From Desulfosudis oleivorans Hxd3 (GTDB lineage Bacteria > Desulfobacterota > Desulfobacteria > Desulfobacterales > Desulfosudaceae), in the NCBI RefSeq assembly GCF_000018405.1, contig NC_009943.1, positions 2,979,001 through 3,043,000 on the forward strand: a stretch of 64,000 nt of DNA, read 5' to 3'. Each line of letters starts with the position of its first letter. Within the stretch, counting starts at the first letter, position 1. Positions 1 through 64,000 of the stretch are shown here, piece after piece. Position numbers and translations under genes: made by a program. Under the pieces are notes generated by a model that was given only the letters and a program-made list of their open reading frames with translations, searched no databases and was not told the origin of the DNA.

Positions 1-1
1 C

Positions 2-766
2 GATGAGGATACGTTCGCATGGCAACTGCAGGAAATGCTGCCCGAGGCTGATATCCGGAACTTCGGTTGCGACGGGTATGGCACCTACCAGTCCCTGCTT
101 CTTCTGGAACATCTGACCACACAGTCACCAGCACCCGATCTTGTGATTTACGGCTTTTTTGATGACCATGAAAACCGGAATGTTGCCGCGTTTTCTCATC
201 TTCGCATGCTTGCGGAATATGCCCTCCAAACCCGCAAAACCGTTGCTGTCCCTTACTGCACCATCCAACACAACGGCACACTGACGCGTCATCCGCCCAC
301 CCACTACCCATTTTTCTCGTTACGCGAGCACAGCGCACTGCTCACGCTGGCTCAGGCATCCCTTTTAAAATGGCGATTAAGCTCAAGAACCCGACAAAAA
401 CGGGTTGTTACTGAAAAACTACTGCTGCAAATGAAAGAAACATGCAGAAAGAACGGTGCCGAATTCATAGTAATCTTTTTGCAGGCGAATCCGCCGGGCT
501 ATCACCAATATCGGGCTTTTCTGAAGCAACATGCCATTGATTCCCTAGATGGCAGGCTCCCTCTGACAGACCGGCTTCGCGTACCCGGGGAAGGGCATCC
601 CAATGCCCTGGCCAATCGATTCTGGGCTGAAGTCCTTGTGCCGATCATATTGGACCGTATTGCCTCGGAAGGGACAAAGCCGTCTGTTGGAAAAAGTCTC
701 CGTGGGAAAGCAGTTGGCAGTAATGGTATCCGACCTGGAACCGCGCGCGCCACTTTCGGCAACTGA
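2..766 (+). CDS. SGNH/GDSL hydrolase-like protein, C-terminal part (5' truncated by window)
   Basis: The reading frame is open to the left edge of the window, so the N-terminus, including any GDS nucleophile motif, is missing; 254 codons are visible. The text FGCDGYGTYQSLLLLE and the C-terminal GEGHPNALANRFWAE resemble blocks of SGNH-fold esterases and acyltransferases, where a His near the C-terminus (His codon at 596-598) is part of the catalytic triad. The Asp usually three residues before this His is not there (G-E-G-H), so activity is uncertain. It sits at the start of a surface-glycan region; SGNH proteins in such loci often add or remove acyl groups on sugars. Substrate unknown. Confidence 0.6.
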   Translation, partial: DEDTFAWQLQEMLPEADIRNFGCDGYGTYQSLLLLEHLTTQSPAPDLVIYGFFDDHENRNVAAFSHLRMLAEYALQTRKTVAVPYCTIQHNGTLTRHPPTHYPFFSLREHSALLTLAQASLLKWRLSSRTRQKRVVTEKLLLQMKETCRKNGAEFIVIFLQANPPGYHQYRAFLKQHAIDSLDGRLPLTDRLRVPGEGHPNALANRFWAEVLVPIILDRIASEGTKPSVGKSLRGKAVGSNGIRPGTARATFGN

Positions 767-815
767 GGCGGACGGATTGTCAAAATACTTTTTTTGGGAT
801 ATTGTCGCAACAACC

Positions 816-2024
816 ATGATGACACTGGATCAAAAAAAACTCTACAGACTGCCCTGGGACCAACGCAACAGCCCTGGTGGATGGATTGAAATAACGGACC
901 GGTGCGATCTGTCCTGTCGCGGCTGTTACCGGCACACCCTGGAAGGAGACCGGTCGCTGGAGACCATTTGCTCGGATGTGGTGGCGCTTCAGCAGGCCCT
1001 TAACTGTGAAACCATCGCCATTGCCGGCGGTGAACCCCTGCTGCATCCCCGGTTGCCGGAAATCGTCAGCTTTATTGCCGGGCGAGGGCTCAAACCCCGG
1101 CTGCTGACAAACGGCCACTGCCTGACACCTGAGCTGGCCGCCACCCTGAAAAAGGCCGGCCTTGCCGCCTTCCATTTTCACGTGGATTATCAACAGAACC
1201 GGCCCGGTTGGACGGGGAAGGATGAACAGGAGCATAACACACTGCGCCAGCACTATGCCGACATGGTGTTCCAACTGGGTGGCGTGGAGTGCGGATTTTA
1301 TACAACGGTCTATCGCTCCTCCCTGGATCAGATTCCCCATATCGTAAGGTGGCTTCACAAAAATCCCCACAAAGTCCAGCACCTCTCCCTGATCGTGTTT
1401 CGGGGGCTGCCGGACACACCCGCCATTACCTACCATGTCAACGGCCGGCCGGTGGACATTCGTCAAATGCGAACCCGGGTGGCGGACACCCACGAGATTA
1501 CCATCCGTTCCGAAGATGTCTGGCGTATTATCAATGACCACTTCCCCGGTTCCTGGCCCAGCGCCTATACGCCAGGCACCGCGGCGCCGGAGACCTTCAA
1601 ATTTCTTGTCATTCCTTATATTGGCAGCAAAAAACAGATCTTCGGCACCGCCGGCCCTGTCACAATCAAAATGGGTCTCTGGGTACTGCGTCTTTTTTCT
1701 CGAAAATATGCCATTGCGGCCCGCGAATTCGGGGTGGGGAAAAAAATTTTTCTGTTTGCGCTGATCGACGGCCGAATGCGTCAGGCATTGAAAACCTATC
1801 TGAAATGCGTGATACGAAACCCCTCTGTTCTGGCTGAAAAAATCTATACCCAGACCATCAACATTCAGCAGCCCCTGGAGGTTATCAGCGGCAAAATGAA
1901 CCTGTGTGACGGCTGCGTCAACTACATGCTCCACGAAGGAGAACTGGTCCATTCCTGCCGGCTGGATGAATACAGAATGTTCGGCGGTCCTCTTGTGCCG
2001 GTACAATCCGACGATCCACGATAA
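816..2024 (+). CDS. Radical SAM domain protein
   Basis: A 402-residue protein with the radical SAM cluster motif CDLSCRGC (Cys30, Cys34, Cys37 from this start), followed by a GGEPLL block typical of the SAM-binding region. A second cysteine pair near the C-terminus (CDGCVNY) may bind an auxiliary Fe-S cluster, as in SPASM/twitch-type enzymes. The start is uncertain: ATGs at 816 and 819 lack a good ribosome site, while an in-frame TTG at 777 has GAGG a few bases upstream and would add 13 residues. It follows the SGNH gene closely and precedes a membrane protein, so it probably belongs to the same glycan or lipid modification operon. Substrate cannot be read from sequence. Confidence 0.8.
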   Translation: MMTLDQKKLYRLPWDQRNSPGGWIEITDRCDLSCRGCYRHTLEGDRSLETICSDVVALQQALNCETIAIAGGEPLLHPRLPEIVSFIAGRGLKPRLLTNGHCLTPELAATLKKAGLAAFHFHVDYQQNRPGWTGKDEQEHNTLRQHYADMVFQLGGVECGFYTTVYRSSLDQIPHIVRWLHKNPHKVQHLSLIVFRGLPDTPAITYHVNGRPVDIRQMRTRVADTHEITIRSEDVWRIINDHFPGSWPSAYTPGTAAPETFKFLVIPYIGSKKQIFGTAGPVTIKMGLWVLRLFSRKYAIAAREFGVGKKIFLFALIDGRMRQALKTYLKCVIRNPSVLAEKIYTQTINIQQPLEVISGKMNLCDGCVNYMLHEGELVHSCRLDEYRMFGGPLVPVQSDDPR

Positions 2025-2066
2025 ATGACCGTCACCCAATCTCAGAAAAAGCCTGGGAAATAACGA

Positions 2067-3737
2067 ATGGCAGCCCCGCAGCAACCAGAGCGCAAAATTT
2101 CCGTCGGGTTTTGGGTCCCCCTGTTTTTCCTGTTCGCCTACATTGTGCTGGGATGCGCTGGGGCCCTTGCTTATTACATAAATGATGATGTAGGGATCAT
2201 CTATATTCTCCAACAGGGAGAATACCACACACCCGCCACTCACTCGGTATTGGGGTTTATTTTAAAATGGCTGTACGCCTGGAAAGAAAACTTTTTCTGG
2301 TATGCCCTTTTCATTACCATGGCTTATGTGGCAGGAATAGGACGCTTGTTTCTCTTTCTGGCGGCCTGCCGAAAATTATCGTATCCGGTAATGTTTCTGG
2401 TAACCGCCTTTGTGCTTCTGGGACTTCTGCCTTTTCAACCAAACGCCACGATCCTTTCCCTTCTGCTGACCATGGTGGCAATTTTACCGTTTCTGATCAA
2501 AAATATTGAACAGACATCATCCGTATCGTTCAAAACGGTTTTATCCTCGTTTATTTTTCTTTTTGTGGCCTGCCTCTACCGTCCACCGGCGGTGTTCCTG
2601 ATGACCGGCTGCGCCCTGGGGATACATATTCTTCTTAACATTCGGCGGTCTGCCCAACCATACCCGGCAACTGAATCAAATGGTTTTTGGAAACGCGCCG
2701 GCATAATAACGACAATGATGATCTTTGCTTTTCTAATGCATATGTTTAATCTGTTTCTTTATAATCGCTCCCCGGAACACAGCCGCCTGCTTGAATACAA
2801 TATGTATCGTCACAACTTTACAGATTCCAGCCGATACAGATACACGCCCGCCCTTCAGAAACTGGGTATTTCTGAAAATGATTTTCACATGATGATCTTC
2901 TTCATGGGGATTGACTCCCCCCCTTTGCACCTGGAAAATCTAAAGCGAGTGCCGCCCGTGCCGGCATTCACCCCCCACCGTATGGGTGCGGGCCTGAAAC
3001 GGGCCGTTTATGCGCTCACCCATGGTCAGGCCCTGATACTAACGGCTTTTCTCCTGTTTACCAGCATTTTTTCCAGGCGGGCACGCATCATATCCGGCGG
3101 AACCGTTTTGACACTCTTCCTGATTGCATTATACACGTGCCGCATGGTGCCCAGGATATGCCTGCCCTTTCTTACCTTTGGCGCTGTCACTGTCACCGCC
3201 CTTCTTGGGCCGGGGGTTCACAATATTGCTTCACGGAAGCGCAAGCCTGTTTTCTATATGGCGATCATGATGGTGCTGTTTGCCGCCCTGTGGATGACCC
3301 TTAAACAGCAGACGGCGTTAATCGATAACCAGAAAAAAGAGCTGGCAATGACCGGCCCCGTTTGGCGCTTCTGCGAAGCAAACAACATCCAGACAGCGGC
3401 CTGTTGGCCGGGTGCCGTCTCAAACGGACGGCACATACTGTTTACCCCCCTGCAGTGGCCGGAAACACCCCGCCGTCTTCATCTTATAGGCGGATGGACG
3501 GGATCCTACCCCAAAATCCTTCAGCGGCTGCGATCGACCTATGGGCATGATATTTACGCGGGTCTGGCGCTGCCGGGTACCTATCACCTGGTTATGAACG
3601 CTTCGACGCATGCATCGATTTTTGAACGTTTCATACAAGAACACGGGCCTGAAGGGGCCGCGCCGCAACTTCTGCTTGTATCGGGACGCACGCGTTTATA
3701 TCGAATCGTCGAAACGGGAACCGACCCTGTTTTCTAA
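2067..3737 (+). CDS. Multi-pass membrane protein, GT-C glycosyltransferase-like, function unknown
   Basis: A 556-residue protein dominated by hydrophobic helices, roughly nine to eleven of them, ending in a soluble C-terminal stretch of about 130 residues. The first helix is followed by an acidic stretch YYINDDVGIIYILQQGEYH, at the place where GT-C type glycosyltransferases carry their catalytic acidic residue in the first extracytoplasmic loop. That resemblance is structural only; I do not recognise a named family. It starts 42 bases after the radical SAM gene and is probably co-transcribed with it. It ends facing the convergent GT2 gene. Confidence 0.6.
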   Translation: MAAPQQPERKISVGFWVPLFFLFAYIVLGCAGALAYYINDDVGIIYILQQGEYHTPATHSVLGFILKWLYAWKENFFWYALFITMAYVAGIGRLFLFLAACRKLSYPVMFLVTAFVLLGLLPFQPNATILSLLLTMVAILPFLIKNIEQTSSVSFKTVLSSFIFLFVACLYRPPAVFLMTGCALGIHILLNIRRSAQPYPATESNGFWKRAGIITTMMIFAFLMHMFNLFLYNRSPEHSRLLEYNMYRHNFTDSSRYRYTPALQKLGISENDFHMMIFFMGIDSPPLHLENLKRVPPVPAFTPHRMGAGLKRAVYALTHGQALILTAFLLFTSIFSRRARIISGGTVLTLFLIALYTCRMVPRICLPFLTFGAVTVTALLGPGVHNIASRKRKPVFYMAIMMVLFAALWMTLKQQTALIDNQKKELAMTGPVWRFCEANNIQTAACWPGAVSNGRHILFTPLQWPETPRRLHLIGGWTGSYPKILQRLRSTYGHDIYAGLALPGTYHLVMNASTHASIFERFIQEHGPEGAAPQLLLVSGRTRLYRIVETGTDPVF

Positions 3738-3819
3738 GAAGGCAAACAGTTGTTTGGATCGGCGTGGTTTTAATCCGTATGGGAACAGAGACAACCGTCC
3801 CGGTCAAACGTGTTGTGGC

Positions 3820-4767
3820 CTATCCGTTATTCCCGTCGGTCTTTCCAACGATCCGCTCAATCAACAGCAAGGAAACGTTCGAAATTTTTTTTCGTCTGTG
3901 TATTCCACGATGCGCCCATGTCCACACCGCAAACAGCATGCCGCCCAGAGCCAGAAGCGCGCCTCCGGTCCATGTCAACCAGGAAGGCTGCCAATAACCG
4001 GAATCGGTTAGCCGGCAAAGGCCGATACCCAGCACTGCACCGCCGGCCATCAGCACTGTCAGGCCACCCCAAAAAAACCAGACAAACGGGAGCACCGGAT
4101 ATACCAGAAAAAAATCGAGGACCATGGATGCTGTTTCTCTGAGAGCATAACGGGATCGGCCCTGTTCCCTTTTGCGCCACGACACCGGCACCTCGGTCAC
4201 CCGGTCGGCCAGGGCAGGCACCAGGGCTGTAAGAAAACGGCTGCTGTCGTTCTGGCCGATCCGGTCGGCCACCTTTCGGTTGATGGCCTTGAAACAGCCG
4301 TTATCGTGAAGGAACCGGCCGGTGTGCCGGTTCACCCATCGGTTCAGGAAAAAAGAAAAAACCCGCCGATGCCAAGCCTCCCTCCTTTCTGTCCGCCAGC
4401 CACAGACCAGGTCAAACCCTTCCCCTACTTTTTCCACCAGCCGGGGAATGTCTTCGGGAACTCCTTGCATATCCACATCGAAGTTGACCAGCACTTCACC
4501 GGACGCTTTTGCCAAACCGGCCCGCAAGGCGGCATGCTGGCCGGCGTGGCGGGCCAGACGGATGCCCATGGTATGGGCATGGGCGGCGCAGGCCCGGCAA
4601 ATCTCCTCAAAACTGTTGTCGCTGCTGCCGTCATCCACAAAAATGACTTCGTAAGACGCACAGGTCCGTTTCAGAACGGTATGAATCCGGTCGGCGGCCC
4701 GGCCGACGCATGGACCGTCGTTCCAGACCGGCACGATAACAGAAACCAGGGGCGTTTTTTCCGGCAC
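3820..4767 (-). CDS. Family 2 glycosyltransferase with C-terminal membrane helices (GtrB/ArnC-like)
   Basis: The N-terminal GT-A domain shows VSVIVPVWNDG, FVDDGSSDNS, a DxD-type motif in NFDVDMQG and the WRKREQGRSRY block used for lipid-phosphate acceptors. Two hydrophobic segments follow (about residues 215-250 and 265-290). This is the layout of GtrB/ArnC-type enzymes that move a sugar from a nucleotide donor to undecaprenyl phosphate at the inner membrane. A GTG start at 4767 was chosen because AAGGAG lies eight bases upstream; an in-frame TTG at 4773 lies too close to it. The gene follows the GNAT gene by 14 bases on the same strand, so the two are probably one operon. Confidence 0.8.
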   Translation of the reverse strand: MPEKTPLVSVIVPVWNDGPCVGRAADRIHTVLKRTCASYEVIFVDDGSSDNSFEEICRACAAHAHTMGIRLARHAGQHAALRAGLAKASGEVLVNFDVDMQGVPEDIPRLVEKVGEGFDLVCGWRTERREAWHRRVFSFFLNRWVNRHTGRFLHDNGCFKAINRKVADRIGQNDSSRFLTALVPALADRVTEVPVSWRKREQGRSRYALRETASMVLDFFLVYPVLPFVWFFWGGLTVLMAGGAVLGIGLCRLTDSGYWQPSWLTWTGGALLALGGMLFAVWTWAHRGIHRRKKISNVSLLLIERIVGKTDGNNG

Positions 4768-4781
4768 GGGCAAAGGCTCCT

Positions 4782-5786
4782 TCAGAGGTTTCCATTATGA
4801 TAGTTATAGCCAAACCGCACCATTCGGAATCCGAACGCCTGCCAGACCTTGAGAATCGACCGGTTGGACAACTGAGTTTCAAAATCCATCAGGTCCGGCA
4901 GGTCCGGTTGCACGGATGCCCGGCTGCCGGCAAACCGGCGGGTCACCGCGGCATGCAAAAGCGATACATAGGCGCCGGGCGTCTTTGGGGAAACCGCTGT
5001 CAGCCCGCTTCCCCACAGCTCTTTTCCTGTTTGCGCCATAAAAATCCGGTGCTTTCGATATCCCAGAAAGCCACACACCCTGCCCCCTGATTGAGCGACC
5101 AGCACCTCGTCCGCCATGATCTTGCGGCAGCAATTGGTGGCCCATGTCTCATGCATGGCCCTCACGTTTTCCTCTGAAAGCCAGGGATCACGGTTGAACC
5201 TGGATTGAAAATCGGCGTTGCGCGCAAGCGTTAATACCGCTTCCCGATCCGCGTCCTCATACAGGCGAACGGAATGCCGGCACCGGAAGTCCGGCGCCCG
5301 CATCCTGCCGGGCTGATAAAGCCAGGTCACCAGGGTATCCATCAACAAAAAGTTGTTTCTTTCAAGAGCGTGGATCACGGCAAAATTGTCGCCAAACACC
5401 CGGCAGGAAAGGTGTTGCATGCCCTCTTTGCGGGCCTCGGCAAGGACGGTGCCCAGCAATTTTTCCGCGACCCGATACGCAACCACCGCATCCAAGGGCG
5501 CTAAAGAAACCGGCCAGAACCGGCCCATTTTTTTGCCAAACTGGTCGCTGTCCCATGGCAGGCCCTGAAAACCGGCAAGCCCGACGGGCGTGCCGTTCCA
5601 CAGCGCGGCCCAGAGAAAAAGAGGCCCCCGCACATACTGGTCCCAGATTTCCGTGGCAAAAACAAGCCGCCTCTTTTTACGGTCGGCCCCGGGATAATGA
5701 CGATAAGGGTTATGCTCATCAAGAGCGATAACCTGTTCCAGGATCGGCCTGTCGTTTTCCGTCAGCGGCACAATTTCTAACGACAT
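4782..5786 (-). CDS. GNAT-family N-acetyltransferase
   Basis: A 334-residue protein. The start ATG at 5786 is preceded by a G-rich ribosome site. The C-terminal half ends in FETQLSNRSILKVWQAFGFR, a pattern seen in GNAT enzymes acting on nucleotide-linked amino sugars (TDP-fucosamine acetyltransferase type), where N-x-x-hydrophobic and Gly-Phe residues line the acetyl-CoA site. The N-terminal half (LAGFQG, VAEKLLGTVLAEARKEG) also looks like a degenerate GNAT fold, so it may be a double-GNAT protein. It is divergent from the fused epimerase-aminotransferase gene, which would supply an amino sugar to acetylate. The exact substrate is inferred. Confidence 0.75.
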   Translation of the reverse strand: MSLEIVPLTENDRPILEQVIALDEHNPYRHYPGADRKKRRLVFATEIWDQYVRGPLFLWAALWNGTPVGLAGFQGLPWDSDQFGKKMGRFWPVSLAPLDAVVAYRVAEKLLGTVLAEARKEGMQHLSCRVFGDNFAVIHALERNNFLLMDTLVTWLYQPGRMRAPDFRCRHSVRLYEDADREAVLTLARNADFQSRFNRDPWLSEENVRAMHETWATNCCRKIMADEVLVAQSGGRVCGFLGYRKHRIFMAQTGKELWGSGLTAVSPKTPGAYVSLLHAAVTRRFAGSRASVQPDLPDLMDFETQLSNRSILKVWQAFGFRMVRFGYNYHNGNL

Positions 5787-5964
5787 GAATGCCCCCCCAA
5801 AAAAGAGTTGTTCTGCGCTTCCTCTCAATATATGTTTACCCTGCGGGTGCAAGGTGATCTCGGCGGTAAGACAGCTTATGAATTGACCGTGGCGCACTTT
5901 GTACATTAATATAACCATTGCGACGGGTTGTAAACAGTCAGGCACAGGAACGCCATCTTACCCC

Positions 5965-8139
5965 ATGATAAAAAACATACTGGTCACCGGCGGGGCCGGC
6001 TATCTCGGCACCGTACTCTGCGAAAAACTTTTAGATAAAGGGTTTACGGTCCTCTGTCTGGACCGGCTCTGTTTTGGGAATGGGCCGGTCCGGCACATGA
6101 AGAACAACGCCCGTTTTTCCCTGGTGCAGGCCGACATCCTGGAGATGAACGCCCATTCGAATATTTTCACCGATATCGAAGCGATCATCCATTTGGCCGG
6201 CCTGTCCGACGACGTCTCCGCCGACCTGGACAGGGACCTGACACGGGCCGTCAATTATGAAGCATCCCTGAACCTGGCCCGCATGGCAAAAAATTGCGGT
6301 GTAAAAAAATTTCTGTTTGCCTCCACATGCAGCGTGTACGGCGCCAATGGTGACACAATGGTAAACGAGACGTCTCCGCTGCAGCCCCTCTCCTGGTACG
6401 CGCGGTTAAAAGCCGACACGGAGCGTGACGTTCTGGCCCTGGCCGGCAGTGGTTTTTTCCCGGCTGCGTTAAGACTGGCCACGCTGTACGGCGTTTCCCC
6501 CCGCATGCGGTTCGACCTGGCTGTAAATCGTATGGCCCTGCACGCCTGTGCCACGAACGCCGTCTCCGTGTTCGGTGAGGGGCTTCAGTGGCGGCCCTTT
6601 CTGCATGTGAGCGATGCCGCCGACGCTTTTGTCCACTGCCTGGGCCTGCCCGACGACACCCTGTCCGGCAGAACATACAACCTGGGGACAACGGCCGAGA
6701 ATTACAGAATCCTGGACGTGGCCCGGCTGATTCAGAAACATACGCAAGACGCCCGCATCAACATGGTGCCCGGAACGCCGGACCGGCGGAGTTACCGGGT
6801 CGATTTCAGCGATTTTGCCCAACTGGGCTGGCATGCCGAGCATACTATTGAAAAAAGCCTGCCGGAACTGCTGGCCGCCATACGGTCGACGTCCGACCCC
6901 GGCGACGCGCGGTACTACAATCTGGACACCATGCAAAAACTCCTGCAAACACCGGCCATTGAAAGCGGCATGCCGATCCGGTCCACGGCACTGCCCTTTT
7001 GCCTGCCTTCTATCGGTCCGGAAGAGGAGGCCGAAGTACTGGCCGTCCTGCGCTCCGGCTGGCTGACCCGTGGCCCCCGCACAACGGCCCTGGAAGACCG
7101 GATGAAAAAATTTCTGGGGTGCGGTCATGCCATCTGTGTCAACTCCTGCACCGCGGCCCTGCATGTCAGTCTGACGGCGCTCGGTATCGGGCCGGAAGAC
7201 GAGGTCATTACATCGCCGGTCACATGGCCGTCCACCGCCAATGTCATCGTGCACACCGGGGCCACGCCTGTGTTTGCCGATATCGACCCGGCCACCCTCA
7301 ACATTGACGTAAAGGAGATAGAAAAAAAAATAACGGCCCGCACCCGGGCCATTATTCCCGTTCATATAGCCGGCCGGCCCTGCCCCATGGATGAAATTCA
7401 TGCCCTGGCAAAAAGCCACGGGCTGTTTGTGATAGAAGACGCGGCCCACGCCATCGGCGCCGCCTACAAAGACAGGAAAATCGGTACCATCAGCGACACC
7501 ACCTGTTTCAGCTTCTACCCCATCAAAAACATGACCACCGGTGAAGGGGGGCTGGTGGCAACCGACAACGATGCGCTGGCGGAAAAAATAAGGATATACA
7601 GCCTGCACGGCATCAACACTGACGCCTGGCAACGGCAGGCGCACGGCTCCCAAGCCCAGGGGGAGGTGATTTTCCCGGGATTCAAGTACAACATGAGCGA
7701 CATTCAGGCGGCCATCGGCCTTCCGCAACTGGACCGGCTGGAATGGGCCATTGAACAGAGAAAGAACATCTCCGAACAGTACGACGACGCCTTCACCGGG
7801 CTGCCGGGTCTTTCCCGGCCCCGGGCCATTGACGGTGTCCGGGATGCCTGTCACCTCTATATCATTATTCTGGATGTTGAAAAACTGGCGATTGACCGAA
7901 ACCAATTCCGCAAAGCCCTGCTCATGGAAAACATCCACACAGGGGTCCATTTTTTCCCCCTGCACCAGCAGCCCTATTACCGGAACCGGTTCGGCTTTAA
8001 AAAAGAGGATTTCCCCCACGCCGCCTATATCGGGGACCGGATCGTGTCGCTGCCCCTGTATCCGAAAATGACCCGGCAAGACGTGGATACGGTGATTCAG
8101 GCGGTTACCCGGCTGATCCGTTTTTATCAAAAAGCATGA
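5965..8139 (+). CDS. Fused NAD-dependent sugar epimerase/dehydratase - DegT/DnrJ/EryC1 aminotransferase
   Basis: A single 724-residue frame carries two complete enzymes. Residues 1 to about 330 are an extended short-chain dehydrogenase: Rossmann motif TGGAGYLG (8-15), STCSVYG and the YxxxK pair Tyr145/Lys149. The sequence before Tyr lacks the Asp-Glu pair of 4,6-dehydratases, so epimerase or reductase chemistry is more likely. Residues about 343-724 are a PLP-dependent sugar aminotransferase with VIEDAAHAIGA and Lys521 in FYPIKNMTTGEGG as the Schiff-base lysine. Such enzymes aminate keto-sugars on nucleotides in the cytoplasm. I see no break in the linker, so this is a true fusion rather than a sequencing join. 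The divergent GNAT gene probably acylates the product. Confidence 0.88.
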   Translation: MIKNILVTGGAGYLGTVLCEKLLDKGFTVLCLDRLCFGNGPVRHMKNNARFSLVQADILEMNAHSNIFTDIEAIIHLAGLSDDVSADLDRDLTRAVNYEASLNLARMAKNCGVKKFLFASTCSVYGANGDTMVNETSPLQPLSWYARLKADTERDVLALAGSGFFPAALRLATLYGVSPRMRFDLAVNRMALHACATNAVSVFGEGLQWRPFLHVSDAADAFVHCLGLPDDTLSGRTYNLGTTAENYRILDVARLIQKHTQDARINMVPGTPDRRSYRVDFSDFAQLGWHAEHTIEKSLPELLAAIRSTSDPGDARYYNLDTMQKLLQTPAIESGMPIRSTALPFCLPSIGPEEEAEVLAVLRSGWLTRGPRTTALEDRMKKFLGCGHAICVNSCTAALHVSLTALGIGPEDEVITSPVTWPSTANVIVHTGATPVFADIDPATLNIDVKEIEKKITARTRAIIPVHIAGRPCPMDEIHALAKSHGLFVIEDAAHAIGAAYKDRKIGTISDTTCFSFYPIKNMTTGEGGLVATDNDALAEKIRIYSLHGINTDAWQRQAHGSQAQGEVIFPGFKYNMSDIQAAIGLPQLDRLEWAIEQRKNISEQYDDAFTGLPGLSRPRAIDGVRDACHLYIIILDVEKLAIDRNQFRKALLMENIHTGVHFFPLHQQPYYRNRFGFKKEDFPHAAYIGDRIVSLPLYPKMTRQDVDTVIQAVTRLIRFYQKA

Positions 8140-8200
8140 CACCGGTTGTCATTATTTTTTTTATGGACAGCACCGGCCGGCAACCCACGGGACTCCAGCA

Positions 8201-11023
8201 ATGCCCGCGACAACAATACCTGCAATGCTGCTGAAAAGACACGCCATTCATGTTGTAATAGTGGCCCTGCCCTTTCTGATGTTTCACTGGATGGCTCCCT
8301 TTGTCAGCGACCTGGCGCCGGGCCTTGACTATATTCGTTATCGTATATGGCCTCAGGCGGAACTCCTGTTTGCCGTTCGTTCCGGCACCTTTCCGCTTTA
8401 TACGCACTGGGTGATGGGTGGCATGCCGAGTGTGGCAGGCGTGGGGCTTGCCCAGGGCTACCTGCCATTTCCTTACGTCCTGGCCCTGCTGCCGGGGTAT
8501 GGCACCGGCAGTGCCCTGCAGTGGAACCTCCTGCTGGACCTTTTCATTCTCGCGGCGGCCCATGTCGCAATGTTTCGTTTTTTACGAAAAACCGGCCTGG
8601 CCGGGGGCCTGGCCTTTTTCATCAGTATGGTCACCGTCTATTCCCCGCGCATCCTGCTTTCTTTTATATACGGCGCCGCCCTGCACACCTGGGCCGCTCA
8701 GATTCTTCTCTGCAGCGCCATCGGTTGTTACTACCTGCACGCCACCCGATGGAAAGGCCCGCTTTTCATCATCGCCGCCGCCTACTGGGTCATCAACTCC
8801 GGGAATCCACCGGAAGCCTATTATGGCATGCTGGCAGCCACCCTGTTCGTCCTGTTGCTGCCATACGCCATGGCCTCACACGAGCCCGGCAACAAGGTCG
8901 ATACGCTTAAAGCCAGGATGGCCTTCTGGGGAAAAACAGGAGCGTTTATCGTCACAGCCATTCTGCTGTCGGCCGCCTACCTGTTGCCCCTTTATTTCGA
9001 TATGGTGCGCAAAACATGGTTCCCCCATCAGAGCTATGAACAAATATCCTATTTTCTGGAGACGCCCATCGGGCTGATCAGTAATTTTTTTCTGCCGCTG
9101 CGGCCCCTGTTTGCCGCCAACTTTTCAGGAACCCCGCTTTATCTCGCGGTCATGCTGGTACCGGTCCTGTTCCTGCTGCGAGTCAAACTTCCAAAATTCA
9201 TCGCTGTGCTCTGGGTCCTTGTCATCATCATCGGCCTGCACGCCCTGGGGCCTTTAACACCGGTCCACCGCCTGGCATGGGAATATCTGCCACTGGCATC
9301 TTCCATACGAACCCCGACCCGTATCTGCATGATGCTGCCCGTTCTGTTTATTCTGCCGCTGGTCTGGCTGTTTACCACCACGCCTTCCCGCGGCAACACG
9401 CCCCTGAAAAAGCAGCCGCTCTTTCTGCTTGCCATGGCCGCCATCGTCCTGACCCTGCTCTACCTGCTGATGGTTCCGCGGGCCGTGAAGATGAGTATAG
9501 GCGAAACCCCAAAAATCAATTTACAGCACATCCCCTCATGGGTGGAACCTGCGTCCACGGTTCTGGGGCTGGCTTCCCTGGTCATGGCAGGGCTTTATGC
9601 CGCGTGCCGCCGGTTCAAAAAAGAAACGGTCCTGCTGCTGTGCATTGCCGGTGTTCTTCATCTCGGCATCCTCCTTCGATACGGCCCCTTTCCCGCCAGC
9701 CGGATAGAACCCGGAGACCTGCGCACCTATACTGAACTTGCCGCTGAAAAAAGGCAAACCATCAACGCGTTTCCGAACCATTTCTATCCCATCGGCCAAT
9801 TTATTTACATGGACGTCATCACCCAGGCGAAAAATTACATGGTGGAGCCGTTTCTGGGAAAAATATACAGAACATGGACCTCCGTCAACAGCCGCGATGC
9901 GGCATACGACCTGCTGAACCGGGGCCGAACCCCGGATATGGTTGTGATGGAAAACTATTCAGAACCGCAGACGCCGACAGCAACGCTCTCCTCACCCGAT
10001 CTGCCACCGGACACGGTCAACCTGACCTACAGTTCCTGCAACCGCCTGATTTTCAGAACACAGGCCGCGTTGCCGTGCGTTTTTGCCACATCCCTTGCCC
10101 ACACCGGCCACTGGCGCGCCTGGGTCAACAAAAAACCGGCGCCGATTTACCGGTCCAACGGCTATGCCTGCGCGGTATCCATACCAAAGGGCGCAAGCAC
10201 GGTTGAATTCCGCTACTGGAGTCCCGCCGCGTTCTGGGGCATGGCAATCAGTTGCGCCACTCTGGCCCTTCTGGGCATCATCGCCGCCGCTTTCGGCGTA
10301 AAAAAAACCGGGAGGCGCGTCCTGGCCGGCCTCGTTGCCGCAGGGGCACTGGGCCTTTTTTTTCTGTGGCATGACAGCCTCTACTCAGGGAAAAATCTTC
10401 ACACCCGGTACGAATGGATATCCCCACCCGTCCACAGGCCACAAAACCTTGCCTTTGGTAAACCCACCCAGATGTCCAGCAGCAGCCGGTCTCATACGTT
10501 TACCCACGACAGCGCATGCGCGGTGGACGGCGACACATCTGTGGCGTCCTGTTGCCTGACCCACTTTGAGCCCAATCCCGCCTGGGAGGTAGACCTGAAA
10601 TGTGTTCGAAAGATTGAAGAAATTCTATTGCATATAACCTTACAGGGAGAATATTACGACAAAGTCCTGCCGCATACGCCGGGCAACACAAAGCAGATAT
10701 GGGAAAAAGGTATTCTTGTTGTCAAAAAACAGCCGGAACTTTTTAATGGTCTGCCCCTGACCGTAGCCATATCAACGGATCGAACAGACTGGCAGGCCAC
10801 ATTGATTCACGCAATTGACACCAGAGCCCCCCTGCATCTGAAACTGGATACACCTGTAGACGCCCGTTATATCCGGATTTTCGCATCCGGCAAATCCAGG
10901 CTCTGTTTAAACGAGGTGGAGGTGTATGGCGCTTTTTCAGCGCCCCCTGCCTGTGACAACAACGGACAGCGTGGCGACGGTCAGCTCAAAGGGGCCGCAC
11001 ACCACGTTACAAACGGGTCGTAA
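8201..11023 (+). CDS. Large multi-pass membrane protein (YfhO/GT-C-like) with C-terminal discoidin-type domain
   Basis: A 940-residue protein. About residues 20-500 form a dozen or so membrane helices separated by loops, including GLDYIRYRIWPQ and HWVMGGMPS near the N-terminus, like YfhO-type GT-C glycosyltransferases. A soluble region follows, then one or two more helices near residues 680-730. From about residue 745 to the end, the text ENLAFGKPTQ-like start (NLAFGKPTQMSSSS), AVDGDTSVASC, WEVDL, ARYIRIFA and LCLNEVEVYG matches the F5/8 type C (discoidin) carbohydrate-binding fold. That domain would lie outside the membrane. The 3' end overlaps the convergent GT2 gene by 17 bases. Role inferred: transfer of a lipid-linked sugar, with glycan binding by the tail. 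Confidence 0.7.
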   Translation: MPATTIPAMLLKRHAIHVVIVALPFLMFHWMAPFVSDLAPGLDYIRYRIWPQAELLFAVRSGTFPLYTHWVMGGMPSVAGVGLAQGYLPFPYVLALLPGYGTGSALQWNLLLDLFILAAAHVAMFRFLRKTGLAGGLAFFISMVTVYSPRILLSFIYGAALHTWAAQILLCSAIGCYYLHATRWKGPLFIIAAAYWVINSGNPPEAYYGMLAATLFVLLLPYAMASHEPGNKVDTLKARMAFWGKTGAFIVTAILLSAAYLLPLYFDMVRKTWFPHQSYEQISYFLETPIGLISNFFLPLRPLFAANFSGTPLYLAVMLVPVLFLLRVKLPKFIAVLWVLVIIIGLHALGPLTPVHRLAWEYLPLASSIRTPTRICMMLPVLFILPLVWLFTTTPSRGNTPLKKQPLFLLAMAAIVLTLLYLLMVPRAVKMSIGETPKINLQHIPSWVEPASTVLGLASLVMAGLYAACRRFKKETVLLLCIAGVLHLGILLRYGPFPASRIEPGDLRTYTELAAEKRQTINAFPNHFYPIGQFIYMDVITQAKNYMVEPFLGKIYRTWTSVNSRDAAYDLLNRGRTPDMVVMENYSEPQTPTATLSSPDLPPDTVNLTYSSCNRLIFRTQAALPCVFATSLAHTGHWRAWVNKKPAPIYRSNGYACAVSIPKGASTVEFRYWSPAAFWGMAISCATLALLGIIAAAFGVKKTGRRVLAGLVAAGALGLFFLWHDSLYSGKNLHTRYEWISPPVHRPQNLAFGKPTQMSSSSRSHTFTHDSACAVDGDTSVASCCLTHFEPNPAWEVDLKCVRKIEEILLHITLQGEYYDKVLPHTPGNTKQIWEKGILVVKKQPELFNGLPLTVAISTDRTDWQATLIHAIDTRAPLHLKLDTPVDARYIRIFASGKSRLCLNEVEVYGAFSAPPACDNNGQRGDGQLKGAAHHVTNGS

Positions 11024-11726
11024 TCCAGAGACGCGCCAGGGTCCACAGGCTTTCGGCCAGATGGCGCCGCCCCATCTTGGACGTGCCGTAACGACGGGGC
11101 TGAACCACCACGGGCACGTCAACAATCTTTACGCCCTTTTTTGCCAGCACAAACAGACTTTCAAAAAAGAAGGCATAGCCGAAGGCCTGAATTGGAGAGA
11201 ACAGGCCTTGATCGATATGATTCAGCCGATAGACCCGAAATGCACCGGTAGCGTCATGGGGCAGGTTCAGCAGCCGTTGCGTGGCCCAGTGACCGAAACG
11301 GGACAACCCCTCTCGCCACCGGCTCCAGCCTTCGAACCCGCCGGTTTCAACAAACCGGGATCCCACCACCACATCCGCCTCCCTGGCAGCCAAGAGCAGC
11401 ACCGGAACGGCCTCCGGTGGATGGGTAAAATCCGCGTCCATGGTCACCAGCAGGCTGTAGCCCTGTTTATAAGCAAATGCGATGGCCTCCAGGTGGGCGC
11501 TGCCGATTCCTTTTTTGCAAGGGCGGTGAATAACCCGGATAGCGGAGTTGGCGGCCGCCAGTTTGTCAAGGATGCGGCCGGTGCAGTCGGGCGAGGCGTC
11601 GTCAATAAACAGGATGTCGGGATGCAGGTTCAGCGCGCCCAGCCGGGCAGCCATTTCGCCGATGTTGCCGGCTTCATTATAAGTAGGAATAAAAATCAGA
11701 AGATTGCCGTACCCGTCACCGTTCAT
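11007..11726 (-). CDS. Family 2 glycosyltransferase, dolichol/polyprenol-phosphate mannosyltransferase-like
   Basis: A 239-residue soluble GT2 enzyme without membrane helices, the usual size of Dpm1-type polyprenyl-phosphate sugar synthases. Motifs in order: LIFIPTYNEAGNI, FIDDASPDCTG, TMDADFTHPPEAVP with the metal-binding DxD, GSRFVETGG and the RRYGTSKMGRR block near the C-terminus. The start at 11726 is supported by an AAAGGGG ribosome site. It overlaps the 3' end of the YfhO-like gene on the opposite strand. Known members make mannosyl- or glucosyl-phospholipid donors; those would suit the nearby GT-C-like membrane proteins. Sugar identity is not readable. Confidence 0.85.
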   Translation of the reverse strand: MNGDGYGNLLIFIPTYNEAGNIGEMAARLGALNLHPDILFIDDASPDCTGRILDKLAAANSAIRVIHRPCKKGIGSAHLEAIAFAYKQGYSLLVTMDADFTHPPEAVPVLLLAAREADVVVGSRFVETGGFEGWSRWREGLSRFGHWATQRLLNLPHDATGAFRVYRLNHIDQGLFSPIQAFGYAFFFESLFVLAKKGVKIVDVPVVVQPRRYGTSKMGRRHLAESLWTLARLWITTRL

Positions 11727-12228
11727 GGAAAGCCCCTTTCTGAAGCCGGCCCCGCCCGCCATCGGACGCCTCTTGATGTGAAGCCGACCCTGAAGGTTAA
11801 GCCTTTTGCGTAACCCCGTCAAGAGACCCGACGCCGTCATCCCCGGTCAGCGGGACAATCAGCGGATTGCCGGTAACGGCAAAACAGGCGGACCGGACAA
11901 AAATGGGCGCCCGGTGACAAATTGCGTCTCGCACCCGGGGGGCACGGGCGTTGCCAATGGCCTCGCGTAAAATAAAAAATAATAATAAAATCATGTATTT
12001 TTAACGACTTCGGCTTAAACCGGTCTTCTGGTATGGTTTTTGCCGTTTACTATAGATATGGGCGGTATAAGTGTTTGCGACACACCGGCCCGGCGCCAAC
12101 AAAAACATATCTTTTTCTTGACATCAGGGTTGAGTGTTGATAGGTTTTCCTGGAAAAAGTAAACACTGTTTGCAAGGACAAATAGAATTTTTATGCCTTC
12201 AACTATTTTTCTTTCAAGGAGAGGCCCG
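11727..12228. other. Non-coding gap between divergent genes, with candidate promoter
   Basis: About 500 bases with no convincing gene. A TTGACA box at 12118-12123 is followed 17 bases later by TAGGTT (12141-12146), a weak sigma-70-type -10. The segment directly after the GT2 start looks like degenerate coding sequence in the GT2 frame but has no better start. An A/T-rich stretch lies at 11968-12000. Confidence 0.4.
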
Positions 12229-13323
12229 TTGAACCGATCCCCCTCTCGCGTCCGTAATCACCTGCTGCACCGCCTCTGTATCGGGCCGGCACTCTGTCTG
12301 TGTCTGGTGCTGTGCACAAGCCCGGCCCTCTTTGCGGGCATGGCGGTAATGACCGACAGCCAGCTTTCCAAGGTGGAGGGCGGCGATATCGTTAAAATCG
12401 ATATCAGCGATCCGGGAGAGTTTTACGGGGGCGCGAACAATATCACAATTGTTCGTTTTTCCTCGGACATCTATGTGGAAAACTACGGTGAGCTGGGCGT
12501 CATGAAGATGGGCAACTACGTCCGCACCAACGCCGAGCTGGGAAACCTGGCCGGCCTGGGATCTGAAGCCCCCATCATCCGCTACAGCACAGACTATGGT
12601 ACGGACCTGGACCGAAGCCCCGGAAAAGTGCGGACCAACAGCGGCCACCCGGCGCCCGGACAGACGACCGAGGCCCCTTATGTCGGCGCGGTGGGAACGT
12701 ACATCAACAACTTTGGCCTCAGCACCGGCCCGGATTGGACCGAGTGGGACGTCAACTGGGAAAAGGTGCGCATGGGCGGCGAGCCGGACAACCCGCTTCA
12801 GGTTTACGGGGTTATCATGCGGGCCGAGTTCTCCGATTTCGGCACCACAAACCAGGAGCTGCGCCGTCTGGTGGTGGGTTCCAACAAGCTGTTCGGCTAT
12901 TCCGGCGCCCGGCCCCTGGTGACCTCCGGATGGCTCAACTCGTCCATGGCCGATCTGAACCGGAGTATCGCGGCGCTGGGGGACGCGGGCAACGCGGTGT
13001 TCCAGCTGCAGCGGGACTGCATGATGGACCAGTACTGGCGAATATCCTCCCTTAACTTCAACCCCAACGACGTCGGTGATCATGGCTCGTTTCGAGATTT
13101 TTTCTTCAACACGGACCTGAATACGGTCAACGCGGGAAACGGGGACTTTGCCGGCACCTTTCGCATGCAGAACCACGGCTTTTTTGTCAGCATGGACCTG
13201 ACCGACAGACGCTACTCGGGCTGGAACCTGATCGGCGGCGTGAACGAATACCAGTACTGGCCCAACTTTGAGGACGCGGGTGGTAACTATGCCAACGTCA
13301 TTTCGTTTACCCACAATCCATAG
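12229..13323 (+). CDS. Secreted protein with N-terminal TDSQLSKVEGG motif, function unknown
   Basis: TTG at 12229 was chosen because AAGGAGAGG lies directly upstream (12216-12224); an ATG at 12193 in the same frame has no ribosome site. The 364-residue product has a signal peptide ending near SPALFAG. The mature N-terminus MTDSQLSKVEGG resembles the short (L/M)xDxxLSxVxG motif found in DUF6160/FilA-like surface proteins. The remainder is polar, rich in Gly, Asn and Asp, as in beta-rich exported proteins. The next gene starts seven bases after this stop and carries the same motif, so the pair is an operon. Function unknown. Confidence 0.7.
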   Translation: MNRSPSRVRNHLLHRLCIGPALCLCLVLCTSPALFAGMAVMTDSQLSKVEGGDIVKIDISDPGEFYGGANNITIVRFSSDIYVENYGELGVMKMGNYVRTNAELGNLAGLGSEAPIIRYSTDYGTDLDRSPGKVRTNSGHPAPGQTTEAPYVGAVGTYINNFGLSTGPDWTEWDVNWEKVRMGGEPDNPLQVYGVIMRAEFSDFGTTNQELRRLVVGSNKLFGYSGARPLVTSGWLNSSMADLNRSIAALGDAGNAVFQLQRDCMMDQYWRISSLNFNPNDVGDHGSFRDFFFNTDLNTVNAGNGDFAGTFRMQNHGFFVSMDLTDRRYSGWNLIGGVNEYQYWPNFEDAGGNYANVISFTHNP

Positions 13324-13330
13324 GGTTAAA

Positions 13331-14641
13331 ATGGGAATAAAACAGCCCTTCACATTTGTCTTGACGGTGCTGGCTCTGTTGTTCTGCCTGGGCAACGGCG
13401 CGCTGGCCTTGAATATTCTTACCGACAACGAGATGACCCGCATCTCCGGCCACGCCGGCATTAACATAGTGGCCGATGATCTCAAACTGCGTATGGAAGG
13501 CGGCACTACAACGCTGAACCTGAATCCCGACCGGTCTGGCGGCCATTACCTGAGAATTGTGGATGACGGCAACAGCGTTCTTGTTACGGGCGCTTACCGC
13601 GACAGTGACAGCGTGGCCCTCACCATCGGCAGCGGCACCACCGATACCGCCACTGCCCACTCGTGGCAGCCGGCCACCGTTGACATGCACATGAAGCTGG
13701 ACGTGGGAGATGACGGCACCCGTACCGCCCTCAACCTGGCCCTCTACAACTGGGAAGCGGACATGTACCTGAAAGCAGACATGCTTCAGGCCAATACCAG
13801 CACCAGGACCAATGACCTGTTCGGCCTGAATGTGGGTGAAATCAACTTTGCCGACAACGGCGCCAACCCCTCCATGTACATGAAAATCGCCTCCCATGAC
13901 TCAGGCACCGGCATCTCCGGCGAACTGGGCATGAAACTGCTGATTGACACCATCGGGTTTACCGGTATCAACCGGTCCACCCCCGCTAATCCCACCACCG
14001 GGAGCGCCTATGGTGAGGGGCTGCTGTTCTGCCAGGCATTTTCCGACAATGCCAGCGCCACGCATCTCGGTGGCAACTGGTCCACCGACTACTGGCTGGC
14101 CAACACCGCCTCGGGCATGTGGACCATGGGCAACCTGGATGTACAGCCCCTCACCCTGGATGTAACCACCTATAACAACAATCAGTATATTATTATGACC
14201 ATTCAGGGCCACTTCACCAAACGGTTCACCTATCCGGATATGGGATCGACAAACATTGGCTCAAACACGGTATGGGGCCACGATGACGATGGCAATGGCG
14301 ATATCACGGCAGCTGAAATGAACATAAACGTCAATCCAAACTCATCGACCTACAATGCGGACAACACCTGGGATAACGTCCTGGGCGAGGTACGGCTGGA
14401 ACGGGTGGTGGCCTATGTGGACGGTGCGAACCGCAACATCGGGGGCCTCTCTCTGGAAGACCTGGCCATGGAACGCACCTACATGGTGATGACCCCGGAT
14501 GGAGATCCCTACTCCGGCCACATCTATTCCACCAACGCCCTGAACCCGGGTGGCCTGGAAACCGAACTGCCCACGGCGGGCGGTGTCAACGGCAGGGGCG
14601 CTCAAGATACCACCTCCGCCAACTGGAATAATATTAAGTAA
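13331..14641 (+). CDS. Secreted beta-rich protein with EF-hand-like loop, paired with preceding gene
   Basis: A 436-residue protein starting at ATG 13331. It has a signal peptide ending near GNGALA, then LTDNEMTRISGHAGINI, the same kind of N-terminal motif as the preceding protein and as DUF6160/FilA-like surface proteins. Much of the rest alternates short polar and hydrophobic strands typical of beta-solenoid or barrel-like exported proteins. Residues about 318-329 read DDDGNGDITAAE, a perfect calcium-binding EF-hand loop pattern (acidic at 1, 3, 5; Gly at 6; Ile at 8; Glu at 12). Probably a surface-exposed, calcium-stabilised protein; role unknown. Confidence 0.7.
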   Translation: MGIKQPFTFVLTVLALLFCLGNGALALNILTDNEMTRISGHAGINIVADDLKLRMEGGTTTLNLNPDRSGGHYLRIVDDGNSVLVTGAYRDSDSVALTIGSGTTDTATAHSWQPATVDMHMKLDVGDDGTRTALNLALYNWEADMYLKADMLQANTSTRTNDLFGLNVGEINFADNGANPSMYMKIASHDSGTGISGELGMKLLIDTIGFTGINRSTPANPTTGSAYGEGLLFCQAFSDNASATHLGGNWSTDYWLANTASGMWTMGNLDVQPLTLDVTTYNNNQYIIMTIQGHFTKRFTYPDMGSTNIGSNTVWGHDDDGNGDITAAEMNINVNPNSSTYNADNTWDNVLGEVRLERVVAYVDGANRNIGGLSLEDLAMERTYMVMTPDGDPYSGHIYSTNALNPGGLETELPTAGGVNGRGAQDTTSANWNNIK

Positions 14642-14655
14642 CTGCCAGAGTCAAG

Positions 14656-16401
14656 GTGTCCTTGTTCTCCCATGCCCGTTTTGTAAAACCCGCTGTTTTC
14701 ATTGCCGCCCTTCTTGCGCTGGCTGTGTGTGCCGTTTATATTCAGACCCTTTCCTTTTCCTTTATCGGATTTGACGACCCCGACCTGATCATCAACAATA
14801 TCCATGTGCGGGCCGGCCTGACAGCAGACAGTCTGGCCTGGGCCTTTGGATCGGCCTGGCGGGAGAATGTGTTTTTCTATCCGTTGGCCATCGTCTCCCA
14901 CATGGCAGACGTTTCCCTGTTCGGCCTTGACGCCGGGGGCCACCATCTTTCCAGCATGGTGCTTCACGCCGGTACGGTGCTGGGGCTCTTTTTTCTGCTT
15001 TTCTCCCTCACCGGCGCTGCCTGGCGATCCGGTTTCGTGGCCGGTGTCTTTGCCGTTCACCCCCTGCCCGCCGACTCCGTGGCCTGGGTGGCAGAGCGGT
15101 CCAATGTGCTGTGCGCTCTTTTCTGGATGGCAACCATGCTGGCCTATGTGGGCTATTGCCGGGCCGGCCGGCGCAAACCCGCCTGGTATCTTTTCTGCCT
15201 GGTTCTTTTTGTCCTGGCCCTGCTGGCCAAGCCGGTCGCCGTGACCCTGCCGGTGGTCCTGCTGGCCGCCGACTGGCTGGTGCTGGACCGCTTCAAAAAA
15301 AACCCGGCAACCGGCCGGCAACCAGGCTTTTGGCCGGTGCTGGGTGAAAAAATTCCCTTTCTGGTGCTTGCGGGCCTGCGGGCCGGCGTCAACATTGTCG
15401 TACCCGTGGCCACCGGCACCGCCGTCTCCGCCGCCCACACGCCAACAGGACTTCGTTTCGCCAACGGCCTGGCCGTGATTCCGGTCTATATCCGCCGGCT
15501 GTTTGCGCCGTATGATCTGTCGATCTATTATCCTTTTCCCGGCACCGTCGCGCTGTGGAAACCTGCTGCGGCCCTGTTGCTGCTGGCCGTTGTCACGGCC
15601 CTGCTGTTTTACCTGCGGCGCAAAAAATCACTGGTGCTGTTCGGCTGGCTCTGGTTCCTGACGGTTCTGGTCCCGACGCTTGGCCTGATCCAGTCCGGGC
15701 CCTGGCCGGCCATGGCCGACCATTTTGTCTACCTTCCCATGATCGGCCTGATTCTGGCAGCCACCTGGCTTGTGCCGGAAGAATGGACCTCCCCCGGCGC
15801 AGGGCCGGCCAGATATGTGTCGATCATCGCCATTGCCGTGGTTGTGGCGACGGGTGTGGCCGGCTTTTTTCATACACGGCACTACAGAAACTCCATCACG
15901 ATTTTTGAGCAGGCCGTAAAAGTGACAGGCCGCAATTTTTTCGCCCTGACCGGCCTGGGCAACGCCTACGCGGAACAGGGCCGGCCGGACAAAGCGGAAG
16001 TTTTTTTCAAAAAGGCCCTGCTCCTTCAGCCCGGCTCGCCCGGGGCCCACGCCAATCTCGGGCTGGTTGCCGCTGCTCAGGGGGCGGAACAAAAAGCAAA
16101 AACCCACTTTACCGCGGCCCTGGCCGTTGACCCCTTCTTTGCCCCGGCCCATGTCGGTATGGGTAACCTGCTGCTGGCCGCCGGCCGGCCCGAAGCCGCC
16201 ATATTCCACTACCAGCAGGCCCTGGCCACCGATCCGGACCTGGTATCGGCCCACAACAACCTCGCCCTGGCCCTGGCCGCATCAGGCGCAACAGACAAAG
16301 CCCTCAACCACCTCCACAAGACAATCCCGCGCTTTCCCCACCGCCCCGAGCTTCGCCGGACCCTTGCCCGCCTGCTGGCGCGGACCGGGGCCCGGCGATA
16401 A
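14656..16401 (+). CDS. Membrane GT-C-like protein with C-terminal TPRs (bacterial TMTC/DUF1736-like), copy 1
   Basis: GTG start; 581 residues. About 11 membrane helices fill residues 1-415, with the first-loop acidic pair in FIGFDDPDLI, then HPLPADSVAWVAERSNV and KPVAVTLPVVLLAADW, motifs of the family related to O-mannosyltransferases and animal TMTC proteins. Residues about 417-575 hold four TPR repeats (for example GNAYAEQGRPDKAEVFFKKA). Family knowledge suggests a polyprenyl-phosphate-sugar dependent transferase with TPRs for protein recognition. It lies just after the two secreted proteins, which could be its targets; that is inference only. Confidence 0.75.
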   Translation: MSLFSHARFVKPAVFIAALLALAVCAVYIQTLSFSFIGFDDPDLIINNIHVRAGLTADSLAWAFGSAWRENVFFYPLAIVSHMADVSLFGLDAGGHHLSSMVLHAGTVLGLFFLLFSLTGAAWRSGFVAGVFAVHPLPADSVAWVAERSNVLCALFWMATMLAYVGYCRAGRRKPAWYLFCLVLFVLALLAKPVAVTLPVVLLAADWLVLDRFKKNPATGRQPGFWPVLGEKIPFLVLAGLRAGVNIVVPVATGTAVSAAHTPTGLRFANGLAVIPVYIRRLFAPYDLSIYYPFPGTVALWKPAAALLLLAVVTALLFYLRRKKSLVLFGWLWFLTVLVPTLGLIQSGPWPAMADHFVYLPMIGLILAATWLVPEEWTSPGAGPARYVSIIAIAVVVATGVAGFFHTRHYRNSITIFEQAVKVTGRNFFALTGLGNAYAEQGRPDKAEVFFKKALLLQPGSPGAHANLGLVAAAQGAEQKAKTHFTAALAVDPFFAPAHVGMGNLLLAAGRPEAAIFHYQQALATDPDLVSAHNNLALALAASGATDKALNHLHKTIPRFPHRPELRRTLARLLARTGARR

Positions 16402-16518
16402 AACAGTGGCGGCATGCCGATCCTTTCTTTATTTTCTCCGGCGGGTCGGATATACTGCCGTTCAGCATCAGTGCGGCACGGCAGGACACGCATCAGAAAA
16501 CCCCATACCATAAAAATT

Positions 16519-18450
16519 ATGGAAACACGCAATCGACTGTCAACAGTGGCCATCTGCCTTTTCCTGGTTCTTTCCGCCCTGTGGGTCTATCACCCGATCC
16601 GCCACCACGCGCCCACCAACTGCGACGATTTTTACCTGACGCAAAACACCTTTATTATGGAACAATCCGGATGGAACCTGAAGACCCTTGTCTACGGGGC
16701 CACCCAAGCACCCACCGGCGTCTGGATGCCCATCACAGGGCTTCTTGTCGTTTTTGAGCATTTCCTGTTCGGCACCGACTTCGGCCTTTACCGCATGGGA
16801 AATCTGCTGCTTCACATGGCCAACGGCATACTCCTGTTCTTCGCGTTGCGCCGAATGACCGGGGCCTTGTGGAAAAGCGGCCTGGTGGCGGCCCTGTTTG
16901 TTCTCCATCCCCTTAACGTGGAACCCGTAGCCTGGCTGGTGGGCATTCGGGTGGTACTGTGCGCCTTTTTCGGCCTGGCGGCCATCTATTGGTATGCCAG
17001 TGCCGTCAGACGGCCGGCCACATGGAAATATGTCGTCTCCCTGTTTTCCGTCTCCCTGAGCATCACTTCGGTGGCCATGTACGTGACCCTGCCCTTTGTG
17101 CTGCTGCTGATCGACTATTGGCCCCTGGAACGAAAACCGCTTTTTATCACCCGTCCGGATACCGGCGGTTCAGGCTTCAACTGGTCCGGCGCAGGCCGCC
17201 TTTTGTGGGAAAAAATGCCCTTTTTCGTTCTGATTCTGGGCATGTCCGCCATTGTGCTGGCCGCTCATGACCTGCCTTTTGTTCACCATCACCCCCTGGC
17301 CCACCGGATTTTAAATGTTCCCCTTGCTTATGTTCAATACCTGGCAAAATTCTTTTTTCCAACCGGGCTGTCTGTCTTTTATCCGCTGCCCGTGGAATTT
17401 CCCGTATGGAAAGTGGCCGGCGCCGTTTTTCTCCTGCTGGCCGTCACCGTTGGGGCACTGCGCGCCGCCAAAACCCATCGGTTTTTTATCGTGGGCTGGC
17501 TCTGGTTTGCCGGCATGATGGTGCCGTTGAGCGGCATCGCCCAGATCGGCACCCAGGCCATGGCCGACCATTACATGTACCTGCCCATGATCGGCCTGTT
17601 GATAGCCGTTGTGTGGGGGGCAGACGCGGTTATGGGAAACTGGAAACACAAAGCCGCTGCCTCATGGACAGCCACAGTCGTGGTGCTGGCCCTTTTTACA
17701 GGGCTAAGCGCCCGCCAGGTGGGCGTGTGGAAAAACTCCTTTACCCTGCTGAATCACGCCCTGGCTGTCACGAAAAACAACTACGAAGCCCACAACCACC
17801 TGGGCCAGGCCTTTGCCGAGGCAGGGGATAATCAAAACGCCATCGGCCATTTTATTCAGGCCCTGGCCATTCGGCCCGATCACGCCAAGTCCCACCACAA
17901 CCTGGCCAATGTCTACGTGCGGACCGGCAACCTGGAAAAGGCGGAACACCATTACCAACAGGCCCTGGTTGCGGACCCGGAAAATGCCGCCACCTTTAAC
18001 AGCCTGGGCCTTGTGCAGGCGGCCCAGGGCCGCCTGCACAAGGCCATTGCCAGCTACCAAAAGGCGCTGGCACTGGCGCCCGACTTTGCCCACGCGCATC
18101 ACAACCTGGCAAGAGCCATGGCCGTTAGCGACCGCCTCGAAGAGGCCGAGGTCCATTACCAGCGGGCCCTGGCCATTAACCCGGACATGGCCGGTACCCG
18201 GCTCCAGCTGGCTGAAATCCTGACCCTCAAAAACAGACCGGCCGAGGCTGCCCGCCACTATGAAATACTGACCGGGCAGGCTCCGGCATCCGCCGACCTG
18301 AACTACCTTGCCGGCCGGGCCTTTTATGAAAGCGGACAGACCGCAAAAGCCCGCCCTTACCTTGAACAGGCACTGGCCATCAATCCGCAAATGAAGGCGG
18401 CGCAAGACCTCCTGCTGCGAATGGACCAGACCTTGCCTGCGGACCATTGA
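16519..18450 (+). CDS. Membrane GT-C-like protein with C-terminal TPRs (bacterial TMTC-like), copy 2
   Basis: A 643-residue paralogue of the preceding gene with the same plan. The N-terminal membrane part has TNCDDFYLTQNTFI in the first loop and HPLNVEPVAWLVGIRVVL. About six or seven TPR units follow from around residue 415 (GQAFAEAGDNQNAIGHFIQALAI and so on). The Lys-Pro seen before VTLP in copy 1 is replaced (MYVTLP), so the two copies have diverged in a conserved membrane-proximal motif. ATG 16519 was chosen because it leads straight into the first helix. No strong ribosome site is visible. Tandem duplication is likely. Confidence 0.72.
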   Translation: METRNRLSTVAICLFLVLSALWVYHPIRHHAPTNCDDFYLTQNTFIMEQSGWNLKTLVYGATQAPTGVWMPITGLLVVFEHFLFGTDFGLYRMGNLLLHMANGILLFFALRRMTGALWKSGLVAALFVLHPLNVEPVAWLVGIRVVLCAFFGLAAIYWYASAVRRPATWKYVVSLFSVSLSITSVAMYVTLPFVLLLIDYWPLERKPLFITRPDTGGSGFNWSGAGRLLWEKMPFFVLILGMSAIVLAAHDLPFVHHHPLAHRILNVPLAYVQYLAKFFFPTGLSVFYPLPVEFPVWKVAGAVFLLLAVTVGALRAAKTHRFFIVGWLWFAGMMVPLSGIAQIGTQAMADHYMYLPMIGLLIAVVWGADAVMGNWKHKAAASWTATVVVLALFTGLSARQVGVWKNSFTLLNHALAVTKNNYEAHNHLGQAFAEAGDNQNAIGHFIQALAIRPDHAKSHHNLANVYVRTGNLEKAEHHYQQALVADPENAATFNSLGLVQAAQGRLHKAIASYQKALALAPDFAHAHHNLARAMAVSDRLEEAEVHYQRALAINPDMAGTRLQLAEILTLKNRPAEAARHYEILTGQAPASADLNYLAGRAFYESGQTAKARPYLEQALAINPQMKAAQDLLLRMDQTLPADH

Positions 18451-18558
18451 CACCGGTCCGGTAAAAAGATACAGACTTAAACAATAGTAGGTAAAGAAAG
18501 AGCGCCGGCCCGAAGCAAACATTTTCCATAACCCTGCTCCATAAAAAGACTCGGACTT

Positions 18559-20082
18559 TTGATTATTACCCTGATCAATCCCCCGGCCCTGGTGGCCCGG
18601 TACAACTACTCCACCCTCAGCCACCCGCCCCTTGGCCTGGCCTGCATCGCGTCGTTTCTTGAGCAGCAGGACCACAACGTACACATCAATGACGCCATCG
18701 GGCAGGCGATTGACCGGTTCGTGGCATATGAACCGGCCCCGGGGTTTTTTGTGCAGGGGCTCTCCTTTGAATCCATTATCAGCCGAATCCCTTCCCGCTC
18801 CCGGATCATCGGATTTTCCTGCCTGTTCACCCACGCCTGGCCCCTTGTCCGGGAACTGATTGCCGCCGTCAGGCGGGCCTTTCCCCACGCGTACCTGGTT
18901 GCCGGCGGAGAACACGCCACCGCCATGGCCGACATCTGTCTGGCCCAGTCGCCCCTGGATCTGTGTATTATGGGTGAAGGGGAAGAAACCATGGCCGGCG
19001 TGGTCCAGGCCGTTGAAGAGGGGCTTCCCCTGGACAGCGTTCCGGGTGTCGCCTTTCTGGACCGCACCACCGGCCGAATCATCGAAACCCGCCGCCGGCC
19101 CCGTATACGGAATTTAAGCCGTCTGCCCCGGCCGGCCTGGCACAGGGTATCCCCCCATGTTTACCGGATATACGAAGGGGCCGCCACCGGCCCTACCATG
19201 CCCATGATCGGTTCCAGGGGGTGTCCTTTTAAATGCCGGTTCTGCGCCGCGCCCAACATGTGGGGCCACTGCTGGAAAAAACGGGAGCCTGCCGATATCG
19301 TGGATGAAATGGAAGACTATGCAAAACGGTTCGGCACAAGGGAATTTCAGTTTTTCGACATCAGCCCGTTTCTCAGTAAGCCCTGGACCCGTGCCCTGTG
19401 TCAAGAAATCATCGACAGGGGCCTGAAAGTGGCCTGGCAGGCTCCGGCAGGGGTGCGGGCCGAGGTGATTGACCAACAGATGGCCGCCCTTCTGGTGGCA
19501 TCAGGTCATACCCGGATTCAGTTTGCCCTGGAAAGCGGCAGCCCGGCCGTGCGAAAGGCCATGAACAAAAAAATCGACATTCACCGGTTCGAGGCCGGGT
19601 TGACCGCCGGGCTCTCATCGGGCATGAAGGTCTGCGTGCTTTTCATTATCGGGTATCCTGGCGAAGCCCTTTCCGATGTCCGCATGACCTTCAGAAGCAT
19701 TCGGCGTCTGGCAATCAAGGGGGTGCATGAAATCGCCGTCTCAACCTTTCTGCCCCTTCCCGGTACCGCCATATTTGATGAGCTGCGTAAAAAAGGACAA
19801 CTTGCGATCAACGATGATTACTGCCTGAAGATGGCCGACGCCACGGCCCTGACCCATGCCACCTCGTGGAACCCCCTGTTTTCGAACCGCCAACTGCTGC
19901 TGCTCAAGTGGCTGGGCATTCTTCAGTTTTACGGTTTATCGTTTCTGCTGCATCCCTCCCGGGGATTTCGCACACTCCGGAACCTGGTCCGGGGGGTTCA
20001 GGAGTCCAAAACCGACCGGGCCATTGCCGAAATCCGGCAAAAACTGGCCCTCCACCGGGCCGGAAAGGACCGGCGGCCGTAA
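18559..20082 (+). CDS. B12-binding domain radical SAM protein
   Basis: TTG start; 507 residues. The N-terminus (LINPPALVARYNYSTLSHPPLGLACIASFLE) and VAGGEHATAMADICL, MGEGEETM form the cobalamin-binding-like domain of B12-dependent radical SAM proteins, and GSRGCPFKCRFC supplies the cluster cysteines (Cys221, 225, 228). No DxHxxG cobalamin-ligand motif is visible, so B12 may bind base-off without a His ligand, as in many of this class. Members methylate or rearrange unactivated carbons in lipids, hopanoids or cofactors. It converges with another protein of the same type at 20088-21494. Substrate not identifiable. Confidence 0.85.
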   Translation: MIITLINPPALVARYNYSTLSHPPLGLACIASFLEQQDHNVHINDAIGQAIDRFVAYEPAPGFFVQGLSFESIISRIPSRSRIIGFSCLFTHAWPLVRELIAAVRRAFPHAYLVAGGEHATAMADICLAQSPLDLCIMGEGEETMAGVVQAVEEGLPLDSVPGVAFLDRTTGRIIETRRRPRIRNLSRLPRPAWHRVSPHVYRIYEGAATGPTMPMIGSRGCPFKCRFCAAPNMWGHCWKKREPADIVDEMEDYAKRFGTREFQFFDISPFLSKPWTRALCQEIIDRGLKVAWQAPAGVRAEVIDQQMAALLVASGHTRIQFALESGSPAVRKAMNKKIDIHRFEAGLTAGLSSGMKVCVLFIIGYPGEALSDVRMTFRSIRRLAIKGVHEIAVSTFLPLPGTAIFDELRKKGQLAINDDYCLKMADATALTHATSWNPLFSNRQLLLLKWLGILQFYGLSFLLHPSRGFRTLRNLVRGVQESKTDRAIAEIRQKLALHRAGKDRRP

Positions 20083-20087
20083 CTCGG

Positions 20088-21494
20088 CTACGCGCGGAAC
20101 ACGTCCAGGGCAAAGGCGGCCCACCGCTGAAGACGATGAAGTTTTCTGGGTATTTTTAAAAAGGTCCGGACCGTTCGAAGCGATCCGTAAAACCGCAGAT
20201 AGGCGGTTTTCTGGAGCCGGTTCAGGTTGTACCCCGTGGCCTCCTGGTAAAAGGGCCGGGCCGGCAGGTAATGGGTGGCCACCTCCCGGCCGACGTCGGG
20301 ATAAAGGGCGCGGGCCATCTCAGCCAGCTCGGTGCCTTCAAAGGGAATCACCGTGAAAAAATGGGCCAGGTCCAGCTTTGATTTCACCGCCAGGTCAATG
20401 GTCTGCTTCATCTCTTCCACGGTTTCTCCGGGAAAACCAATCATGAAATACCCCTTGACGATCAGTCCCCGGCTGGCAGCATAGGCGATGTTGTCCATCA
20501 CCCTGGGAATATCGAGATGTTTTCGAATAATTTTCTGCATGCGGACCGAGGCCGTCTCAATGGCCAGGGTGATCATGTAGGCACCGGCCGCCTGAAGCAG
20601 ATCAATGTCCTCATGGGTAAGCAGGTCGCCGCGAAGCCCGTTGGGAAAGGCGATTTTGATCTTCATGCCACTGGACATAATGCGGCGCAGAATGTCGTGC
20701 ATGCGGGGCCGGTCGATATTGAAAATATCGTCGATGATCTGAAACTCCCGGACCCCGTATTGATGGTAGAGCAGTTCGATCTCGACCACAAAATTTTCAG
20801 GCGACCGCTTGCGGACTTTCTTGCCAAAAATGTTGTGACAGTAGACACAGTGATAGGGGCAGGCACGGGAGCTGATGATATGGGTGTAGGCCTTTTTTGC
20901 CAGCACGCCGTTCATCTCCGGGTGGTTTCCCCAGTAGCGCCGAATGTCGATCGCCTCATAATCGGGGAAAGGAACGGCATCCAGATCTTCGATATAGGGC
21001 TCTCTTTCATTGCACGCCACGGCGTCGGCTCCCCGGCAGGCAATACCCTTTACCGACTGAACATCCCCCTCCTCAATCACGGTTCGCACGAGATTTAAAA
21101 AAACCCGCTCGCCCTCGCCGATAACCGCTACATCCACCTCCCGGTGCCGGTCCAGAATATCGGCATAATGGTAGGTGGCATAGGGGCCGCCCACAACGAT
21201 AAGGGCGCCGGGCGCATGGGCACGGATCACGGGAAGATAGGTATCCAGAAACGCGCGGTTAAAGGTCAGCAGGCTGATGCCCACCACCTGTGGAGAAAAA
21301 CCGGTCAGCATGGAGACCAGTTCGGCCCGGCGATGCCGGGAGAGGCGCAGGTCGATAAATTTCGTATCCACGGCGCCGGCAAGATGATGCCGCAGATAGG
21401 AGAGCAGGTACAGGGGGCCGATGGGCACATCAACGATGGCGGGCCGAACATTTGTATAGGGCTTGATCAGCAGTACCCTGGTCGGGCCGTCCAT
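20088..21494 (-). CDS. B12-binding domain radical SAM protein
   Basis: A 468-residue protein with a B12-binding-like N-terminal domain (VLLIKPYTNVRPAIVDVPIGPLYLL split around residue 20; VVGGPYATYHY; VIGEGERVF) and the radical SAM motif CPYHCVYC (about Cys212, 216, 219). GYFMIGFPGETVEEM is the standard block late in the radical SAM barrel. ATG 21494 was chosen because AAAAAGGAGA lies upstream; an ATG at 21527 in the same frame is possible. It ends five bases from the convergent neighbour of the same class. Substrate unknown. Confidence 0.85.
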   Translation of the reverse strand: MDGPTRVLLIKPYTNVRPAIVDVPIGPLYLLSYLRHHLAGAVDTKFIDLRLSRHRRAELVSMLTGFSPQVVGISLLTFNRAFLDTYLPVIRAHAPGALIVVGGPYATYHYADILDRHREVDVAVIGEGERVFLNLVRTVIEEGDVQSVKGIACRGADAVACNEREPYIEDLDAVPFPDYEAIDIRRYWGNHPEMNGVLAKKAYTHIISSRACPYHCVYCHNIFGKKVRKRSPENFVVEIELLYHQYGVREFQIIDDIFNIDRPRMHDILRRIMSSGMKIKIAFPNGLRGDLLTHEDIDLLQAAGAYMITLAIETASVRMQKIIRKHLDIPRVMDNIAYAASRGLIVKGYFMIGFPGETVEEMKQTIDLAVKSKLDLAHFFTVIPFEGTELAEMARALYPDVGREVATHYLPARPFYQEATGYNLNRLQKTAYLRFYGSLRTVRTFLKIPRKLHRLQRWAAFALDVFRA

Positions 21495-21616
21495 CTTTTG
21501 ATTGTCTCCTTTTTCCTTCCGCCACACCGTGTCGTAAGCGCCGGCACACCACTGGTGAGGACTCTACCACTTTTTTGTCCCTGATGCCAGCCGTCGTCCC
21601 AATTACCTGCCGGCAA

Positions 21617-21650
21617 CAAAAAAAGGGTTTTCGACAGTCCCGAAAACCCC
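21617..21650 (-). terminator. Rho-independent terminator of tRNA-Arg
   Basis: Read on the minus strand, the nine-base stem GGGTTTTCG pairs with CGAAAACCC across a short loop and is followed by a run of T. It lies directly downstream of the tRNA 3' end. Confidence 0.9.
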
Positions 21651-21660
21651 GATGTGTATG

Positions 21661-21737
<77 letters not shown>

Positions 21738-22290
21738 GGGTAACCCGGATATTTCACGGGTTGATTTGGCCGCAGATGCAAGACGCGGGGCATAAAGCTG
21801 TAGTCAATCTACCGCGAATGTCCCGCAACACAGTCCCGCCCATGGCGGGATCAAGGCAACTCGCCCGAAGGGTGAAAATTTCCGACATACAATTGATATA
21901 AAATACCTCAAGCCGCTCATGACAGTCTGTATTTTCAAAAACCATCTGAATTTTATTCTAACCGCTTGTGTTTGGTACGAGCATCCATCCATGTCGAAAA
22001 TTTTCATGAAATGTTCGGGTTAAAGCGTGTTCCTATCATACCACACCCCCCGTGTCCATCAACAAATTTACCCCGGAAAACTCCTTGTACGCCGGCCTGA
22101 ATTAAGGTAGGATAATCGGGTAACATCGTTTATTGGAATAAGAAATCCGGTATTTCACAAAGGTCGCCCTGCTGCAAATGCACGGCCGGTCACGCAGTAC
22201 CTGAAACGCAAGCCACCGGCCGGAAAGACATTCTCCGTACACCCCGAAAACAAAAACAGGCCGTGCGCGCACCGGCCGGTAATAACGAAT
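21738..22290. other. Gap before rpoH: repeat copy A plus about 270 bases of leader
   Basis: The left half is the repeat described at 21744-22019. The rest (22020-22290) holds no gene I can support. An obvious sigma-32 or sigma-70 promoter with correct spacing is not evident, although A/T-rich boxes occur around 22085-22135. Confidence 0.5.
21744..22019. repeat. Dispersed repeat with inverted ends, full-length copy A (276 bp)
   Basis: The left end CCCGGATATTTCACGGG and the right end (reverse-complement CCCGAACATTTCATGAAA) are imperfect inverted repeats. The interior (TTGATTTGGCCGCAGATGCA, GGCGGCTCGCCCGAAGGG-like text) recurs at 31494-31755, and parts recur at 50638-50797 and 57578-57659. No transposase is encoded; it looks like a MITE or similar non-autonomous element. 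Confidence 0.75.
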
Positions 22291-23256
22291 ATGACCGACA
22301 AATCATCAGCTTCCGCAAAACCGGCCCGCAAGGCCGGCCCGGCATCAAAAACCGCAAAGGCGCTGGTGCCTGTTTCCGGGGCCGGCAAAAGCCTGGTCAA
22401 GTACGATCCGCTGCAGCGTTACCTGAAAGAGGTCTCAAGGTACAATCTGCTGACCCGGGAGCAGGAGATCGAGCTGGGCAAACGCGTCCAGGAAGAGGGC
22501 GACGAGGAAGCCGCCTATATTCTGGCCACCTCCAACCTGCGGCTGGTGGTCAAAATCGCCCTGGAGTTCCAGCGTGTGTGGATGCAGAACCTGCTGGACC
22601 TCATTCAGGAAGGCAACATCGGCCTGATGCACGCGGTGCAGAAGTTTGATCCCTACAAGAACGTCAAGTTTTCCTATTATGCCTCCTTCTGGATCAAAGC
22701 CTACATTCTCAAGTTTGTGATGGACAACTGGCGCTTGGTCAAAATCGGCACCACCCAGAACCAGCGCAAGCTTTTTTTCAGGCTGAAAAAAGAGAAACAG
22801 GCCCTCATCGACCAGGGATTCGAGCCCCGGCCGAAACTCCTGGCCGAGCGGCTGGGCGTTCCCCAGAAGGAAGTAATCAACATGGAGCAGCGCCTGGACA
22901 TGTGGGACCTCTCCCTGGACGAGCCGGTGAGCCACGATTCAGACACGCAGAAAGGCGATCTGCTGGACATTAACAACACCCAGCCCGTCGACGAGCAGGT
23001 AGGAGACAAGGCCCTGCGGCAGCTGGTGGGGGAGCACCTGGTGGAATTCAAAAAAACACTGACACCCAGGGAGCGCGATATATTTAAAACAAGAATCTAT
23101 ACAGACCAGCCCATGACTCTTCAGGATATTGGCGAGCGTTACGCGATTTCAAGGGAGCGGGTTCGCCAGCTTGAAGTCAATATCATCAAGAAGATGCGGG
23201 ATTTTTTCAAGGAAAAGATTCCCGATTTTGATCAATACACCACGGATACGCACTGA
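22291..23256 (+). CDS. rpoH: RNA polymerase heat-shock sigma factor RpoH (sigma-32)
   Basis: A 321-residue sigma-70 family factor. After a basic Ala/Lys-rich tail of about 35 residues come region 1.2 (DPLQRYLKEVSRYNLLTREQE), region 2 (LRLVVKIALEF, LLDLIQEGNIGLMHAV, KFSYYASFWIKAYI), the RpoH box QRKLFFRLKKEK, and region 4 with a helix-turn-helix (TLQDIGERYAISRERVRQLE). The RpoH box separates it from RpoD and RpoS. It would direct core polymerase to heat-shock promoters. Two lipoprotein genes follow within four bases or by overlap, so they probably share its transcript. Confidence 0.92.
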   Translation: MTDKSSASAKPARKAGPASKTAKALVPVSGAGKSLVKYDPLQRYLKEVSRYNLLTREQEIELGKRVQEEGDEEAAYILATSNLRLVVKIALEFQRVWMQNLLDLIQEGNIGLMHAVQKFDPYKNVKFSYYASFWIKAYILKFVMDNWRLVKIGTTQNQRKLFFRLKKEKQALIDQGFEPRPKLLAERLGVPQKEVINMEQRLDMWDLSLDEPVSHDSDTQKGDLLDINNTQPVDEQVGDKALRQLVGEHLVEFKKTLTPRERDIFKTRIYTDQPMTLQDIGERYAISRERVRQLEVNIIKKMRDFFKEKIPDFDQYTTDTH

Positions 23257-23259
23257 CAT

Positions 23260-25158
23260 ATGATCCGACATCTTTTCATCGCCGCTGCTTTAACCTTCCT
23301 GCTGACCGCCGGATGCCCGGCGCCGGTCACCACCCTGCAAAAGGGCGGTCCGGCAAAACCGGCCCGCACCCCGTCGGCCAACAGTTACTATCTTTTCACC
23401 CAGGCCCAGATTGAAAAAGAGAAAGGGAGCCTGGATTCGGCCACTGCCTGGATGACCAGGGCCGTGGCCGCGGACCCGGACTCGGCCTACCTGAAAAGAG
23501 AGCTGGCCATTCTCTTTTTGATGAAAAAGGAGAACGACCGGGCACGGCAGACGGTTGAACAGCTGCTGGCGGTCCATCCCGACGATGTGGACGGACAGAT
23601 CCTGCTGGCCGGTATCCTGCACCATCAGGGCGACCTCCAGGGCGCGGCCCGCCTTTACGAGCAGGCCCTTGAAAACGACCCCGACCAGGAAGGCCTCTAT
23701 CTTGTGCTGGGCAACCTTTACACGGAACAGGGGCAGATGGAATCGGCCGCTGGCGTTTACGAAAAAATGACCCGGCATTTTCCAGACCTATGGGACGGCC
23801 ATTTCTTCCTGGGCAACACCCGCAAAGAGATGGGCCTTGCAAAAGAAGCGGAGAAAAGCTACAAAACAGCCATCCGGCTCAACCCGGAAGCCTTAAGCCC
23901 GCGGTTTGCCCTCCTGGACCTGTACGAACGGCAGACGCCGCCCACCGGGCCCGTCACGGTAACGGTAACGTCCGGGGACACCCTGTTTTCCCTCTGCCGC
24001 CAGGTCTACGGCAACTGCTCCCGGCGCCTGCTGGACCGTATTGCCGCAGCAAACCCTTCCATCACCGACATGGACCGGCTGAACGTGGGCCAGACCCTTC
24101 AAATGCCGCCACAGGAAGGCTCCGCGCACAACCGGCGGCAGGTTATCGACCTGTATACCGACCTGCTGCGTGATAACCCGGACAATTACCGGGCCGCCTT
24201 TGGCCTGGCCCTTCACCACCATGCAGCCGGAGACGTCGACGCGGCCCTGAAGATACTAAAGCCCCTGGGGCCCAAAAGTGATGAAACCCCGGGCGTGCTC
24301 CAGCCCCTGTTTCAGTACTATATCGACCGGGGGAAATACCCGGAGGCCGAGATCCTGGTCAACGGCATGCTGACCGGCGCCCCGGACAGCTCGGCCTTGA
24401 ACTATCTGATGGGCATGGTGCAGGACCAGCGGGAAAATAAAGAAGCGGCTATTCGATTTCTCGCAAAGGTCCGCCCCAAAAGCCGGTTCTACGACAATGC
24501 CCGGTTTCACATGGCCCTGCTCCACCAGAGCATGGGAAATACCGGTCAGGCCATAGAGATCCTTGCCGCCCGCATCACCGACGAACCCGACGATGTCGAC
24601 CACCTGCTCCGGCTGGGGGTGCTCTACGAAGAGGAGGAAGAATACGGGAAGGCGGAAGATCTGTTTGAACGGGGCCTTGCCATAAATCCGGACCATGTGG
24701 AACTGCTCTTTCGCCTGGGCGTGGTCTACGATAAAACCGACCGCAAAGAGGCCCTGATCACCCAGATGGAAAAAGTGATCGAAAAAGACCCGGACAACGC
24801 CGGTGCCCTGAACTACCTGGGATACACCTACGCGGAAAAGGGGGAGAACCTTGACCAGGCCCAGGCCCTCATTGAAAAGGCACTGGCCCTTCAACCCGAT
24901 GACGGCTATATCACCGACAGCCTGGGGTGGGTCTATTTCAAAAAGGGAAATGTCGAGAAGGCCGTTTACTACCTGGAGGCAGCGGTAAGCCTGGTGCCCG
25001 ACGACCCGGTGCTGCTGGAGCACCTGGGGGACGCCTACCGGGAACAGGGAAACACGGAAAAGGCCCTGGAGATGTACCGGCGCAGCCTGGCCAACCAGGA
25101 AAAGGACACAACGGGAATAAAGGCCAAGATTGAGGCCCTGCAAAAAGAGCTGCCATGA
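23260..25158 (+). CDS. TPR-repeat lipoprotein with an internal LysM domain
   Basis: A 632-residue protein. The signal sequence ends in a lipobox LTAGC with Cys19 as the lipidated residue. TPR units occupy about residues 45-225 and 300-625. Between them, about residues 232-282, TVTSGDTLFSLCRQVYG and LNVGQTLQMPP form a LysM peptidoglycan-binding domain. The combination fits an envelope scaffold that binds cell wall and partner proteins. It lies three bases after rpoH and overlaps the next lipoprotein gene by four bases (ATGA), so translation is probably coupled. Specific partner unknown. Confidence 0.82.
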   Translation: MIRHLFIAAALTFLLTAGCPAPVTTLQKGGPAKPARTPSANSYYLFTQAQIEKEKGSLDSATAWMTRAVAADPDSAYLKRELAILFLMKKENDRARQTVEQLLAVHPDDVDGQILLAGILHHQGDLQGAARLYEQALENDPDQEGLYLVLGNLYTEQGQMESAAGVYEKMTRHFPDLWDGHFFLGNTRKEMGLAKEAEKSYKTAIRLNPEALSPRFALLDLYERQTPPTGPVTVTVTSGDTLFSLCRQVYGNCSRRLLDRIAAANPSITDMDRLNVGQTLQMPPQEGSAHNRRQVIDLYTDLLRDNPDNYRAAFGLALHHHAAGDVDAALKILKPLGPKSDETPGVLQPLFQYYIDRGKYPEAEILVNGMLTGAPDSSALNYLMGMVQDQRENKEAAIRFLAKVRPKSRFYDNARFHMALLHQSMGNTGQAIEILAARITDEPDDVDHLLRLGVLYEEEEEYGKAEDLFERGLAINPDHVELLFRLGVVYDKTDRKEALITQMEKVIEKDPDNAGALNYLGYTYAEKGENLDQAQALIEKALALQPDDGYITDSLGWVYFKKGNVEKAVYYLEAAVSLVPDDPVLLEHLGDAYREQGNTEKALEMYRRSLANQEKDTTGIKAKIEALQKELP

Positions 25159-25937
25159 GATTCCGCTTCCTGCCGGCCCTCCTGCTGGCGGCCGTCCTGC
25201 TCACGTTGGGGTGCGCGTCGCTGCTTTCACGACCGGACAGGTCCGATCCGGAAGCCCTGCTGCTGCTTGAACGGGTGGCGGGGCACAACCGCCGGCTGGA
25301 AACCTTCAAGGGCCTGGGCGACATCTCCCTTGCCACCGCCGCCACCGGGCCCGCCGCCTTCCGGCTTGCCTGGATGTGCAGTATTCCGGACCGCATGCGG
25401 TTCGAGTTGATGGCCTTTTCAGGAAACCCCTTTCTGTCTCTTGCCACGGACGGCGACCGTGCCTACTGGCTGCCCCACGCCGAGAACAGCACCTTTCACA
25501 CATTTCGGCAGAAACATCTGAACCTGAAAAAACTGATCGGCATTCCCATCACAACCGATGAGATTCTGCTGCTGCTGGCCGGCCGGGTGCCGATCCGGCC
25601 CCACGACGCCGTGGAGCTGGTAACCGGCGAGGCGGGCCGCCGTGAACTGCGCCTGAAGAACGGATGGCGGGGAGAGGTCCAGCGGATTCGCTTTTCAGCA
25701 AAAGAGGCCCTGCTGCCCGATGAAATCATCATGTTCACCGATTTCGGCAGGCAGGTCAGCTATCGCATCGTACTGGAAGAGATTCAGCCGGTAAACGGAT
25801 TTGCCGTTCCCCACAGAATGATCTTTACAGCCGATACCGGCGATACCGCCTCCCTGAAAATCCGGCGATACTGGACCAACGTGACCATTGATGACGCGAT
25901 ATTCGTGCTGACCGATAAAGCTGCCGCGGAAAAATAA
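25155..25937 (+). CDS. LolB-like / DUF4292-like outer-membrane lipoprotein
   Basis: A 260-residue protein with a signal sequence and lipobox LTLGC (Cys20). The rest has the pattern of a LolB/LolA-like half-barrel: FKGLGDISLATA, FRLAWMCSIPDRMRFELMAF, DRAYWLPH and a C-terminal part of paired strands. It overlaps the stop of the TPR-LysM lipoprotein gene by four bases. LolB-fold proteins accept or insert lipoproteins in the outer membrane; DUF4292 relatives are less well characterised. I assign the fold with fair confidence and the function only as a suggestion. Confidence 0.65.
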   Translation: MRFRFLPALLLAAVLLTLGCASLLSRPDRSDPEALLLLERVAGHNRRLETFKGLGDISLATAATGPAAFRLAWMCSIPDRMRFELMAFSGNPFLSLATDGDRAYWLPHAENSTFHTFRQKHLNLKKLIGIPITTDEILLLLAGRVPIRPHDAVELVTGEAGRRELRLKNGWRGEVQRIRFSAKEALLPDEIIMFTDFGRQVSYRIVLEEIQPVNGFAVPHRMIFTADTGDTASLKIRRYWTNVTIDDAIFVLTDKAAAEK

Positions 25938-26455
25938 GCGCCCCTTCAGAGTATTAAGCCTCACCGCAAAGACGCAGAGACCCACGTGACTTGATGTCAT
26001 CGTAAAAAGTCAGGATATTCACCTCCGATTTAGTGGGTGCAAAAAGTTCAAGGATTCAAGGGGTCGTGGGTTCACGGTGGTTGTTATTGACAGATTGACC
26101 AACGACTTTCGCTGTCGAAACATCAATGACAGGCCCCGCCCATTGCAGCGCAGCCGAGCGCAAATGCTTTTTTCGGAAAAAAGCGGGCAGGCTGTTTGAG
26201 CACCGCGAAGCGGGCGAGTTCCTGCCCGCGCCGAAAAAAGCGTTTGCGCGAGGGAAACCGAAGGCCAAGCTGCACGGGCCGGTTCTTTTGGTACTTTTCT
26301 TGCCGCCAAGAAAAGTACATGGATAAGCAGGATAAGGGAAATATTCTTTGAGGGAACTACCGTAAAGACAATTCGATACCGATACCGATCCCGATAGCGA
26401 TTTCGATAAACAACCAGGGATCTACCACGCAGAAATTGGACTTTTTGCCACGCCG
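25938..26455. repeat. Gap of 518 bases holding intergenic repeat sequence, no credible gene
   Basis: At 26370-26410 there is a degenerate series of CGATnCCGAT-like units, a type seen again near 40083, 50546 and 60171. The stretch 26120-26330 contains long open frames on both strands with odd composition (Arg, Lys and Phe clusters); such text looks like a non-coding intergenic element rather than a gene. TTTTTGGCAAGAA-type inverted sequence (CTTTTCTTGCCGCCAAGAAAAG, split) sits at 26296-26318. Confidence 0.5.
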
Positions 26456-26896
26456 TCATGACCGGATGACAACAATGGCCACCCCCTCCAGAGAACGCAC
26501 CAGCTTGACGCTGGGATCCCCCAGCACGAACTCCTCGGCCTTGGACATCCGTTTCCGGCCGATCACCACCATGTTGTAGGTTCCCTTTTTAAACAGGTCC
26601 ATAATACCGTCGCCGATGGTGTCATAGGGATCGGTCACCAGTTCGGTATCCACATGATCCGGCAGAAAACCACCCTGCACCAGCCGTTCTCTTGCCTCGT
26701 CCAGCATGGTCTGGTACCGGTTCACCTGTTCGGCCATGAACTTTTTGCCCATCAGCTCCTCGCTGGAGGATGGCTTGCGGAACACATGCGCCAGCCGAAT
26801 CCGCACATCCTCCGGGCGAAAAGGCAGATTGGCCAGATAGTCCACCGCCGCTCTGGAACTAACCGAATCATTGACCGCGAAAAGTATGGAAATCAA
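26456..26896 (-). CDS. Universal stress protein (UspA family)
   Basis: A 146-residue protein of the usual Usp length. It begins ISILFAVNDS and ends with the ATP-loop-like VIGRKRMSKAEEFVLGDPSVKLVRS and VAIVVIRS. The TTG start at 26896 was chosen because AGGAGGTGA lies directly upstream; a GTG further out would add 13 residues but has no ribosome site. Usp proteins bind nucleotides and are induced by starvation and stress. It follows the kinase-like gene by 63 bases on the same strand and is the last gene of the clpS-clpA-aat group. Confidence 0.85.
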   Translation of the reverse strand: MISILFAVNDSVSSRAAVDYLANLPFRPEDVRIRLAHVFRKPSSSEELMGKKFMAEQVNRYQTMLDEARERLVQGGFLPDHVDTELVTDPYDTIGDGIMDLFKKGTYNMVVIGRKRMSKAEEFVLGDPSVKLVRSLEGVAIVVIRS

Positions 26897-26959
26897 TGGC
26901 TCACCTCCTGTATCTTTCTGAACCCGGGTTTGCACCCGGGGTTTTCACCTCATATCGGC

Positions 26960-27874
26960 TCAGCGGGGCAGATTGTTCAAAAACCAGCGCAGGTCCTCAA
27001 GGATCTCATCCACTGTTTCATAGTAAATGGTGGCCCCCCGTGAAAAAAACATCAGGATGCCGTTTAACATCTCCGGAATCAACGGGTGAAGCTTGGCCAT
27101 GTTGATAAACCGGCGCGGATCCAGCAGCGAAAAGTCGTCGGCATCCAGGTGGTCCGCCAGGTCCTTGTACGTGTACCGGTCGTTTTTGATGTCGTAATAG
27201 GTATGAAACCCCTTGCCCACGGCATAACACAGAATGTTGCCCAGGCCGAAGATATCCAGCCCGAACGGGTTTTCCGTGGCCGCGAAATCATAATCAAAAT
27301 CGATCCAGACAAAATTGCCGGTACCGTTTTCAACGATCAGGTGGTCGTTGCGAATGTCGCCGTGCTTCAGGCCGTTGGCGTGAAGCATGCCGATGCCTTC
27401 AAACGCCTTGACCAGGTTTTCCAGAATGCCGGGCAGATGGTCATGGAAATAGGTTTCATAGGGCATTCGAAACGACCCGATATACTCCAGAAACGTGGGG
27501 CCGTGCACGATGTCAAGCACCCGGATGTTGTTGCCCTTGTGATCATGAAACACATCCCCCCGCATGAAGAAGGGGTGCCCCCTGGTCAGGTTCAGCACGG
27601 CCCCCTCTTTTTCCGGGTCCCGGAAACAGCGTATCCGGACCCCGCCCAGGGCCGCCTCAAAGGACTCAAAATAGGCCAGCTTGATAATCTTGCGCTCACC
27701 GGTGTCCAGGTCTATGGCCCGCTTGACCCAGAACTTGGGATCCTCAATGCCGAACCGGAGCTCCTTGGCATGGCCGAGAATCTCGAAGCGTCTGCCGTCT
27801 ACCACCAGTTCATCGCCGATCTCAATGGAAAAGAAATCGGAGGTGTCATTCACCACCCTTCGCCCGGCCTTCAT
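26960..27874 (-). CDS. Protein-kinase-fold protein (atypical, RIO/APH-like)
   Basis: A 304-residue protein. After an N-terminal strand region, KIIKLAYF is a candidate ATP lysine, LKHGDIRNDHLIV (about residues 170-182) is a catalytic loop of the HxDxxxxN type, and VWIDFDYDF replaces the usual DFG by DFD. These features fit small atypical kinases that phosphorylate proteins or small molecules. There is no membrane helix. It begins three bases after the GAF-domain gene and precedes the Usp gene. The GAF protein may sense a ligand that controls it; that is inference. Confidence 0.65.
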   Translation of the reverse strand: MKAGRRVVNDTSDFFSIEIGDELVVDGRRFEILGHAKELRFGIEDPKFWVKRAIDLDTGERKIIKLAYFESFEAALGGVRIRCFRDPEKEGAVLNLTRGHPFFMRGDVFHDHKGNNIRVLDIVHGPTFLEYIGSFRMPYETYFHDHLPGILENLVKAFEGIGMLHANGLKHGDIRNDHLIVENGTGNFVWIDFDYDFAATENPFGLDIFGLGNILCYAVGKGFHTYYDIKNDRYTYKDLADHLDADDFSLLDPRRFINMAKLHPLIPEMLNGILMFFSRGATIYYETVDEILEDLRWFLNNLPR

Positions 27875-27877
27875 TGA

Positions 27878-28447
27878 TCAGCACAGCCCTTTCAGCAACC
27901 GGGGCGGAATGTTGCCCAGAACCGTCTTGACCCCATCAAGAAAATTCTTCAGCCCGTTTTTCTCCAGCACCACGGCCAGCTGAAGGGCAAGGGTAGAAAT
28001 GGAATCCACATCCTCCTCGTGATACTCCTGCACCTGGTCCGTATACATCCGCAGCAGGCCCACCACATTTTTCCGGTACAGAATGGGCACCGACAGCATG
28101 GACTTGATGCCTTCCTGTCGGGCCGCCTCGGGGTAGTGCATCAGGGGGCTGGCCTGCATGTCTTCAATATAAACCGGCTCCTTGGTAAAAAAGGCCGAAT
28201 ACTTCTCATCCATGACCACCGGCCCCTTGCCGGTGTAGGCGTCGCTCAGGCCGTGGCTGGCCACCCGGAAAAGCTGCTTCTCCCGCTCGTCAAACAGCAT
28301 GATGCAGCACCCCTTGAGAGAAAAGGTCCGGCAGAGCCCTTCCACGATATGGGTAAACAGCAGGTTCAGGTCTTCATAATTGGAAATGGCCCGGCTGATC
28401 GCCTTGAACTCCTTTAGGTAAAACTTTCTCTCCACCTGTCTGATCAT
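27878..28447 (-). CDS. GAF-domain sensor protein
   Basis: A 189-residue protein that is essentially one GAF domain. Landmarks are LLFTHIVEGLCRTFSLKGCCIMLFD (split around the first helix and strand), EGIKSMLSVPIL and VVGLLRMYT. GAF domains bind small ligands such as cyclic nucleotides, haem or nitric oxide adducts. There is no output domain, so it would act through a partner, possibly the adjacent kinase-like protein. Its start overlaps the stop of aat by four bases. Confidence 0.85.
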   Translation of the reverse strand: MIRQVERKFYLKEFKAISRAISNYEDLNLLFTHIVEGLCRTFSLKGCCIMLFDEREKQLFRVASHGLSDAYTGKGPVVMDEKYSAFFTKEPVYIEDMQASPLMHYPEAARQEGIKSMLSVPILYRKNVVGLLRMYTDQVQEYHEEDVDSISTLALQLAVVLEKNGLKNFLDGVKTVLGNIPPRLLKGLC

Positions 28448-29208
28448 ATTTCCCCCTGATGTGAATATGTCGCCGCCCGGTCGGTACGGGACGCTAAAAC
28501 ATTATGAAAACCGGGGCCCACCGTTTCCAGCCGCCAGTTTCCGGTCAGGGTCGGCGCCATCAGGGCCGCCGCCAGCCGCTTTAAAAACAGTTTCCGGCTG
28601 ATCTCCACGGCGCCAAACCCCACCAGATGAGCCGTGGTCATCTGGCAGTCGATCATGTCAAAGCCGCGATCCGAAAGAAACTGCACAAGCCTCACCAACG
28701 CCGCCTTGGACGCGTTGCTGGTCCGGGTAAACATGGACTCTCCGAAAAAGCAGCGGCCCAGGGAAACCCCGTAAAGCCCGCCGGCGAGCTCGCCCTCCTG
28801 CCACGCCTCAACGGAGTGGGCATATCCGGCCCTGTGCAGACGGCAGTAGGCGTCGATCATCTCGTCCACGATCCAGGTGCCGGGGCCGGACCGTCGGGGC
28901 GCCGCCGCGCAGGCGCGAACCACCTGTTCAAACGCCGCGTCCATGGTCACCTGAAAGGGTTTTTTGCGAAGCACCCGCCCCAGGCGCCGGGATATTCTGA
29001 GGTCGCCGGGGAACAGCACCAGCCGGGGATCCGGGGACCACCACAGAATGGGGTCTCCTTCGGCATACCATGGAAAGATGCCCGCCCGGTAGGCGGCCAG
29101 CAGGCGTTCGACGCAAAGATCTCCCCCCACGGCCAGCAGGCCGTTTGCATCGGCAAGGCGCGCCGGGGGGAAAGCTTCTGCGGCTCCGTCTAGAAAGAAT
29201 ACAGACAT
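28444..29208 (-). CDS. aat: Leucyl/phenylalanyl-tRNA--protein transferase
   Basis: A 254-residue protein from ATG 29208. It has FPPARLADANGLLAVGGDL, AYRAGIFPWY, ILWWSPDPR, the central TWIVDEMIDAYCRLHRAGYAHSVE (split) and ISRKLFLKRL, the standard Aat blocks. The enzyme transfers Leu or Phe from tRNA to N-terminal Arg or Lys, making N-degrons recognised by ClpS. Its position 19 bases after clpA and downstream of clpS fits that pathway. A longer frame upstream overlaps clpA and is not used. Confidence 0.95.
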   Translation of the reverse strand: MSVFFLDGAAEAFPPARLADANGLLAVGGDLCVERLLAAYRAGIFPWYAEGDPILWWSPDPRLVLFPGDLRISRRLGRVLRKKPFQVTMDAAFEQVVRACAAAPRRSGPGTWIVDEMIDAYCRLHRAGYAHSVEAWQEGELAGGLYGVSLGRCFFGESMFTRTSNASKAALVRLVQFLSDRGFDMIDCQMTTAHLVGFGAVEISRKLFLKRLAAALMAPTLTGNWRLETVGPGFHNVLASRTDRAATYSHQGEI

Positions 29209-29227
29209 ACGTTGAACCGTATGGGGC

Positions 29228-31483
29228 TCAGTGAAGGGAATCCGGCGAATCATAGGCAAAAGAGAGTTCTTCGCCCGCAACCCCCACACGCACGGCCCCT
29301 CCCTTTTCAAGGCGGCCGAACAGGATCTCGTCGGCCAGCACGTCCATGATCGCCGCCTGAATGAGCCGCTCCAGGGGACGCGCGCCATATGCCGGGTCAT
29401 GCCCGTGCCGGGCCAGCCACTGCCGGGCATCGGCATCCATGGCAAGGGTGATCCGGCGCGCTTCCAGCTGGGCCGCCAGCTGGCCGACAAACTTGTCCAC
29501 CACTTTTTCCATGATCGCCGGCGCCAGCCGGTTGAACCCGATGACGCCGTCCAGCCGATTGCGAAACTCCGGTGAGAAGAAATTTTCCACCGCCTTTTTC
29601 CCCCGGCCCGCCGGACTGCCGGTGTCGCCGGAAAAGCCGATGGCCTGGCTGCTGATCTCCCGGGACCCCACGTTGGAGGTCATGATCAGGATCACGTTTC
29701 TAAAATCGGCCTCCTTGCCGTTGTTGTCGGTAAGGGTGGCATGATCCATCACCTGAAGCAAAATATTGTAAACATCGGCGTGGGCCTTCTCGATTTCATC
29801 AAGCAGGAGCACGCTGTAAGGATGCTTGCGAATCCGGTCGGTGAGCAGGCCGGCCTGGTCAAACCCCACATAGCCGGGGGGCGCGCCGATCAGCCGGGCC
29901 ACGGCGTGTTTTTCCATGTATTCGCTCATGTCAAACCGAATAAACGCCACGCCCAGAATCGCCGCCATCTGCCGGGCGATTTCGGTCTTGCCCACGCCTG
30001 TGGGACCGGTAAACAGAAAAGAACCGATGGGCTTTTCCGGCTTGCCCAGCCCGGCCCGGCTCCGCTTGATGGCGGTGGTCAGAAACGCGATGGCCTCGTC
30101 CTGGCCGAAAACCACCTGTTTCAGCTCCCGTTCCAGGCCCTCCAGCCGCTGCCGGTCATTTTTCGACACGCTGCGCACCGGCACACGGGCCATGTCGGAC
30201 ACGATCTTTTCAATGTCCGTGGAATGGACTTTGGTCCGGTGAGCCCCGCCGGAGAGGCGAATGGCGGCCCCGGCTTCGTCAATCACGTCAATGGCCTTGT
30301 CCGGCAGGTACCGGTCATTCAGGTACCGGGCGGAAAGGTCCGCCGCGCTCTTAATGGCGGCATCGGTGAAGGTGATATGATGGTGCTCCTCGTAACGGGA
30401 CTTTAACCCCCGAAGAATCTTTACGCAGGCGGGCACCGACGGTTCGCCGATCTCGATCTTTTCAAACCGGCGGGACAGGGCACGGTCCTTGGCAAAATGG
30501 TTGGTGTACTCCTCGTAGGTGGTGGAACCGATGCAGCGAATGTCACCGGTGGCCAGCACCGGCTTGAGAATGTTGGAGGCATCCATGGACCCGCTGCTGG
30601 TGGCGCCGGCGCCCACGATGGTATGAATCTCGTCGATGAACAGAATCGCGCCGGGCTGTTTCTGAAGGGCCAGCACCACCTTCTTCAGCCGCTGCTCAAA
30701 ATCGCCCCGGAACTTGGTGCCGGCCAGCAGGGATCCCAGGTCCAGCGAGTAAATCCGGGTGTCGGCCAGCATATCCGGCACATCCCCATCGGAAATCTTC
30801 TGGGCCAGCCCCTCGGCAATGGCGGTTTTGCCCACGCCCGGCTCTCCCACAAACACCGGGTTATTCTTGCGCCGCCGGCAGAGCACCTGTATGGCCCGCC
30901 GCAGCTCCATCTCCCGGCCGATCACCGGATCAAGCTTGCCTTCGGCGGCCCGCCGGACCAGTTCAACGGTGAATACCTCCAGGGGGTCGGTGACCTTTTT
31001 CTTTTCCGGCCGGCCGGTCCTTGTGCCCTCTTCCACATCCGGCGAAAGCGTCCCGTCATCGGTTCCATGGGAGATATACTTCAGCACCTCCAGCCGGGTG
31101 ACCCCTTCGGACTCCAGAAAATAGACCGCGTGGGAGGACTTCTCCTCAAAAAGGGCCGCCAGAATATCGCCCACGGCCACCTTTTCCTTTTCCGCCGACC
31201 GCGCGTGGTTCACGGCCCGTTGAATGACCCGCTGAAACCCGATGGTCTGCTGCAGCACGTATTCATCTTCCTCGGACACCCGGTCGATCTTGTGCCGGAA
31301 GAAATCCTGAAGCGCCTCCTTCAACGCATCCACATTGCCGCCGCACCCGTAGATGATCTCGACGCCGGTGGCCTCGTGCAGAATCGCATACAGGATATGC
31401 TCCAGGCACACGAATTCATGACGGTGTTTTTTTGCCTCGCTCACGGCAAAGCCGAGGGTGGCGCTGAGTTCCTTGCTGATCAT
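29228..31483 (-). CDS. clpA: ATP-dependent Clp protease ATP-binding subunit ClpA
   Basis: A 751-residue AAA+ unfoldase. It has the Clp N-domain ([28 protein letters not shown]), AAA-1 with [15 protein letters not shown], and AAA-2 with [15 protein letters not shown] and a C-terminal Clp-B2-type region. ClpA works with ClpP to degrade N-degron and other substrates delivered by ClpS. ATG 31483 has GGAG eight bases upstream; an extended frame to 31540 would run into repeat copy B and is rejected. A 260-base repeat separates it from clpS, which is unusual for this otherwise tight pair. Confidence 0.95.
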
Positions 31484-31493
31484 GACGTCTACT

Positions 31494-31755
31494 CCGGATA
31501 TTTCACGAGTTGATTTGGCCGCAGACGCAAGGCGCGGCATGCGAAGCTGTAGCCGGTCTACTGTGAGTATGCCGCAACACAGCAGGTGCGGCCAAGGCGG
31601 CTCGCCCGAAGGGTAAAATTCTTCGGCATAATGGTGACATAAAAAACCTTACCCCCAGGACTGTTTGTATTTTAAAAAATGTCCTGATTTTATTAAAACA
31701 TTTTAATCGAATATAAGCATTCAAACATGCCAAAAAATTTTATGAATTATCCGGA
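31494..31755. repeat. Dispersed repeat with inverted ends, full-length copy B (262 bp)
   Basis: The left end CTCCGGATATTTCACGAG, then TTGATTTGGCCGCAGACGCA and GGCGGCTCGCCCGAAGGG, match copy A at 21744. The right end ATGAATTATCCGGA stops one base before the clpS stop codon on the minus strand. It fills the whole clpS-clpA spacer apart from the clpA ribosome site. Confidence 0.75.
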
Positions 31756-32070
31756 CTATTCCCTTTCCATGCTACACTGCAGGGGAAATCCCCGTTCCCG
31801 GGCATAGCCATGCACCAGGTCGATCTTGGTTTCAGCGATCTCGTAGGTAAACAACCCGCAGCAGCCGACGCCGTTTCTGTGAACGTTGAGCATGATGGTG
31901 GTGGCGTCCTCAAGCGATTTACGGAAAATGTGCCGCAGGATCTCCACCACAAACTCCATGGTTGTGTAATCGTCGTTGTGAAGCAGGACCTTGTAAAGGG
32001 ACGGCGGTTTCACCCGCGTACCGGTTTTCTGTAAACGTCCTGTCTGAATGCCAGAATCACGGCCGGCCAT
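31756..32070 (-). CDS. clpS: ATP-dependent Clp protease adaptor ClpS
   Basis: A 104-residue protein with PPSLYKVLLHNDDYTTMEFV (residues about 23-42) and the ClpA-interacting core FVVEILRHIF, then VHRNGVGCCGLFTYEIAETK. The Asn-Asp pair in HNDD and the Met nearby form the N-degron pocket. ClpS hands substrates with N-terminal Leu, Phe, Tyr or Trp to ClpA. It starts at ATG 32070 with GGAG upstream. The last codon is followed with no gap by a repeat end. Confidence 0.95.
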   Translation of the reverse strand: MAGRDSGIQTGRLQKTGTRVKPPSLYKVLLHNDDYTTMEFVVEILRHIFRKSLEDATTIMLNVHRNGVGCCGLFTYEIAETKIDLVHGYARERGFPLQCSMERE

Positions 32071-32329
32071 ACGCCTGCTGCTCCATTGTCATAAGATGAG
32101 TGAAAACGACCTGCTTAACCCCAAAAATTCATAAAATATCCGGGTTGGCGCCACACACACCCGGGCACGGGTTGTCGGCATTGCAGAACGTGGTGATCCG
32201 GATCACTTCAGATTGCCGGCCGGCCGGCCGCCCGTTTGGCGCCGCCGGCAGTGGCTTTTTTCGTGTGTTTTATGATAGCGGTGTTTGCCACAAAAATCAA
32301 GTCCGGGTCAGGCCCGGATATTTCACGGG
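32071..32329. repeat. Spacer between clpS and secA with partial ends of the inverted-end repeat
   Basis: One end (CAAAAATTCATAAAATATCC, then GGG) lies at about 32117-32145, and another (CCCGGATATTTCACGGG) at 32312-32329, directly followed by the secA stop codon. Between them is GC-rich text with no gene. This may be a decayed or internally replaced copy. Confidence 0.5.
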
Positions 32330-34909
<2,580 letters not shown>

Positions 34910-35056
34910 AAAATCGTTCTCCTTTTCTTACTGCCTGCTTTTTACCGCATGCCGAAAACCGGGCAAAAAAACAACCGGCACACTACAGGAGCTGCAAACC
35001 GCGCCTGGAGCCGGTATGAATGAAGGGATAATACCATTACAGTAAAACAACGGCTG

Positions 35057-35998
35057 TCAGTTGAGAATATATTTTTCCGGATTCACTGCCACGCCGTTGA
35101 TCCGGACCTCGTAGTGAAGATGGGGCCCGGTGGAAATACCGGTATTGCCGACAGCACCGACCACGTCTTCCCGGGAAACGGTTTCCCCCCGCTTCTTGAA
35201 ACACTCGCTAAGGTGACCATACCGCGTAATCACGCCGTTGCCGTGGTCGATCATCACGGCATTGCCCAGGGAGCCTTTTCTGCCGCTGAAAAGGACCACA
35301 CCGTCCGCCGTGGCCACCACCGGCGTGCCCATGCGGGCGGCGATATCCAGGCCCTGGTGAAACTCACGGCGGCCCGTGAAAGGCGATTTCCGGTACTCAA
35401 AACGCGATGTGATCCACCCGCCGTTGATGGGCCGAATGGCCGGGGTGGAAGCCAAAAGCTTCCGCTTGTCCTCAAGGTAGTCCAGCAGGGAGGAAAAATT
35501 GTCCTTCTGCATGGAAAAGGCCGTGTCCAGCACGTTGAGCTGGGCGTGCATCTCCCGCAGCATGGTACCCCGGCTCTCCTCCAGGGCAGCGGCCGGCCCG
35601 ATCTCGTCGGGAATGGCGCCGCCCACGCCGAACAGGTTGCCGCCCTCCGCGTCGTTTTCCATGTTGGCGATCACCCGAATCTTCTGTTCAAACTGGTGAA
35701 GCACCACCAGCCGGGACTTCAACTCATTGACCTGGGATACAAAATCCTGAATCCGGGCCTCCTGGCGGGAGAGTTCCGCGTCCTGGTCGGCCACCATCTT
35801 TGACAGGTGCCGGACCTTGAGGGCGGTCCGGCGAAGGTGGCTGTAGTCCGCAAGAAGTGCCACGGCGCCGATCAGGCAAACAAAGGCGGCAACACCCGCA
35901 ATCCACAGCGTCCGTTTTGAAACGGTAAGCTGGCGTACCGGGGCCCCGGTGCTGCTTGTCACAAAAAAGGTGACCCGTCGGGGAGTAACGTTTCTCAT
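35057..35998 (-). CDS. M23-family metallopeptidase (LytM-like) with membrane anchor
   Basis: A 313-residue protein. One N-terminal membrane helix (about residues 30-52) is followed by a coiled coil (about 60-105, DAELSRQEARIQDFVSQVNE) and a C-terminal LytM domain. Zinc ligands are visible as HQGLDIA and HLHYEV, so it should be an active peptidoglycan endopeptidase rather than an activator. It would act on the cell wall from the periplasmic face. It lies between pgsA and secA on the same strand. Confidence 0.9.
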   Translation of the reverse strand: MRNVTPRRVTFFVTSSTGAPVRQLTVSKRTLWIAGVAAFVCLIGAVALLADYSHLRRTALKVRHLSKMVADQDAELSRQEARIQDFVSQVNELKSRLVVLHQFEQKIRVIANMENDAEGGNLFGVGGAIPDEIGPAAALEESRGTMLREMHAQLNVLDTAFSMQKDNFSSLLDYLEDKRKLLASTPAIRPINGGWITSRFEYRKSPFTGRREFHQGLDIAARMGTPVVATADGVVLFSGRKGSLGNAVMIDHGNGVITRYGHLSECFKKRGETVSREDVVGAVGNTGISTGPHLHYEVRINGVAVNPEKYILN

Positions 35999-36128
35999 GC
36001 TGCCTGTCTTCTTAAATTAATGACCGGTAAACCGGCCCTGCACCGGCATTCGTGGCACGGCGCATCGGCCTTTCTCAAGAACATATTCAACTATTTATAA
36101 TACGTTATATCCTGCCTGTTGTACAGGT

Positions 36129-36692
36129 TCATTGTAAAAAAGGTCGGGCCTTGATTACATAGTCGGCGCCCGACCAGACGGTAAGCACCACCGCCACCCA
36201 CAGCAGCCATGTTCCCAGCAGGTGCAGATCAATGCCGAAATACGGGTAGTGAAGCAGCAACGGAATGATGGCGGCGATCTGGAACCCTGTTTTGAACTTG
36301 CCCAGCCGGGAGGCCGATATGTCCTGGCCCGCGCCTACCATCACATTGCGCAGGCCGGTGATGCCGATCTCCCGAATAACAATAATGCAGGCCACCCACC
36401 CCGGCACCCGGCCGGCGGCGGCCAGCATAATAAACGCCGCCGACACCAGAAACTTGTCGGCCAGGGGATCCATGGCCTTGCCCAGGTTGGAGACCTGCCC
36501 GTATTTGCGCGCCAGAAATCCGTCAAAGTAGTCGGTGATGGCGGCCGCCGAGAAAACAAGGGCCGCCAGAAAAGCGGTCACCCGGTTGGACGGCAGCATG
36601 AGCAGCACGACAATCACCGGTGTGGCCGCGATCCGGGACGCGGTGAGCACGTTGGGGTTGGTCAGCATGCCGCCTATTGAAGAGATGTTCAT
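36129..36692 (-). CDS. pgsA: CDP-diacylglycerol--glycerol-3-phosphate 3-phosphatidyltransferase
   Basis: A 187-residue membrane enzyme with the full CDP-alcohol phosphatidyltransferase motif, in which D, DG, AR, G, D and D are spaced as required (starts DYFDGFLARKYG and ends KAMDPLADK). Several helices surround it. It makes phosphatidylglycerol phosphate, the first committed step to phosphatidylglycerol and cardiolipin. AGGAAAAG lies upstream of ATG 36692. It follows the aldolase gene in the minus-strand block. Confidence 0.93.
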   Translation of the reverse strand: MNISSIGGMLTNPNVLTASRIAATPVIVVLLMLPSNRVTAFLAALVFSAAAITDYFDGFLARKYGQVSNLGKAMDPLADKFLVSAAFIMLAAAGRVPGWVACIIVIREIGITGLRNVMVGAGQDISASRLGKFKTGFQIAAIIPLLLHYPYFGIDLHLLGTWLLWVAVVLTVWSGADYVIKARPFLQ

Positions 36693-36752
36693 ACCGTCTT
36701 TTCCTGTGTTTCATGCCAACGGGCCGGAAATACCGGCCCGGCGGTGTCCGGT

Positions 36753-37397
36753 CTATTTTTTGGCCTTTTTCCAGTCGTTGAGGAACGCGTCGATCCCCCG
36801 GTCGGTCAGGGGATGGGCCGCCAGTTTCTTGAGAACGCCGAACGGGATGGTGGCCACGTCGGCCCCCATCAGGGCCGCGTCCAGCACGTGCAGCGGGTTG
36901 CGAATGCTGGCCACGATGATCTCGGTGTCAATGGCATAGTTATCGTAAATGTCGATGATCTGCTCCACCAGCACCATGCCGTCGGAGGCCAGGTCGTCCA
37001 GCCGGCCCACAAAGGGGCTGACGTAGGTGGCCCCGGCCTTGGCCGCCATCAGGGCCTGAAGCGGCGAAAAGACCAGGGTCACGTTGGTCCGGATACCCTG
37101 GTCGGCCAGCATGCGCACCGCCTTGAGCCCGTCCACGGTCATGGGAATCTTGATCACGATGTTCTCGTGAAGGGTCGCCAGCTGTTTGGCCTCCTTGACC
37201 ATGCCGGCTGTTTTCAGGCTGATCACCTCGGCGCTGACCGGACCGTCCACCACGTCGCAGATGTTTTTGATAATGGTTTCAAAATCCCCGCTCTCCTTTG
37301 CGATCAGCGACGGGTTGGTGGTGACGCCGTCGGCCATGCCCATTTTGACGGCCTCTTTGATCTCGTCGATGTTTGCCGTATCGATAAAAAATTTCAT
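36753..37397 (-). CDS. Transaldolase / fructose-6-phosphate aldolase-like protein
   Basis: A 214-residue protein, the short length of the TalC/Fsa group. It begins [15 protein letters not shown] and has [21 protein letters not shown] (Lys as Schiff base), [20 protein letters not shown] and [11 protein letters not shown]. It either transfers dihydroxyacetone units between sugar phosphates or cleaves fructose 6-phosphate. GGAGG lies just upstream of ATG 37397. A longer frame to 37670 overlaps the next gene and lacks family similarity. Confidence 0.93.
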
Positions 37398-37431
37398 ATG
37401 CTCCTCCGTGGTCCAGCCTGTTAATAAATGG

Positions 37432-37701
37432 TTATGGATGGCGCGAAAAAAACGCGTCTTTGCACGCTTCTCCGCAGAAATAGATATCGTTTCCCTTGTG
37501 CCGGACGTGCAGGGCCGTTTGCCGGGGCACGTACACGCCGCACACCGGGTCCTGGACCATGACATCGTCGATACGGGCCGGCCCGCCGTCCACCGGTTCT
37601 CCGGCGGCCCCGTGAATCCGTCCGCTGCTCCGCCGAAACAGGCTCCGGACCGCGAAAAACAGGTACACAATACCGGCCAGCATCAGGAGTCGCACGATCA
37701 T
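37432..37701 (-). CDS. Small TRASH/YHS-like metal-binding membrane protein
   Basis: An 89-residue protein with one N-terminal helix ([18 protein letters not shown]) and the C-terminal cysteine pattern [12 protein letters not shown] then [12 protein letters not shown], typical of TRASH/YHS-type metal-binding domains (PP0621-like). It may bind copper, zinc or iron near the membrane. Start and stop overlap with folK by four bases, so translation is coupled. Function unknown beyond metal binding. Confidence 0.75.
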
Positions 37702-38249
37702 TGGGCATACTCCAGCACGGCCTGTCCATCCGGGCCCAGGCCGTCATACAGTTCCCGCATGCTCTTTTTGAGGACCGGGTGAACAACTTCCGGGTCTATA
37801 TCACAAAACGGAGCCAAAACAAACCGCCGCCGGTGCATTCTGGGATGGGGAATCACCAGGTTCTCGGCCGCCATCACCATGTCGTCAAACAGCACGATAT
37901 CCAGGTCCAGGACCCGGGGGCCGAACCGTATGGTCGACGCGGTCCGGCCCACCAGCCGCTCGATCTCCTTGAGCCGGGCCAGCAATTCCGGCGGGGAGAG
38001 CAGGGTCTCCACCCGGACCATGCCGTTGACAAACCACTGCTGGTCAGTGTAGTCCACCGGCTCGGTGGAAAAAAGCTTTGACCGGCCGGTCACCCGAATG
38101 CCGTCGGTGGCATCCAGCAGGTCCACGGCCATGGCACAGTTGGCGGACCGGCTGCCCAGGTTGGACCCCATGGAGATGTAAACCACATGGGCCACGGCTG
38201 GGGTCTTGCCGGTTCCAACCGTCTTCAGGGCCGCGCATGCCTCATTCAT
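37698..38249 (-). CDS. folK: 2-amino-4-hydroxy-6-hydroxymethyldihydropteridine diphosphokinase
   Basis: A 183-residue protein with VYISMGSNLG near residue 25 and the family signature FGPRVLDLDIVLF, followed by HPRMHRRRFVLAPF. It pyrophosphorylates the pterin in folate synthesis. The extra 20 residues before YISMGSNL come from choosing ATG 38249, which overlaps the upstream lipoprotein gene by eight bases. A shorter start cannot be excluded. Confidence 0.93.
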   Translation of the reverse strand: MNEACAALKTVGTGKTPAVAHVVYISMGSNLGSRSANCAMAVDLLDATDGIRVTGRSKLFSTEPVDYTDQQWFVNGMVRVETLLSPPELLARLKEIERLVGRTASTIRFGPRVLDLDIVLFDDMVMAAENLVIPHPRMHRRRFVLAPFCDIDPEVVHPVLKKSMRELYDGLGPDGQAVLEYAQ

Positions 38250-38673
38250 GAATAATCACCAGGTGGTTGGACGGCGGACCGGCCGCGCCCCCGTTATAAC
38301 CGGTCACATAGTAGGTATACCGATACCCGCTTTCGATCTTTTCGCTGTACCGGCCCGTAACCGCCCCGTCCCGGGCCTCGACCGATACCCGGCCCGCCGG
38401 TTTAAAATCAGGGGGACAGGACGGGCAGGGATTGTTTACCAGGGGCTGCCGGTCACGAAAAATGTGAAAGACCTCTACCGGGACCCCGGCCGCAACGCTC
38501 CAGGAAAGATTCACCGTATCCCCCGCCTGTTGCGCGGAAAGGTCGGTCACCCGGGGCGGCACGGCCAGGCCCGGGGCAATCGGCATGGCCTTCCGGCCGC
38601 AGGCCGAAGCCAGCATTGCCAGAAGCAGGGCGGCCATTATTGCAATGACAGCGGGATGACGGTTACAGGCCAT
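38242..38673 (-). CDS. Lipoprotein with fibronectin type III-like domain
   Basis: A 143-residue protein with a signal sequence and lipobox LASAC (Cys25). The rest (PPRVTDLSAQQAGDTVNLSW, VFHIFRDRQPL, YRYTYYVTGYNGGAAGPPSN) has the strand order of a fibronectin type III domain. It overlaps argH by eleven bases and folK by eight. It is likely anchored in the inner or outer membrane and binds a partner; function unknown. Lipoproteins of this kind, called argH-linked, are seen next to argH in related genomes. Confidence 0.72.
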   Translation of the reverse strand: MACNRHPAVIAIMAALLLAMLASACGRKAMPIAPGLAVPPRVTDLSAQQAGDTVNLSWSVAAGVPVEVFHIFRDRQPLVNNPCPSCPPDFKPAGRVSVEARDGAVTGRYSEKIESGYRYTYYVTGYNGGAAGPPSNHLVIIHE

Positions 38674-40063
38674 AGGTTTTTCTTTCCTTTTTTATCTGCC
38701 GCCGGGCCGCTGCAATGGCGGCCCGCACCGTTTTTTTGGCCGTACCGCCGAACGCCTGTCGCCGTTCAATCACCTTTTCCGGGGCCAGCACGTCAAACAG
38801 ATCGGCTTCAACGGCAGCGGAAAAAGTTTTCAGCTCTTTCAGGGTCAGCTCGTGCAGCTCCCTGCCTTTTGCGATGGCTGCGGCCACGGCCTTGCCCACG
38901 CAGGCATGAGCGTCCCGGAAGGCCACGCCCTTGCCCACCAGGTAGTCAGCCATGTCCGTGGCGTTCAGGTAGCCCCGGGCCGCGGCCTGCGCCATGGCCT
39001 CGTTGTTTACCTTCATGTTGTCGAACAGTGCGGTGCAGACCGGCAGGCAGGCGGACAGGGTATCAGCCGCGTCAAACAGAAGGTGTTTGTCCTCCTGCAT
39101 GTCCCGGTTGTAGCACAGGGGCAGGGATTTCATCAGGGTCAGCAGGCCCATCAGGTCGCCGAACACCCGGCCGGTCTTGCCCCGGACCAGCTCCGGCACG
39201 TCGGGGTTTTTTTTCTGGGGCATGATGCTGCTGCCCGTGGAAACCGCGTCGGAAAGCTCAACAAAACCGAACTCCGACGAGGACCAGAGCACCAGCTCCT
39301 CGGCCAGCCGGGAAAAATGCATCATGCAGATGGCGGCGGAAGCGGTAAACTCGATGGCAAAATCCCGGTCCGACACCGCGTCCATGCTGTTGGCCGACAC
39401 CGCGTCAAACCCCAGCAGTTCGGCGGTATAGGCCCGGTCAATGGGATAGGGGGTGCCGGCCAGGGCCGCGCTGCCCAGGGGCAGGACGTTGATCCGCTTG
39501 AGGCCCTCGGCAAACCGCTGGGTGTCCCGGAAAAACATCTCGTAATAGGCCATCAGGTGGTGGGCGAACAATACGGGCTGGGCCCGCTGCAGGTGGGTAT
39601 ATCCCGGCATGATCACGTCGATATGCGCGCCGGCAAAATCCGCGATCCGCTGCCGCAGAGCCACCAGCCCGGCCACAACCGAAAGGGTCCGGTCCCGCAG
39701 AAACAGCCGCACATCCAGGGCCACCTGGTCGTTGCGGCTGCGGGCCGTGTGCAGCTTGCGGGCCGCCGGCCCGATACGGTCGAACAGGGCCTGTTCAATG
39801 TTCATGTGCACATCTTCCAGGGCCGGATCAAACACAAAGGTGCCGGCGTCGATCTCCTTTTGAATGGCCGCAAGTCCGGCCACAATGGCGTCGGCTTCCT
39901 TCTTTTGAATGATGCCCTGCCGGGCCAGCATGCGGCAATGGGCCATGCTGCCTTCAATGTCCCACCGGTAGAGCCGTGCATCCACGTCAATGGAGGCGGA
40001 AAACGCCTCCACCTGTTTGTCGGTGGCCTCGGAAAACCGCCCGCCCCATGGTTTTTCCGTCAT
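38663..40063 (-). CDS. argH: Argininosuccinate lyase
   Basis: A 466-residue protein with KPWGGRFSEATDKQVEAFSA near the start, HTARSRNDQVALD and the fumarase/lyase signature GSSIMPQKKNPD. It splits argininosuccinate into arginine and fumarate, the last step of arginine synthesis. AAGGAAAAG lies upstream of ATG 40063. It is the last arg gene of the minus-strand block and is separated from argG by a repeat-filled gap. Confidence 0.97.
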   Translation of the reverse strand: MTEKPWGGRFSEATDKQVEAFSASIDVDARLYRWDIEGSMAHCRMLARQGIIQKKEADAIVAGLAAIQKEIDAGTFVFDPALEDVHMNIEQALFDRIGPAARKLHTARSRNDQVALDVRLFLRDRTLSVVAGLVALRQRIADFAGAHIDVIMPGYTHLQRAQPVLFAHHLMAYYEMFFRDTQRFAEGLKRINVLPLGSAALAGTPYPIDRAYTAELLGFDAVSANSMDAVSDRDFAIEFTASAAICMMHFSRLAEELVLWSSSEFGFVELSDAVSTGSSIMPQKKNPDVPELVRGKTGRVFGDLMGLLTLMKSLPLCYNRDMQEDKHLLFDAADTLSACLPVCTALFDNMKVNNEAMAQAAARGYLNATDMADYLVGKGVAFRDAHACVGKAVAAAIAKGRELHELTLKELKTFSAAVEADLFDVLAPEKVIERRQAFGGTAKKTVRAAIAAARRQIKKERKTYGL

Positions 40064-40376
40064 GGTCTTTTCCTTTTTTTTTAATCGAAATCGGGATCGT
40101 CATCGGGATCGAAATCGATCCAGCCCGCGTGTCATTGCGCACAAGCGAAGCATCTTGTCCATACCCGTGTCATTGCGAGCGCCAGCGAAGCATCTTGTCC
40201 ATACCCGTGTCATTGCGAGCGCCAGCGAAGCAATCTTGTCCATACCCGTGTCATTGCGAGCGCCAGCGAAGCAATCTTGTTCATAACGAAGGAGATTGCT
40301 TCGTCGCTTCGCTCCTCGCAATGACGGGAGCACGCTTCGCTCCTCGCAATGTCAAAAATTTCATGAAATATTCGGG
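40064..40376. repeat. Intergenic gap with four tandem CATTGCGAGCG-type repeats plus inverted copies
   Basis: Units of 40-41 bases start at 40124, 40164, 40204 and 40245 (each CCCGTGTCATTGCGAGCG, then CAGCGAAGCAATCTTG), the first one diverged. Inverted copies (TTGCTTCG...CTCCTCGCAATGACGG) follow at 40289-40353. Before them, 40083-40121 is a CGAAATCGGGAT-type simple repeat. The right part (40350-40376, TTTCATGAAATATTCGGG) is an end of the inverted-end repeat family that abuts the argG stop codon. Confidence 0.8.
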
Positions 40377-41576
40377 CTATCGTCCGAGCAATGCATGCAG
40401 CCGCAGCCGCAGGGCATTGAGCCGGATGAAGCCTTCGGCGTCCTTCTGGTGGTAAACGCTGTCGTCCTCAAAAGTGGCAAAGTCGGCACTGTAAAGGGAG
40501 TTATCCGACCGGCGGCCCAGGACCCGGCTGTTGCCCTTGTAAAGTTCCAGGCGCACCTCACCGGACACATACACCTGGGTCTGGTCGATCATCTGCTGCA
40601 TCACCTTCATCTCCGGCGAAAACCAGAACCCGTAATAGATCATCTCCGCGTACCGGGGAATCAGCGAATCCCGCAGGTGCATCACCTCCCGGTCCATGGT
40701 GATGGACTCCATGGCCATGTGGGCGGCCCGCAGAATGGTGCCCCCCGGCGTCTCGTACACGCCCCGGGACTTCATGCCCACAAACCGGTTTTCAACAATA
40801 TCGGCCCGGCCGATGCCATGTTTACCACCCAGCTTGTTCAACGCCGCCAGCAGATTGGCCGGGCTCATGGCCTGGCCGTTGATGGAGACCGGGTTGCCCT
40901 GTTCAAAGGCGATGTCCACGATCTCGGGCTCGTCCGGTGCCTGCCGGGGGGAAACAGAAAGGGTAAACATATCGTCTGAGGGTGGATTCCACGGGTCTTC
41001 CAGAATGCCGCCTTCATAGCTGATGTGCAGCAGGTTCCGGTCCGTGCTGTAGGGCTTGGCCGGTGTGGTGGGCACCGGAATGCCGTGCTTTACGGCAAAA
41101 TCCATCAGCGCGGTGCGGGACTTGAGGTCCCACTCCCGCCAGGGCGCCACGATGCGAATATCGGGCTTGAGCGCGAAATAGGTCAGCTCGAACCGCACCT
41201 GGTCGTTGCCCTTGCCCGTGGCGCCGTGGCTTACGGCATCGGCCCCTTCGGCCACGGCGATCTCGATCTGCCGTTTGGCGATCAGGGGCCGGGCCAGGGA
41301 GGTGCCCAGCAGGTACTGGCCCTCGTAAATGGCATTGGCCCGAAACGCCGGGAACACGTACTCTTTTACAAACTCTTCTTTCAGGTCGTCGATGTAGACC
41401 CCGGTGGCCCCGGTGGCCCGTGCCTTGTCGTCAATATAATCCAGCTCCTCTTCCTGGCCGATATCCGCGGAAAAGGTGATCACCTCGCAATCATGGGTCT
41501 CGATGAGCCATTTTAAAATCACCGACGTATCCAGCCCGCCCGAATAGGCAAGCACCACTTTTTTAATGTCCGACAA
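40377..41576 (-). CDS. argG: Argininosuccinate synthase
   Basis: A 399-residue enzyme with the PP-loop motif [48 protein letters not shown]-like text ([15 protein letters not shown]) and [14 protein letters not shown]. It joins citrulline and aspartate using ATP. The start is TTG at 41576, with GGAGG six bases upstream; no in-frame ATG lies nearby. The stop codon is directly followed by a repeat end. Confidence 0.97.
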
Positions 41577-41737
41577 AGCAAACCTCCATGTTGTTGAAGT
41601 AAAAATTATGTTTAACCGTCATTGCGAGGAGCGAAGTGACGAAGCAATCTTCTTCGCATCCGGACAAGATTGCTTCGCTGGCGCTCGCAATGACACAGAT
41701 AAGTTCAAGATTGCTTCGCTGCGCTCGCAATGACTTC
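41577..41737. repeat. Inverted CATTGCGAG repeat between argG and argF
   Basis: From 41617, CGTCATTGCGAGGAGCGAAG is followed by GCAATC and, after a spacer, by the inverted half GATTGCTTCGCTGGCGCTCG ending TGACA at 41695. A third half-copy lies at 41708-41734. It could fold into a large hairpin in RNA. Confidence 0.8.
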
Positions 41738-42655
41738 TCATGCACGTAAAATCAGGGCCTTTAAAATGGCCTTGTGCATGTGCATCTTGTTTTCCGCCTG
41801 GTCCCACACAACGGACCGGGGCCCTTCCAGCACCGCTTCGGTGATCTCCTCACCCCGGTGGGCCGGCAGGCAGTGCATCACAATGGCATCCTTTTTCGCA
41901 AGCCCGGCCAGGGCGTCATTGACCTGGAACGGCTCAAACACCGCCAGCCGCTCCCGGTGCTCCTCCTCCTGGCCCATGCTGGCCCACACATCGGTGTAGA
42001 TCACGTCTGCTCCGGCCACCGCTTCGGCCGCGTCATTGACCACAGTGACAGAACCGTTGCCCTTTTGCCGGGCATTTTCAAGAATATCGGGGTCCGGCAT
42101 GTAGTCCGCGGGGCAGCCCAGCACCAGGTCCAGGCCGAGCACGGCGGCAGCCGCGATCCAGGAGTGGGCCACGTTGTTGCCGTCCCCCACCCAGGCGATA
42201 CGCACCCCCTGGTATCCGCCCTTGTGCTCGATCACGGTCAGCAGGTCGCTGAGCACCTGGCAGGGGTGATACTTGTCGCTCAAGGCATTGATCACCGGAA
42301 TGTCCGCGTATTGGGCATACTCCTCAATCAGGGACTGGGAATAGGTGCGAATGACCAGGGCGTCAATGTAGCGCGACAGCACCCGGGCCGTGTCCTTTAC
42401 CGGTTCGGCCCGGGCGATCTGCATGTCCCTGGAACTCATGTAGATCACGGTGCCGCCCAGCCGGGTCATGGCCGCCTCAAAGGAGACCCGGGTCCGGGTG
42501 GAGTGTTTGTCAAAAATCATGCCCATGACCCTGCCGGACAAAACAGCGTCGTAAATGCCCATGCGCTGCCGTTTTTTCAGCTCCAGGGCCGAGTCAAACA
42601 GGATCTGGAAATCTTCTTTTTCCATGTCGTAGAGGGTGGTGATGTCTTTTTTCAC
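41738..42655 (-). CDS. argF: Ornithine carbamoyltransferase
   Basis: A 305-residue protein. STRTR with FEAAMTRLGG binds carbamoyl phosphate, and HPCQVLSD and HCLPAHRGEEI are the ornithine-site motifs. It makes citrulline from ornithine. The start is GTG at 42655 with GGGAG at a wide spacing of about eleven bases. It lies 30 bases from argD. Confidence 0.97.
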   Translation of the reverse strand: MKKDITTLYDMEKEDFQILFDSALELKKRQRMGIYDAVLSGRVMGMIFDKHSTRTRVSFEAAMTRLGGTVIYMSSRDMQIARAEPVKDTARVLSRYIDALVIRTYSQSLIEEYAQYADIPVINALSDKYHPCQVLSDLLTVIEHKGGYQGVRIAWVGDGNNVAHSWIAAAAVLGLDLVLGCPADYMPDPDILENARQKGNGSVTVVNDAAEAVAGADVIYTDVWASMGQEEEHRERLAVFEPFQVNDALAGLAKKDAIVMHCLPAHRGEEITEAVLEGPRSVVWDQAENKMHMHKAILKALILRA

Positions 42656-42685
42656 AACGTAAAAACTCCCGCAAAGTTTCGTTTT

Positions 42686-43879
42686 TCAGGACAGATCGCC
42701 CAGCACCTCGTCCAGGCACGCGATCAGTTGGTCGATCTCCTGTTTTGTTACAATCAGGGGCGGGGCAAACCGCAGCACCCTGTCCTGAATGCAGTTGATC
42801 AGAAAGCCCTTTTCCATGCAGGCGGAAACCACAGGGCCGCCCTCGCCGGTCAGTTCCATGCCCAGCAGCAGGCCCATGCCCCGCACACCGGTCACGCAAC
42901 CATGTTTTGACACAAGGGCGGAGAGCTTCTCCTTAAAGTAAGTGCCCATGGTTTCGCAACGGGCCACGATCTTCTCCTGGTCCATGGTGCGCAGCACGGC
43001 CAGGGCCGCCGCGCAGATTACCGGCGTGCCGCCGAAGGTGGTGGCGTGAGCTCCCGGCACAAAGGCCGAGGCAGCGGCCTCGGTGGCCAGCATGGCGCCG
43101 ATGGGCAGGCCGTTGCCCAGGGCCTTGGCCAGGGTCATGATGTCCGGGGTGATGCCGAAGTGCTCGTGGGCAAACAGCTTGCCGGTCCGGCCCATGCCGG
43201 TCTGCACCTCGTCAAAGATCAGCAGTGCCCCGGATTCGTCGCACAGTTTGCGCACCGCCTCAAGATAACCGGGCGACGGGCAGACCACCCCGCCCTCGCC
43301 CTGGATGGGCTCCATCATCACGGCGCAGATCCGCGGCGACATCTGCTTTTTCAACGCGTCGATATCGTTGAAGGGCACGGTGACAAACCCGGACAGCAGA
43401 GGCTCAAACCCTTTTTGAATCTTTGCCTGGCCGGTGGCGGAAAGGGCCCCCATGGTCCGGCCGTGAAACGACTTTTCCATGGTCACAATGGTGTACCGGT
43501 CATGTTCGCCCCGGTCGTGAAAATGCTTTCTTGCCAGCTTGATGGCCGCTTCGTTGGCCTCGGCCCCGCTGTTGCAGAAAAAGACCCGGTCGGCAAAACT
43601 CTTTTCCACCAGCAGAGCGGCCAGCTCGGTCTGGGGCGTGGTGTAAAACAGGTTGGAGACGTGGCACAACGTGCCCGCCTGTTTATAAAGCGCCTCGGCA
43701 ACAGCCGGATGGGCATGGCCCAGGCCGCACACCGCGATGCCGGCAAAAAAATCGGTATAGGCCTTGCCATCGGCGTCCCACAGGGTACATCCTTCTCCCC
43801 GCTCAATCACCAGAGGCAAGCGCTTGTAAGTGTTGGCAAACACCGTGTCCGCCTGTTCCTTTATATTGGTACTCATCAT
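42686..43879 (-). CDS. argD: Acetylornithine aminotransferase
   Basis: A 397-residue class III aminotransferase with NSGAEANEAAIKLARK, FHGRTMGALSATG, EPIQGEGGV, LIFDEVQTGMGRTGKLFA and TLAKALGNGLPIGAM, where the Lys of ALAKALGNG-type text carries PLP. It converts N-acetylglutamate semialdehyde to N-acetylornithine. Two adjacent ATGs (43879, 43876) follow GGAG. It sits between argB and argF. Confidence 0.96.
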   Translation of the reverse strand: MMSTNIKEQADTVFANTYKRLPLVIERGEGCTLWDADGKAYTDFFAGIAVCGLGHAHPAVAEALYKQAGTLCHVSNLFYTTPQTELAALLVEKSFADRVFFCNSGAEANEAAIKLARKHFHDRGEHDRYTIVTMEKSFHGRTMGALSATGQAKIQKGFEPLLSGFVTVPFNDIDALKKQMSPRICAVMMEPIQGEGGVVCPSPGYLEAVRKLCDESGALLIFDEVQTGMGRTGKLFAHEHFGITPDIMTLAKALGNGLPIGAMLATEAAASAFVPGAHATTFGGTPVICAAALAVLRTMDQEKIVARCETMGTYFKEKLSALVSKHGCVTGVRGMGLLLGMELTGEGGPVVSACMEKGFLINCIQDRVLRFAPPLIVTKQEIDQLIACLDEVLGDLS

Positions 43880-44016
43880 TTAACACTCCGTGAAAAATTC
43901 ATTTTCGCCGTCATTGCGAGGCGTGAAGCGCCGAAGCAATCCCCTTGCATCGGAAAAAGATTGCTTCGCCTTCGGCTCGCAAAGACGATTGTGTCGCCTG
44001 TTGCGTTCTCCGGGTA
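43880..44016. repeat. Inverted CATTGCGAG repeat between argB and argD
   Basis: CGTCATTGCGAGGCGTGAAG from 43909, followed by GCAATC, pairs with GATTGCTTCG and TCGGCTCGCAAAGACG ending at 43987. It is the same family as in the argH-argG and argG-argF gaps. Confidence 0.8.
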
Positions 44017-44892
44017 TTACGCCACCACCTCGGTACCGATCCCTTTGTCGGTAAACAGCTCCAGCAGCACCGAATGGCGGCGCTTGCCGTTGATGATCTG
44101 CACCTTTTCAATACCGTTGTAAATGGCATCCAGGGCATACTCGATCTTGGGAATCATGCCGCCGGACACGGTGCCGTTTCCGATCATCTCCCCGATGGCC
44201 CCGGCGTCAATGGAAGAGATCAGGTTTCCGCCGCTGTCCAGCACGCCGTCCACATCGGTGAGCAGAATCAGGCGGGTCGCGCCCAGGGCCGACGCCACCT
44301 TTGAGGCCACCAGGTCCGCGTTGATATTGTAAGTCTCACCATTTTCTCCCACACCCACCGGGGCGATCACCGGAATAAAGCCCTGGGAGGCCAGGGTGGT
44401 AATAATATCCGGGTCGATGCGGGTCACGTCGCCCACCAGGCCGGGATCAATGATCTCCGGCGGGGCGTCTCCCTTTTTATCGCCCAGAATGGTGAGTTTT
44501 CTGGCCGAAATCAGGCCCCCGTCCTTGCCGCTCAGGCCGATGGCCCTGCCGCCGTGGCGGTTGATCTGGGCCACGATATCCTTGTTCACCTTGCCGCCCA
44601 GCACCATCTCCACCACGTCCATGGTGGCGGCGTCGGTAAACCGCATGCCCCGGACAAAACTGGTCTTGATGCCCATCTGCTCCAGCACGCGGTTGATCTG
44701 GGGGCCGCCGCCGTGGACCACCACCGGATGAATGCCGATGAACTTGAGCAGGGTGATGTCCCGGGCAAAGTCGTTTTTCAGTTGTTCGTCCACCATGGCA
44801 TGTCCGCCGTACTTGATCACGATGGTCATGCCGGCAAACCGTCGGATATAGGGCAGTGACTCAATCAGGATATCAGCCACATGGGGGTCCAT
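44017..44892 (-). CDS. argB: Acetylglutamate kinase
   Basis: A 291-residue amino acid kinase with [44 protein letters not shown] and the ATP-site [17 protein letters not shown]. It phosphorylates N-acetylglutamate, usually the arginine-feedback step. ATG 44892 was chosen because GAGGTGG lies just upstream; a GTG at 44898 is in frame. N-terminal helix present, as in arginine-sensitive hexameric forms. Confidence 0.97.
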
Positions 44893-44952
44893 TACCACCT
44901 CGCTTTTGTGCTTTTAAAAGGCTGCTTTCAATTCGAATGACGCTCCGGCTTC

Positions 44953-46323
44953 TTACAAAATAAACCGGCTCAGGTCCTCGTTGCCCCGAATGGTCTTCAG
45001 CCGGTCGGTCACATAGGCCCGGTCAATGGCCACCTTTGTGCCGGCCCGATCCGGCGCGTCAAACAGCAGGTCTTCCAGCAGGTACTCCATCAGGGTGTGC
45101 AGCCGCCGGGCCCCGATGTTCTCGGTGCCGGCGTTCACCTCCTCGGCCATGGCCGCGATCTCCCGCACCGCCTCATCGGCAAAGGCCACATCCACCCCTT
45201 CCGTGCGCAGCAGCTCGATGTATTGCAGCAGCAGGGCGTTTTCCGGCTCGATGAGAATGCGGAAAAACTCCTCTTTTCCCAGGGCGTCCAGCTCCACCCG
45301 AATGGGAAACCGGCCCTGGAGCTCGGGAATCAGGTCCGAGGGTTTGCACATGTGAAAGGCCCCGGACGCGATAAACAGAATATGGTCGGTCTTTACCGCG
45401 CCGTGCTTGGTCATCACCGTGCTGCCCTCCACGATGGGCAGAAGATCCCGCTGCACCCCTTCCCTGGACACGTCCGGGCCGGAGCCCTTGCTCGTGGCCA
45501 CGATCTTGTCGATCTCGTCCAAAAAGATGATACCCGACTGCTCCACCTTTTCCACGGCCATGCGCACCACCCGGTCCATGTCCACCAGGTTCTGGGCCTC
45601 CTCGTCGGTGAGCATCTCCAGGGCCTCGGGCACCTTGACCTTGCGCCGCTTCTTGTTCTTCGGCAGCAGGCCGGCAAACATGTCCTTGAAGTTGACCCCC
45701 ATCTCCTCCAGGCCGGAGTTGGAAAAAATCTCCACCATGGGCATGCTCCGGTCGGCCAGTTCCAGGTCCACGTACCGGTCCTTGAGCTTGCCGGCCCGCA
45801 GCATGGTGCGCAGCTTCTCCCGGGTCGATACCCGGCCGTCGTCATCGGAAACAATTTCAATATGAGAGCCCAGGGGTTCATCCCCATCGGCCCGCTGGGG
45901 CCCTTCCGGCCGGGGCAAAAGCACATCCAGAATCCGCTCTTCTGCCAGGCGGACCGCCTTTTCCCGCACCGCCTCCCGTTCCGACACCTTCAGGTGGGTA
46001 ACGGTCAGTTCCACCAGGTCCCGGACCATGGACTCCACGTCCCGGCCCACATACCCAACCTCGGTGAACTTGGATGCCTCAATCTTTAAAAAGGGCGAGT
46101 CGGTCAGCCGGGCCAGGCGGCGGGCGATCTCGGTCTTGCCCACGCCGGTGGGCCCGATCAGGATGATGTTCTTGGGCGCGATCTCCTCGCGCATGGCCTC
46201 CGGCACCTGTCGCCGCCGCCACCGGTTTCTCAGGGCAATGGCCACGGACCGCTTGGCCTTGGCCTGGCCCACGATATACTTGTCCAGTTCGATTACAATT
46301 TCCGCTGGTGTCAGATCACTCAT
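44953..46323 (-). CDS. hslU: ATP-dependent protease ATPase subunit HslU (ClpY)
   Basis: A 456-residue AAA+ protein. [32 protein letters not shown] (Walker A), [26 protein letters not shown] (Walker B), [19 protein letters not shown] and the C-terminal tail ending RFIL are all present. An I-domain insertion follows Walker A. It unfolds substrates for HslV. ATG 46323 has AGGA upstream; a longer frame to 46464 overlaps hslV and is rejected. Confidence 0.97.
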
Positions 46324-46357
46324 ATAAATCCTGCCACGGTGAAAGCCGTCCTGCCGC

Positions 46358-46882
46358 CTACAGCTCTTCCACCGTAATTTGGTCGTTGGTATAAACGCAA
46401 ATGGCGGCGGCAATGGCCATGGCCGCTTTTGCGATGCCGGCCGCGTCCAGGTCCGAATGCTCAACCAGGGCCAGGGCCGCGGCCCGGGCCGCCACGCTGC
46501 CGGAACCGATGGCCAGCACCGGGGCGTCGGGTTCGATCACATCGCCGGTGCCGGAGATCAGGTACATCACCTCCTGGTCCGCGGCGATCATCAGGGCCTC
46601 CAGCCGCTTTAAATACTTGTCGGTGCGCCACTCCCGGGCCAGTTCCACCGCGGCCCGGGTCAGGCTGCCGTTGTACCGCTCCAGCTTGGACTCCAGCCGC
46701 TCGGACAGGGCCATGGCATCGGCCGTGGCCCCGGCAATGCCCACCACGATCCGGTCATTGTATATCCGCCGCACCTTTTTGGCGCCGTGCTTGATCACGG
46801 TGGCTTCCATGGTGACCTGGCCGTCGCCGGCCACCACGGTGACGCCCCTGTGGCGCACCGCCAGGATCGTGGTGCTGCGCAT
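46358..46882 (-). CDS. hslV: ATP-dependent protease subunit HslV (ClpQ)
   Basis: A 174-residue proteasome-like peptidase. [45 protein letters not shown] and [12 protein letters not shown] are conserved. The mature N-terminal Thr would be the Thr-Thr at residues 4-5. ATG 46882 fits family length. In-frame ATGs at 46915 and 46921 follow GGAGG but lie inside the conserved xerC C-terminus and would add a propeptide-like 11-13 residues. It is the first gene of the hslVU pair. Confidence 0.95.
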
Positions 46883-46895
46883 GGTCCCGGCAGGG

Positions 46896-47822
46896 CTATT
46901 TGCGTGGGTGGGCATGATCATAAACCTCCATCAGTTTATCCATGGACACATGGGTGTATTTCTGTGTGGTGGACAGGCTCTTGTGGCCCAGAATCTCCTG
47001 GACGGTTCTCAGGTCGGCGCCGGCGTCCAGCATGTGCGTGGCAAAGGAGTGGCGCAACGCGTGCGGCGACAGGGAAACCGTCAACCCGCACCGAAGGGCC
47101 GTCTGTTTTAAAATCCGGTCCATGGAACGGGTGGTCAGCCGCCCCCGGTTTTTGTTCAAAAACAGGGGGCCTTCCTCTACGCCGATGCCGGTCTCTTCAA
47201 ACAGCCGGGTGCGGTAAGCGGCAATCGAGGCCAGGGCTTTTTTGCCCACCGGCACCACCCGCTCCTTTGCGCCCTTGCCGTAAACCCGGAACACCCTTTC
47301 GTCTGTTTCCACGTGGGCCGCGTCCAGACCCGCCGCTTCAGACACCCGTATCCCCGTTGAATAGATGGTCTCGAAAATCGCCCGGTTGCGCAGGTCCAGC
47401 AGCGTGTCTCCGGTGCTGGCGTCCAGCAGCCGGAACATGTCGTCCACGGAGAGAAAGGCCGGAATCTTTCGCCCGATTTTGGGCGACAACACGGCCCTGG
47501 CCGGGTTTCCCGTCATTATGCCCCGTTTTTCCAGGTATCGAAAAAAGGAGCGCAGCACGGAGAGCTTGCGGGAAACCGTGCTTTTATCCATCTTTTTCTT
47601 GTGGAGAAACGCCAGGTAGCCGCGGATGGCGATCACCGAGATGTCGTCCAGACACACCGGGTGCTCTGTGTCGTCCGGGGGGGACAGAAACGCCAGAAAC
47701 TCCTTCAGGTCGGCGCTGTAGGCCCGGCACGTGTTGGGCGAATAGCCTTTTTCCGATGCCAGGGATTCAACAAACGCGTCGGCCAGCGGCTTTGCCGGGT
47801 ATGCCCCGTGGTCCTTGGACAA
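46896..47822 (-). CDS. xerC: Tyrosine recombinase XerC
   Basis: A 308-residue recombinase. The catalytic set is visible: Arg in YSTGIRVSE, Lys in YGKGAKERVVP, HALRHSFATH, and LGHKSLSTTQKYTH with the Tyr nucleophile. It resolves chromosome dimers at dif with XerD. The start is TTG at 47822, preceded by GGAAG. It precedes hslV closely. Confidence 0.94.
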   Translation of the reverse strand: MSKDHGAYPAKPLADAFVESLASEKGYSPNTCRAYSADLKEFLAFLSPPDDTEHPVCLDDISVIAIRGYLAFLHKKKMDKSTVSRKLSVLRSFFRYLEKRGIMTGNPARAVLSPKIGRKIPAFLSVDDMFRLLDASTGDTLLDLRNRAIFETIYSTGIRVSEAAGLDAAHVETDERVFRVYGKGAKERVVPVGKKALASIAAYRTRLFEETGIGVEEGPLFLNKNRGRLTTRSMDRILKQTALRCGLTVSLSPHALRHSFATHMLDAGADLRTVQEILGHKSLSTTQKYTHVSMDKLMEVYDHAHPRK

Positions 47823-47853
47823 CCGTCACACTTCCTTTCCCCGGCTGTCGCCG

Positions 47854-48243
47854 CTACGCAGCCTTTATCGCCCGCCGGGTCTTCTTTTTCAGCTTGCTGA
47901 TACGGCGCCGCAGCCGGGTAGCCTTGGCGGCATCATCAGCGCCCAGGGCCGCGGCCCGCTCTTTTTTCAATTCGCGAATGCTGCCCTTGAGCTGTTGGAG
48001 GGCGGTCAGGTCTTTTTTCACCTCTTCCACCACGATGCCCCTGGCTTCGCGAATGACGGCCAGCAGCTCATCCTTTTTCATGCCGTGGGCCCCGGTGATC
48101 TCGGGAATGGTTTTGGCCACTTCCCGCAGCTCGGTGGCGGTCATCTTCTCAAGGGGCTTTTCCTCGCCGCTCTCCTGGGCCGGGGCTTCAGGGGCCTTTT
48201 CTTCTGCCCCGGTTGCTTCCATTGCTTTTTCTTCTTCCGTCAT
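47854..48243 (-). CDS. Small Rho N-terminal (SAP-like) domain protein
   Basis: A 129-residue protein. The acidic N-terminal tail (about 35 residues, Glu and Ala rich) is followed by MTATELREVAKTIPEITGAHG and KKDELLAVIREARG, matching the Rho N-domain helix pair. The last 60 residues are a Lys/Arg-rich coiled coil. It resembles nucleic-acid binding accessory proteins. AGGAGG lies upstream of ATG 48243. Function unknown; the basic tail suggests RNA or DNA binding. Confidence 0.75.
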   Translation of the reverse strand: MTEEEKAMEATGAEEKAPEAPAQESGEEKPLEKMTATELREVAKTIPEITGAHGMKKDELLAVIREARGIVVEEVKKDLTALQQLKGSIRELKKERAAALGADDAAKATRLRRRISKLKKKTRRAIKAA

Positions 48244-48447
48244 ACTGTCATCCTCCTTGGTGCGCATATGAAAAGATGCTGTTATGATACTAAAAAATGT
48301 ATTATTTCAACAGAAATTAAAGCCCATGTCAACAGCCGCGCCGAACATTTTCAAACAATAAGACCAAAACCCGGTTTTGTACACCCTCTTCTACAATCGT
48401 ACTCGTGCTCGACCCTCTTTCCCTACCCCTGAATGCGGCCCCCAGTT

Positions 48448-49182
48448 TCACACCTTGTGTTCCTTCACGTGCGGAATAATCCGGGCGCGCACCATTTCAG
48501 CGGTCTGTTCATCAGAAAGGTCGGCAAATTCGGCATAGGGAATCTCATCCAGAATAGTGACCTGAATTTTATGCCAGCCGTGAAAGTTCATGCTTTTTTT
48601 GGGCAGCGCGTGAGTGGTGCCGTTGATGGCGATGGGCAGAATGGGTTTTTTCAGCTTTTTGGCCAGGTGAAACGCCCCGGGCTTGAAGGCTTTCACCTGC
48701 CCGTCCCAGGAGCGGGTGCCTTCGGGAAAGAAAAACACGGAACTTCCCTGGTTCAAGGCTTTTTCCGCGTCCGCCAGCATTTGCAGAATGCTCTCCTTGT
48801 CCCCGCGCCGAAGCCGGATGTAACGGTTTAAGGTCATGTTCCAGCCGATAAACGGCACTTTAAACATCTCGATTTTGGACACCCACTTATAATGGAAGAA
48901 CAGGGTAAAGCAGACCAGAATGTCCAGCTGGGACTGGTGGTTGGACACAATCACCCGGCTTCCCTTGCGCGGAATTTTTTCGCGCCCGGAAACCGTCACC
49001 GACCAGGCCGGCATCACCCAGATGTAAAGCGACCCCCACAGGCAGGTGAACCAGTGCAGGATCACCAGCCGCCGGTCAAACAGCACGGTCACCAGCCAGA
49101 TGGCCAGGGCCACAAAATAGAGAATGGCGCAGGTAACACCGATAAACGCGATAAACAACCAGGAAATGGTACGGTTAAACAT
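48448..49182 (-). CDS. plsC: 1-acyl-sn-glycerol-3-phosphate acyltransferase (PlsC-like)
   Basis: A 244-residue membrane enzyme. After an N-terminal helix, IVSNHQSQLDILV gives the HX4D catalytic motif, FFFPEGTRS is the glycerol-phosphate site, and KPILPIAINGT is the third family block. It acylates lysophosphatidate in phospholipid synthesis. GGGAGG lies upstream of ATG 49182. Paralogue choice (PlsC versus other acyltransferases) is not decidable from this alone. Confidence 0.88.
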   Translation of the reverse strand: MFNRTISWLFIAFIGVTCAILYFVALAIWLVTVLFDRRLVILHWFTCLWGSLYIWVMPAWSVTVSGREKIPRKGSRVIVSNHQSQLDILVCFTLFFHYKWVSKIEMFKVPFIGWNMTLNRYIRLRRGDKESILQMLADAEKALNQGSSVFFFPEGTRSWDGQVKAFKPGAFHLAKKLKKPILPIAINGTTHALPKKSMNFHGWHKIQVTILDEIPYAEFADLSDEQTAEMVRARIIPHVKEHKV

Positions 49183-49255
49183 ATTTTCCTCCCTGACGGC
49201 TTCACTGTTTGATAATTGCCGCTTTTACAAGCCTGTTCTTGACCTTGCTCCCCGC

Positions 49256-50398
49256 CTACTGCCTGCCCAGCAGCTCATTGGCGATCACGATTCTCTGAAT
49301 CTGGTTGGTGCCTTCATAAATGGTGGTGATTCGGGCGTCCCGGTAAAACCGCTCCACCGGATACTCCTTGATATAGCCGTAGCCGCCGTGAATCTGAATG
49401 GCCTGGCCGGTGACCCGCTGGGCCATCTCCGAGGCATAACACTTGGCCATGGAGGCCGCTGCCGTGCAGTTCTCCCCGTGCTCCTTGACGGCGGCGGCAT
49501 TAAGTACCAGCAGTCGGGCCGCCTCCACATCCATGGCCATGTCCGCGATCATCCAGCGAAGCCCCTGAAAACCGGACAGGTTCTGCCCGAACTGCTTTCT
49601 GTTTCTGCTGTATCTGATGGACTCGTCCAGGGCCGCCTGAGCAATACCCAGGGACAGGGAGGCAATGCCGATGCGGCCGGCATCCAGGCCGGACATGGCG
49701 ATTTTAAACCCCTCCCCTTCTGAGCCCAGCATGCGCGATGCCGGCACCCGGCAGTCGTTAAACAGCAGGTCCACCGTGTCCGACGCGCACTGGCCCATCT
49801 TGTCTTCGATTCTTCCCACGGAAAACCCGGCAAAATCATGGGTCACCAGAAAGGCGCTGATACCCCGGCTCCCTTTTTCAGCGGTCCGGGCCAGCAGAAT
49901 CACCACCCCGCCGTTTTTCCCGCTGGTGATAAACCGCTTGGTGCCGTTGATAATATAATGATCCCCATCCCTCACCGCCGTGCAGGTCATGGCCTGGGGA
50001 TCAGACCCGGCCTCGGGTTCGGTCAGGGCAAACGCGCCGATAAACGCTCCGGCGGCCATGGGCCGCAAAAATTCTTCTTTTTGTTCTTCGGTACCGTATT
50101 TTTCAATGCTGCCGCAGCAGATGGAGTTGTGCACCGACATGATCACCGCGGTGGAGGCGCAGGCACAGGCAATCTCGGACAGGGCCAGGGAATAGGCCAC
50201 GGTGCCGGCGTTTTCGCCCCCGTATTTTTCAGACACCAGCATGCCCAGAAACCCCAGGTCCCCCATCTTCTTTAAACTGTCCGCCGGATATTCATGGGTC
50301 CGGTCCCGCTCGGCCGCCAGGGGCGCCAGCTCTTTTGCGGCAAACTCCCGGGCCATTTTCTGAATCATCAACTGCTCTTTGGTCAATTCAAACGCCAT
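49256..50398 (-). CDS. Acyl-CoA dehydrogenase
   Basis: A 380-residue flavoenzyme. ALTEPEAGSDPQAM is the FAD-linked loop, FITSGKNGGVV follows, GFQGLRWMIADMA occupies the mid-region, and AIQIHGGYGYIKEYPVERFYRDARI (split) is the C-terminal signature. The Glu of RDARI-type motifs (YEGTNQIQ) is consistent with short- or butyryl-type enzymes. It oxidises acyl-CoA using ETF as acceptor. Exact chain length is not readable. It starts at ATG 50398 with GGGAG. Confidence 0.93.
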   Translation of the reverse strand: MAFELTKEQLMIQKMAREFAAKELAPLAAERDRTHEYPADSLKKMGDLGFLGMLVSEKYGGENAGTVAYSLALSEIACACASTAVIMSVHNSICCGSIEKYGTEEQKEEFLRPMAAGAFIGAFALTEPEAGSDPQAMTCTAVRDGDHYIINGTKRFITSGKNGGVVILLARTAEKGSRGISAFLVTHDFAGFSVGRIEDKMGQCASDTVDLLFNDCRVPASRMLGSEGEGFKIAMSGLDAGRIGIASLSLGIAQAALDESIRYSRNRKQFGQNLSGFQGLRWMIADMAMDVEAARLLVLNAAAVKEHGENCTAAASMAKCYASEMAQRVTGQAIQIHGGYGYIKEYPVERFYRDARITTIYEGTNQIQRIVIANELLGRQ

Positions 50399-51032
50399 AT
50401 CGCCACTCCCATCCGGGCCAGACCATCGGTTCGGCCCCGCTATAAATTTTATCCGTTATAACCTGTCTTTACGGAAAAACAAAGCCCTTTGCCACCCTTC
50501 GCCTCACCCGTGCTCGTGATCATGCTTGCCGCTCACACATGGCCATCGGAGTCGGGATCGGGATCGAAATCGACACCCCGGCACAAAATAGGACGGTTAC
50601 CATCCTATTTGACATCAAACCTTTGCCGTCACTATAGCCCGTATATTTCATAAAATTTTTCGGTATAAAATTGGCGTAAAATGCATCTCGCCGTTCATGA
50701 GAGTCTGTATTTTCAAAACGCATGAGTTTTATCACAGCAATTTGTTCTTTATCCAAATATTCATCTGTGTCGAAAAATTTCATGAAATATAAGGGGGTAA
50801 TATATTGACTATGCCCTCCATAAGATTTAAACTAATTTAGAATTTTGATCGTTCGTGTCGTGCTGATTGTTCGCGTTATGATTTTTCATTTCCCCCATTC
50901 GGCTAATGCAGCCAAAAACTCCGACACCGATCAAATTCTTCTCCTCAATCCAACTGAACCCGAATCCGCCAAACGGCGTATAGGTGTTCGGTATTTACAT
51001 ATTTATACCCCCCCAAACATCAGGAGAAGATC
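50399..51032. other. 634-base gap upstream of AOR: simple repeat, promoter module, partial repeat copy C
   Basis: In order: a GAAAAACAAAGCCCTTTGCC-type module (about 50470-50530) also seen near 54340, a CGGGATCGGGATCGAAATCG simple repeat at 50546-50573, a TTGACA/TATAGC promoter at 50609-50638, repeat copy C at 50638-50797 (right and left ends, lacking most of the interior), and a second candidate promoter at 50805-50833 (TTGACT, 17 bases, TAAACT). No gene is supported. Confidence 0.7.
50609..50638 (+). promoter_or_regulatory. Sigma-70-type promoter upstream of AOR
   Basis: TTGACA at 50609-50614, an 18-base spacer and TATAGC at 50633-50638. The -35 box and spacer text (ATCAAACC, GCCGTC) closely match promoters at 54578 and 56034. 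Confidence 0.65.
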
Positions 51033-52760
51033 ATGGCAAAAATATTAAGGATTAACACTAAAAATAAGACCGCGACGTTTGAAACCCCTTCGGATGAATA
51101 CAAAAATCTCGGGGGACGCGCCCTTACATCGAAAATAGTCCTTCGCGAAGTTCCGGGCACCTGCCATCCTTTAAGCCGTGATAACAAGCTGATCTTTGCA
51201 CCGGGCATGCTCACCGGTACGCCTGCAGCCAATTCCGGCCGAATGTCCGTGGGGGCCAAATCACCTCTCACCGGTGGGATCAAGGAAAGCAACACAGGTG
51301 GTATTATGTCGCAAAAACTGGCCCGTCTGGGTATTCAGGCTATTATCCTTGAAGACAAGCCGGATGATGATGCCTACTCCATCATTGTGATCACCAAGGA
51401 TTCCGTGGAATTTCTTCCGGCGAATGAATACCTCGGGGTGCTCAACGGAGACATGATGCCCAGACTCTGGGAACGTTTCGGAAAACACGTGGGTGTGGCC
51501 AGCATCGGCCCGGCCGGTGAACAACGGTTGACCAGTGCATCCATTCAATTCGCCGATCCCAAAGGCCATGCCGGTCGTGCCGCAGGACGCGGCGGTCTGG
51601 GGGCGGTCATGGGATCAAAGAAAATTAAAGCCATTGTGGTAAATGACACGGACACGGACCGTCCGTCCCTCCACGATCCGGAAGCCTTTAAAACCGCCAA
51701 CAAAAAATGGGGGGAACTTTTGACGGGCCACCCGGTGTCCGGTAACGGGCTTCCAGCATACGGCACCGCCGTTCTGGTCAATATCATCAATGAAGCCGGG
51801 GCGCTTCCCACCAAGAACTTCCGTAGCGGCCGTTTTGATCATGCCCAGGACATCAGCGGTGAAACCCTGTCCGCAAACATCGAAAAACGAGGGGGTATCG
51901 TGTCCGAGGGCTGCCATCCGGGTTGCGTGATCAAATGCTCACAATGCTATCATGACAAAGACGGCAACTTTCTAACATCCGGCTTTGAATACGAAACCAT
52001 CTGGGCCTTTGGCGCCCACTGCCTGATCAAGGACCTGGACGACATCGCCATGCTGGACAGGCTGTGTGACGATTTCGGTCTCGATACCATTGAAACCGGT
52101 GTCACCATGGGTATTGCCATGGAAGGGGGACTGATCCCCTGGGGTGACGGCAAGGCCGCCATCGAACTTTTGAAAAAGGTTGGTACCGGTGAACCGATGG
52201 GCAAAATCATTGGAAACGGAGCGGCATTCACAGGCCAGGCCCTGGGTGTTGACAGGATTCCTGTGGTTAAACGCCAGGCCCTCCCCGCCTACGACCCCAG
52301 AGCCGTGAAAGCCGTGGGTGTCACTTATGCCACATCACCCATGGGAGCGGACCATACAGCCGGTTACGGGGTCTGCCAGAACATTCTTCACGTGGGCGGG
52401 ACCATCGACCCCTTGAAAAAAGAATTCAATGTGGGCATATCCAAAGATCTTCAGGTTGCCACGGCAGCCATTGATGCGGCAGGTCTCTGTCTATTTGTGG
52501 CCTTCCCCGTTCTGGATGATGCCACAGGCCTGCAACTGATCGTGGATATGCTCAACGCCCAGTCCGGTCTGTCGCTGACCACCGACGATGTTGTGGCATT
52601 AGGCATTTCTATTTTAAAAGATGAGCATGAATTCAACCGGCTGGCCGGATTCACCCAAAAAGACGACCGCCTTCCGGATATGTTCAAGGAGACCTTTCCG
52701 CCGCACAACACCACCTGGGATTTCACGGATGCGGAACTTCAGGAGGCCAAGACCTTCTAG
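51033..52760 (+). CDS. Aldehyde:ferredoxin oxidoreductase (tungsten-type)
   Basis: A 575-residue protein, near the family length of about 600. GGRALTSKIV, FAPGMLTGTPAANSGRMSV, RGGLGAVMGSKKIKAIVV and GHAGRAAGRGGLG are the pterin-binding blocks; GCHPGCVIKCSQC is the Fe-S cysteine motif, and AAGLCLF near the C-terminus provides another Cys. It oxidises aldehydes to acids with ferredoxin, using a tungsten bis-pterin cofactor and one 4Fe-4S cluster. AGGAGA lies upstream. The two MoaD/ThiS-like genes and a ThiF-like E1 follow, as in many AOR operons. Substrate unknown. Confidence 0.93.
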   Translation: MAKILRINTKNKTATFETPSDEYKNLGGRALTSKIVLREVPGTCHPLSRDNKLIFAPGMLTGTPAANSGRMSVGAKSPLTGGIKESNTGGIMSQKLARLGIQAIILEDKPDDDAYSIIVITKDSVEFLPANEYLGVLNGDMMPRLWERFGKHVGVASIGPAGEQRLTSASIQFADPKGHAGRAAGRGGLGAVMGSKKIKAIVVNDTDTDRPSLHDPEAFKTANKKWGELLTGHPVSGNGLPAYGTAVLVNIINEAGALPTKNFRSGRFDHAQDISGETLSANIEKRGGIVSEGCHPGCVIKCSQCYHDKDGNFLTSGFEYETIWAFGAHCLIKDLDDIAMLDRLCDDFGLDTIETGVTMGIAMEGGLIPWGDGKAAIELLKKVGTGEPMGKIIGNGAAFTGQALGVDRIPVVKRQALPAYDPRAVKAVGVTYATSPMGADHTAGYGVCQNILHVGGTIDPLKKEFNVGISKDLQVATAAIDAAGLCLFVAFPVLDDATGLQLIVDMLNAQSGLSLTTDDVVALGISILKDEHEFNRLAGFTQKDDRLPDMFKETFPPHNTTWDFTDAELQEAKTF

Positions 52761-52806
52761 CCCGGACATTTCATGAAAAATACGGGCTAGCCCGAAGGGT
52801 GAGATA
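52761..52806. repeat. Minimal copy of the inverted-end repeat directly after the AOR stop codon
   Basis: CCCGGACATTTCATGAAAAA followed by TACGGG, then the CCCGAAGGGTGAG text of the repeat interior. It begins at the base after the TAG stop. Confidence 0.7.
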
Positions 52807-52949
52807 TACGGGCAAAAAAGTCGTTGATGACAACAACACATTCATGATGATGGGCACGCAAGCTTAGCCCATTCTACGGCTTCTGCATGTCGGGCGGTAG
52901 GATGGTAAAGACAATGCCGTGCCCATCATGTTTAATGTCAGGATTTATC

Positions 52950-53243
52950 ATGGGTGCGATTCTTTTCAACGCGTTTTCATTTCTTCAAAAAAAACTGAGA
53001 GAAAAAAACATCCCCTACAGCAATGTGACCATTCCTTTTCAGGAAGGCCAACGGATCTCCGACATTCTCGAAATCATGGAGATTCATCCAGATGAGATTG
53101 AAGGGGTGTTCGTCAACGGAAAAATCGCCCCTAAAGAGACGCCGCTTAGTGACGGGGACAGGATCGGCGCTTTCCCTCCCGGGACCCCCGGCCCTTACAG
53201 ACTGCTTTTGGGAATCGTGACAAAGGGAGACCATGAAGATTGA
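52950..53243 (+). CDS. MoaD/ThiS-like beta-grasp protein without C-terminal Gly-Gly
   Basis: A 97-residue protein from ATG 52950, which has AGGA upstream. GQRISDILEIMEIHPDEIEGVFVNGKIAP and DGDRIGAFPPGTPGP (split) are the ubiquitin-like fold blocks of MoaD/ThiS proteins. Instead of ending with Gly-Gly after GAFPP, the chain continues for about 20 residues to GDHED. It may need processing or may have a non-carrier role. It overlaps the next gene by eleven bases and lies downstream of AOR. Confidence 0.75.
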   Translation: MGAILFNAFSFLQKKLREKNIPYSNVTIPFQEGQRISDILEIMEIHPDEIEGVFVNGKIAPKETPLSDGDRIGAFPPGTPGPYRLLLGIVTKGDHED

Positions 53244-53472
53244 AATCAGGCTTTTCGCCTCTCTTGCACCCTACGGGAAGACCCCTTTGATTTCACCCGA
53301 AGGCATGATGGAATGTAAGCCCCCGACCACGGTGGCCGATCTGGTTGAGGCTCTGGCCGTTCCACAAGACGAGATCAAGCTGGTATTTTTAAACGGGAAG
53401 CACGCAGGCCTGGATGCGGCTGTTAAAGAGGGGGACCGGATCGGCCTCTTTCCACCGGTCGGAGGCGGATAA
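53233..53472 (+). CDS. MoaD/ThiS-like sulfur-carrier protein
   Basis: A 79-residue protein starting MKIEIRLFASLAPYG, with DRIGLFPPVGGG at the end, that is, a C-terminal Gly-Gly that can be adenylated by an E1 enzyme and thiocarboxylated. In molybdo- or tungstopterin synthesis MoaD delivers sulfur to precursor Z. GGGAG is upstream. The adjacent ThiF/MoeB-like gene starts one base before its stop (TAATG). Confidence 0.85.
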   Translation: MKIEIRLFASLAPYGKTPLISPEGMMECKPPTTVADLVEALAVPQDEIKLVFLNGKHAGLDAAVKEGDRIGLFPPVGGG

Positions 53473-54329
53473 TGACACCTGTCAAAACACTTATCGAGAA
53501 TAAATCGTTTCAAAAAGAAGATCACAGGGGCTGCCGTGTCACATGCATCCGGGAATCGGATCTCCTGGAAATATCAATATCCCATGGCCTTTCCATGCGG
53601 GAGGTGACCATCACATGCATGGTACAGGGCGTCACCCCCTTGCGTTACCTCCGCAACGCACCGTCCATCAACCCCAATGAACAGATCACCCTGGCCCGCT
53701 CCTGTGTATCCGTGGCCGGCGCCGGAGGCCTGGGAGGCCATGTCATCACCCTTCTTGCACGTCTTGGTATCGGAGAAATCAGGGTATTTGATCCCGACGA
53801 TTTTGATGAGACCAATATGAACCGGCAGACATTCTGCACCACAGAGACCCTGGGAAAAAATAAAGCCCTTGCCGCTGCCGCAGCATGCCGGGCCATAAAT
53901 CCGGCCGTGGATGTGAACCCACACCCCACGGCTGTAAAATCACCTGACCACATCTCACAGATGACCGGGTCCCAGGTCATCATCGATGCCTTAGACAATG
54001 CCCGGGACCGGCATGCGCTTGCCGATATCGCCCGATCATTGGACATTCCGATGATTCACGGCGCCGTGGCCGGTTTTGAAGGACGGGTCATGACCGTCCT
54101 TCCCGAAAACACATCGTTTGCACACCTGTTCCCACCTGAACAAAACGCATCCCCCCAACCTGTCTTTGCAGAACAGGTTCTGGGAACCCCTGCACTTTCA
54201 CCTGCCTTTATTGCCCCGCTTCAAGTCATGGCTGCATTGCACATCCTGCTGAAACGGGACACCACACTGACTGACCAACTGATCCATGCGGATCTTCAAA
54301 CACCGTCCCTAAACATATTCACCTTTTAA
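53472..54329 (+). CDS. ThiF/MoeB/HesA-family E1-like adenylyltransferase
   Basis: A 285-residue protein with the nucleotide-binding VAGAGGLGGHVITLLARLGIGEI (split), FDPDDFDETNMNRQTF and ALDNARDRHALADIA. The first about 75 residues form an extra N-terminal region not seen in short MoeB proteins. The zinc-binding CxxC pairs of MoeB are not apparent. It should activate the C-terminal Gly-Gly of the preceding protein for tungsten cofactor assembly; that is by analogy. The start overlaps the preceding stop. Confidence 0.85.
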   Translation: MTPVKTLIENKSFQKEDHRGCRVTCIRESDLLEISISHGLSMREVTITCMVQGVTPLRYLRNAPSINPNEQITLARSCVSVAGAGGLGGHVITLLARLGIGEIRVFDPDDFDETNMNRQTFCTTETLGKNKALAAAAACRAINPAVDVNPHPTAVKSPDHISQMTGSQVIIDALDNARDRHALADIARSLDIPMIHGAVAGFEGRVMTVLPENTSFAHLFPPEQNASPQPVFAEQVLGTPALSPAFIAPLQVMAALHILLKRDTTLTDQLIHADLQTPSLNIFTF

Positions 54330-54441
54330 CCCGTCTTTGCCGAAAAAACAAAACCCTTTCCCACCCTCCGCTATACTCGTGCTCGTGCTCGTGCTCGTGC
54401 ACGTACCCGCCTCCCCTCTCCCGCCCCTGTGCGCCCCCTCG

Positions 54442-54636
54442 CAATTTGCGCAATTCCGGTGCGCCGCTCCCACAAAGAAAATTTAACCGCACACTCCCGG
54501 GAGCGCCGCACCCCAGTGCGGCATGGACGTTTTTTTTGTCATGAAACCGGCATGCAGACGAAAATCTACTCATGTACTTGACATCAGGCCGTTTCTGTCG
54601 CTATAGTGCCGATAATTGTAAAAAGCAGTGTCAACC
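54442..54636. repeat. Direct repeat R1 upstream of lipoprotein gene
   Basis: Shares long blocks with 55854-56092 (R2): AATTTGCGCAATTCC, GGAGCGCCGCACCCCAGTGC, and TTGACATCAGGCCGTTTC near the right end. The pair flanks the lipoprotein gene in the same orientation. Confidence 0.8.
54578..54607 (+). promoter_or_regulatory. Sigma-70-type promoter of lipoprotein gene
   Basis: TTGACA at 54578-54583, 18-base spacer, TATAGT at 54602-54607. Nearly identical to the promoters at 56034 and 50609. Confidence 0.7.
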
Positions 54637-54722
54637 ACCAAAAAGGCGTTTAAATATCATTACTCTCGTAATCCTGTTCTCGGACTTTGTCTACTTCGGT
54701 GTAACCGAAAGTGAGGAGAAAC

Positions 54723-55718
54723 ATGAAAATTCTGGCAAAAAAATTCATGCGTTATGTGCTGGTTGGTTTTAGCTTGATACTGCTGACGGGTTGTGTGCAA
54801 GAAGAAACTGTCCAGCCGGTTGCTCGGCAACCCATTGATCCCATCCGTGACATTTATGTCAAGCTAACCAACAACTCCTTTAATGACCGGTCCCTCAACC
54901 TGGAAGCCAAGAATCTCATTCACGCGAAACTGGAAAAAATAAAAAGCAATTATGAGGATCCCTGGTTTTCCGCCTATATTGAATCGGGCCTGCAACAACA
55001 TATCAAAAGAAACCAACTTTTTACGCTTCAGCCTGCTTACAACGGCATGTATGATCTCCAGTACCAGGTGCACGCCATCCAGTCTTCACCGCAGCACATA
55101 AAGGTATTGATCAATATTATTGATCCCAAGAACGGGTACATCTTTTATTCAGATCATGAGGAATACCCCCTGGTTGATTTTGATGTTGATAAATACAACA
55201 ACTTCAAAGCCTTATATGATGACAGGCTGGAGCAGCAATTTCTGGCATCCAAAAATGCCCAGATTGTCTTCAAAGCTGATGGCAAGGGGGGGACTTTTAA
55301 GGAGAAAAACCAAAATATTTTTGTGGTAAACGCTTGGAATGCTTACAATGTGGAAGTGGATACCGGTTATGGAGGGTATTATCCTACCGATATGACGCTT
55401 ACGATAAACCGTAAAAAATTTGAGCTCGGTAAAGACAAGATCTTTTATGAAGGCGGTTTTGCCCCCGGTAAAATAATCTGTGAAGCCTCGTTCCGGGGCG
55501 CCCGATGGGACAATGTGGCCAAACAGGAGATGATCGTTACCGACACCTTTATTAAACGCTTTGTGCTGGACGCTAAGGAAAAAGAGAAACTGCAGGTAAA
55601 TATCGCATACCATTTTGATGGACGTCAGCAGAATATTACTGTCGAGGTAAGTGTATTAAAAACTGTTATACAGCAGGGCATTAAAGGGGAGCAGTATGAG
55701 GTTATCCAGCAGTTCTGA
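54723..55718 (+). CDS. Predicted lipoprotein of unknown function
   Basis: A 331-residue protein. The signal peptide ends in lipobox LLTGC with Cys24 as the lipidated residue; AGGAGAAAC lies upstream of ATG 54723. The rest is soluble and rich in Asn, Lys, Tyr and Phe, with a C-terminal half of beta strands. I recognise no domain. The gene is AT-richer than the housekeeping genes, sits between direct repeats R1 and R2 and has its own promoter, all signs of a mobile or accessory module. Confidence 0.65.
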   Translation: MKILAKKFMRYVLVGFSLILLTGCVQEETVQPVARQPIDPIRDIYVKLTNNSFNDRSLNLEAKNLIHAKLEKIKSNYEDPWFSAYIESGLQQHIKRNQLFTLQPAYNGMYDLQYQVHAIQSSPQHIKVLINIIDPKNGYIFYSDHEEYPLVDFDVDKYNNFKALYDDRLEQQFLASKNAQIVFKADGKGGTFKEKNQNIFVVNAWNAYNVEVDTGYGGYYPTDMTLTINRKKFELGKDKIFYEGGFAPGKIICEASFRGARWDNVAKQEMIVTDTFIKRFVLDAKEKEKLQVNIAYHFDGRQQNITVEVSVLKTVIQQGIKGEQYEVIQQF

Positions 55719-55755
55719 TTATATGTACTTCCCGGACACTTCCTGCAGAACATAA

Positions 55756-55793
55756 AACGCCGCCCCGGCCCCTTAAAAAAGCCGGGGGGCGTT
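55756..55793 (+). terminator. Terminator-like hairpin after lipoprotein gene
   Basis: A near-perfect stem of about 12 bases (ACGCCGCCCCGGC with GCCGGGGGGCGT) around an A-rich loop, 38 bases after the stop codon. It lacks a T-run, so Rho-independent termination is only possible. Confidence 0.4.
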
Positions 55794-55853
55794 CGGTTGT
55801 CCTCATTCATAATCTGACTCGTGTACCCCCCTTCCCCCCCTGTATTCCCCTTC

Positions 55854-56092
55854 ACAATTTGCGCAATTCCCTTGCGCCGCTCCCACAAAAAAAACAACCG
55901 CACACACCCGGGAGCGCCGCACCCCAGTGCGGCAAAACAACGACCGGCCCTGCACGTCAAAAAACTTTCATGCCACCGGCATGGGCGCTTTTTTTCATGA
56001 ACCCGGTATGCATGCGCGAGACTGCCCATATGCTTGACATCAGGCCGTTTCCGTCGTTATAGTACCGGCATCGTGGAAAAAGCGGAGTGACC
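55854..56092. repeat. Direct repeat R2 upstream of kinase gene
   Basis: Homologous to R1 (54442-54636), with extra bases in the middle. It carries the GCCGCACCCCAGTGCGGC hairpin at 55915-55932 and the promoter at 56034. Confidence 0.8.
56034..56063 (+). promoter_or_regulatory. Sigma-70-type promoter of kinase gene
   Basis: TTGACA at 56034-56039, an 18-base spacer and TATAGT at 56058-56063. It lies about 260 bases before the kinase start, so a long leader or further control region is implied. Confidence 0.65.
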
Positions 56093-56320
56093 CGCGCAGG
56101 AGAGGGAGATAAATATCAGTGCCCATAAAATTTTCAGAATCACGTGCATCTGTTCATGCCGGTCTTTTGGACGGGTGATATCAAGCAAGAAGGCTGAATA
56201 ACACCCCTAAGACGGTTGCCATACTGTAAGGTCCGCAGCCCATCACCATATCGGAAGCCGGACTGACGTACTGTAATAGGCACTTCGGCAGTATAATTTT
56301 GTTAGCGAGAAGATACTACT

Positions 56321-57562
56321 ATGGCCAAAAAACCAATAACCTTCGACACACCTTTTGACACCTACACTTCTTCTGGCGTCATTGGTGAGGGAGGCGCGGG
56401 GCGGGTGTATATTGTCAATAATAGTGCTGGGAAAGAATACGCTCTAAAATGCCTTGCCCCTGAGCGTATTAACACAGAACGCCTAAAGCGATTTAAAAAC
56501 GAAATGCAGTACTGCCAGCGTAACAATCATCAAAATATCATTAGATTAATCGATACCGGCGCAATATTCATTAAAGATGTAAAATGTCCATTCTATGTCA
56601 TGAGGAGGTACTCCGGCACATTAAGAACGATAATGGGAAAGCTGAAGACGGACGCAATACTACCCTTGTTTTCACAAATATTGGATGGCATTGAGGCTGC
56701 ACATCTTGCAGGAGTTTGGCACAGAGACTTAAAACCAGAAAACATCCTCTATGACCAACGTAAAAATCGTTTGGTACTTGCAGATTTTGGAATCGCCCAC
56801 TTTGAAGAAGAAGAAATCTATACTGCTGTCGAAACAAGAATAGCCAGTCGAATGGCAAATTTTCAATATTCTGCCCCTGAGCAAAGAACAAGAAGTGTAA
56901 AAATTGACAATCGAGCCGATATTTTCCCACTTGGATTGATCCTTAATGAAATGTTTACAGGGGAAATATTGCAGGGTGCCGGCTATAAAAAAATCTCTGA
57001 CACATCTGGTAACCATGCTTATTTAGACGACCTTGTTGAGATGATGACCCAGCAAAATCCAGCAAATCGTCCAGATTCGATTGCAAAAATCAAAATGGAA
57101 CTTATTGGCCGGAGAAATGCTTTTGTTGCTTTGCAAAAATATGATGAATCAAAGAAACAAGTTGTCAGTGCCGCTGAGCCTCCAGAATTTGAGCCGATCC
57201 AGATCGTAGGTCTTGATTATGAGTCTGGCATCCTAAAACTACAATTGAACCGAAATGTACCACCTGGGTGGGAGCAGGAATTCCAGAATCCTCGAGGAGG
57301 CCATCAGTTCATTATAGGATATGGTCCTGAACGATTTAATATTCGTGGGGACACAGCGTCAATTGGTATACGTGATAATGAAAGTACTATTCAAAAAGTA
57401 GTTGACCATGCAAAAAATTACGTGGCCGCAGCGAACCAAGGCTATATACAACAGGAGAAGCAAAGGGCAAGGCAAGAAAGTCAGCATAAAAGAGCTGAAC
57501 TTGAGAGACAAATCGTAGAATCAGAAAAACGAAAAAATATACTTTCGAATATAAAATTATAA
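56321..57562 (+). CDS. Cytosolic Ser/Thr protein kinase with C-terminal coiled coil
   Basis: A 413-residue protein. Residues about 15-270 are a full Hanks-type kinase domain: glycine loop GEGGAGRV (22-29), ATP lysine Lys43 in YALKCL, HRDLKPEN with Asp136, DFG with Asp155, and APEQRTRS near the activation segment. The rest is a linker, a beta-rich region (295-370) and a Gln/Lys/Glu-rich coiled coil to the end. There is no transmembrane helix. It is AT-rich and flanked by repeats, unlike the housekeeping genes. Substrate unknown. Confidence 0.92.
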   Translation: MAKKPITFDTPFDTYTSSGVIGEGGAGRVYIVNNSAGKEYALKCLAPERINTERLKRFKNEMQYCQRNNHQNIIRLIDTGAIFIKDVKCPFYVMRRYSGTLRTIMGKLKTDAILPLFSQILDGIEAAHLAGVWHRDLKPENILYDQRKNRLVLADFGIAHFEEEEIYTAVETRIASRMANFQYSAPEQRTRSVKIDNRADIFPLGLILNEMFTGEILQGAGYKKISDTSGNHAYLDDLVEMMTQQNPANRPDSIAKIKMELIGRRNAFVALQKYDESKKQVVSAAEPPEFEPIQIVGLDYESGILKLQLNRNVPPGWEQEFQNPRGGHQFIIGYGPERFNIRGDTASIGIRDNESTIQKVVDHAKNYVAAANQGYIQQEKQRARQESQHKRAELERQIVESEKRKNILSNIKL

Positions 57563-57844
57563 CTTCGAATTTACTAACCCGGATATTTCACGAGCTGATT
57601 TGGCCGCAGATGCAAGGCGGCTCGTCCGAAGGATAAAATTTTTCGACATAAAATTGACACGGGTGACACGGACAAGGGGCCTGTTGAGCTACCTTCACAA
57701 TTCATCCCAGGGAGGAATCTCCTCCTGTGCTTCCGCACGCCGGCAACAAGTTGCCGGCGCTACCAGCGAGAACAGCGGAGTCTCTGACGCAGAAAATTTG
57801 GGGCGCGCAGATGGTGACCTCAAGCGTTAGGCTGTGAGATTAAA
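57563..57844. repeat. Gap with truncated repeat copy D and a small hairpin
   Basis: 57578-57659 is the left part of the inverted-end repeat (CCCGGATATTTCACGAGC, then TTGGCCGCAGATGCAAGGCG), lacking its right end. At 57740-57757, CCGGCAACAAGTTGCCGG is a perfect small inverted repeat. Open frames here are by-products of repeat sequence. Confidence 0.65.
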
Positions 57845-58465
57845 ATGGATAATAAAAATGCAGTAGAAAAGATTTCAGAAAACCTCCTCACAAACATTGG
57901 GGCAACTCTTCTATCTGCTTTCTCAGGCAATCCGGTCGCCTCGCTTCTACCTGTTCTGACGGGAGCACTTGCAAGTGGTAGGCACAAAAAGCGCGTAGAG
58001 ACTGCTATTCGAAAAATAGATGCAATTCTAAGGGCACATGAGGCTCAACTTAAAGAAATAACTGATGCCCAGTATAAAATAATTAACGAATCGGTATTAG
58101 CGCTTTTCCAAACGGTTGAACAACGCAAAATTGACTATCTAAAAAACAGCATTGAGCGCGCACTGTTTCTCCATGATGTAACAGTTCTTGAAGCAGACGC
58201 TTTATCCAGAGTCATTCGCGATATCTCAGCGGCAGAAGCTAAATTCTTGCTAGAAAATAAAGATTATGGATCAGTTCAGATCGGAGATTTCCCGGAGGAA
58301 TCGCAATCTGATGTATTGTTTATACCCAAGAACTCCCCATTAATCTTAATTGTTTCCGGTCTTATGTCTTTAGGTTTACTGGTGCCCAGTGAATCAGTTT
58401 GGGGCGCACCGGATCGAATGATGTTTTCTCCGATATGCGAGCGACTCGTTGAATTATTATATTGA
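57845..58465 (+). CDS. Hypothetical protein with C-terminal hydrophobic segment
   Basis: A 206-residue protein of no recognised family. The first 60 residues (LLTNIGATLLSAFSGNPVAS...) are amphipathic, the middle is a long charged helix (KKRVETAIRKIDAILRAHEA), and residues about 160-185 (LILIVSGLMSLGLLVP) could span a membrane. Weak ribosome site. It is AT-rich and sits in the accessory stretch next to the kinase. No function is suggested beyond a possible membrane-linked role. Confidence 0.6.
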   Translation: MDNKNAVEKISENLLTNIGATLLSAFSGNPVASLLPVLTGALASGRHKKRVETAIRKIDAILRAHEAQLKEITDAQYKIINESVLALFQTVEQRKIDYLKNSIERALFLHDVTVLEADALSRVIRDISAAEAKFLLENKDYGSVQIGDFPEESQSDVLFIPKNSPLILIVSGLMSLGLLVPSESVWGAPDRMMFSPICERLVELLY

Positions 58466-58633
58466 ATTGAGGGGAGGCCTCTACCCAACACGGGTGACAC
58501 GGGCAACTTATTGCCGGTGCCACCCACGGATATAAGTATCATGTCCCCGGAATACACCGGAATACACAATACACCGGAATAATGCCCCGGAATAATGCCG
58601 GAATACTGAAAAATTATGAGAGAGGAAACGGCT
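58466..58633. repeat. Short gap with CCGGAATA-type tandem units
   Basis: 58551-58608 contains repeats of CCGGAATACACAATACACCGG and CCCCGGAATAATG type. It also repeats the ACACGGGTGACACGGGCAAC text of 57660. Confidence 0.55.
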
Positions 58634-59533
58634 ATGTCTATGGCAAGAAATGTTTTGTTAGTCTTTTTAATTTGTTTTATTTGTAGTTGTCTTGGAACGC
58701 ATATTCAAAAAACTAATGGTATAGATTTTCAACAACCCAATTTGCCCGCTGGTTATAATAAAAAACATAAATGGATAGGAGAAAAAATAATATTTTTAAC
58801 TAGATATGAATCTGTTCAAGAATATGGATATCAAAACTATTCCTATAGAGAGAACAGCTTTTATCATCCTTCCTACAAAAAACTTGTTGGAAAAGTTGGT
58901 GAAATAATAGGTGCTAAAGAAGGATATCCAACTAAATTTATATTAAAATTAAACGATTCAAATAAAATCCTTTATACTACTGCATATGGCAACTCCCTCA
59001 ACGATATAGCTTTCCTTTCAGAAATGGATAATGCTAAAAAGTTTATTGGGAAAACGGTATGGAATAAAAGACATCCAACAGATGCTAGCGCAGATCGACA
59101 TGGTTATATCCGATGTCAACGTACAATAAATAAATTTGAAAAGTTGACTATCACTAATGTCAAATGGGGTTATGGTGAGCATAGTCCTTTAAGATTCTTT
59201 TTTAGAACAGAAGATGGCGTTGAAGGCTATTGGGATGGTAGTTTCAGTAGGATAAATGATTCATCAAATCATTTACTACAACCATTTGAAGAAAATTGGT
59301 ATTTTGAAGACCCTCATGCAATTTATCCAGATTGGCCTAAAAAAACCTGGGATGCAATTGAAGCGGGTAATATCTTTATTGGTATGACCGATGAACAGGC
59401 CAGTCTCTCTTGGGGAAAACCAAATAAAATTAATAAGACTGTGGGAAGTTGGGGAGTTCATGAACAATGGATTTATAACAATCAATATTTATATTTTGAG
59501 AATGGACGTCTTGAAAGTTTTCAAAGCTATTAA
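58634..59533 (+). CDS. Predicted lipoprotein with C-terminal BamE/SmpA-like domain
   Basis: A 299-residue protein. The start ATG 58634 has GAGAGGAAACGG upstream. The signal peptide ends in ICSC with Cys19 as a lipidation candidate. From about residue 240 to the end, GMTDEQASLSWGKPNKINKT, GSWGVHEQWIY and LYFENGRLESFQSY follow the BamE/SmpA-OmlA pattern. The rest is unrecognised. It is AT-rich, like its neighbours. A role in outer-membrane assembly or stability is a guess from the fold. Confidence 0.65.
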   Translation: MSMARNVLLVFLICFICSCLGTHIQKTNGIDFQQPNLPAGYNKKHKWIGEKIIFLTRYESVQEYGYQNYSYRENSFYHPSYKKLVGKVGEIIGAKEGYPTKFILKLNDSNKILYTTAYGNSLNDIAFLSEMDNAKKFIGKTVWNKRHPTDASADRHGYIRCQRTINKFEKLTITNVKWGYGEHSPLRFFFRTEDGVEGYWDGSFSRINDSSNHLLQPFEENWYFEDPHAIYPDWPKKTWDAIEAGNIFIGMTDEQASLSWGKPNKINKTVGSWGVHEQWIYNNQYLYFENGRLESFQSY

Positions 59534-59550
59534 AAATCAAAAAGGCAACC

Positions 59551-60114
59551 ATGAAAAATCTTGAAGGAAAGCCTGCCGTTTTTTTCAGCCTTGACGACAT
59601 CAACGGGCATACCATCCGTCTTGACGACTACCAGGGGAACTGGCTGTTGATGGTGTTTCACCGCCATCTTGGCTGACTGCCCTGCCGGGCACACCTCACG
59701 CAGTTGCGTGAGCATGACGCAGACTTTGACAGGCTGAATGTGAAAATCGTTGTGGTTACATTTGAACCCGACTTTGCATCCATAAATTACATAAAAGAGA
59801 CCGCCCTGACATGGCCGCTTATTGTTGATGAAAATCGGGGGCTGTATAAAAGTTATGGGATGGATGAAGCTTCTTTTCTGGATATCTGGGGGCCAAAAAC
59901 ATGGCTGGCCTACACAAAGGCGATTATTAAGGGGCAGAAACTTAAAAAATCAGATGCTGATATTCGACAGCGGGGCGGGGATGTGCTGATCGACCCGGAG
60001 GGTATTGTGCGGATGCATCATGTGGGCGCGGGGCCGGGGGGCCGGCCCGGTGTTGAAAAAATTCTTAAAACGATAAAAGCGCAGGATAAGATACGAAAGC
60101 ATAAGGCGTCATGA
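59551..60114 (+). CDS. Probable selenoprotein: peroxiredoxin/thioredoxin-like protein with in-frame TGA (Sec42) in a UxxC motif
   Basis: Reading from ATG 59551, TGA at 59674-59676 is codon 42 of one continuous frame that ends at 60114 (187 residues). The sequence before it is KPAVFFSLDDINGHTIRLDD and FHRHLG; after it LPCRAHLTQLREHDADF. In AhpC/Prx-like proteins the same site is CxxC (RxxGCxxCR). Here it would be U42-L-P-C45. The rest (LTWPLIVDENRGLYKSYG, GGDVLIDPEGIV) is the Prx-like fold. A hairpin with a G in its loop sits 18 bases after TGA. AAGG lies upstream of the start. Stop suppression by frameshift is not needed, so selenocysteine is the best reading. A prediction program would likely report only residues after 51. 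Confidence 0.8.
59695..59712 (+). promoter_or_regulatory. Bacterial SECIS-like hairpin
   Basis: CTCACGC pairs perfectly with GCGTGAG around an AGTT loop (18 bases in all), starting 18 bases after the TGA. Bacterial SECIS elements are small stem-loops in this position with a G in the first two loop bases, here the second base. An alternative stem TGCCC/GGGCA at 59678-59691 competes with any extension. Confidence 0.55.
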
Positions 60115-60123
60115 AGGGATATT

Positions 60124-60150
60124 GCCGCACTGGGGTGCGGCGCTCCCGGG
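60124..60150. repeat. Inverted copy of the GCCGCAC hairpin repeat
   Basis: GCCGCACTGGGGTGCGGC with GCTCCCGGG is the reverse-complement form of the hairpin in R1 (54505) and R2 (55915). It lies just after the selenoprotein gene, so hairpin copies bracket the accessory stretch from 54.5 to 60.1 kb. A CGATACCGATCCCGATCC simple repeat follows at 60172-60204. Confidence 0.7.
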
Positions 60151-60212
60151 GGAAAAGGGTTGGTCGCCTTTCGATACCGATCCCGATCCCGATTTTGATC
60201 TGGTTTGTTTTG

Positions 60213-60896
60213 TTACAGGAACTTCATGATTTGCTGGACATCGTCCCACACCGGGCGTTTGAGGGAGGGGTCGGACAGGATGTCCCGGGGATGCCAGGTC
60301 GGCATGACAGGAATATTCTGATAGTCGTGAAACCGGCCCCGCAGATGGTCCAGGGGGTCGTCCGCGCCAAGAAGGGCCTGGGCCGCGGTCTCTCCCATCA
60401 CCCAGATCACGGTTGGCTTGACCTTGCGGATCTCTTCTTCCAGAAAAGCGCGGCAGGCAACCAGGGCCCGGGGCGCGGGCTTCGCGTTTTCAGGCACGGG
60501 GCAACGGACCATGGCCGTGACAAACACCCGGTCCGGAGCCAGTTTCATGGCCAAAAGAATGCGGGTAAACAGCTCACCCTCATTGCCGGAAAACGGATCC
60601 CCGGCCCCCAGGGGTGAGTCGCTGACCACCATGAGCCGGGCCAGTGAGGGCCCCCGGCCATGGACCGGGCTGGGGCCGGCGGATGCAAGAGGGCACTGGT
60701 CGCACCCCTGTCGGACCGCGGTGCCCGGGTCCGGCGCCAGGCAGCCGGGCCGGTCCCACTGTGTTGCCATTGTAAGGGCCTCCCGGCTGCAATCAATGCC
60801 ATTCCTGCCGGAATCCGTATAAAATTGAAGGGTCCGGGCCACCTGGTCGAGCAGGTGGCAAACTTTCCGGGCAGTGATTTGTTGCGGGGTTGTCAT
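60213..60896 (-). CDS. Uracil-DNA glycosylase, family 4-like
   Basis: A 227-residue protein. A glycine-rich motif (PLGAGDPFSGNEGELF) replaces the usual GExPG...D-x-GxPFxGxxG, MVRCPVPENAKPAP with ACRAFL supplies cysteines of the 4Fe-4S cluster (with GCDQCPLA upstream), and VMPTWHPRDIL is the C-terminal HP motif. Family 4 enzymes remove uracil from DNA. An N-terminal stretch of about 70 residues is longer than in the shortest members. AGAGGCC lies upstream. Confidence 0.85.
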   Translation of the reverse strand: MTTPQQITARKVCHLLDQVARTLQFYTDSGRNGIDCSREALTMATQWDRPGCLAPDPGTAVRQGCDQCPLASAGPSPVHGRGPSLARLMVVSDSPLGAGDPFSGNEGELFTRILLAMKLAPDRVFVTAMVRCPVPENAKPAPRALVACRAFLEEEIRKVKPTVIWVMGETAAQALLGADDPLDHLRGRFHDYQNIPVMPTWHPRDILSDPSLKRPVWDDVQQIMKFL

Positions 60897-61079
60897 GGCC
60901 TCTGGTTACCACTGATCACTGTTGAAAGTCAAGATTGACGGATTTTGGCTTTTCCCGAAACCATCAATATTCAAGGCCACCGGAAGGCCGGAATAGTCCT
61001 TGACAACAATCGTTTGGCTGGTCTATTTTGTCTTTTTTACGGTTCCGTGCGCGTGCAGCGGGAAAGGTTTGATTTGTAA

Positions 61080-61853
61080 ATGAAAATTGTTATATGCGGC
61101 AAGGGCGGCAGCGGCAAGAGTTCGGTTGTGGCCACGCTGGCCCGGGCACTGGCGGCAGAAAACCTCACGGTGCTGGTGGTGGATTGCGACGAATCCAACA
61201 CCGGCCTTCACCGCCTGCTGGGCCTTGACCGGCCCGTGAACCTGCTGGACCACCTCGGCGGTAAAAAGGCGTTCAAACAGAAAATGAACCAGGCCCTGCC
61301 CGATGCCAACGATCCCCTGCTGGGGGGCCGGCTTTCCATTGATACCCTGCCGCCGGACTGCGTGTCCAAAAACGGGCGCATTCACCTGGCGGCCGTGGGC
61401 AAAATTCACGAGGCCGGTGAAGGGTGCGCCTGCCCCATGGGCATGCTTTCCAAGAACGTGCTTTCCCGGCTGGACATGACCGGCGACCAGGTGGTGATCA
61501 TCGACACCGAGGCCGGCATTGAGCATTTCGGCCGGGGCGTGGACGGCGGCTGCGACCTGATCCTGGGTGTGGTGGACCCGAGCTTTGAGTCCTTTGAACT
61601 GGCCGGCCGGATCGCCGCCATGGCCGGGGCACTTGCCACCGAGTTTGCCTTTATTCTAAACAAAGTGGACGACCGGTCCGCCGCTGTTATGGCGGACCAT
61701 GTGGACGAAAACCGTATTATCGCCCGCCTTCCCTTCAGCGACGATCTGTTCATGAGCAGCCTGAAGGGAGCGCCCCTGAATAGCGACATGCCGGAGATCG
61801 CACCGGTGTGCGACCTGATTAAGAACAGACTGGGCAGGAGAACTTCATGTTAG
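61080..61853 (+). CDS. CooC-like ATPase (MinD/ParA family)
   Basis: A 257-residue protein with deviant Walker A GKGGSGKSSVVATLARAL, VVDCDESNTGLHRLLG, DTEAGIEHFGRGVDGGCDL and the conserved CxC in GCACPMG, features of CooC-type maturation ATPases for nickel enzymes such as carbon monoxide dehydrogenase. No CODH gene lies in the window, and the downstream gene is an RnfB-like flavoprotein, so its target may be an Fe-S or nickel enzyme elsewhere. It overlaps the next gene by seven bases. Confidence 0.85.
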   Translation: MKIVICGKGGSGKSSVVATLARALAAENLTVLVVDCDESNTGLHRLLGLDRPVNLLDHLGGKKAFKQKMNQALPDANDPLLGGRLSIDTLPPDCVSKNGRIHLAAVGKIHEAGEGCACPMGMLSKNVLSRLDMTGDQVVIIDTEAGIEHFGRGVDGGCDLILGVVDPSFESFELAGRIAAMAGALATEFAFILNKVDDRSAAVMADHVDENRIIARLPFSDDLFMSSLKGAPLNSDMPEIAPVCDLIKNRLGRRTSC

Positions 61854-63865
61854 ACGCTGCAATGATCAATGCGCTTGTGATGATGGCCGTGCTGGGATGC
61901 GTGATCGGCATCGGCCTGGCGATTGCCTCCCGTGTTTTCTATGTCTACGTGGATCCCAAGGTAGAGGCCGTGGAAAGCGCCCTGCCCGGGGCCAACTGCG
62001 GCGGCTGCGGCCTGCCCGGCTGCGGTGCCAATGCCGCGGCCATCGTGGAGGGAAAAGCGGCCCCCAACTCCTGCGTGGCCGGCGGCGCTGACCTGGCCGA
62101 AACCATTGCGGCCCTGCTGGGCATGTCCATTGAGGCCAAAGAGCCCGACATTGCCGTGCCGGACTGCACCTACAGCGTGGCCGAGGCGAAACAGAAATTC
62201 GTGTACAACGGCATTTCCGACTGCCGGGCCGCGGCCCTTTTGTCCGGCGGTATGAAGATATGCACCGTGGGCTGTCTGGGCCTGGGCACCTGCGTGCGGG
62301 CCTGCCCTTTTGGCGCCCTGACCATGGGTGAAAACGGCCTGCCCGTGGTGGACAGGGAAAAATGCACCGGCTGCGGCACCTGCGAACGGGTCTGCCCCAA
62401 GCACATCATCAAGCTTTCATCGGTCACCCGGCGCATCCTGCGGGAATACACCACGGACGACTGCATCGCCCCGTGCCGGCGGGCCTGTCCGGCAGGCATC
62501 AACATTCCCGAATATATCCGCCAGATCACCCTGGGCGACTACACGGCTTCCCTTTCCGTCATAAAAGAACGGCTCCCCTTTCCCGCGGTGATCGGCCGCA
62601 TCTGCCCCCGGTTCTGCGAAACCATGTGCCGCCGCACCCTGGTGGATGAAGCGGTGTCCATCAACGGCTTAAAGCGGTTCGTGGCCGACGCGGAAAAAAG
62701 CGCCGGCCGGGTCAAGCCCTTTATGGCGCCGTCCACGGGCCGGCAGGTGGCGGTGATCGGCGGCGGCGTGGAAGGGCTTTCCGCCGGCTATTTCGCGGCC
62801 CGGCTGGGCCATTCAGCCATGGTGCTGGAGGCCTCGGACAAACCGGGCGGACTTTTGCGCAAGGCCATTGCCGCCGAGCGCCTGCCCCAGGCGGTGATGG
62901 ATGACGACATCGCCGGTATCAGGGAAATGGGTGTTACCGTCAAAACCCGGCAGATCGCGGGCAGAGACTTTACCGTTGATTCGCTGCTGGCCGACAATTT
63001 CGAGGCCGTGCTGCTGGCCACCGGCGGGTGGGACAGCCGGCTGGGGTTTGATAATCCCAAAACCCTGGCCCAGGGCCCGGTGGCGGGTATGGCCCTGCTT
63101 ATCGACGTGCTGAAAAAAGAGGTCCCGGTCAAGGGCAACGTGGTGGTGATCGGCGGCGGGGCACTGGCCCGGCAGACTGCGGACGCCTGCACGGCGGCAG
63201 GAGCCGCGTCGGTCACCTTCCTGTTGCAGGAGAAAACCGAAGCCGAGGCCGGACTGCCCGCGGACATGTCCGGTGCCGCCATTGTTTTAAATGCCGCTGT
63301 TGAGCGGCTTTACGGCACAGGTCCGGCTGTTTCCCAGGTGGAATACACCGACCTGGCCACCGGCCAGCCCGTCAGAATAGAGGCCGGCACCATTGTTTTT
63401 GCGGCAGGCCGGTTTCCGGAACTGATTTTTGCCCGCCGGCCCGAAGATACCACCGATGACGACGGCGTGATCAAGCTGCCGGTTCAGTGGCAGGCCGTTC
63501 CGCCCTACAAGACAGCCGACGCCGCCGGTCAGCGGGGCCTGCTGGCCGACGGTGATCCGCTCTCCGACATGGACGCGGCCATCAAGGCCATCAACGCGGG
63601 CCGCAAGGCCGCGGCCTGCATGCACATGCTGATGTACGGCGATCCTTTGGCCCTGCCGGACAACCTGCTCTCCCCCGACGCCGTGGTGCAGACCATTGAC
63701 GCGGTATTCGGCGTGCTGCCCAAACCCCGGATGATCATGCCCCTGCGCGGCGACGCCGAGGTTGCGGCCGGCATGGAACGGGAGGCCGGGTTCTCCGAAA
63801 CGGCGGCCCGGACCGAGGCGGACCGGTGCTTGAAGTGCGGCATCATCTGCTACCAGCACATGTAA
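61847..63865 (+). CDS. RnfB-like / GltD-like fusion: Fe-S flavoprotein with pyridine-nucleotide oxidoreductase module
   Basis: A 672-residue protein. A single N-terminal helix (residues 6-33) precedes an RnfB domain with CGGCGLPGC (about Cys51-59), then ferredoxin-like CTVGCLGLGTCVRACP and CTGCGTCERVCP clusters (about residues 140-190). From about residue 205, CIAPCRRACPAGINIPEYI and RICPRFCETMCRR lead into a GltD-type module with an FAD Rossmann motif (VIGGGVEGLSAGYFAA) and an NAD(P) motif (VVIGGGALARQTADA). It ends with CLKCGIICYQHM. It could link ferredoxin to NAD(P)H or quinone, but this is inferred. AGGAGA lies upstream. RnfB is normally separate from GltD. Confidence 0.9.
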   Translation: MLDAAMINALVMMAVLGCVIGIGLAIASRVFYVYVDPKVEAVESALPGANCGGCGLPGCGANAAAIVEGKAAPNSCVAGGADLAETIAALLGMSIEAKEPDIAVPDCTYSVAEAKQKFVYNGISDCRAAALLSGGMKICTVGCLGLGTCVRACPFGALTMGENGLPVVDREKCTGCGTCERVCPKHIIKLSSVTRRILREYTTDDCIAPCRRACPAGINIPEYIRQITLGDYTASLSVIKERLPFPAVIGRICPRFCETMCRRTLVDEAVSINGLKRFVADAEKSAGRVKPFMAPSTGRQVAVIGGGVEGLSAGYFAARLGHSAMVLEASDKPGGLLRKAIAAERLPQAVMDDDIAGIREMGVTVKTRQIAGRDFTVDSLLADNFEAVLLATGGWDSRLGFDNPKTLAQGPVAGMALLIDVLKKEVPVKGNVVVIGGGALARQTADACTAAGAASVTFLLQEKTEAEAGLPADMSGAAIVLNAAVERLYGTGPAVSQVEYTDLATGQPVRIEAGTIVFAAGRFPELIFARRPEDTTDDDGVIKLPVQWQAVPPYKTADAAGQRGLLADGDPLSDMDAAIKAINAGRKAAACMHMLMYGDPLALPDNLLSPDAVVQTIDAVFGVLPKPRMIMPLRGDAEVAAGMEREAGFSETAARTEADRCLKCGIICYQHM

Positions 63866-63905
63866 AACAGCGCAACGCCGCAAACAGCGGCAAAAAGAAG
63901 GCAAC

Positions 63906-64000
63906 ATGGCAACAGAAGAAGGCATTGTGATTCGAACCAGCGGAACCTCGGCCTGGATCCGGACCCAGCGGGCCGCCGCCTGCGAGCACTGCCAATCCAA
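63906..64000 (+). CDS. RseC-like protein, N-terminal part (3' truncated by window)
   Basis: The gene runs off the right edge. The visible 31 residues start MATEEGIVIRTSGTSAWI and continue with AAACEHCQS, matching the start of RseC/SoxR-reducing-type proteins, which carry a Cys pair near the N-terminus and membrane helices later. It follows the RnfB-like gene by 40 bases. RseC genes are common beside Rnf clusters, so more rnf genes may lie beyond the window. Confidence 0.65.
   Translation, partial: MATEEGIVIRTSGTSAWIRTQRAAACEHCQS

Follow-up and report, generated by a model that had tools for sequence, protein, structure and literature searches.

A probable selenoprotein gene of the SelL-related redox family in Desulfosudis oleivorans Hxd3

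A 64,000-nucleotide stretch of the Desulfosudis oleivorans Hxd3 genome (hereafter the window) carries a gene for a SelL-related redox protein that is interrupted by an in-frame TGA. This is very probably a real bacterial selenoprotein gene, in which the UGA would be read as selenocysteine (Sec) and would place the residue in a U42-L-P-C45 active site. Its frame and family, a SECIS-type hairpin with its covariation, the Sec genes of the host genome and the predicted fold are established computationally. The protein belongs to an already catalogued selenoprotein family, which gains in it a firmly supported member.

The gene and its in-frame TGA

The gene occupies positions 59551..60114 of the window (+ strand) and encodes 187 residues. 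Translation agrees with the original prediction of a single frame, running from ATG 59551 and containing only the TGA at 59674..59676 (+; codon 42, U42); no other stop lies within the 187 codons, and further frame damage is absent, as had been claimed. The terminal stop at 60112-60114 is also TGA. Aligned starts of relatives back ATG 59551 as the start, and the TGA-terminated end is close to the ends of the relatives in the alignment. Around the active site the translation reads RHLGU-L-P-C. The codon of C45, the second half of the UxxC motif, is located at 59683..59685 (+); this residue is invariant in 59 of 59 aligned sequences.

Sequence on both sides of the TGA had looked homologous, and the seven nearest relatives that a search of the phylum yielded are indeed 51-66% identical upstream and 57-61% identical downstream of it. 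The original prediction further held that gene callers would begin near 59704, past the active site. A 136-residue ORF does start at 59704, the first usual start after the internal TGA, but the codon is TTG, followed by the next in-frame start, GTG 59740, and not the "GTG or ATG" that had been named.

Relatives and the SECIS-type hairpin

The family model NF040769 was searched against 194 genomes of the order and 395 of the phylum. Matches over the cut-off occur in 16 of the 194, each containing exactly one TGA, and the window gene is the sole ULPC form among these 16 matches; the same-family genomes searched, G070 and G111, have no NF040769 match over the cut-off. Nine of the 395 genomes of the phylum search exceed it, eight with TGA and one with Cys. 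Seven of these matches and the window gene form one group, all U-L-P-C, with 58-62% identity between the window protein and the seven other members. Identity to the UPFC and UPFA members of the same order is 21-28%.

What homologues carry at position 42 was one of the checks proposed originally, and the answer is Sec (TGA) or Cys throughout. One extracted set has TGA at the site in 31 of 31 homologues, and a further set of 27 loci has TGA in 18 and Cys in nine (one of the nine, L101, does contain a TGA, but close to its start); none of the extracted relatives has Trp there. A single-sequence scan of genome contigs gave no relative of the window protein, and a scan of named genomes with an eight-member alignment gave 103, of which the best 80 were analysed. 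TGA stands at codon 42 in all of these 80, which is more than chance would produce. The search does not favour this outcome, because one of its patterns omits residue 42 and the other spells Cys. The titles of the 80 relatives name Deltaproteobacteria groups, Acidobacteria, Planctomycetota, Gammaproteobacteria and others. Plasmid records yielded six matches of 23-28% identity, and a scan of viral contigs yielded no relative. In a tree of the window sequence and the 80 relatives, the placement of the former is not firm (support 0.76 and 0.45 at the nearest nodes); horizontal transfer of the gene is possible on this sequence evidence.

A check for a SECIS element around the TGA had been proposed, and a covarying SECIS-like hairpin is present within the coding sequence at 59695..59712 (+), beginning eighteen bases 3' of the UGA. 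Its seven pairs and loop read CTCACGC-AGTT-GCGTGAG. The apical loop AGTT (59702..59705, +) is identical in 81 of 81 sequences, namely the window gene and the best 80 of the 103 relatives. Overlapping the loop is a Leu codon, TTG (59704..59706, +), the false start that a gene caller could choose; it is likewise kept in 81 of 81 genes, whereas TTG accounts for 205 of the 1691 other Leu codons in the same genes.

Covariation was assessed in the window gene and the 80 relatives minus one duplicate row, amounting to 560 pair cells. Of these, 95.0% are paired, compared with 19.5-67.3% when the hairpin is slid out of register, and two-sided changes occur at five of the seven pairs; in 21 of 80 rows the outermost pair does not form. 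Changes on both sides affect 130 cells (shuffle mean 41.6), a count reached, like the covariation score of 0.557, by 0 of 500 shuffles. The five measures include two weaker ones: 9 of 500 shuffles have as many pairs with two-sided change, and 60 of 500 have as many further pair types. As the relatives are not independent and kinship was ignored, all these shuffle counts overstate significance and are not probabilities. Among 5000 synonymous recodings weighted by family codon use, 16 equal the natural sequence in hairpin stability and 119 in the fold of the whole stretch. The fold of the 51-base stretch stands out only modestly from dinucleotide shuffles (z -1.95), of which 8 of 200 fold as well.

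The hairpin is not formed in the nine more distant Cys homologues, which lack CAGTTG and pair at 2-4 of the 7 positions. The order's 14 UPFC members and one UPFA member, L045, do have CAGTTG at this position and form 5-7 of the pairs; at these columns the sequence is different in the remaining UxFA members listed. The ULPC subgroup is thus represented, in the best 80 of its 103 relatives, by members from several phyla that all have Sec and never Cys, with an unusually uniform SECIS, and it makes a good test case for what Sec offers beyond Cys. In short Prx-like UPFC selenoproteins (L095-L098 and L100; the UPYC protein L099 is excluded), CAGTTG again follows the UGA at this position, as though several subfamilies had one SECIS loop in common.

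Decoding of the UGA codon

The genome searched, a single contig of 3.94 Mb, contains all four sel genes whose presence had been proposed as a check: selA (597.3 bits), selB (373.7 bits; the one SelB over the cut-off), selD (374.4 bits) and selC, the canonical tRNA-Sec (75.1 bits). Both SelA and the canonical tRNA-Sec look intact. The Sec reading of the TGA, as first proposed, finds support in these genes, in the covarying hairpin and in the TGA of 80 out of 80 relatives (best 80 of 103). Codon 42 would be decoded by tRNA-Sec and SelB, the latter recruited by the stem-loop 18 bases downstream of the UGA. In the selD match L028 there is an in-frame TGA inside the match; SelD selenoproteins are known.

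A second tRNA-Sec-like gene with UCA anticodon is present in the genome at 3561047-3561140 on the minus strand (L020; L182:7048-7141; RF01852, 54.7 bits), with T73 and no encoded CCA. It folds well, having G1:C72, a four-base D loop and a long variable arm. When it is read with 8/4 arms, as published, the eighth acceptor pair is mismatched (A-G); when it is read 7/5 (ARAGORN), no pair is broken. Its neighbours are a ferredoxin-thioredoxin-reductase-type gene and a glutaredoxin gene, and no SelB match lies in the 14 kb around it. The family-mate G111 has a similar tRNA, with CCA (L262); the stretches of the two genomes that hold these tRNAs show no synteny.

Such additional tRNAs recur in the order, where a tRNA-Sec match was obtained in 160 of 194 genomes and more than one in 20 of these. 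These 20 genomes and three with one weak match were re-searched, and 21 matches were examined: one lower-scoring match from each of the 20 genomes (that of the window included) and the best match of G152; some further matches, for example in G005, G094, G015 and G128, lie outside this set. Eighteen are SelC-like (17 with UCA, one with GCA) and three are tRNA-Trp or tRNA-Ser. The second UCA tRNA of the window genome is more loosely like 16 others of the 21, one per genome. In 17 of the 18 SelC-like copies the 3' end consists of T and then CCA (in G021 the T counts as position 73 solely if a mismatched first pair is allowed), the exception being the copy of the window genome, with T but without CCA. 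Within the stretches fetched, a SelB relative is found near 15 of the 18 SelC-like loci and is absent from those of the window genome, G111 and G021 (4.5 kb for G021).

Reviews (PMC7609411, PMC11415595), in the portions available, describe in Desulfobacterales a selC* tRNA-Cys with U73 and UCA, accompanied by selB* and CysRS*, and the decoding of Sec UGA as Cys through SelB. Fifteen loci of the order (L248-L254, L256, L257, L260, L263-L267), each with a SelC-like U73 tRNA (14 UCA, one GCA) near a SelB relative, match these selC*-selB* descriptions as far as the accessible text gives them. The window genome has the SelC-like tRNA with UCA and U73, but has no selB* beside it within 14 kb. Two CysRS over the cut-off are encoded in the genome, neither near the second UCA tRNA. 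Domain searches identified a cysteine synthase (PALP)-CysRS fusion of 771 aa (L184:589-2904; CysRS match at genome 1392668-1394065); besides this fusion, an ordinary CysRS sits elsewhere in the genome.

Because the second UCA tRNA resembles the selC* tRNA-Cys, partial Cys insertion at the window UGA is possible. The codon might be read wholly or partly as Cys by a selC*-type tRNA-Cys(UCA) acting via SelB at the SECIS, so that the protein would have UxxC or CxxC according to conditions. In favour of this reading are the features of the tRNA itself, namely T73, G1:C72, its good folding and its likeness to the copies of G111 and of the other genomes, and the reports of selC* tRNA-Cys in this order and of Cys at Sec UGA. 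Its probability is nevertheless very small, given that the encoded CCA of the 17 other SelC-like copies is missing, that the eighth acceptor pair is an A-G mismatch in the 8/4 reading (with none in the 7/5 reading), that the 14 kb around the tRNA contain no SelB match while 15 of the 18 SelC-like loci have one, that the genome has one SelB over the cut-off, and that canonical tRNA-Sec and SelA look intact. In addition, the CysRS fusion keeps a match to the anticodon-binding CysS_C domain, unlike the CysRS* reported in the available text of the reviews, which is without this domain, and the TGA is kept across relatives of several phyla, whose selC* status was not part of the search. Since the selC*-like tRNA lacks both an encoded CCA and, in 14 kb, a selB-like gene, it is unlikely to dominate decoding at this UGA. 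The copy is possibly in decay; alternatively, it might function together with the ordinary SelB.

A related scenario, to which we assign a small likelihood, is that Sec and Cys are both inserted at this one SECIS-marked UGA. Here tRNA-Sec would compete, through one shared SelB, with the selC*-type tRNA-Cys(UCA), for which the cysteine synthase-CysRS fusion might be the charging enzyme, and the resulting mixture of U and C at the site would shift with selenium supply. The presence of a U73 UCA tRNA beside tRNA-Sec in one genome makes Sec-versus-Cys decoding at a single codon testable.

Translation as Sec is also to be weighed against termination, in which a nonsense mutation or sequencing error would leave a 136-residue remnant from TTG 59704. 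The standard code does read UGA as a stop and the remnant ORF exists, but the conservation of this TGA in 80 of 80 relatives (best 80 of 103), the similar identity on its two sides, the constraint on the TTG and hairpin and the presence of Sec genes make this scarcely conceivable; a pseudogene was rejected, as was a sequencing error, since one common to 80 relatives is not credible. A general reassignment of UGA in the genome, for example to Trp, would fit the open frame around the internal TGA, but its probability is negligible, as the window gene itself stops at TGA close to the ends of its relatives and the extracted relatives show TGA or Cys at the site, never Trp; the Cys at this position in nine homologues contradicts it, and it was rejected.

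Family, fold and genomic surroundings

With the TGA read as a residue (U as C), the window protein matches NF040769 (SelL-related redox protein) over residues 8-174 of 187 with 203.9 bits, the curated cut-off being 120 bits, and PF00578 with 71.8 bits. Thirteen further NCBIfam models were listed, with peroxiredoxins and ResA among them, and none reaches its own cut-off. NCBI thus already has a model for the family, and nothing tested separates the window protein from it. A literature search for "SelL-related" with "selenoprotein" found no paper. The motif of SelL proper is UxxU. SelL has a related name and likewise Sec at the first motif position, but differs at the second, which in the window protein is C45.

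Prx-like thiol:disulfide oxidoreductases (UxxC / UxxU; Kryukov and Gladyshev 2004) are listed in the accessible part of PMC13188914, so that selenoproteins of this fold are indeed established, as the original prediction had assumed. Passages of two further papers report Prx-like UxxC selenoproteins for Geobacter, Syntrophus and Desulfotalea (PMC1794560) and from ocean samples (PMC2398784). By the descriptions in these passages, to which the likeness is confined, the published proteins have in common with ours the PF00578 domain, the UxxC motif and overlapping bacterial groups. Genomes with multiple tRNA-Sec genes are known too, according to the available portion of PMC5330540. As both Prx-like UxxC selenoproteins and multiple tRNA-Sec genes have already been reported, the window gene adds to a known family and is not a new one.

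An AlphaFold2 model built with 59 sequences (pLDDT 84.8, pTM 0.83) places residue 42 in a loop directly before helix 43-54. Its Foldseek neighbours are thioredoxin and peroxiredoxin folds, including human PGFS, Bcp, AhpC and ResA. Human prostamide/PGF synthase (9usa), which we take to be PRXL2-type, has the fold in common (TM-score 0.74, rmsd 1.8) and a C44/C47 pair in its title; it differs in having Cys instead of Sec and is 21% identical to the window protein. In a profile alignment with ResA / TlpA thiol-disulfide oxidoreductases, residues 5-105 align and UxxC falls over CxxC, residues 42 and 45 taking the places of the two cysteines, which agrees with the proposal of U42-L-P-C45 as the redox site. 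The window protein nonetheless scores 49 bits against a ResA cut-off of 170 in NCBIfam, and its C-terminal part is longer. Typical peroxiredoxins have the motif PxxxT/SxxC, which by eye is absent here: the sequence around residue 42 is HRHLGU, with no P or T at the expected places.

We propose that the protein, as a member of the SelL-related / Prx-like UxxC selenoprotein family, would act as an oxidoreductase with a thioredoxin fold. It is probably cytosolic, as no signal-like N terminus is apparent by eye. The U42 selenolate, at the start of the active-site helix, would attack an oxidised substrate, either a disulfide or a peroxide, C45 would resolve the intermediate as a selenenylsulfide, and a reductant of thioredoxin, glutaredoxin or flavoenzyme type would presumably restore the protein.

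The surroundings of the gene were compared within 2.5 kb on each side, 51 of 80 loci having the full span on both sides; no clustered gene family was shared by more than eight loci. In the window, 58616-59533 has no family match, and a uracil-DNA-glycosylase-type gene lies at 60213-60896 on the strand opposite to the selenoprotein gene. Five relatives of Geobacter/Desulfuromonas type (L110, L115, L118, L124 and L131) have an FAD oxidoreductase gene and a VTT-domain gene upstream of the ULPC gene and a radical SAM gene downstream, a cluster that the window locus does not share. The families, named from L110 alone, are NF004991, PF09335 and TIGR04167 (ArsS). As a weak clue, the cluster suggests a redox or arsenic/selenium-related role in the five relatives that bear it.

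A paralogue in the same genome (L010, genome 1571660-1572154, minus strand) also has an in-frame TGA, in the motif U-M-F-A, giving a Sec without a resolving Cys at +3. The UxFA form recurs in genomes of the order, for example in L045-L050, L053, L054, L056 and L059. The predicted hairpin of L010 is closer to its UGA.
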